34,827 nt of DNA, from positions 1 through 34,827 of the forward strand of contig JAGHSV010000151.1 in NCBI GenBank assembly GCA_018065665.1, in the 5' to 3' direction. The notes beneath the pieces are model-generated. The model saw only the letters and a list, made by a program, of their open reading frames with translations, did no database searches and had not been told where the DNA came from. The position numbers were made by a program, and so were the translations under genes. This stretch comes from Candidatus Sodaliphilus aphodohippi (lineage in GTDB: Bacteria; Bacteroidota; Bacteroidia; Bacteroidales; Muribaculaceae). Below, one piece after another: positions 1-34,827 of the stretch; positions within the stretch are counted from its first letter, which is position 1, and each line of letters starts with the position of its first letter.

Positions 1-147
1 ATGTATGTTTGAATTATTGATTCAAATTCAAGTTTTTCCATAATCGATTTTAATTTATACAAAATTACTGAAAATGCCTAAAACAAGCAATTATAAAAGC
101 AAAAAAATGGATTATTCAATAACTTGATTTGATAAATTAGTTGTTAT

Positions 148-179
148 TTTGTCCATTACCCAATTTTTTTGTAATTTTG
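148..179 (+). promoter_or_regulatory. Bacteroidetes-type promoter for pheS
   Basis: TTTG (148-151), 20-nt gap, TAATTTTG (172-179); matches the Bacteroidetes -33/-7 consensus TTTG/TAnnTTTG. Confidence 0.65.
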
Positions 180-232
180 CAAGAAGATAGCGCGAAAGGT
201 TGCGTTTAAACAAATTTCAAATAAAAGAGATT

Positions 233-1270
233 ATGTTAATTGAAAAAATAGAAATCCTTAAAGGACAGCTTAACGCACTCAAGGCCAAAAACGAAGAGGA
301 ACTTGAGGCGTTAAGAATCAAGTATCTTAGCAAAAAAGGCGAGATTACTGCATTATTCAGTGAGTTCAAATCAGTTCCTGCAGAGCAAAAACGAGAATTG
401 GGTCAGAAACTCAACGAACTTAAGAATATTGCTACCGAGAAGATAAACACATTGCGTGAAAACTTCAAAGAGCAGAATCGTGAGGAAAACAAAATTGACA
501 TTACCCGTCCATCATTCCCCGACGAAGCAGGCACTCGCCATCCAATCTCACTTGTTCGCAAGCAGATTATAGACATATTCTCAAGACTGGGCTTCACATT
601 GGCAAATGGTCCTGAAGTCGAAGATGACTGGCATGTGTTTAGTGCATTGAATTTTGCCGCTGACCACCCAGCACGTGACATGCAAGACACTTTCTTCATT
701 GAGAACAACAATGAAGATGTAACACGCAATATCGTGCTACGTAGCCATACCAGTTCGGTACAAGTCCGTACGATGGAAAATCGCAAGCCCCCCATTCGCA
801 TTATTTGCCCAGGACGTGTTTACCGAAACGAAGCAATCACTGCCCGCGCACATTGTTTCTTCCACCAGATTGAAGGACTGTATATCGATAAAAACGTTTC
901 TTTTGCAGACTTGAAACAAGTGCTTCTGAATTTTGCAAAAGAGTTATTTGGCCCTGATACTAAAATCCGTTTACGTCCCAGTTATTTCCCGTTTACAGAG
1001 CCTTCGGCCGAGATGGACGTATCGTGTATGCTGTGCGGCGGTGAAGGTTGTGGTTTCTGCAAACATACAGGCTGGGTAGAAATACTTGGTTGCGGCATGG
1101 TTGATCCTGCAGTCCTCGAGGCAAGCGGTATCGATAGCAGCATCTATAGCGGATATGCATTTGGACTGGGCGTAGAACGCATAACCAACCTAAAATATAT
1201 GGTTAAGGATTTGCGTATGTTCAGCGAAAATGACGTAAGATTCCTTGATGAATTCCAAGGTGCACATTAA
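233..1270 (+). CDS. pheS: Phenylalanine--tRNA ligase alpha subunit
   Basis: Class II aaRS motifs (GTRHPISLVRKQIIDIF, RSHTSSVQVRTM, ICPGRVYRNEAITARAHCFFHQIEGLYID, GCGMVDPAVLEASGID, AFGLGVERI). The ORF track starts at a TTG at 200; the ATG at 233 (MLIEKIEIL) is the likelier start. Confidence 0.96.
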   Translation: MLIEKIEILKGQLNALKAKNEEELEALRIKYLSKKGEITALFSEFKSVPAEQKRELGQKLNELKNIATEKINTLRENFKEQNREENKIDITRPSFPDEAGTRHPISLVRKQIIDIFSRLGFTLANGPEVEDDWHVFSALNFAADHPARDMQDTFFIENNNEDVTRNIVLRSHTSSVQVRTMENRKPPIRIICPGRVYRNEAITARAHCFFHQIEGLYIDKNVSFADLKQVLLNFAKELFGPDTKIRLRPSYFPFTEPSAEMDVSCMLCGGEGCGFCKHTGWVEILGCGMVDPAVLEASGIDSSIYSGYAFGLGVERITNLKYMVKDLRMFSENDVRFLDEFQGAH

Positions 1271-1289
1271 ATAAATTTTATAACAATAT

Positions 1290-1325
1290 GAGGTGGCACA
1301 ATATGATTATGCCACCTCTTTTTTA
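1290..1325 (+). terminator. Rho-independent terminator after pheS
   Basis: GAGGTGGCA (1290-1298) / TGCCACCTC (1310-1318), 9-bp stem, followed by a T-run. Confidence 0.85.
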
Positions 1326-1339
1326 ATAATATATTACTG

Positions 1340-1975
1340 ATGACGCTTAAAGAAAGATATGCATTTATACTGAAGCATTTTGCCGAAAGCAACCCTAATC
1401 CCGAAACCGAACTTTGTTATAATAACCCATTTGAACTTCTTGTGGCCGTAATTTTATCGGCCCAATGCACAGACAAAAGGGTAAACATGATTACTCCTAC
1501 ACTATTCCGCGACTACCCTAACCCAGAAATGCTTTCACAAGCGTCAGTCGAAGATATCTATGCTCATATTCGAAGCGTTTCATATCCCAACAGCAAAGCT
1601 TCACACCTGAAAGGGATGGCAACAATGCTTGTTAATGATTATGGCAGTATTATACCGGACTCAATGAAAGAGTTAACAAAATTGCCAGGAGTAGGCCGTA
1701 AAACAGCAAATGTGATATTGGGAATAGTTTACAACAAGGCAACAATTGCAGTTGACACGCATGTTTATAGAGTATCGAATAGGACTGGATTGGCATATGG
1801 TAAAACTCCATTAGATGTAGAAAAAATCTTAACACGGAACATACCTGCCGAGTTAAGATTCAAGTCCCACCATTGGATATTGCTCCATGGTAGATACATA
1901 TGTAAAGCACAACATCCCGATTGTTTAAATTGCGGTATTCAAAGTGCTTGTAAATACTATTCTAGAAAACGATAA
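1340..1975 (+). CDS. nth: Endonuclease III (DNA-(apurinic or apyrimidinic site) lyase)
   Basis: HhH-GPD motifs (LILSAQCTDKRVN, LPGVGRKTANVIL, VDTHVYRVSNRTGL) and C-terminal 4Fe-4S cysteines (C-x6-C-x2-C-x5-C type: CKAQHPDCLNCGIQSAC). Confidence 0.95.
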   Translation: MTLKERYAFILKHFAESNPNPETELCYNNPFELLVAVILSAQCTDKRVNMITPTLFRDYPNPEMLSQASVEDIYAHIRSVSYPNSKASHLKGMATMLVNDYGSIIPDSMKELTKLPGVGRKTANVILGIVYNKATIAVDTHVYRVSNRTGLAYGKTPLDVEKILTRNIPAELRFKSHHWILLHGRYICKAQHPDCLNCGIQSACKYYSRKR

Positions 1976-1977
1976 AT

Positions 1978-2475
1978 TTAATATTCAATTTTATCAGTTT
2001 TTTCTGCCCATTTTTTGAAGTGCTCAATTGAATATGGGTCTTCTATATGCACACAAGGAATAGAACGGAGCAGATGTGGCTTTTCAATTTCCTGATAAAT
2101 GAAATTATCATCAAAATTTATATTGCGGGCGTCATTTTGGGTGTTGCCGTAATATATCCTTGACACACCAGCCCAATAAAGAGCACTCAGGCACATGGGA
2201 CATGGTTCACAAGAAGAATAAATCACACATCCTTCAAGTTTGAAATTCTTCCGTGATTTACATGCCATTCTGATTGCATTCACTTCGGCATGAGCAGTGG
2301 GGTCGTTATCGAGAGTAACTGTATTGCCTCCTGTAGATACAATCTCCCCATTTTTTACAATAACTGCGCCAAAAGGTCCACCACCACGGTCAATATTTGC
2401 ACTTGCAATATCACAAGCCATTTTCAAAAATCTCACATCGCCCTCGGTAATTTGATTTATTTCGTTTTTGTCCAT
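1978..2475 (-). CDS. Nucleoside/guanine deaminase (GuaD-like, CDA fold)
   Basis: Zinc deaminase motifs HAEVNAI and SSCEPCPMCLSALYWAGV; GGPFGAVIVK near the N-terminus and the FDDNFIYQEIEKP segment resemble bacterial guanine deaminases. Confidence 0.85.
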   Translation of the reverse strand: MDKNEINQITEGDVRFLKMACDIASANIDRGGGPFGAVIVKNGEIVSTGGNTVTLDNDPTAHAEVNAIRMACKSRKNFKLEGCVIYSSCEPCPMCLSALYWAGVSRIYYGNTQNDARNINFDDNFIYQEIEKPHLLRSIPCVHIEDPYSIEHFKKWAEKTDKIEY

Positions 2476-2522
2476 TTTGTAATAATATTATCGAGATTCA
2501 TCTCTTAAAAAATCTTAATTTT

Positions 2523-2553
2523 TTTGTCTTGTCACAAAATAATAGTACTTTTG
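2523..2553 (+). promoter_or_regulatory. Bacteroidetes-type promoter with no downstream plus-strand ORF
   Basis: TTTG (2523-2526), 19-nt gap, TACTTTTG (2546-2553). Confidence 0.55.
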
Positions 2554-2558
2554 TGAGT

Positions 2559-2625
2559 GTGTTTTTCATGGTATTAGATTTAAGGTTTGTGAAGGCTGTT
2601 GTGAAACATCCTTCACTTTTCTTTT
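2559..2625 (+). ncRNA. Candidate small RNA (about 65 nt) ending in an intrinsic terminator
   Basis: Starts a few nt after the -7 element at 2546-2553 and ends with hairpin GTGAAGG-C-TGTT-[GTGA]-AACA-T-CCTTCAC (2589-2616), then TTTTCTTTT. No plausible ORF inside. Confidence 0.45.
2589..2625 (+). terminator. Intrinsic terminator with GNRA-type loop
   Basis: GTGAAGG (2589-2595) / CCTTCAC (2610-2616), inner TGTT/AACA closing a GTGA loop, then TTTTCTTTT. The T-run is on the plus strand only. Confidence 0.7.
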
Positions 2626-2667
2626 ATACACACTTGGTTGTCAAGCAATTATACAATTGACACGACA

Positions 2668-3237
2668 TCATTTACGTTTAGGTTTATATCCACAAGTGCG
2701 ATAATTGCAGTGAACCTTACCCCGTATAATATTATTAAGTTTGGCTCTATTCAATTGCTTTCGAATTGGCGAAACATGATCTATGAATAATCTTCCATCG
2801 AGATGGTCAAATTCATGCTGAACCACACGGGCAAGATATCCTTCAATAGCCTCTTCGTGTTCTTCCCAATTCTCATCAAACCATTTTAGATTAATTTTTT
2901 CGATTCTCTTAACACCTTCATGAATGCCAGGAAGACTGAGACATCCCTCTTCTCGCGATATGGCATCTTCCTTCACGTCAATGGTTACTTCCGGATTAAT
3001 CAAAACCATTTTTCGCCCCTTCAGTTCGGGCATATCATCGGCAAGCACATCAACATCAATATATATCAAACGTATATTGATGCCGACTTGTGGAGCAGCT
3101 ATTCCGATACCGTCACTTGCATACATGGTATCCTTCATGTTTTTAATCAGCTTCAAAAGGTCAGGATAATCTTTTGTCACAGGCTCAGACTCCTTTCTAA
3201 GAACAGGATGTCCATATAAATAAATTGGTAATACCAT
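2668..3237 (-). CDS. def: Peptide deformylase
   Basis: Motifs GIGIAAPQVG, EEGCLSLPG and VVQHEFDHLDGRLFIDH. The likely start is the internal Met (MVLPIYLYGHPVLRKES); the ORF track begins at 3285. Confidence 0.95.
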   Translation of the reverse strand: MVLPIYLYGHPVLRKESEPVTKDYPDLLKLIKNMKDTMYASDGIGIAAPQVGINIRLIYIDVDVLADDMPELKGRKMVLINPEVTIDVKEDAISREEGCLSLPGIHEGVKRIEKINLKWFDENWEEHEEAIEGYLARVVQHEFDHLDGRLFIDHVSPIRKQLNRAKLNNIIRGKVHCNYRTCGYKPKRK

Positions 3238-3286
3238 AATTGTATCGTATTGATTACATATTATTTCTGCTTTCAAGATAATCATT

Positions 3287-3673
3287 TTATATAATCGTAG
3301 CAGCTATGCTATCAACTCTGGATTTATCTTTGCGGTCGCTTTTCTTCATACCACCATCTATCATTGCACGATGAGCAATAGTTGAAGTGAACCTCTCATC
3401 ATACATGACAACTGGCATTTGAGGCAACTTTTGCCTTAATTGTTCAACAAATGGTTTAATATACCTCATGCTTTCGCTTGGTTGACCATTCAGTTGTGAG
3501 GGTTCACCAATCACAATCAGTTCAACTTCCTCTCGAGCAATATAGTCGGAAATATAAGAAAGTAATGTGCGAGTCGGGACTGTACCCAATGCACTTGCTA
3601 TAATCTTCAAAGGGTCGGTCACCGCTACGCCACATCGCTTACGGCCATAATCTATTCCCAAAATTCTTGCCAT
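3287..3673 (-). CDS. ruvX: RuvX/YqgF Holliday junction resolvase-like protein
   Basis: MARILGIDYGRKRCGVAVTDP, GEP...NG, YDERFTSTIA. Confidence 0.93.
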   Translation of the reverse strand: MARILGIDYGRKRCGVAVTDPLKIIASALGTVPTRTLLSYISDYIAREEVELIVIGEPSQLNGQPSESMRYIKPFVEQLRQKLPQMPVVMYDERFTSTIAHRAMIDGGMKKSDRKDKSRVDSIAATII

Positions 3674-3682
3674 TATCTGATT

Positions 3683-5749
3683 TTATAAATCCTGCATTGT
3701 AAGTAGGAACTCTTCATTTGTTCGAGTGCGTTCAAGACGTTCTTTGACAAATTCCATAGACTCAACAGATGTCCGGTCGCTAAGGAAACGACGAATAATC
3801 CACATTCGATTTAATGTGTCTTTATCAAGCAACAGGTCATCACGTCGGGTACTTGAAGCCATAACATCAACTGCAGGGAAGATTCGTTTATTACTAAGTT
3901 TTCGATCCAATTGCAACTCCATGTTTCCAGTACCTTTGAATTCCTCAAAAATAACCTCATCCATCTTTGAACCTGTGTCAATCAACGCAGTTGCAATAAT
4001 TGAAAGACTACCTCCATTTTCAATGTTTCGAGCAGCACCGAAGAAACGTTTAGGCCTTTGCAGCGCGTTGGCATCAACACCACCCGACAGAATCTTTCCT
4101 GATGCAGGCGCAATCGTATTGTAAGCACGAGCTAATCTCGTAATGGAATCAAGGAGAATAACCACATCATGACCACACTCAACGAGTCGCTTTGCCTTGC
4201 TTAAAACCAAATCTGCAATTCTAACATGGCGGTCGGCAGGTTCGTCAAATGTTGATGCAATCACTTCGGCATTTACGCTTCGTGCCATATCGGTAACCTC
4301 CTCGGGGCGCTCGTCTATAAGGAGAATAATCATATAGGTATCAGGATGATTTTCTGATATAGCATTAGCAATATCTTTCAGCAGCAACGTCTTACCAGTT
4401 TTGGGCTGCGCAACAATAAGGCCGCGTTGTCCTTTGCCAATAGGTGCAAACAGGTCAACCACTCGCTGAGATATAGTAGGCATTGTATGAGATACTAAAT
4501 CAAATTTTTCATTAGGGAACAAGGGCACCAGGTGTTCAAACGGCACACGGTCCCTAACAAAATCAGGAGTTCGGCCATTAATCATATTAATTGAGCAAAG
4601 CGGAAAATATTTTTCCCCTTCACGAGGCGGTCTTATCATGCAATCAACAACATCGCCAGTTTTAAGTCCCAAGTTCTTGATAAAACTTTGAGCAACATAA
4701 ATATCATCGGGCGATGAAAGATAGTTATAATCACTTGAACGCAAGAAACCATAACCATCCTGCATAATTTCAAGTACACCAGAACCTTCAATGATTCCTT
4801 CAAAGTTATATGGATTGTCTACATATGGTAGCCTGCCATTCTCTTGTTGGGGTTGAGTCGCTTTCTTGTTTTTCTTTGCCCTTTTCCCTTGTTGGTTTTG
4901 CTCAGGTTTAACACCTTGCGGTTCTTGAATTACAATAGGGGCTTTGGCAGCCTCTTCAGCTGCACGTTTGCGTTCTTCTTCAGCACGTCGCTGCGCTTCT
5001 TCCCTCTCCTCTTGAGTTCTTGGCTTGAAAGTCTGTGAACCTGTATTGAAAAAGGAATTCAAAGAAATTGGTTCACGTGATTGTGCCTGTTCCTTATCGG
5101 TTTCTATATGATTGGGTTCATCAGCTTTTATACTATTTTCAACGGCATTAACACTTAGTGTGTCAAATGATTCAGTTTCTACGATATTGTCTGTTGATGT
5201 ATCTGCAACAACCTGATCGGAATTCTTAATTGATTTTTCTTTTGTTGACACATCAGCTTGTTCCTGATTATTTTTTTTCGACTTTGGACTTCGCGTACGC
5301 TTTTGTGTATTATCAACAGAATCGAGGGGTAAATCAGCTGTATCCTTCTTTGTGGCATCTTTAGTTTTACCTCCACTTTTGACAGTTTCTTTTTTATCTG
5401 CTTGTTTTGTCGTTGACTTTTTTGTTTTAGCAGCTGCTTTCTCTTTGGGAGAATTTTTGCCTTTATCCTCTTTGGGCGATCCACTTGTGGTTGAGGGCTG
5501 CTTGGTCTGTTTAGTTTTGACTTTAGTATCAGCCTCATTATCAACTTTTTTTATCGTTGACTTTCCTTTTGGTGTTCGCTTTGTTTCGGTAGTCTTCGGG
5601 TTTCTTGATTCATCTTCGGCTTGTTGATCAAGAATCTCATAAACAAGTTTTTGCCGTTCAATTTTAGCGGCATTTTTGATTCCCAGTTCTTTAGCGACAA
5701 CAACTATCTGGTCATCGCTCATAGAATTCAGTTCTGCAATATTATACAT
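3683..5749 (-). CDS. rho: Transcription termination factor Rho with long low-complexity N-terminal insertion
   Basis: Rho core motifs ([12 protein letters not shown]-like RNA-binding segment, [57 protein letters not shown]). Lys/Thr/Ser/Glu-rich insertion of about 260 aa after the Rho N domain. Confidence 0.97.
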
Positions 5750-5923
5750 TTCAATGATTATTTATAGCATAGCACATTTTATATTTAGAAAATGCGAATG
5801 CAGATATACAAATTAATAAAGTTTGAGAATGGATTGTTCGCTTTATGATTTGTTTGAAATTAGTTTCAGAAGAGGTACGGGAATTTTCCCATTAAATCTT
5901 GAAACCAACAATAGATTTTGCTG

Positions 5924-5954
5924 CAAAATTAATACAACTTAATGAAATATCAAA
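5924..5954 (-). promoter_or_regulatory. Bacteroidetes-type promoter for the rho-ruvX-def operon
   Basis: Minus strand TTTG (5954-5951), 19-nt gap, TAATTTTG (5931-5924). Implies a leader of about 165 nt before the rho ATG at 5749. Confidence 0.6.
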
Positions 5955-6265
5955 ATATTATTAGAGTTTCTTATCAAAAGTACAATACGAGAATAGAACC
6001 AAAGCATTACATGACAATAATTTACAATATCCAATTATTGGTTAAAGACCTCACAAAAGAGGGAGTTTTAATATTAATATCAAAGACCAATTTAAGCAAA
6101 CAACTAAAAAACTTCATGATTCAGCATCTATTATTATACCTTTTTCAAGAATTATTTTAATTATATAATGAGTATCTCGTTAAAAATTGTTACCTTTGCA
6201 CTAAATTTGTGTGTGTTGAATATTCAGCTCACTAAACAATGAAAAGTAAATCAATTTAATTATTC

Positions 6266-7591
6266 ATGTCAACAATAAAGTTAAAGAAAGGTTTTGACCT
6301 AAAGTTGAAAGGAGGAATAACTTCTCCTGACAAACTGGGCGGCAAAATCGTCGGTAAGATTTGCACAATCGTACCCGATGATTTTCATGGCATTACCCCT
6401 CGACTAGACAAGAAAGAGGGTGAGCATGTTGCTGCTGGCGAAGCGATTTATCATGACAAAGTTTATGAGGCTGTGAAAATTACATCACCAATTTCTGGTG
6501 TCGTAAAAGAAGTTCGCCGTGGCGCACGTCGCAAGATTGAAGCTATCATTATTGAGAGTGACGGTCAAGATGACGTTGTTAATCACGACCTATCAGCCCC
6601 ATCGTTGGAAGTACTGCTGGCTAGTGGCCTTTGGCCTATGCTAAGCCAGCGTCCATACGATGTAGTTCCTAACCCCGACGAGCGCCCGCGTGATATTTTT
6701 GTCACAGCGTTTGACTCTGCACCATTAGCACCATCATTGTTAAAATCGGCACAGATGCAATATGCGGCAAAAGGTGTTGAGATTTTAAACAAACTTACTG
6801 ATGGTGGCGTGCATATCGGTTTTGCGAAGGGAGAGACACAAGAAATCAGCGGGGCAAAGGTTTATGAATTTGACGGTCCCCACCCCGCCGGAAATGTTGG
6901 AGTACAGATTGCCAATATCTCCCCAGTTAATAAGGGAGAGATTGTATGGACTCTTGATATTGTAACATTATGCCGAATTGGAGAGTTATTCACTACAGGC
7001 AAAGTTAATTTCACAACATTTGTAGCAATTACTGGCGAGCAAATCACAGAACCATGCTATGTTGAGACTGTTATGGGATGCCCCATTAAGGACATTCTTA
7101 ATGGTAAGTTGGTGAACAACGAATATGAGAATCGTATTATCAGCGGCAATGTCTTGACAGGCATAAAGGTTACTGAGGAAGAGTGGTTACGTGCCCCCTA
7201 CCGCCACATTACGGTGATACCCGAAGTCAAGAATCGTGATGAATTTATGGGGTGGCTTTCGGTCAATCCCAAACGTTTCAGTATATATCGCATGTTCACT
7301 TCGTGGTTGACAGGCCTAAACAAAGAAGTTAGCATGGATGCACGTATGAAAGGTGGAGAGAGAGCAATCGTACGCCTTGGGGAATACGATCGCATGTTAC
7401 CAATGGACATATATGCCGAGTTCTTGATCAAGGCTGTTATTGCTTTTGATATCGATAAAATGGAGCAACTCGGTATATATGAAGTTGCACCCGAAGACTT
7501 CGCACTTGCCGAATATGCAGATACGTCTAAGATTGAATTGCAACGTATCATTCGTGAAGGTCTTGACAGAATGCGTGCCGAAATGGCCTAA
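6266..7591 (+). CDS. nqrA: Na+-translocating NADH:quinone reductase subunit A
   Basis: MSTIKLKKGFDLKLKGGI start, HPAGNVGVQIANI..NKGEIVWTLD; first gene of an intact A-F gene order. Confidence 0.96.
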   Translation: MSTIKLKKGFDLKLKGGITSPDKLGGKIVGKICTIVPDDFHGITPRLDKKEGEHVAAGEAIYHDKVYEAVKITSPISGVVKEVRRGARRKIEAIIIESDGQDDVVNHDLSAPSLEVLLASGLWPMLSQRPYDVVPNPDERPRDIFVTAFDSAPLAPSLLKSAQMQYAAKGVEILNKLTDGGVHIGFAKGETQEISGAKVYEFDGPHPAGNVGVQIANISPVNKGEIVWTLDIVTLCRIGELFTTGKVNFTTFVAITGEQITEPCYVETVMGCPIKDILNGKLVNNEYENRIISGNVLTGIKVTEEEWLRAPYRHITVIPEVKNRDEFMGWLSVNPKRFSIYRMFTSWLTGLNKEVSMDARMKGGERAIVRLGEYDRMLPMDIYAEFLIKAVIAFDIDKMEQLGIYEVAPEDFALAEYADTSKIELQRIIREGLDRMRAEMA

Positions 7592-7635
7592 ATTGAATAC
7601 ACCTTATTAATATTAACATTAAAATTATCGAAAAA

Positions 7636-8841
7636 GTGAAAGCTTTAAGAAATTATATGAACAAGATAAAACCCCATTTCCAGGAGGGTGGCAAGCTATC
7701 AAAGCTTGGTTCAGTCTATGATGGAATGGAGACATTCTTGTTTACCCCCAACACTACTTCCAGCTCTGGGGTTCACATTCATGACGGAAGCGATATGAAG
7801 CGTACCATGACCACGGTGATTATTGCATTGCTGCCATGTTTATTGTTCGGTATGTACAATATCGGCTTGCAGCACTTTCTTGCTATCGGTCAGCCTGACG
7901 AGAGTGCAATGTCAATGTTTGTCTTTGGCCTATTGGCACTTCTGCCAGTAATAGTCGTTAGTTACGTAGTTGGTTTGGGCATTGAATTCATTTCTGCGCA
8001 AATCCATCACACTGAAATTCAAGAAGGCTTTTTGGTAACAGGTCTTCTGATCCCTCTGATTGTCCCCATCAACACACCGTTGTGGATGACGGCAGTTGCC
8101 ACTGCATTTGCGGTTATCTTTGCAAAGGAAGTATTCGGAGGAACAGGTATGAACATCTTCAACGTTGCGCTTATTACCCGCGCCGTGTTGTTCTTCAGTT
8201 ATCCGTCAAAGATGAGCGGCGACGAAGCATTTGTTAAGCTTGACTCTGCCTTTGGTTATGGTGGCGGCACAGTTGCCGATACATTTACAGGAGCCACACC
8301 ATTGGGCCAGGTAGCAACAACCGTTGGTGATTCTCTGTCATTAACAGGAGTTGACGGCAATGCAATTACAACATTTGACGCATTCATGGGTACAATTGCT
8401 GGTTCACCCGGTGAGACATCAATGGTATGCATCCTGATTGGTGCACTCATTCTTCTCATCACTGGTGTAGCATCTTGGCGTGTTATGCTATCTGTATTTG
8501 TTGGTGGTTTTGCAATGGCCACACTTGCTAACGCTCTTCCAAGTGCAACTTATCCTGCATCAATGCTTGACCCAGTTGCTCAACTCTGTTTTGGAGGATT
8601 CGCTTTTGCGGCAGTCTTCATGGCAACAGATCCCGTAACAGGCGCACGCACCAATACAGGACAATACATTTACGGATTCTTAATTGGTGTAATTGCAATG
8701 CTTATCCGTACATATAACTCTGGTTATCCCGAAGGTGCAATGCTTGCAGTATTGCTTATGAACGCTTTTGCTCCTTTAATTGACCACTGTGTCGTTTCGT
8801 CAAACATCAAGCGCCGCGCTCGCCGCGCACTTAATAAATAA
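7636..8841 (+). CDS. nqrB: Na+-translocating NADH:quinone reductase subunit B
   Basis: Polytopic membrane protein; FTGATPLGQ (FMN attachment-type threonine motif); operon position. Confidence 0.96.
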   Translation: MKALRNYMNKIKPHFQEGGKLSKLGSVYDGMETFLFTPNTTSSSGVHIHDGSDMKRTMTTVIIALLPCLLFGMYNIGLQHFLAIGQPDESAMSMFVFGLLALLPVIVVSYVVGLGIEFISAQIHHTEIQEGFLVTGLLIPLIVPINTPLWMTAVATAFAVIFAKEVFGGTGMNIFNVALITRAVLFFSYPSKMSGDEAFVKLDSAFGYGGGTVADTFTGATPLGQVATTVGDSLSLTGVDGNAITTFDAFMGTIAGSPGETSMVCILIGALILLITGVASWRVMLSVFVGGFAMATLANALPSATYPASMLDPVAQLCFGGFAFAAVFMATDPVTGARTNTGQYIYGFLIGVIAMLIRTYNSGYPEGAMLAVLLMNAFAPLIDHCVVSSNIKRRARRALNK

Positions 8842-8855
8842 TGGAGGGAAAAGAT

Positions 8856-9593
8856 ATGAATAAAAATAGTAATGCCTATCAAATTATCTATTCGTCCGTT
8901 ATGGTAATCCTTGTTGGAGCAGCCTTGGCATTTGTTTATATGGCTCTGAAACCTCAACAGGACGAAAACGTTGCTAACGACAAACGCATGCAAATTCTTA
9001 ATGCTGTGAATATCGCTACCGACGACAATACAGTAAAAGAAAAATATGAGAAGTACATCGTTCAGGACCTGCTCGTTGACACTTTAGGTAACATTGTTGA
9101 CAGTGCTAAAAATTGTGCATTTGACATTAATATGAAATCAAATGTCAAATTGGCTGATAACGAGAGGAAACTACCGTTATTCAAGTGCAAACTTGATGAT
9201 GGCAGCATCAAATATGTTATCCCCGTATACGGTGCCGGTTTGTGGGGACCGATTTGGGGTTACATCTCTGTTGACGAAAACGGAAATTCAATTTACGGAA
9301 CTGATTTTTCACACGAAGGCGAAACCCCGGGTCTGGGCGCTCGAATCACCGATCAATTATTCCGCGATGAATTTAAGGGTAAAGAACTCTTCAAGAACAA
9401 CAAATTCATGAGCGTTGTTGTAATGAAGAAAGGTCAGAAGCCCACCAACGAAGGCGACTATGTTGATGCCCTAACCGGTGCAACTATTACTAGCCGTGGC
9501 GTAAGCACAATGATGGAAAACTGTCTTTGCCATTACGATGCTTTTCTTAAAAGCCTTGGCGGCAATAAACCACAAGCACCCGAGAGTAAATAA
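8856..9593 (+). CDS. nqrC: Na+-translocating NADH:quinone reductase subunit C
   Basis: FMN-binding domain with GLWGPIWGYI, HEGETPGLGARI and DALTGATITSRGV. Start chosen at MNKNSNAYQIIYSSVMV (8856) rather than 8841. Confidence 0.95.
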   Translation: MNKNSNAYQIIYSSVMVILVGAALAFVYMALKPQQDENVANDKRMQILNAVNIATDDNTVKEKYEKYIVQDLLVDTLGNIVDSAKNCAFDINMKSNVKLADNERKLPLFKCKLDDGSIKYVIPVYGAGLWGPIWGYISVDENGNSIYGTDFSHEGETPGLGARITDQLFRDEFKGKELFKNNKFMSVVVMKKGQKPTNEGDYVDALTGATITSRGVSTMMENCLCHYDAFLKSLGGNKPQAPESK

Positions 9594-9627
9594 CTAGAAA
9601 CATTATCGAATAAAATTAACAAAAGAT

Positions 9628-10251
9628 ATGTTATCAAAGAAAAACAAAGAAGCGCTGTTCAATCCGCTTTCAAAGGACAATCCAGTGCTCGTCCAGATAC
9701 TTGGCATTTGCTCTACACTGGCAGTTACTGCCAACCTTGAGCCTGCAATTGTGATGGGTATTTCAGTAACAGTGGTGCTTGCATTCAGCAATGTTATCAT
9801 TTCGCTCATCCGCAACTCCATACCTTCAACAATCCGCATCATTGTGCAACTTGTTGTTGTTGCTGCACTGGTTATTATTGTTCAACAGTTCCTTGTAGCA
9901 TTCAGTTATGATGTGAGCAAGCAATTGTCTGTATTCATTGGTCTGATTATTACGAACTGTATTCTTATGGGTCGTCTTGAAGCATTTGCTTTGAACAATA
10001 CCCCTTGGTCATCATTCCTTGATGGTATTGGTAACGGACTCGGATATTCAATAATTCTGGTAATAGTTGCATTCTTCCGCGAACTACTTGGTTCAGGTAC
10101 AATATTCGGATTCCAAGTAATTCCACAATGGTGCTATGATCACGGTTATGAAAACAACGGTCTTATGATTTTACCCCCCATGGCACTCATTACTGTTGCA
10201 TGCATTATATGGTACCATCGTGCTCACAACACTGATTTACAAGAAAAGTAA
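9628..10251 (+). CDS. nqrD: Na+-translocating NADH:quinone reductase subunit D
   Basis: NqrDE/RnfAE-type membrane protein (LGICSTLAVTANLEPAIVMG, IGLIITNCILMGRLEAFA). Confidence 0.95.
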   Translation: MLSKKNKEALFNPLSKDNPVLVQILGICSTLAVTANLEPAIVMGISVTVVLAFSNVIISLIRNSIPSTIRIIVQLVVVAALVIIVQQFLVAFSYDVSKQLSVFIGLIITNCILMGRLEAFALNNTPWSSFLDGIGNGLGYSIILVIVAFFRELLGSGTIFGFQVIPQWCYDHGYENNGLMILPPMALITVACIIWYHRAHNTDLQEK

Positions 10252-10277
10252 TATTTACTTAAATATCACAAAACAAA

Positions 10278-10895
10278 ATGGAAGAACTTAATTTGTTTGT
10301 AAAGTCGATTTTTATCGACAACATGATATTTGCTTATTTCTTGGGAATGTGTTCTTTCTTGGCCGTTTCCAAGAATGTAAAGACTGCATTTGGTCTGGGT
10401 GTGGCTGTAACATTTATGCTCGTGGTCACATTGCCTCTCAACTATGTACTTGACAACTATGTGCTACAACCCGGTGCTCTTAAATGGCTTGGCGAGGACT
10501 TCGCAAATGTAGATTTGAGTTTCCTCGGTCTCATAATGTTTATCGCCGTAATCGCAAGTGCAACACAACTTGTTGAGATGGCGGTTGAGAAGTTTTCGCC
10601 ATCATTGTATGCCTCATTGGGCATATTCTTGCCTCTGATTGCTGTTAACTGTGCTATCCTGGGCGGTGCGTTGTTCATGCAGCAAAAGGACTTTGGCTCG
10701 GCATGGACGGCCTCAGTTTACGGTGCAGGTTCGGGTATTGGTTGGATGCTTGCAATTGTAGGTCTTGCTGCCATACGCGAGAAAATTGCTTACAGCAATA
10801 TCCCCGCTCCTCTGCGTGGAATTGGCATAACATTCATAATTACTGGTCTCATGGGCATTGCTTTCATGAGTTTCCTGGGCATTAAACTTGGATAA
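10278..10895 (+). CDS. nqrE: Na+-translocating NADH:quinone reductase subunit E
   Basis: NqrDE/RnfAE-type membrane protein (FVKSIFIDNMIFAYFLGMCSFLAVSK, LPLIAVNCAILGGALF). Confidence 0.95.
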   Translation: MEELNLFVKSIFIDNMIFAYFLGMCSFLAVSKNVKTAFGLGVAVTFMLVVTLPLNYVLDNYVLQPGALKWLGEDFANVDLSFLGLIMFIAVIASATQLVEMAVEKFSPSLYASLGIFLPLIAVNCAILGGALFMQQKDFGSAWTASVYGAGSGIGWMLAIVGLAAIREKIAYSNIPAPLRGIGITFIITGLMGIAFMSFLGIKLG

Positions 10896-10900
10896 TTGCT

Positions 10901-12184
10901 ATGATTATTTTAGATACAGTTGGAACAACCGTAATGACGAGTGCAGTCGTGTTCTTGATTATCACCCTGTTGCTCGTAATCATCCTGCTTGTTGCTAAAC
11001 ACTATCTTGTTGCATCGGGCAAGGTTCATATAAATATTAACAACGGCACAAAAGAGGTAGATGTAAACACTGGTACCTCACTGCTCAACGCACTTCACAG
11101 CCAAGGTGTAATGTTATCAAGTGCATGTGGCGGTAAAGGCAGTTGCGGTCAGTGCCGAGTTCAGGTCCTCAAAGGCGGTGGTGACATCCTCCCCACTGAG
11201 ACTGTACATTTTTCTCGTAAAGAACAACAAGACCACTGGCGTCTTGGCTGCCAGGTTAAGGTAAAGGATAATCTTGAAATTCAAGTTCCTGCTTCAACAC
11301 TCAACGTCAAGGAATATGAATGTACTGTAGTGAGCAACAATCTGGTCTCATCCTTTATTAAAGAGTTCATTGTAGCCCTACCACCGGGTGAACACATGGA
11401 CTTCATTCCTGGCTCTTATGCTCAGATCCGTATTCCGGAGTATGAGATGGACTATGACAAGGACATTGACAAGGAATCGCTTGGCGAATACCTTCCCACT
11501 TGGGAGAAGTTTAACATGTTCTCGCTGAAGTGCCGCAATACTGAAGCAACAGTTCGCGCATACTCAATGGCCAACTACCCTGCCGAGGGTGACCGCTTTA
11601 TGCTGACAGTGCGTATCGCAACTCCGCCATTCAAACCGAAACCCGAAGTGGGATTCCAGGATGTGATGCCAGGCATCGCTTCTAGTTACATCTTCACTCT
11701 CAAACCCGGAGACAAGGTGATTATGAGTGGTCCTTATGGAGAGTTCCATCCCATCTTCGACTCAAAGAAGGAGATGATTCGGGTAGGTGGTGGTGCCGGT
11801 ATGGCTCCTCTTCGTGCACAAATCATGCACATGACCCGTACACTCAACACGCGTGACCGTGAGATGCATTACTTCTATGGTGCACGTTCGCTCAGCGAAG
11901 TATTCTATCTTGAGGACTTCCTCGCTATTGAAAAGGAATTCCCCAACTTCCACTTCCACTTGGCCCTTGACCGTCCCGACCCCGCAGCCGACGCTGCCGG
12001 TGTTAAATATACGGCCGGTTTTGTGGCTCCTGTTATGCATGACACTTACCTCGCCCAACATGAGGCTCCCGAAGACTGCGAATATTACATGTGCGGTCCC
12101 GCAATGATGAGCAAGACTGTTAATGACCTGCTCGATTCTCTCGGTGTTGACCCGTCATCAATCCATTACGACAATTTCGGTTAA
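10901..12184 (+). CDS. nqrF: Na+-translocating NADH:quinone reductase subunit F
   Basis: 2Fe-2S ferredoxin motif CGGKGSCGQCRV...LGC, FAD/NAD domain RAYSMANYPAE, GGGAGMAPLRAQI, YYMCGPAMM. Confidence 0.96.
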   Translation: MIILDTVGTTVMTSAVVFLIITLLLVIILLVAKHYLVASGKVHININNGTKEVDVNTGTSLLNALHSQGVMLSSACGGKGSCGQCRVQVLKGGGDILPTETVHFSRKEQQDHWRLGCQVKVKDNLEIQVPASTLNVKEYECTVVSNNLVSSFIKEFIVALPPGEHMDFIPGSYAQIRIPEYEMDYDKDIDKESLGEYLPTWEKFNMFSLKCRNTEATVRAYSMANYPAEGDRFMLTVRIATPPFKPKPEVGFQDVMPGIASSYIFTLKPGDKVIMSGPYGEFHPIFDSKKEMIRVGGGAGMAPLRAQIMHMTRTLNTRDREMHYFYGARSLSEVFYLEDFLAIEKEFPNFHFHLALDRPDPAADAAGVKYTAGFVAPVMHDTYLAQHEAPEDCEYYMCGPAMMSKTVNDLLDSLGVDPSSIHYDNFG

Positions 12185-12204
12185 TATAACCCGATATACT
12201 ATGC

Positions 12205-12237
12205 AAAGGTGGTGTGTTCGAACACACCACCTTTTTT
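12205..12237 (+). terminator. Terminator after the nqr operon
   Basis: Perfect 30-nt palindrome AAAGGTGGTGTGTTCGAACACACCACCTTT (12205-12234) followed by TTT. Confidence 0.9.
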
Positions 12238-12252
12238 ATTAATTGTTAAAAT

Positions 12253-12269
12253 TGTGTAGTATTTACACA
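12253..12269. promoter_or_regulatory. 17-bp palindromic operator candidate upstream of the Nudix regulator
   Basis: TGTGTA-GTATT-TACACA, perfect 6-bp arms, ending 6 bp before the TTTG -33 element. Confidence 0.45.
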
Positions 12270-12274
12270 TAATT

Positions 12275-12306
12275 TTTGGGTAGTTCAATATTCATTAGTA
12301 ATTTTG
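12275..12306 (+). promoter_or_regulatory. Bacteroidetes-type promoter for the Nudix gene
   Basis: TTTG (12275-12278), 20-nt gap, TAATTTTG (12299-12306). Confidence 0.65.
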
Positions 12307-12329
12307 TGCCAAAATAATTAATCAAGATT

Positions 12330-13004
12330 ATGGAAGAATTCAAATACAGTTATAAGTACCCACATCCCAGCGTAACAACCGACTGCGTTATTTTTGGATT
12401 TGACGGTAAAGATTTGAAAGTATTGCTAATTGAACGCGGAATAGAACCATTTAAGGGTACCTGGGCATTCCCTGGTGGGTTCCTTCGTATGGAAGAGTCG
12501 GCGGAGGAAGGAGCAAAACGTGAATTATTTGAAGAAACGGGACTACGTAGTTCCTATATCAAACAATTTCATGCATTCACAAATCCCCAAAGAGACCCCC
12601 GTGAACGGGTTATAACTATTGCATATTATGCTTTGGTCAAAATTGAAGAAGTCCAAGGAGGCGATGATGCAGCAAAGGCTCAATGGTTTTCATTGGATAA
12701 TATTCCCAGTTTGGCATTTGATCATGACCGCATTCTAAGATTTGCAATGCGTGAATTGCGAAAACAAATTCACTTTGAACCTATCGGGTTTGAATTGTTG
12801 CCTGAAGAATTCACAATGAAGGAACTCCAACAATTATACGAGGCAATACTTGAGGTGCATTTTGATCGTCGTAACTTCAGTAAAAAGATGTTGCATATAG
12901 GGTTATTGGAACAAGTTGAAGGTGTCAAAACACCATATAAATACAAATTCAACCCGACCACATACGAGGAGATGAAACAAAAAGGGTTTAAATTAGAGTT
13001 TTAA
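12330..13004 (+). CDS. Nudix-domain protein with C-terminal wHTH-like region (NrtR/AraR-type regulator candidate)
   Basis: Intact Nudix box GGFLRMEESAEEGAKRELFEETGL; C-terminal ELLPEEFTMKELQQLYEAIL..RRNFSKKML typical of Nudix-related regulators. Confidence 0.85.
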   Translation: MEEFKYSYKYPHPSVTTDCVIFGFDGKDLKVLLIERGIEPFKGTWAFPGGFLRMEESAEEGAKRELFEETGLRSSYIKQFHAFTNPQRDPRERVITIAYYALVKIEEVQGGDDAAKAQWFSLDNIPSLAFDHDRILRFAMRELRKQIHFEPIGFELLPEEFTMKELQQLYEAILEVHFDRRNFSKKMLHIGLLEQVEGVKTPYKYKFNPTTYEEMKQKGFKLEF

Positions 13005-13015
13005 TACAAAAAAGT

Positions 13016-13417
13016 ATGAGTCGAATTTATAATAGCATAGAGAGACCGGATTTCTGCCCGACGTTCATAAACCAATTAAAAGCAGACGAAGTTTTTGTTT
13101 TTGGCAGCAACCTCCAGGGGCAACATATTGGTGGTGCTGCAAGAATCGCAGCAAACAATTTTGGAGCTATTTGGGGACAAGGTTCCGGGCTGCAAGGGCA
13201 AAGTTATGCAATACCAACTATGCATGGCGGAGTTGATACAATTAAGCCATACGTCGACGAATTTATTGCATTCGCAACAAACCGTAAGGACCTGTTCTTT
13301 TATGTTACTCGAATTGGTTGCGGCATTGCGGGTTTTACCGACAGCGAAATAGCGCCATTATTCCAAAAAGCAATTAATATTGACAATATTTGCCTACCAA
13401 AGTCCTTTGCAATCTAA
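13016..13417 (+). CDS. Macro-domain-like protein of unknown function
   Basis: VFVFGSNLQGQHIGGAARIA..FGAIWGQGSGLQGQSYAIPT and VTRIGCGIAGFTDSEIAPLF resemble macro-like / A1S_2505-type small proteins; 11 nt downstream of the Nudix gene. Confidence 0.6.
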   Translation: MSRIYNSIERPDFCPTFINQLKADEVFVFGSNLQGQHIGGAARIAANNFGAIWGQGSGLQGQSYAIPTMHGGVDTIKPYVDEFIAFATNRKDLFFYVTRIGCGIAGFTDSEIAPLFQKAINIDNICLPKSFAI

Positions 13418-13498
13418 GATATTCACAAAGATAAATTTTGTTAAACACTATTGCAATACGATATAATTGCTTAAATTCGCAAAATTATTTTTTTGTAG

Positions 13499-14077
13499 AT
13501 GAAACGTATATTATTCATAATTTTATCTTTTGCGTTTGCCCTGATGGCAATATGTGATGATGAGTTGGGTGTACCATACCAATTGCTGATGACCGAACAT
13601 GATCAGTTGCCAGATAAGACATTACTTATTACATTCAAAGAGCTCAAATCAAATGAAAAATTTGATATTGTGCAAAGGAATGCGATAGATTCCGTATTGA
13701 ATTTGCTTACTGAGAACGCCTCGGTTTGCCGAACATTCATCATGTCTATAAGTGAAGATGATAATGGCATTCTTACACTTAATATTCAAAACTTTGACCC
13801 CATAAATGCCATAGGAAGCCAGCAAAGCATAATGGGAGTAATTGTTATTCGTCATTGTCATGTTTTTATTAAAGAGGGTAACTGCGATTCAAAATTGACA
13901 AAGAACATATACACCATCACACGCCACAAAAGAAAATATGTACGTGAATTTGAATTCGTTGAAGAAAAAGTTGAAACGCCACCAACAAATATTGTTGCTA
14001 CATACGATAGCGGTAAAATTAGATATGATAAAAAAATAGTTGATGGCATTGATTTAAACGACAGTATTTATGAATAA
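13499..14077 (+). CDS. Hypothetical secreted protein
   Basis: N-terminal signal-like MKRILFIILSFAFALMAIC; no recognised domain; overlaps the next CDS by 8 nt. Confidence 0.65.
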   Translation: MKRILFIILSFAFALMAICDDELGVPYQLLMTEHDQLPDKTLLITFKELKSNEKFDIVQRNAIDSVLNLLTENASVCRTFIMSISEDDNGILTLNIQNFDPINAIGSQQSIMGVIVIRHCHVFIKEGNCDSKLTKNIYTITRHKRKYVREFEFVEEKVETPPTNIVATYDSGKIRYDKKIVDGIDLNDSIYE

Positions 14078-14690
14078 ATATGTAATTACTATTGGGCGCC
14101 AATTTGGCAGTGGTGGCCGAGAAATAGGCAAGCTTGTTGCAGACAGGCTTAACATAGCTTATTATGACAAAGAGTTGCTAATTGAAGCCGCACGAACAAG
14201 CGGCGTGGATAGTGGCATTTTTGAAGCCGCCGACGAGCGTTCTCCTCGTTTCTTTGCCAACCTTTGGCCTTTTGGACAAGGGTATTCGAGTGGCTCTTAT
14301 TTTATGGGCAACACCCCTCTAACTAATGATAGCATATACCGCGCACAAAGTGAGGTGATGATGCAACTTGCCGACAGAGGGCCATGTGTTATAGTGGGAC
14401 GCACAGCCGACTATGTCCTACGCGACTATTGCAGGGTTTTCAGTATTTTTATTCATGCTAACATTGAAGACAGAATACAACGAATTATATCACGCGGTGA
14501 TTCAAAGAACGAAGAAGATGCTAAACAACTGGCAGATAAAAAGAACAAACTTCGTGCAGAATATTACAACTTCTACACCGACAAGACATGGGGAGCATCT
14601 GAATCGTATGAACTATCAATTAATTCCTCAATTTTAGGTTGTCAGAGAACTGCCGAATTCATTGCTAATTACATAAGTGACCTGATATAA
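14070..14690 (+). CDS. Cytidylate kinase-like family protein
   Basis: N-terminal P-loop ITIGRQFGSGGREIGKLVADRLNIAYYDKELL; PCVIVGRTADYVL; NIEDRIQRII. Confidence 0.85.
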   Translation: MNKYVITIGRQFGSGGREIGKLVADRLNIAYYDKELLIEAARTSGVDSGIFEAADERSPRFFANLWPFGQGYSSGSYFMGNTPLTNDSIYRAQSEVMMQLADRGPCVIVGRTADYVLRDYCRVFSIFIHANIEDRIQRIISRGDSKNEEDAKQLADKKNKLRAEYYNFYTDKTWGASESYELSINSSILGCQRTAEFIANYISDLI

Positions 14691-15634
14691 TGAAGACCAT
14701 CTTGCATCATAGCTCCTTATTGATTTCATTATGTACCTGTATTCTGCTTTCAAGTTGTTTTACCGGTGTTGAGAGCACTCCTCGAATTAGTGATAAAGAT
14801 GTTGAGAACGCTATAATAGAACTTGACCGCAGACAGCCTCCTATGTCACTTGAGATATTCAGAGACTCAGTCCCTGCTTGGCAGTTTGGCAAGAAGTTTT
14901 ATGTAACAGACAATAATATTCGTCATATTTTTGTAAAGACCATTGAAACCGATTGTGACACAACAAATCTTAATGGACAATTACTTGAATATACTGGATA
15001 TGCATCTACAATTGGTATTGATAACAGAAAGACAATAGACATCAAATTTAAAGATGACAATGGGCATCAATATACCTATCGTACCGGAAAGGAAATGAGC
15101 GAATTCACATCAGCATATTCAATCCCATTGTTGGTTGATATGGACATGGTTAAAAATATGTCTAAACAACTTAAGGACAAAGAAGTATATATAAAAACTC
15201 CAATATGGTACGATGACAATAGCGAACACATGATTACCGGTAAGCAATACATCAAAGTTAAAATCATTGATGTTTGTCCTGGCAACAAGATACTCCCATT
15301 CAAAATCATATTCAGAACAAAGGAAACTGACCAAAAGGCGTTTGTCTGGATGGCATCTGCCCTACAACACATGACTAATAGAGATTACGATTCATTGTTT
15401 TCAAGTAAGGATATCCATGAGAACTATCCATCAATTAGCAATGAGTGCTGGAAATTAATAATTAATGGAGAGGTCTGTGAAGAGATGACAAAGGACGAGT
15501 GTCGCCTAGCAAAAGGTGCCCCCAAATCCATAAACCGCATGCCGGATCAGGCGGTTATCAGAGAGTATTGGTACTATGATGCCGGGGCATATCTCTATTT
15601 TGTTGACGGGCTTTTAAAAAAATACCGTAATTAA
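14690..15634 (+). CDS. Hypothetical lipoprotein
   Basis: Signal peptide with lipobox LLSSC near residue 23; starts 1 nt inside the preceding stop (TAATG). Confidence 0.7.
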   Translation: MKTILHHSSLLISLCTCILLSSCFTGVESTPRISDKDVENAIIELDRRQPPMSLEIFRDSVPAWQFGKKFYVTDNNIRHIFVKTIETDCDTTNLNGQLLEYTGYASTIGIDNRKTIDIKFKDDNGHQYTYRTGKEMSEFTSAYSIPLLVDMDMVKNMSKQLKDKEVYIKTPIWYDDNSEHMITGKQYIKVKIIDVCPGNKILPFKIIFRTKETDQKAFVWMASALQHMTNRDYDSLFSSKDIHENYPSISNECWKLIINGEVCEEMTKDECRLAKGAPKSINRMPDQAVIREYWYYDAGAYLYFVDGLLKKYRN

Positions 15635-16402
15635 ATGAAAGGTCTTGAAATTGAATTTCTCGGAACAGGGACATCAACCGGTGTTCCACAAATAAAATGT
15701 TCTTGTCAAGTATGTTGTTCGGACGATGCACGAGATAAGAGGCTTCGTTCATCAGTAATTGTCCGACACAAAGGGAAGAACCTGCTTATTGACTGTGGGC
15801 CTGATTTCAGGACCCAAATTCTTAATGCAAGCAACAATAATCTTGACGCTTTACTAATTTCTCATATCCACTATGACCATGTTGGCGGAATAGATGATTT
15901 ACGGGCATACTGTTCTCCCGAAAAGCCGTTCCCTTTATATGCTCGGCAAGATGTAGTAAACGCGTTAAAGGCTCACATGCCCTATTGTTTTAGTGATAGT
16001 CCATATCCTGGGGTACCATCATTTGACATCACAGTGATAGATAACAAAGCATTTCTCGTTGGTGAAGTTGAAATTTTGCCGCTTGAGGTAATGCATGCCA
16101 ATTTGCCAATTCTTGGGTTCAAAATTGCCAATATGGCCTATATAACAGATGCAAGTTATATATCATCAAAAACAATGCAACAATTACACAATCTTGATTT
16201 ATTAGTAATCAATGCCTTAAGGACAGAACCACATCATTCACATTTCAGTTTAGAAGAAACACTAACCATTATTCGCAAACTAACCCCACAAAGGGCAATC
16301 CTGACGCACATGAGTCATGGCATAGGTTTACATGAAAAAGTAAACAAAAAACTACCTCAGAATGTGGAATTAGCACATGACGGTCTTATAGTCAGTATTT
16401 AA
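15635..16402 (+). CDS. MBL-fold metallo-hydrolase (PhnP-like)
   Basis: LGTGTSTGVPQIKCSCQVC, HIHYDHVGGIDDLR, AILTHMSHGIG. Confidence 0.88.
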   Translation: MKGLEIEFLGTGTSTGVPQIKCSCQVCCSDDARDKRLRSSVIVRHKGKNLLIDCGPDFRTQILNASNNNLDALLISHIHYDHVGGIDDLRAYCSPEKPFPLYARQDVVNALKAHMPYCFSDSPYPGVPSFDITVIDNKAFLVGEVEILPLEVMHANLPILGFKIANMAYITDASYISSKTMQQLHNLDLLVINALRTEPHHSHFSLEETLTIIRKLTPQRAILTHMSHGIGLHEKVNKKLPQNVELAHDGLIVSI

Positions 16403-16467
16403 TAAGTTTCTATAACCATGTCGTGTAGTCCACATACATCTGCTTTTTGCCAAACAATTTGGTTCAT

Positions 16468-16499
16468 AGGCAAATATTTTGTAACTTTGTAAATAAATT
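16468..16499 (+). promoter_or_regulatory. Bacteroidetes-type promoter for the DUF4924-rfbD-prfC cluster
   Basis: TTTG (16468-16471), 20-nt gap, TAACTTTG (16492-16499). Confidence 0.65.
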
Positions 16500-16583
16500 G
16501 GATTTTATCAGTCAAACAATTGCTCAGAATGGTGTAACATATGACTGAAAGGAAAGTCTGATTAATCCTAATTGTATGCTACA

Positions 16584-17132
16584 ATGCTGATTGCACAACA
16601 AAAAAGAAAAGATAATATTGCCGAGTACCTGCTATATATGTGGCAGGTTGAGGACATCATAAGAGCTTCACAACTTAACATTGATACAATAGAGCAGACA
16701 ATTTTATCCAAATACAATGTTAGTGATGAAATTCGTATGCAGATGAGAGATTGGTGGGAATCGTTAATTAAGATGATGCAACTTGAAAATGCTCAGAATG
16801 GAGGGCACCTTCAAATCAACAAGAATGTCATTATCAGGTTAACAGATTTGCATCTGTCATTACTGAATAATAGTCAATACCCCGAATATGGGGCTGACTT
16901 TTATCGCACCCTACCTTTCATTGTTGAACTAAGGTCCAAAAGTGGTAATGGTGAACAGGCCGGCGAACTCGAGACATGCTTCAATGCACTTTATGGATAT
17001 CTTGTATTGAAGTTAAAAGGTCAAGAGGTATCAAACGGAACCGCTACGGCAATGGCACAAATTTCTCATTTTATCGGTTTGTTGGCTGCATATTACAAAA
17101 AATATGAGACGGGGACGTTGAAACTTGATTAA
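16584..17132 (+). CDS. DUF4924 family protein
   Basis: MLIAQQKRKDNIAEYLLYMWQVEDIIRA; upstream of rfbD/prfC as commonly seen in Bacteroidales. The ORF track start (16572) is a TTG; ATG at 16584 preferred. Confidence 0.8.
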   Translation: MLIAQQKRKDNIAEYLLYMWQVEDIIRASQLNIDTIEQTILSKYNVSDEIRMQMRDWWESLIKMMQLENAQNGGHLQINKNVIIRLTDLHLSLLNNSQYPEYGADFYRTLPFIVELRSKSGNGEQAGELETCFNALYGYLVLKLKGQEVSNGTATAMAQISHFIGLLAAYYKKYETGTLKLD

Positions 17133-17144
17133 ATTTTTGCAAGA

Positions 17145-18011
17145 ATGAAAATACTGATTACAGGAGCAAATGGGCAACTTGGCAATGAAATGCGGATAGT
17201 TCTAGGCAACCACCATGAACATTCAGCATTATTCACCGATATCGAAGAACTGGATTTGACTCAAAGTGACGCTGTCAGCAAATTTGTTGCCAACAACAAC
17301 ATAGACATTATCGTTAACTGTGCTGCATATACTGCAGTTGATTCAGCCGAAGACAATCCCGAATTATGCCATAAAATCAATGTAGAAGCAGTTCGTAACT
17401 TAGCCACAGCCTCACGTGAATACGGAGCAAGAATAATACATATTTCTACTGATTATGTCTTTGACGGAAGCCAAAACCTACCATATAACGAGACAACTCA
17501 AACATGTCCAAAGTCAGTTTATGGAAGAACAAAACTTGAAGGTGAAAGGATTTTACTTGAGACATCTCCCGATAGCATTGTAATTAGAACGGCATGGTTA
17601 TACTCGCCTTTTGGCAAGAACTTTGTTAAGACCATGATAAAACTTGGTCAAGAGAAGGATTCGTTAAAGGTTGTCTATGATCAAGTAGGGACTCCAACCT
17701 ATGCCCGTGATCTGGCACGTGCCATAGTCACAATCATAAATTCAGATAATTGGGTTAGTGGAATTTACCACTTCACCAATGAAGGCGTCACTTCATGGTT
17801 TGATTTTACCAAAGCTATACATCGTATAGCAGGAATCAACAGTTGCACAGTTATGCCTTGCCGAACCGATGAATTTCCCACAAAAGCATCTCGTCCCTCT
17901 TACAGCGTTCTGGATAAGTCTAAGATAAAATCAACATTCAGCGTTGAAGTACCCTATTGGGAAGAAAGCCTAAAGGATTGTATCAAACGCTTACAAGAAA
18001 ACATATATTAA
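17145..18011 (+). CDS. rfbD: dTDP-4-dehydrorhamnose reductase
   Basis: [68 protein letters not shown]. Confidence 0.93.
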
Positions 18012-19588
18012 TGAGCAACGAAAGCGAAATAAGTCGAAGAAGGACTTTTGCAATCATCTCTCACCCAGATGCAGGCAAAACCACATTAACCGAGAAATTA
18101 TTGTTATTTGGCGGTGCGATCCATGTTGCAGGTGCAGTAAAATCCAATAAAATAAAAAAGACAGCGACCAGTGACTGGATGGAGATCGAGAAGCAACGCG
18201 GTATCTCGGTTGCAACATCGGTCATGGGTTTTAATTATGGAGATTACAAGATAAACATCCTTGACACTCCTGGTCACCAAGACTTTGCCGAAGACACTTA
18301 TCGAACTTTAACTGCAGTTGACAGTGTCATCATTGTGGTTGATGTTGCAAAGGGTGTTGAAACTCAAACGCGCAAATTGATGGAAGTATGCCGCATGCGC
18401 AATACTCCTGTTATTATCTTTGTCAACAAACTTGACCGTGAAGGTCGTGATCCGTTTGATATTCTCGATGAACTAGAGAAAGAACTGAAAATAAGTGTGA
18501 GACCTCTTAGTTGGCCAATCAATATTGGAGCAAAATTCAAAGGGGTTTACAATATATATGAGCATAGTTTGAACTTATTTCAACCCGACAAGCAACATGT
18601 AACTGACCGAGTTGAAATTGACGACATCATTGATCATACCATCGATGACGCAGTTGGCGAAGACGATGCCGCACAATTGCGAGCCGATATTGACTTAATT
18701 GATGGTGTATATCCAGAATTTGATGTAACAGAATATCTTGACGGACAACTTGCGCCGGTATTCTTTGGTTCGGCTCTAAACACATTTGGCGTTAAGGAAT
18801 TACTTGACTGTTTTGTTAGAATCGCCCCTTCACCACGAGCAGTTCAGGCCGAAGAACGCATTGTAACACCAACTGAAGAACCATTCAGTGGTTTTGTCTT
18901 TAAGATTCATGCAAATATGGATCCAAACCACCGAAGTTGCATCGCATTTGTGAAGGTTTGCTCTGGCGTTTTCCGTAGGAATGAGACCTACAAGCATGTT
19001 CGTAGCGGCAAAACTTATAGGTTTTCGGCTCCAACAGCTTTCATGGCTCAAAAGAAAGAGATCATTGATGAAGTATATCCAGGCGATATAGTCGGTTTGC
19101 CCGATAACGGCATATTCAAAATCGGAGATACAATCACCGAAAGTGAGGACCTGCATTTTAAAGGTTTGCCAAGTTTTTCGCCTGAAATGTTCAAATACAT
19201 TGAGAATACCGACCCCATGAAGACAAAACAGCTCAATAAAGGTATAGAGCAGTTGATGGACGAAGGTGTTGCACAGCTATTTGTAAATCAATTCAATAAC
19301 CGCAAAATCATTGGAACTGTTGGTCAATTGCAATTTGAAGTGATACAATATCGACTTCTGCACGAATATGGTGCGCAATGCCGATGGGAACCAATAAACC
19401 TATATAAGGCTTGCTGGATTGAAAGTGAAGATGAAGATGCAATGTCGGCATTCAAAAAACGTATATATCAGTTTATGGCTGTTGACCGTGAAGGCAGAGA
19501 CGTTTTCCTTGCTGACTCAAATTATGTTTTGCAGATGGCACAACAAGATTTTCCCAAAATACGTTTCCACTTCACGAGCGAGTTTTAA
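18011..19588 (+). CDS. prfC: Peptide chain release factor 3
   Basis: GTPase motifs [72 protein letters not shown]. Start at [13 protein letters not shown], overlapping the rfbD stop by 1 nt. Confidence 0.96.
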
Positions 19589-19620
19589 TCATATCATAGT
19601 AAAAAACAATTCATATTAAT

Positions 19621-21057
19621 ATGGATACTAATATACTTGTAAAATTATACAAAGAACACGTTGGCACTGAACCTAACGAAATAATCGAAATGCCCGGTTC
19701 AGGTTCTAATAGGCGTTACTTCAGACTCATGGGAGAACCGTCTATTATTGGAGTCATTGGAGAAGTCAAAGAGGAGAATGAAGCTTTTGTTTACATGTCA
19801 AAACACTTCAGCGATAAGGGACTCCCAGTTCCCAAGGTATTCCGATGCAGTGATGACATGATGGCCTATATCCAAGAAGACCTTGGAGACAAAATACTCT
19901 TTAACGAGATTGAAAAGGGACGTAAGACACGTGTATATGGCGATGAGGAAAAACAAATGCTGGTGAAAACACTCAAAGTGCTATGCCAGTTCCAGTTTGC
20001 CGGTGCAGTTGGCTTTGATTTTTCAAAGTGCTATCCCTCACCGGGTTTTACCCGAAGATCAATCATGTGGGATTTAAACTACTTCAAATACTGTTTCCTC
20101 AAAGCAACAGGGCTTGAATTTCTTGAAGCCAAACTTGAAGATGACTTTGAACGAATGGCAGATGTACTGATGCGCAGCAATTCGGCCACATTCATGTACC
20201 GTGATTTCCAGTCACGAAATGTGATGATCAAAGATAATGAACCCTGGTTCATTGACTTCCAAGGTGGACGAAAGGGACCATTCTATTACGATGTTGCATC
20301 ATTTCTATGGCAGGCAAAGGCAAATTTCCCCAACAGTCTGCGGCAAGAACTGCTAAAAGAATATATCGCAGCCCTACGCAAATACAAGCCTGTAGATGAA
20401 GAATATTTCCACTCACAGTTACGACACTTTGTCTTGTTCCGTACACTTCAAGTTTTAGGGGCTTATGGATTCCGTGGTTACTTTGAGAAGAAACCGCATT
20501 TTATGCAAAGTGTTCCTTATGCAATCAACAACCTTAGAGAATTACTTGAGACTCCGTATGTTGAATATCCGTATCTCAATGAGTTACTCAATAAACTGGT
20601 CAACATGTCCCAATTTACAGACGGACTGCAAAAACGTTCACTGACAGTAAAGGTTATGAGTTTTGCATATAAGAAAGGCATCCCAGACGACACATCAGGC
20701 AATGGAGGCGGGTATGTGTTTGATTGCCGAGCCATCAATAATCCGGGAAAGTATGACCGCTACAAACCGTTTACAGGACTTGATGACAAAGTCATTAAAT
20801 TCCTTGAGGATGACGGCGGAATTCTTGTTTTCCTTAATCATGCCTATGCTTTGGTTGACGCTCATGTCAGTCGGTTTATTGAACGTGGCTTTACGAACAT
20901 GATGGTATGTTTTGGTTGTACCGGCGGTCAGCATCGTTCTGTCTACTGTGCACAACACATGGCACAACACATAAATGACAAGTTCAATGTTAAAGTCGAA
21001 CTTATACATCGTGAACAGAACATTGAACAAACTTTCAACACCAAAGACAAGAAATGA
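19621..21057 (+). CDS. APH-type (AmgK-like) phosphotransferase fused to a RapZ C-terminal domain
   Basis: N-terminal half has APH kinase features (GSGSNRRYFRL, MYRDFQSRNVMI, WFIDFQGGRKGPFYYDVASFLWQ). C-terminal half has RapZ motifs (VKVMSFAYKKGIPDD..YVFDCRAINNPGKY..., TGLD, IGCTGG-type CFGCTGGQHRSVYCAQHMA). Confidence 0.88.
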   Translation: MDTNILVKLYKEHVGTEPNEIIEMPGSGSNRRYFRLMGEPSIIGVIGEVKEENEAFVYMSKHFSDKGLPVPKVFRCSDDMMAYIQEDLGDKILFNEIEKGRKTRVYGDEEKQMLVKTLKVLCQFQFAGAVGFDFSKCYPSPGFTRRSIMWDLNYFKYCFLKATGLEFLEAKLEDDFERMADVLMRSNSATFMYRDFQSRNVMIKDNEPWFIDFQGGRKGPFYYDVASFLWQAKANFPNSLRQELLKEYIAALRKYKPVDEEYFHSQLRHFVLFRTLQVLGAYGFRGYFEKKPHFMQSVPYAINNLRELLETPYVEYPYLNELLNKLVNMSQFTDGLQKRSLTVKVMSFAYKKGIPDDTSGNGGGYVFDCRAINNPGKYDRYKPFTGLDDKVIKFLEDDGGILVFLNHAYALVDAHVSRFIERGFTNMMVCFGCTGGQHRSVYCAQHMAQHINDKFNVKVELIHREQNIEQTFNTKDKK

Positions 21058-21797
21058 AAGCTATGATATTTGCAGCCGGGTTAGGTACCCGGCTGCGTCC
21101 TTTAACCAATGACCGTCCCAAGGCTCTTGTTGAAGTGGCAGGCAAACCCATGTTAGAACATGTTATTGTCAAACTGATAAATGCAGGAATTGATGATATT
21201 ACCATTAATATCCATCACTTCGGCCAAAAAATTATTGACTTCATCAACAGCAAAAACAATTTTGGTATTAATATCAATATTAGTGACGAACGAGACATGC
21301 TACTTGACACTGGTGGCGGCATATTGAAAGCCCGAAATTTTCTTGACGGAGATGAACCAATATTGGTTCACAATGCTGATATTCTCACAAACGTTGACTT
21401 AACAGCTATGCTGCAGAATCATCAAGAGACAGGTGCCATCGCTACTATTCTGGTAAAGTCAAGAGAAACCCAACGATACTTTCTTTTTGATGAAAGATAC
21501 AAATTACACGGATGGATTAACAAGAAAACTGGTGAGACAATACCTGCATCACTCATTAATCCAACAGAGTTTCGCCCATTGGCATTTGGTGGCGTACACA
21601 TCTTATCGCCAGCAATTTTTGATTACCTTGAACAATATGCAAAAGAAGAGCGTGTTTTCTCAATCACACCATTTTACATCAATCAATGCGAGAGTTGCTT
21701 AATACATGGATTCGAGCAAAAGACTCCCTATGATTGGTACGATATTGGGAAACCCGAAACTCTGGCAATTGCCGAAAAAAACCTCAAACTACAATAA
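21054..21797 (+). CDS. Sugar nucleotidyltransferase (MurU-like)
   Basis: MKAMIFAAGLGTRLRPLTNDRPKALVEVAGKPMLEHVI, LLDTGGGILKA, LVHNADIL; ATGA overlap with the upstream gene. Confidence 0.85.
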   Translation: MKAMIFAAGLGTRLRPLTNDRPKALVEVAGKPMLEHVIVKLINAGIDDITINIHHFGQKIIDFINSKNNFGININISDERDMLLDTGGGILKARNFLDGDEPILVHNADILTNVDLTAMLQNHQETGAIATILVKSRETQRYFLFDERYKLHGWINKKTGETIPASLINPTEFRPLAFGGVHILSPAIFDYLEQYAKEERVFSITPFYINQCESCLIHGFEQKTPYDWYDIGKPETLAIAEKNLKLQ

Positions 21798-21811
21798 TAA
21801 TCGTTGTTTCT

Positions 21812-23358
<1,547 letters not shown>

Positions 23359-23361
23359 ACG

Positions 23362-23469
23362 CTTTATATAACAGAAATTTTAATCATTATATAATATTGA
23401 ATCAAATACATCGTTATATTTAATATGGTCTATTAAGACCCAATAATAACATGTAATTTCTATATAAAG
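23362..23469. repeat. Long imperfect inverted repeat spanning the guaB-PPIase intergenic region
   Basis: CTTTATATA-(aca)-GAAATT (23362-23379) pairs with AATTTCTATATAAAG (23455-23469); inner hairpin GGTCT-ATTA-AGACC (23427-23440). Confidence 0.5.
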
Positions 23470-23473
23470 TAAG

Positions 23474-25402
23474 ATGAAAAATAAACTTTTAATCTCTGCA
23501 CTCATTCTTGGCACTGCCCTATTGGCAACAGCCGCCAAGGACCCCGTGCTAATGAAAATCAACGGCAAGGAAATCAAACTCTCAGAGTTCGAATACCTTT
23601 ATCACAAAAACAGTCAGCAACAAATAGAGAAAGAAACCCTTGAACAGTATGTTGACCGGTTTGTTAATTACAAACTCAAAGTTGCGGATGCCGAGGCAGC
23701 TAAGATTGATACATTGCCTGCATTTCAAAAGGAATTAAATGGGTACCGCAACGACATCGTTAAACCATTTCTTGAAGATACCACAATTCGAGAACGTCTT
23801 GTACAAGAAGCATACGAACGTTTTACACGCAATGTCAACATTGACCATATAATGCTGCCACTGGGTCATGATTTCATATCCAACAAACAGCAGAAAGCAT
23901 TTGCAGACAGCATTCGTCAATGCCTAATTGCAGGTCAAAACTGGGATTCAATTGCTATGATATATTCCATTGACCAATCAAAAGTGCACAATGGAAGCCA
24001 CTATGGTTACATTACGGGAGGCTCGTTCCCATACGCTTTTGAATATGCCGCATTTAACACTCCTATTGGTACTATCAGCGAACCGGTTAAGACAGCATAC
24101 GGTTATCATCTAATCCGCGTCAACGCAGAACGCCAAGATGAAGGGACCGTTCGCGTTCAGCACATCTTGCGATTATTCCCACAGCACCGCTCTCCTCTTA
24201 CCGCATCAGAAAAAGCAGAAGTTAAAGCAAAAATTGATTCAATTTATGCGTTAGTAAAGGCTGGTGGTGATTTTGAGGCCTTAGCAAAGGAGTACTCACA
24301 AGATCCTGGTTCGGCCAAGAAAGGCGGAGACCTTGGTTTCTTTAGCCGAGGCAAAATGGTTCCACAATTCGATAAAGTATCGTTTGAGCTTGCAAACGGA
24401 GAAATTTCAGAGCCATTTGAAACAGATTACGGTTATCACATCGTTAAGAAATTAGAATCAAAGCCTACCGCTCCCCTATCAGAGATACGTAAAGGCATTG
24501 AAACAGCAATTTCACGTGATGAGCGTTCCAAACTGCCTCAAGAAGTAAAACTCCAAGAGGCAAAACAAATCTACAAGTATGTCGTTAATCCCAAACTTGA
24601 CGACTATATCAATCAGGAACTCACTAAAAACGGTGGATATGACTCTGCATTTGTTGCAAAAATGAGCACAAGCACATTCCCCGTTTTCACCTATGCCGAC
24701 CAAAGTGTTTTGATGTCATCTTTAGCTGAAGGTTTCAATGCAAATAGCGTAATGGATAACGCCAACACAGTCGAATACATTAAAGATTTAGCCCAGAAGA
24801 AAGCCGACAAAGATATTATGGGTTACTATACCGAGAACCTGATTAATGACAATGCCGACTGCCGCAATCTCTATAATGAGTATCGAGATGGCATGTTATT
24901 GTTTGAAATCAGCAATCGGAAGGTTTGGGAAGGTGCAAGCAGGGACACAACCGGCCTTAACAATTATTTTGAGGCCAATCGTACCAAATATGCATGGAAT
25001 GCACCTCATTTCAAGGGTATCATACTTAGTGCAAAGAGCGACTCAATCCTCAATCTGGTAAAACAGGATATTGCCAAGATGGGAATGACAGACACTACCA
25101 CAAAAGCGCTTCACAAAAAATATTCAAATAACATTAAGATGGAGAGAATGACTGTTGCCCAAGGCGAAAATAAAGCAGCAGACTACTTAATGTTCAACGG
25201 TGCGCCACTGGATGCTTCAGAAACTTATCGTTTCCCGATAGTACTTGAAGGCGGAATAATCAATAATCCAGAGTCGGTAGCTGATGTACGAGGTCAGGTA
25301 ACAAGTGATTATCAAGATGTTCTTGAAGCCAAATGGCTTGCCGAATTAAAGCAAAAATATCCGGTTGAGATAAACAAGAAGGTACTTAAAAAGATAAAGT
25401 AA
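23474..25402 (+). CDS. Peptidylprolyl isomerase (parvulin/PpiC-type, SurA-like), secreted
   Basis: Signal peptide; two parvulin-like regions (NIDHIMLPLG...SIYSID...GYITGGSFPYAFEYAAFNTPIGTISEPVKTAYGYHLIRV and VQHILRLFP...DPGSAKKGGDLGFFSRGKMVPQFDKVSFELANGEISEPFETDYGYHIVK). Confidence 0.9.
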   Translation: MKNKLLISALILGTALLATAAKDPVLMKINGKEIKLSEFEYLYHKNSQQQIEKETLEQYVDRFVNYKLKVADAEAAKIDTLPAFQKELNGYRNDIVKPFLEDTTIRERLVQEAYERFTRNVNIDHIMLPLGHDFISNKQQKAFADSIRQCLIAGQNWDSIAMIYSIDQSKVHNGSHYGYITGGSFPYAFEYAAFNTPIGTISEPVKTAYGYHLIRVNAERQDEGTVRVQHILRLFPQHRSPLTASEKAEVKAKIDSIYALVKAGGDFEALAKEYSQDPGSAKKGGDLGFFSRGKMVPQFDKVSFELANGEISEPFETDYGYHIVKKLESKPTAPLSEIRKGIETAISRDERSKLPQEVKLQEAKQIYKYVVNPKLDDYINQELTKNGGYDSAFVAKMSTSTFPVFTYADQSVLMSSLAEGFNANSVMDNANTVEYIKDLAQKKADKDIMGYYTENLINDNADCRNLYNEYRDGMLLFEISNRKVWEGASRDTTGLNNYFEANRTKYAWNAPHFKGIILSAKSDSILNLVKQDIAKMGMTDTTTKALHKKYSNNIKMERMTVAQGENKAADYLMFNGAPLDASETYRFPIVLEGGIINNPESVADVRGQVTSDYQDVLEAKWLAELKQKYPVEINKKVLKKIK

Positions 25403-25423
25403 ATACACCTTAATACAAAAATG

Positions 25424-25458
25424 TGGGCGGGATTGTTTTTGTCTGACAATCCCGCCCA
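25424..25458 (+). terminator. Terminator-like hairpin after the PPIase gene
   Basis: TGGGCGGGATTGT (25424-25436) / ACAATCCCGCCCA (25446-25458), perfect 13-bp stem, 9-nt loop; weak T-run afterwards. Confidence 0.75.
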
Positions 25459-25510
25459 TAATTATAAATACGTCAAATGCAGAAATCGTTCAAAAAATCA
25501 AGCTTCATTA

Positions 25511-25542
25511 TATGGTAGTTCAAATAATTATTAGTAACTTTG
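25511..25542 (+). promoter_or_regulatory. Bacteroidetes-type promoter for mutAB
   Basis: TATG (25511-25514), 20-nt gap, TAACTTTG (25535-25542). Confidence 0.5.
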
Positions 25543-25626
25543 CATAGATTTAGAACACATGCATACTACCTGTGTTATAAATACGTTGAAAACCAAATTT
25601 ACTATATTATTTTTTACGTAAAAATT

Positions 25627-27465
25627 ATGGCAGAAACAAGAAAAAAACTGTTCGACCAATTTGCTCCCGTCACTCCCGAAGAGTGGAGAGCTAAAGCCGA
25701 AGTCGACCTGAAAGGCGCCGATTTTGACAAGAAAATGGTATGGCGAACAAATGAGGGTTTCAATGTTCAACCGCTTTATCGTGGTGTTGACATCAAAGAC
25801 CTCAAGGCTACCGATTCACTTCCCGGTGAATATCCTTTTGTTCGCGGCACTCGCACCAACAATGATTGGGGCGTTCGTCAAAACATTTGTGTGGAGAATG
25901 TTGCAGAGGCTAATGACAAAGCCCGCACATTGCTCACCAAGGGTGTAACTTCTCTTGGTTTCAAACTGTGTAAGGTGGAAGATGTAGACCTGAAGGCTCT
26001 TCTGGCCGGCATTGACCTCACTAAAATTGAAATCAACCTAATGTGCTGCCCCAAGTGCGTTGTTGACTACACAACCAAACTTGTTGAGATTGTTAAGAGC
26101 GCAGGTGCTGCTGAATCATTCAAGGGTTCGGTCAACTTCAATCCGTTCAAACGTCAGCTCAAACATGGTGTTGCATTCCCTGGTGACATTATTGCCATTT
26201 CAAAAGAACTTTTAGAAGTTGCTAAAGACGTTAAAGGCCTTAAGTTATTTACTGTTGACAGTTCAATGCTGACAAATGCCGGTGCTTACATTTACCAAGA
26301 ACTTGGTTACGCTCTTGCATGGGGTAACGAATTCATGGCAATGCTAACTGAGGCTGGATACAAAGCAGTAGAAGTTGGATGCCGCATCAAATTTAACATG
26401 GGCATCTCAACCGTATATTTCATGGAACTTGCCAAGTTCCGTGCTGCACGTCAGTTGTGGGCTCAGATTGTAAAACAATACAATCCTGAATGCGAATGCG
26501 CATGCAAGATGGTTGTTAATGCTGAGACATCTCGTTTCAACCAGACTGTATTTGATTCTTACGTTAACCTACTTCGTTCTCAAACTGAGGCTATGTCGGC
26601 AGCACTCGCCGGTGTTGATACAATCGTTGTAACACCATTTGATGCACCTTACAAAAAGGCCGATGACTTCTCAGAGCGCATTGCCAGGAACCAACAGATT
26701 CTTCTTAAAGAGGAAAGCCACCTTGATAAAGTAGTTGACCCTGCCGGTGGATCGTATTATATTGAAATGCTCACTGCATCTCTCGCTAAAGAGGCCTGGA
26801 AACTCTTCCTAGACGTTGAAGAGAAGGGCGGTTTCAAGGCAATTGTTGCAAATGGTGAACTTATCAATGCAATCAACGCAAGTGCATCTGCTCGCTTTGA
26901 TAAAGTTGCTAAACGCAAAGAACAGCTTCTGGGCACCAACCAGTTCCCCAACTTCACAGAAACAGCGGCCGACAAGGCTTCTCAAATGTGTGAATGCAAG
27001 TGCAACTGCAAGTGCGAGGAAGGTGAATTGAAACTTAATGACAAGCGTCTTGCAAGTCAATTTGAAGAAATTCGCCTCGCTACTGAAGCATCTGAGAAAA
27101 AACCCGTTGTGTTCATGCTCACAATTGGTAAACTCGCTATGCGACTCGCACGTGCACAGTTCTCTTCTAACTTCTTTGCTTGCTCTGGTTACCAGCTGAT
27201 TGACAACAACGGCTTCAAGACAGTTGAGGAAGGCATTAACGCTGCAATGGATAAGAAAGCCGATATCGTTGTCCTTTGCTCTAGCGATGAGGAATATGCC
27301 GAACTTATCCCCGAAGCAGTCAAATTGCTGAACAATCGTGCAGAACTTGTCCTTGCCGGTCCTGAAACCGACGAGTTCAAGGCTCTGGGTGTGACGAACT
27401 TCATTAATGTTCGCACAAATGTTTTGGGTACTTTAAAGGCTTTCAATGCTAAACTATTAAAATAA
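25627..27465 (+). CDS. mutA: Methylmalonyl-CoA mutase small subunit
   Basis: Precedes mutB; LFDQFAPVTPEEWRAKAEVDLKGADFDKKMVWRTNEGFNVQPLYR; KVVDPAGGSYYIEMLT; degenerate B12-like C-terminal domain. ATG at 25627 preferred over 25540. Confidence 0.94.
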   Translation: MAETRKKLFDQFAPVTPEEWRAKAEVDLKGADFDKKMVWRTNEGFNVQPLYRGVDIKDLKATDSLPGEYPFVRGTRTNNDWGVRQNICVENVAEANDKARTLLTKGVTSLGFKLCKVEDVDLKALLAGIDLTKIEINLMCCPKCVVDYTTKLVEIVKSAGAAESFKGSVNFNPFKRQLKHGVAFPGDIIAISKELLEVAKDVKGLKLFTVDSSMLTNAGAYIYQELGYALAWGNEFMAMLTEAGYKAVEVGCRIKFNMGISTVYFMELAKFRAARQLWAQIVKQYNPECECACKMVVNAETSRFNQTVFDSYVNLLRSQTEAMSAALAGVDTIVVTPFDAPYKKADDFSERIARNQQILLKEESHLDKVVDPAGGSYYIEMLTASLAKEAWKLFLDVEEKGGFKAIVANGELINAINASASARFDKVAKRKEQLLGTNQFPNFTETAADKASQMCECKCNCKCEEGELKLNDKRLASQFEEIRLATEASEKKPVVFMLTIGKLAMRLARAQFSSNFFACSGYQLIDNNGFKTVEEGINAAMDKKADIVVLCSSDEEYAELIPEAVKLLNNRAELVLAGPETDEFKALGVTNFINVRTNVLGTLKAFNAKLLK

Positions 27466-27473
27466 GTTGAGAA

Positions 27474-29609
27474 ATGAGACCGAATTTTAAAGACATAGAT
27501 ATAGCAAATGAGGCTTTTAACGTAGAACATAAGCCTCTTGAGATGGGCGAAACATGGAAAAATGCCGAGTTACTTGACATTAAGCCCGTATATACAAAAC
27601 AAGATCTGGAAGGTCTTGAGCACCTTGATTTCGTTGCTGGTATTCCTCCATTCCTGGGAGGTCCCTACAGTTTGATGTACCCGTTCCGTCCGTGGACCGT
27701 ACGTCAGTATGCTGGTTTCTCTACAGCAGCCGAGTCTAACGCATTCTATCGCCGCAATCTGGCATCTGGTCAGAAGGGTTTGTCTGTTGCGTTCGACCTT
27801 CCCACCCACCGCGGTTACAATGCCGACAACCAGCGTGTTGTTGGTGATGTTGGTAAAGCCGGTGTATCAATCTGCTCGGTTGAGGACATGAAAGTTCTCT
27901 TCGATGAGATTCCTCTGAACAAGATGTCTGTATCAATGACAATGAACGGTGCCGTTCTGCCAATCATGGCATTCTACATCGTATCTGGTCTTGAGCAGGG
28001 AGCTAAACTTGAGGAGATGGCTGGTACTATCCAGAACGATATCTTGAAGGAGTTCATGGTTCGTAACACATACATTTATCCTCCAAAGTTCTCGATGCAG
28101 ATTATTGCCAGCATCTTTGAGTACACTTCACAGAACATGCCCAAGTTCAACTCGATTTCAATTTCGGGTTACCACATCCAGGAAGCCGGTGCAACAGCTG
28201 ACATCGAACTGGCATACACCCTTGCAGATGGTATGGATTATATCCGCACTGGTGTAAATGCAGGTTTGAGCGTTGACGCATTCGCTCCACGTTTGTCATT
28301 CTTCTGGGGCATTTCAATGAACTTCTTCACTGAGATTGCTAAGATGCGCGCAGGCCGTCTGTTGTGGGCGAAGATTGTAAAGAGTTTTGGCGCTGAAAAT
28401 CCCAAATCAATGTCATTGCGTACACACAGCCAGACATCTGGTTGGTCACTGACAGCCCAGGATCCTTTCAACAACGTTGGTCGTACTTGTATTGAGGCAA
28501 TGGCAGCAGTTCAGGGTCATACCCAGTCACTGCACACCAATGCACTTGACGAGGCCATCGCTCTGCCTACTGATTTCTCGGCACGTATTGCACGTAATAC
28601 TCAGATTTACATCCAACAGGAGACCTACGTAACTAAGGCCATTGACCCATGGGCAGGCTCTTATTATGTAGAGAAATTGACTGACGAACTCGTTCAAAAA
28701 GCATGGGCACATATCGAGGAGATTGAAAAACTTGGCGGTATGGCAAAGGCAATCGAAACAGGTGTTCCCAAAATGCGTATTGAGGAGGCGGCAGCACGCA
28801 CTCAGGCCCGCATTGACAGTGGTCGTCAGACAATTGTTGGCATCAACAAATATGCTCTTGAAAAAGAAGATCCTATCGATATTCTCGAAATTGACAACAC
28901 AGAGGTACGCAAAGAGCAGGTTGCAAATCTTGACAAACTTCGCGCAAATCGCGATGAGGCTAAGGTTAAAGCAGACCTTGATGCTATCACCAAGTGTGTT
29001 GAGACCGGTGAAGGCAACCTCCTGGCACTTGCCGTAGAGGCAGCCAAAGACCGTGCATCTCTGGGAGAAATTTCAGATGCTTGCGAGAAAATCGTTGGAC
29101 GTTACAAAGCAGTTGTTAGAACAATTTCAGGCGTGTATTCATCAGAGACAAAATCAGATCCCGACCTTGTTAAGGCTCGCGAACTTACAGAGACATTTGC
29201 AAAGAAGAATGGTCGTCAACCTCGCATTATGATTGCTAAGATGGGTCAGGACGGCCACGACCGTGGTGCAAAAGTTGTTGCCACCGGTTATGCCGATTGC
29301 GGCTTTGACGTAGATATGGGTCCGCTGTTCCAAACTCCTGAGGAGAGTGCTCGTCAGGCAGTTGAAAACGACGTAAACGTACTTGGCGTTTCATCGCTTG
29401 CAGCAGGGCACAAGACTCTTATTCCGCAAGTAATTGCAGAACTCAAGAAGCTTGGACGTGAGGATATTATTGTTACTGCTGGTGGTGTAATCCCAATGCA
29501 GGACTATGATTTCCTGTACAAGGCAGGAGTTGCAGCAATCTTTGGCCCCGGCACTTCAGTCATGAAGTCGGCTATCGATGTAATGAACATTCTCCTTGAC
29601 GAAGATTAA
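27474..29609 (+). CDS. mutB: Methylmalonyl-CoA mutase large subunit
   Basis: [56 protein letters not shown]12-binding [20 protein letters not shown]...GVSSLAAGH. Confidence 0.97.
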
Positions 29610-29644
29610 ACAGTATACGGTTTTATAACCGTCTCTATCAGTAT

Positions 29645-29682
29645 ACTGCGGTAACATGTACAACATGCTACCGCAGTTTTTA
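29645..29682 (+). terminator. Terminator after mutAB
   Basis: ACTGCGGTAACATGT (29645-29659) / ACATGCTACCGCAGT (29663-29677), 15-bp stem with one mismatch, 3-nt loop, followed by a T-run. Confidence 0.85.
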
Positions 29683-29693
29683 TATAAATGTTA

Positions 29694-29723
29694 TTGTTAA
29701 ATCAGCATAATTTCTTAATTTTG
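29694..29723 (+). promoter_or_regulatory. Bacteroidetes-type promoter for the pseudo-PP2C/GH92 pair
   Basis: TTG (29694-29696), 19-nt gap, TAATTTTG (29716-29723). Confidence 0.5.
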
Positions 29724-29751
29724 CAAACAGATAATACTCAACTTTCATTTT

Positions 29752-30726
29752 ATGAAAATACAATTATCAAATATACAGTATATTATTACTGAGGATAATA
29801 GTTTTATGTTTCCAAACATGCATAATGTTGAAGAAACTGATCGACTATTCATAGTTTGCAATGATGACGAATCTGCCAGAATTATTATTACTGGTATTAA
29901 CAACAAACTCAGCAATAGTTCTAAATCAATAACTCTTAGCGATTTTAATGAGATACTTGATGAGGCAGAACCATATTTCAAGAAACAAGAAGCATTTAAT
30001 TTAGCACTTGCATTATTTCAGTCAAACGGATGCCTTGTAGCCCAAATGGGCAGTAGCAGAGTATTGCAAATTAATACAGCAGATCAAGAGATAAAGTATG
30101 ATTCACGAGACCAAGTTCTTGATTTATATAGTGACAAAGCAAAAGTATTCAACATCACAGATATAGCTCAAGGTGACGTGCTTATTATCACGTTGGTTGG
30201 ACGTGTCAATATCAATGAAGTAGTTAACAATGTATGCTCCGGCGAAGATATTGCTAGCAAACTAAGTAATTCACTTAGTCTCAATGACCGCAAAGCGCCT
30301 GCAGCCTTTGTAATCCCCATCACTAATGTTGAAGGCAAACTAAACATGACTATTCCTGACATCAGTTTCAAATGGATTGCAATAATAATGCTACTTGTCG
30401 TCATAGTTGTGTCTGCCGTATTATTTTCTATGAGTAACGGAAATTCAGAGCAGTCAATCATTAACAACACAACCAGCGAAGATACCGTTCAACAAATCAT
30501 CAATAGAGATAGTGTTGCCGACACGGTCATCACCCCCATACCCGAATCCACTACACAACCTCCAGTAATTGAAGAGAACAAAACTCAAATTGACACGATA
30601 AAACAAGAGGCAAAACAGTCTGAGAGCAATTCCAACAATGAAACTGCCAACAAGCAAGAAACGATTGACGAGCAACCACAACCTGAAGCACCTCAAAATA
30701 ACGAGGTTCCTATCAATACACAATGA
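29752..30726 (+). CDS. Single-pass membrane protein with degenerate PP2C-like N-terminal domain
   Basis: TDRLFIVCNDDESARIIITGI, LALALFQSNGCLVAQMGSSRVLQIN, DIAQGDVLIITLVGRV follow the PP2C motif order but lack the metal-binding Asp positions. TM segment WIAIIMLLVVIVVSAVLF, then a Gln/Asn/Thr/Glu-rich tail. Confidence 0.6.
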   Translation: MKIQLSNIQYIITEDNSFMFPNMHNVEETDRLFIVCNDDESARIIITGINNKLSNSSKSITLSDFNEILDEAEPYFKKQEAFNLALALFQSNGCLVAQMGSSRVLQINTADQEIKYDSRDQVLDLYSDKAKVFNITDIAQGDVLIITLVGRVNINEVVNNVCSGEDIASKLSNSLSLNDRKAPAAFVIPITNVEGKLNMTIPDISFKWIAIIMLLVVIVVSAVLFSMSNGNSEQSIINNTTSEDTVQQIINRDSVADTVITPIPESTTQPPVIEENKTQIDTIKQEAKQSESNSNNETANKQETIDEQPQPEAPQNNEVPINTQ

Positions 30727-32930
30727 ACATTAAACAATTATTAATGTTATTGACCACAGTTTTGATAATTGCGTTCAATAGCCATTCAAACAACAAAAAG
30801 GATATATTAGAATATGTAGACCCATTAATCGGCTCAGCAGGAACAGGTCACGTATTTGTCGGAGCAAATGTACCGTTCGGTTTTGTTCAATTGGGTCCCA
30901 CAAGCGTACCACAGGAATGGCCCTGGTGCTCAGGTTATAATAGGTCAGACTCTACTGTTATCGGGTTTGCGCACACTCATCTTAGCGGCACGGGAATCGG
31001 AGACTTACATGATATAACTTTTATGCCAGTAGTTGGTGAAGTTAAATACTCCCGTGGAAATCTAACTGACAGTCTTAGTGGTTTGTGGTCATACCAAGAT
31101 AGGAAAAAAGAAATAGCAAAACCTGGTTATTATAAATGTCATTTAACAAGATATGGCATTGATGCCGAATTGACGGCCACCACGCGCACCGGGCTACATC
31201 GTTACGGTTTCCCCAAAACAACAGATGCTGCTATTGTAATTGACCTTGAGAATGGTGGTGGTTGGGACGAAGTCACAAGTAGCGAGATTACTGTTTTGAA
31301 TGATACTACTATTGTCGGCTATCGGCGTAGCAGCGGTTGGTCCTATAACCACCCGGTTTATTTTATTGCGATATTTTCAAAACCGTTTTCTTCCTATAAA
31401 TTAATCAAAGACAGCCAACCAATTGATACATACAGTCTACAGGCCAAAGCCGTGTATGGTAGATTCAATTTTGATACATCAATTGATTCTACAATTATGG
31501 TCAAGGTGGGCACATCGGCAGTATCAATTAATGGCGCAATGCTGAACCTTGCTGCAGAGCAAAATGGGTGGGATTTTGACGATGTTGTGAATGATGCACG
31601 AAATCTATGGCAAGAACAATTGGAAAAAGTTAAGATTTCTTCAAGTGATATCTCAGTTTTGCGTAATTTCTATACATCATTGTATCACACAATGATTGCC
31701 CCATCCGTCTTATGCGATGTTAATGGCGATTATCCTGGTAGTGACCATGTTGTACATCACAATAAAGGGTTTGTAAATTACACTACATTGAGTCTTTGGG
31801 ATACTTACCGTGCAGCACACCCATTAATGACTATTATCCATCCTGAACGTGTGCCTGACATAATCAATACCATGATTCATATCAGAAAAGAAAACGGAAA
31901 GCTCCCTATTTGGAGTCTTATGGCGCGCGAAACAAACTGTATGGTTGGGTATCCAGGAGTGCCTGTAGTTGCCGATGCCATTCTAAAAGGATTTAATGGA
32001 TTTAATATTAACGATGCCTATGAATCGTTGATTCACAGTACAAACCTGGATGAGCGAGGCCAAAAATACCACCGTACTATGGGATATATTCCGTGTGACT
32101 CAATGAATGCAGAATCTGTTGCCTATGAATTGGAGTATTGCCTTTCTGATTGGACGATTGCCCAAGTGGCTAGAAAACTCGGAATGACCTGTGACTATCA
32201 AACATACTTGAAACGAAGCAAACAATATAAACGCCTTTTTGATAAATCAACCGGATTTATTAGAGCTCTTGACTCACGTGGTCAATTCAAAAAACCATTT
32301 GATCCTTTTATCCAGAGACATCAAGCCGATGAATATTGTGAAGGAAATGCTTGGCAGTATGTATGGCTGGTTCCTCATGATGTTCAAGGTCTTGTTGAGT
32401 GTTTCGGAAGCAAGTCCAGAATGATTGGCAAACTTGACTCTTTGTTTGTGGTTAATGGTGATATTGGCAAAGAAGCTGCCCCAGACATGACAGGATTCAT
32501 TGGCCAATATGTTCATGGCAACGAACCCAGCCACCATATAATATATCTTTATACGATACTAGGCCAGCCATGGAAAACTGCCGAACGTGTTCGTCAAGTT
32601 CTCACCACATTGTACAATGACACTCCCGATGGTTTATGCGGTAACGAAGATGTTGGCCAGATGTCAGCATGGTATATACTGTCATCATTAGGTTTTTATC
32701 AAGTTGAACCAGCAGGTGGTCGTTATTACTTTGGGTCTCCAATTATTGATAACGCGACAATTAAAGTCCCGAATGGACAATTCAAAATCATTGCCCACAA
32801 TAACAACAATAGGAATATCTACATAAAAAGCATCAAACTTAATGGTCGCAGATATTCAAAGAACTATATCGACTACGTTGATATAATGAAAGGCGGAACA
32901 CTTGAATTTTTTATGAGCAATAAATATTAA
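30723..32930 (+). CDS. GH92 family alpha-mannosidase, secreted
   Basis: DPLIGSAGTGHVFVGANVPFGFVQLGPTS, SGYNRSDSTVIGFAHTHLSGTGIGDLHDI, TLSLWDTYRAAHPLMTI, GNEDVGQMSAWYILSSLGFYQVEPAGGRY. Confidence 0.94.
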   Translation: MNIKQLLMLLTTVLIIAFNSHSNNKKDILEYVDPLIGSAGTGHVFVGANVPFGFVQLGPTSVPQEWPWCSGYNRSDSTVIGFAHTHLSGTGIGDLHDITFMPVVGEVKYSRGNLTDSLSGLWSYQDRKKEIAKPGYYKCHLTRYGIDAELTATTRTGLHRYGFPKTTDAAIVIDLENGGGWDEVTSSEITVLNDTTIVGYRRSSGWSYNHPVYFIAIFSKPFSSYKLIKDSQPIDTYSLQAKAVYGRFNFDTSIDSTIMVKVGTSAVSINGAMLNLAAEQNGWDFDDVVNDARNLWQEQLEKVKISSSDISVLRNFYTSLYHTMIAPSVLCDVNGDYPGSDHVVHHNKGFVNYTTLSLWDTYRAAHPLMTIIHPERVPDIINTMIHIRKENGKLPIWSLMARETNCMVGYPGVPVVADAILKGFNGFNINDAYESLIHSTNLDERGQKYHRTMGYIPCDSMNAESVAYELEYCLSDWTIAQVARKLGMTCDYQTYLKRSKQYKRLFDKSTGFIRALDSRGQFKKPFDPFIQRHQADEYCEGNAWQYVWLVPHDVQGLVECFGSKSRMIGKLDSLFVVNGDIGKEAAPDMTGFIGQYVHGNEPSHHIIYLYTILGQPWKTAERVRQVLTTLYNDTPDGLCGNEDVGQMSAWYILSSLGFYQVEPAGGRYYFGSPIIDNATIKVPNGQFKIIAHNNNNRNIYIKSIKLNGRRYSKNYIDYVDIMKGGTLEFFMSNKY

Positions 32931-34827
32931 TCAGAGAATGAATAAGGATAGGATTCCTTTTTAGTTCCTCGATTTTTATTAGGTTCGCTGCTCATATCAT
33001 ATTTTAGCTCTGCCCCACTTTTCAATACCGGAATTTCAATATAGTTTTTATCGTAACGGTTGTTGTTTAGCCACATATTGTTTACATAGCGGCATTCATC
33101 AGACACTTTATCGGCATTAATTTCAACTTTATTTCCATTCTCCAGATTAAGTGTTACGTGCTTAAAATGTGGAGCACCAAGCACATATTGTCCAGATGCC
33201 GGACATACTGGATAAAAACCAAGAGCAGAGAAAACATACCATGCAGAAGTTTGCCCATTATCCTCATCTCCACAATAGCCATCGGGGGTAGCACTATAAA
33301 GCCTATTCATTGCTTCACGAATCCAATATTGCGATTTCCAGGGTTGTCCGCAATAATTATATAAATAAAGCATGTGTTGGGCAGGCTGATTTCCATGAGC
33401 ATATTGGCCCATATTCATCACCTGCATCTCTCTAATTTCATGTATTACACCGCCGTAATAACTATCGTCAAAAGTTGGTGGCATAACCATAATTGTATCC
33501 AGCATAGCACTAAATTTATCATATCCCCCCATTAATTTTATCAAATCGGCTGGATTATGGAATACACTCCAGGTATAATGCAGGCTATTACCCTCGGTAA
33601 AGTCACCACCCCATTTAACAGGATTAAAATCAGGAGCGAATTTTCCGTCAGCCATTCTTCCACGCATTAAAGATGTTGATTTATCAAATAAATTTCTGTA
33701 GTTTAAGGCTCGTTTTTCAAATTCCCTTAATTCGTTTTGAGGTTTATTTAAAAACTTCCCCATCTGGAAAATGCACCAATCATCATAAGCATATTCAAGA
33801 GTTCGGGCCGCACTTTCGCGTATTCCGACATCACAGGGGACATAACCCAGTTCGTTGTATTGATCATACCCCAAGCGACCAACTGATGAAATGTCAGGAT
33901 GATTTGAGTGTGCTCCATGAACAACTGCCTGCCACAATGTTTCTAAATCATTCTTGTTCACCCCACTAACTACTGCATCTGCAACAACCGAAGCAGAGTT
34001 ATTTCCAATCATACATCTGCGATGACCAGGACTCGCCCATTCTGGCAAATAGCCGCTCTCTCGATATGCATTAGCAAGGCCTTGTTGCATCTTCTCGTTG
34101 ATTGATGGATACATTAAATTCAACAATGGGAATAAGCTTCGGAACGTATCCCAAAAACCTGTATCGGTAAACATATAGCCAGGCAAAACTTTGCCATTGT
34201 AAGGACTGTAGTGAACGACATTGCCCGAAGCATCAATTTCGTACAAACTACGAGGGAATAATACAGACCTATATAGGCACGAATAAAATGTTCTTACATC
34301 ATCAATGTTTTCGACATCTATATCGACATTTATCCGTCCTAAAATTTTATTCCACTCATCCTTTCCTTTATTTTTTATTTCATCAAAAGAAGATTGTCCA
34401 ATTTCACTCTCCAAATTTCTTATTGCTTGTTCGGTACTGATAAACGAGGATGCAACTTTGGCATTTACAATATCTGAATTGCCAAAACTCAATACGGTTA
34501 TTGCATGATTGCCTTCGGCAATAAGGCTATTTGTCTTTAACGAGTCTTTATATCCATCAGTAACGACACCTTCACACGAAAAATTTCGGTCAAATTGAAT
34601 GACAAAATAATTACGGAAATTATCAGGAACGCCTCCTCCATTTTTGGTCGTATACCCAATTACCATACGTTTTTCGGGTAAAACCGAAATCTGAGATCCG
34701 TTATCAAAAGCGTCAATAACCAAATTTGATTCTGATTTATCACCGTATGTAAAACGAAACATTGCAGCTCGTGATGTCGGCGTGATCTCAGTCGTAATAT
34801 TAAAATCGGCAAGATATACCTTATAAT
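32927..34827 (-). CDS. GH92 family alpha-mannosidase, 5' end truncated by the window edge
   Basis: TGFWDTFRSLFPLLNLMYP, GDEDNGQTSAWYVFSALGFYPVCPASGQY. The frame stays open past the ATG at 34762 to the window end (...YKVYLADFNITTEITPTSRAAMFRFTYGD), so that ATG is internal. Confidence 0.93.
   Translation of the reverse strand, partial: YKVYLADFNITTEITPTSRAAMFRFTYGDKSESNLVIDAFDNGSQISVLPEKRMVIGYTTKNGGGVPDNFRNYFVIQFDRNFSCEGVVTDGYKDSLKTNSLIAEGNHAITVLSFGNSDIVNAKVASSFISTEQAIRNLESEIGQSSFDEIKNKGKDEWNKILGRINVDIDVENIDDVRTFYSCLYRSVLFPRSLYEIDASGNVVHYSPYNGKVLPGYMFTDTGFWDTFRSLFPLLNLMYPSINEKMQQGLANAYRESGYLPEWASPGHRRCMIGNNSASVVADAVVSGVNKNDLETLWQAVVHGAHSNHPDISSVGRLGYDQYNELGYVPCDVGIRESAARTLEYAYDDWCIFQMGKFLNKPQNELREFEKRALNYRNLFDKSTSLMRGRMADGKFAPDFNPVKWGGDFTEGNSLHYTWSVFHNPADLIKLMGGYDKFSAMLDTIMVMPPTFDDSYYGGVIHEIREMQVMNMGQYAHGNQPAQHMLYLYNYCGQPWKSQYWIREAMNRLYSATPDGYCGDEDNGQTSAWYVFSALGFYPVCPASGQYVLGAPHFKHVTLNLENGNKVEINADKVSDECRYVNNMWLNNNRYDKNYIEIPVLKSGAELKYDMSSEPNKNRGTKKESYPYSFSD

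Follow-up and report, generated by a model that had tools for sequence, protein, structure and literature searches.

Introduction

In Bacteroides thetaiotaomicron, the FopS family comprises 14 sRNAs of 65-70 nt, which have canonical sigma-ABfr promoters, a terminator hairpin, and a single-stranded 5′ seed (R1′) with the 70% consensus GTGTTTTTCATAGTATTAGATTTAAGGTTAACAAA (PMC11697453). One member, FopS-10, base-pairs with the start region of a susC mRNA and blocks its translation, a block that is relieved by the RRM-1 protein RbpB (PMC11697453). Conservation of FopS has been described within the Bacteroidaceae (PMC11697453). GibS (RF04182), a longer relative with two seeds, also carries the R1 seed.

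Here we analyze a unit in Candidatus Sodaliphilus aphodohippi that lies within a 34,827-nt stretch of DNA (contig JAGHSV010000151.1; hereafter the window). A sequence-only reading of the unit had proposed an independent small RNA gene between a deaminase gene and def. We find that the unit is very probably a trans-acting small RNA of the FopS family and, by sequence comparison, a predicted new member that falls in a new subtype and a new lineage. With this locus, a gut lineage of poor annotation gains an sRNA gene that is precise and conserved.

A full-length match to the FopS model

The sequence-only reading had suggested an Rfam search as one way to check the unit. In a sensitive scan of 401 bases, we obtained a full-length match to RF04319 (BTncRNA_FopS) at 2559-2626 on the plus strand (model positions 1-71 of 71, 54.2 bits, E-value of 2.4e-7), giving an sRNA of about 68 nt. 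Homology to the family is clear, although this score is 1.8 bits below the curated gathering cut-off of 56 bits, and a scan of the window at the gathering threshold returned no matches. The shortfall arises because the linker between seed and hairpin is mostly missing and because the hairpin differs from the Bacteroides type; the def-linked orthologs scored mostly 49-54 bits against the same model. The seed itself is intact: the first 29 nt of the sRNA (2559-2587, plus strand), which correspond to the single-stranded 5′ seed (R1/R1′), are all identical to the Rfam FopS consensus, and this seed (27-29 nt) is unpaired in the consensus fold.

The sRNA is thus like FopS of B. thetaiotaomicron in its length, its canonical promoter, its presence in more than one copy per genome, its 29-nt seed, and its single terminator hairpin with a GUGA loop. 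It is unlike FopS of Bacteroides in that the seed almost abuts the hairpin, with loss of the linker, and in the sequence of the hairpin. This near absence of a linker appears, from the alignment described below, to mark a def-linked subtype that is new here.

Because the R1 seed at the 5′ end of the sRNA is common to GibS, we considered whether the unit could instead be a GibS RNA. However, the GibS model gave only 33.6 bits, where its cut-off is 115, and requires positions past the terminator; GibS is about 142 nt long, has a second seed (R2) and uses a different promoter type, whereas the promoter in the window is of the canonical type. Assignment to GibS is therefore extremely unlikely, and we refer to the unit below as a FopS-family sRNA.

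Promoter, hairpin and neighborhood in relatives

The sRNA is preceded on the plus strand by a Bacteroidota-type promoter, with a −33 element TTTG at 2523-2526 and, after a spacer of 19 nt, a −7 element TACTTTTG (TAnnTTTG) at 2546-2553. The sequence from ∼2559 onward is GTGTTTTTCATGGTATTAGATTTAAGGTT, and it is followed by a hairpin at 2589-2616 (GTGA loop at 2601-2604) and by the U tract of an intrinsic terminator, TTTTCTTTTA, at 2617-2626 (positions 2617-2625 being TTTTCTTTT). Promoter, hairpin and tail were located where the sequence-only reading had placed them. A generic scan of the window for E. coli-type signals listed neither the promoter nor the terminator hairpin, as expected, since the promoter is of the Bacteroidota −33/−7 type and the stem is interrupted.

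To relate these elements to other genomes we used an alignment of 24 def-linked copies, comprising 23 genomes of the genus and Porphyromonadaceae bacterium UBA4277 (L047). The first 25 nt of the sRNA were invariant in all 24 genomes. The T, A, TTT and G positions of the −7 box were retained in 22-24 of the 24 orthologs, and a T-rich TTTG occurred at nearly the same offset as the −33 element of the window (offsets −38 to −35). The gene def (peptide deformylase; 2668-3285, minus strand in the window), identified by its open reading frame and synteny, lay downstream on the opposite strand in 24 of 24 copies, mostly within about 200 nt and tail-to-tail with the sRNA; the deaminase gene (1978-2475, minus strand), identified in the same way and head-to-head with the sRNA, lay upstream on the opposite strand in every copy where it was matched.

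The hairpin has arms of 12 nt that are 92% complementary, and its fold (−23.9 kcal/mol, z of −3.8) was more stable than that of 200 of 200 dinucleotide shuffles. Covariation analysis in relatives, another of the checks proposed for the unit, revealed compensatory changes: 7 of 11 pairs were changed on both sides while 95.9% of cells in the 24-copy alignment remained paired, and no shuffle of the alignment matched the hairpin in pairing, both-side changes or covariation score. As a control, sliding the structure by 1-3 columns reduced the paired cells to 40-62%. Such conservation and covariation mark a functional RNA. The sequence-only reading had also staked its small RNA on conservation of the promoter and hairpin in relatives, and both are conserved. 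Together with the end-to-end RF04319 match, the retention of promoter, seed, hairpin and neighborhood in 24 genomes argues for an independent small RNA gene.

An intergenic unit that is tail-to-tail with def could also be taken for part of a flanking gene (its untranslated region or an attenuator) or for a terminator of the convergent def, given that the hairpin could stop transcripts arriving from the other side as well. Both neighbors, however, are on the strand opposite to the sRNA, as the sequence-only reading had noted and the list of open reading frames bears out, and the unit has its own conserved promoter, while its seed is repeated in a paralog at an unlinked locus. We thus consider a role as a UTR or terminator of a neighbor highly unlikely in comparison with a free-standing FopS-family sRNA.

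The same alignment bears on whether the unit encodes a small protein. The statement in the sequence-only reading that no start-codon-led frame fits was too strong as worded, since an ATG at 2568-2570 opens a frame of 30 codons (MVLDLRFVKAVVKHPSLFFYTHLVVKQLYN); this ATG lies inside the conserved seed, and the first codons are retained in many relatives. What stands is that the frame is not conserved in length. Across the 24 relatives it measures between 6 and 50 codons, being broken after 6 codons in one, and in the window it reads through the terminator, whereas the changes in the hairpin track base pairing. Furthermore, the 70% consensus in B. thetaiotaomicron reads CATAG, with no ATG, and sORFs were excluded by the authors of that study (PMC11697453). 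A protein product accordingly has a negligible probability next to the sRNA.

One detail of the sequence-only reading was not borne out. It had described two outer arms, AGTGTGT and ACACACT, flanking the unit and had placed the second at 2627-2633, where it in fact occupies 2628-2634. Since ACACAC downstream of the hairpin was found in the window only, that is in 1 of the 24 aligned copies, the outer arms are probably due to chance. We rejected them as a structural part of the sRNA, given their absence from the other 23 copies and the position of the second arm 3′ of the terminator.

Further copies and the range of FopS

A paralog in the same genome (C113:772-841) scored 70.9 bits, above the RF04319 cut-off; it has the same seed with one inserted T and a terminator hairpin of its own (TTGGTTGTCGGGAGACAATCAA-TTTTTTTT). 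Including weak matches, the genome has few copies (one above the cut-off and the window sRNA just below it) compared with 12-15 in Bacteroides. A FopS match was found in all 37 genomes of the genus at E ≤ 1e-3, some of these being weak, and in 68 of 295 Bacteroidales genomes, from 23 families. These matches indicate a predicted range extending well beyond the Bacteroidaceae, which is new here.

Two tandem arrangements of FopS-like units, with two units each, were observed at C220:7204-7364 (L012 from 1501) and C153:4701-4851 (L013/L014). In both, the first unit has the seed TTTTCATAGTATTAG and the second GTATTAGAAGGTTAATTAGTTAAGCAATCCCCG, and all units are under the Rfam cut-off. It is possible that these are two-seed sRNAs; a search of L012 and L014 gave no GibS match at an E-value of 0.01.

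Candidate targets

Because the anatomy of the sRNA is the same as that of FopS in B. thetaiotaomicron, we would infer that it acts in the same way. By analogy with FopS-10, the seed would pair with target mRNAs across their start codons, and this pairing would block ribosome entry and turn translation off. Thus, the 5′ end probably pairs with start-codon regions of mRNAs and blocks their translation, with targets that are predicted only. The complement of the seed, CCTTAAATCTAATACCATGAAAAACAC, contains a start codon and resembles a translation start region.

A pattern search of the genome for CCTTAAATCTAATACCATGAAAAACAC with up to 3 mismatches returned, besides the sRNAs themselves, four sites that coincide with the start codon of a long ORF and one further similar site that was not at the start of a long ORF. 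From their translations, we read the four ORFs as a sigma-70 factor, an amidase-like protein, a helicase and an AAA ATPase. Duplex energies at the four sites were −15.2 to −17.5 kcal/mol (z of about −3.0 to −3.8), with the start region of the sigma-70 gene, TGAAATTTAATACAATGAG (L121, C174:13263), being a near-complement of the FopS seed (−17.5 kcal/mol) and that of the amidase gene reaching −17.1 kcal/mol. These sites are leads only, because they were chosen by complementarity and because start regions are AT-rich.

Only 1 of 8 SusC-like start regions paired well with the seed (L106, −16.5 kcal/mol), and no enrichment was detected when the 8 SusC-like starts were compared with 28 genes of the window (means of −10.3 and −9.2 kcal/mol, p-value of 0.25). 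Since SusC starts as a group pair no better than genes of the window, a role in PULs is unsupported here.

FopS and RRM-1 proteins

A profile search for RRM_1 (PF00076) found no match in the genome of the window, which is 87% complete, or in 36 congeners (0 of 37 in the genus), and none in UBA4277; a very divergent RRM could escape this search. The same search was positive in 198 of 295 Bacteroidales genomes, with E-values of 1e-15 to 1e-27 in other members of the order. In the family to which the window belongs, each of the 6 genomes sampled (its own genome and 5 of other genera, the latter 99% complete) had FopS and lacked RRM_1. The whole lineage thus seems, as far as profile searches indicate, to be without an RbpB-type protein, which is new here and was unexpected. 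A literature search on RRM proteins in this lineage returned nothing relevant.

Across the order, RRM_1 was missing in 28 of the 68 genomes with FopS, and the two were not associated (Fisher p-value of 0.11, which is descriptive because the genomes are related). Given that FopS is present in genomes without RRM_1 and shows no association with it, FopS seems able to persist without RbpB. Near-complete genomes of family f22 (G057 and its relatives), and likewise of f59 and f91, have FopS above the cut-off, and RRM_1 was found in no sampled FopS-bearing genome of these families.

The window genome thus differs from the Bacteroides setting of FopS in lacking a detectable RRM_1 protein, as well as in its unsupported SusC targeting. 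In this lineage the sRNA would dispense with RbpB and other RRM-1 proteins, acting by itself or assisted by some other RNA-binding protein. We tentatively suggest, with somewhat less than even confidence, that throughout one Bacteroidales family FopS operates in the absence of RbpB and of any other RRM-1 protein, in a circuit that would be older than, or independent of, RbpB; FopS would function alone or with a different RNA-binding protein and would control genes outside the PULs, of which the primary sigma factor and a cell-wall amidase are possible examples. The persistence of FopS sRNAs where their known protein partner is absent is the part worth following: because RbpB counteracts FopS in Bacteroides, a lineage without RbpB offers a natural test of FopS alone.

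We also considered whether the unit is a mobile repeat and rejected this, as the seed was met again only within FopS copies and none of the phage or plasmid records spans the whole unit; a literature search on the exact motif string gave no match. FopS-seed-like stretches were observed on the phage records MT836359 and PQ571285 and on plasmid records of Bacteroides, Phocaeicola, Parabacteroides and Prevotella, in agreement with the phage link suggested previously (PMC11697453).
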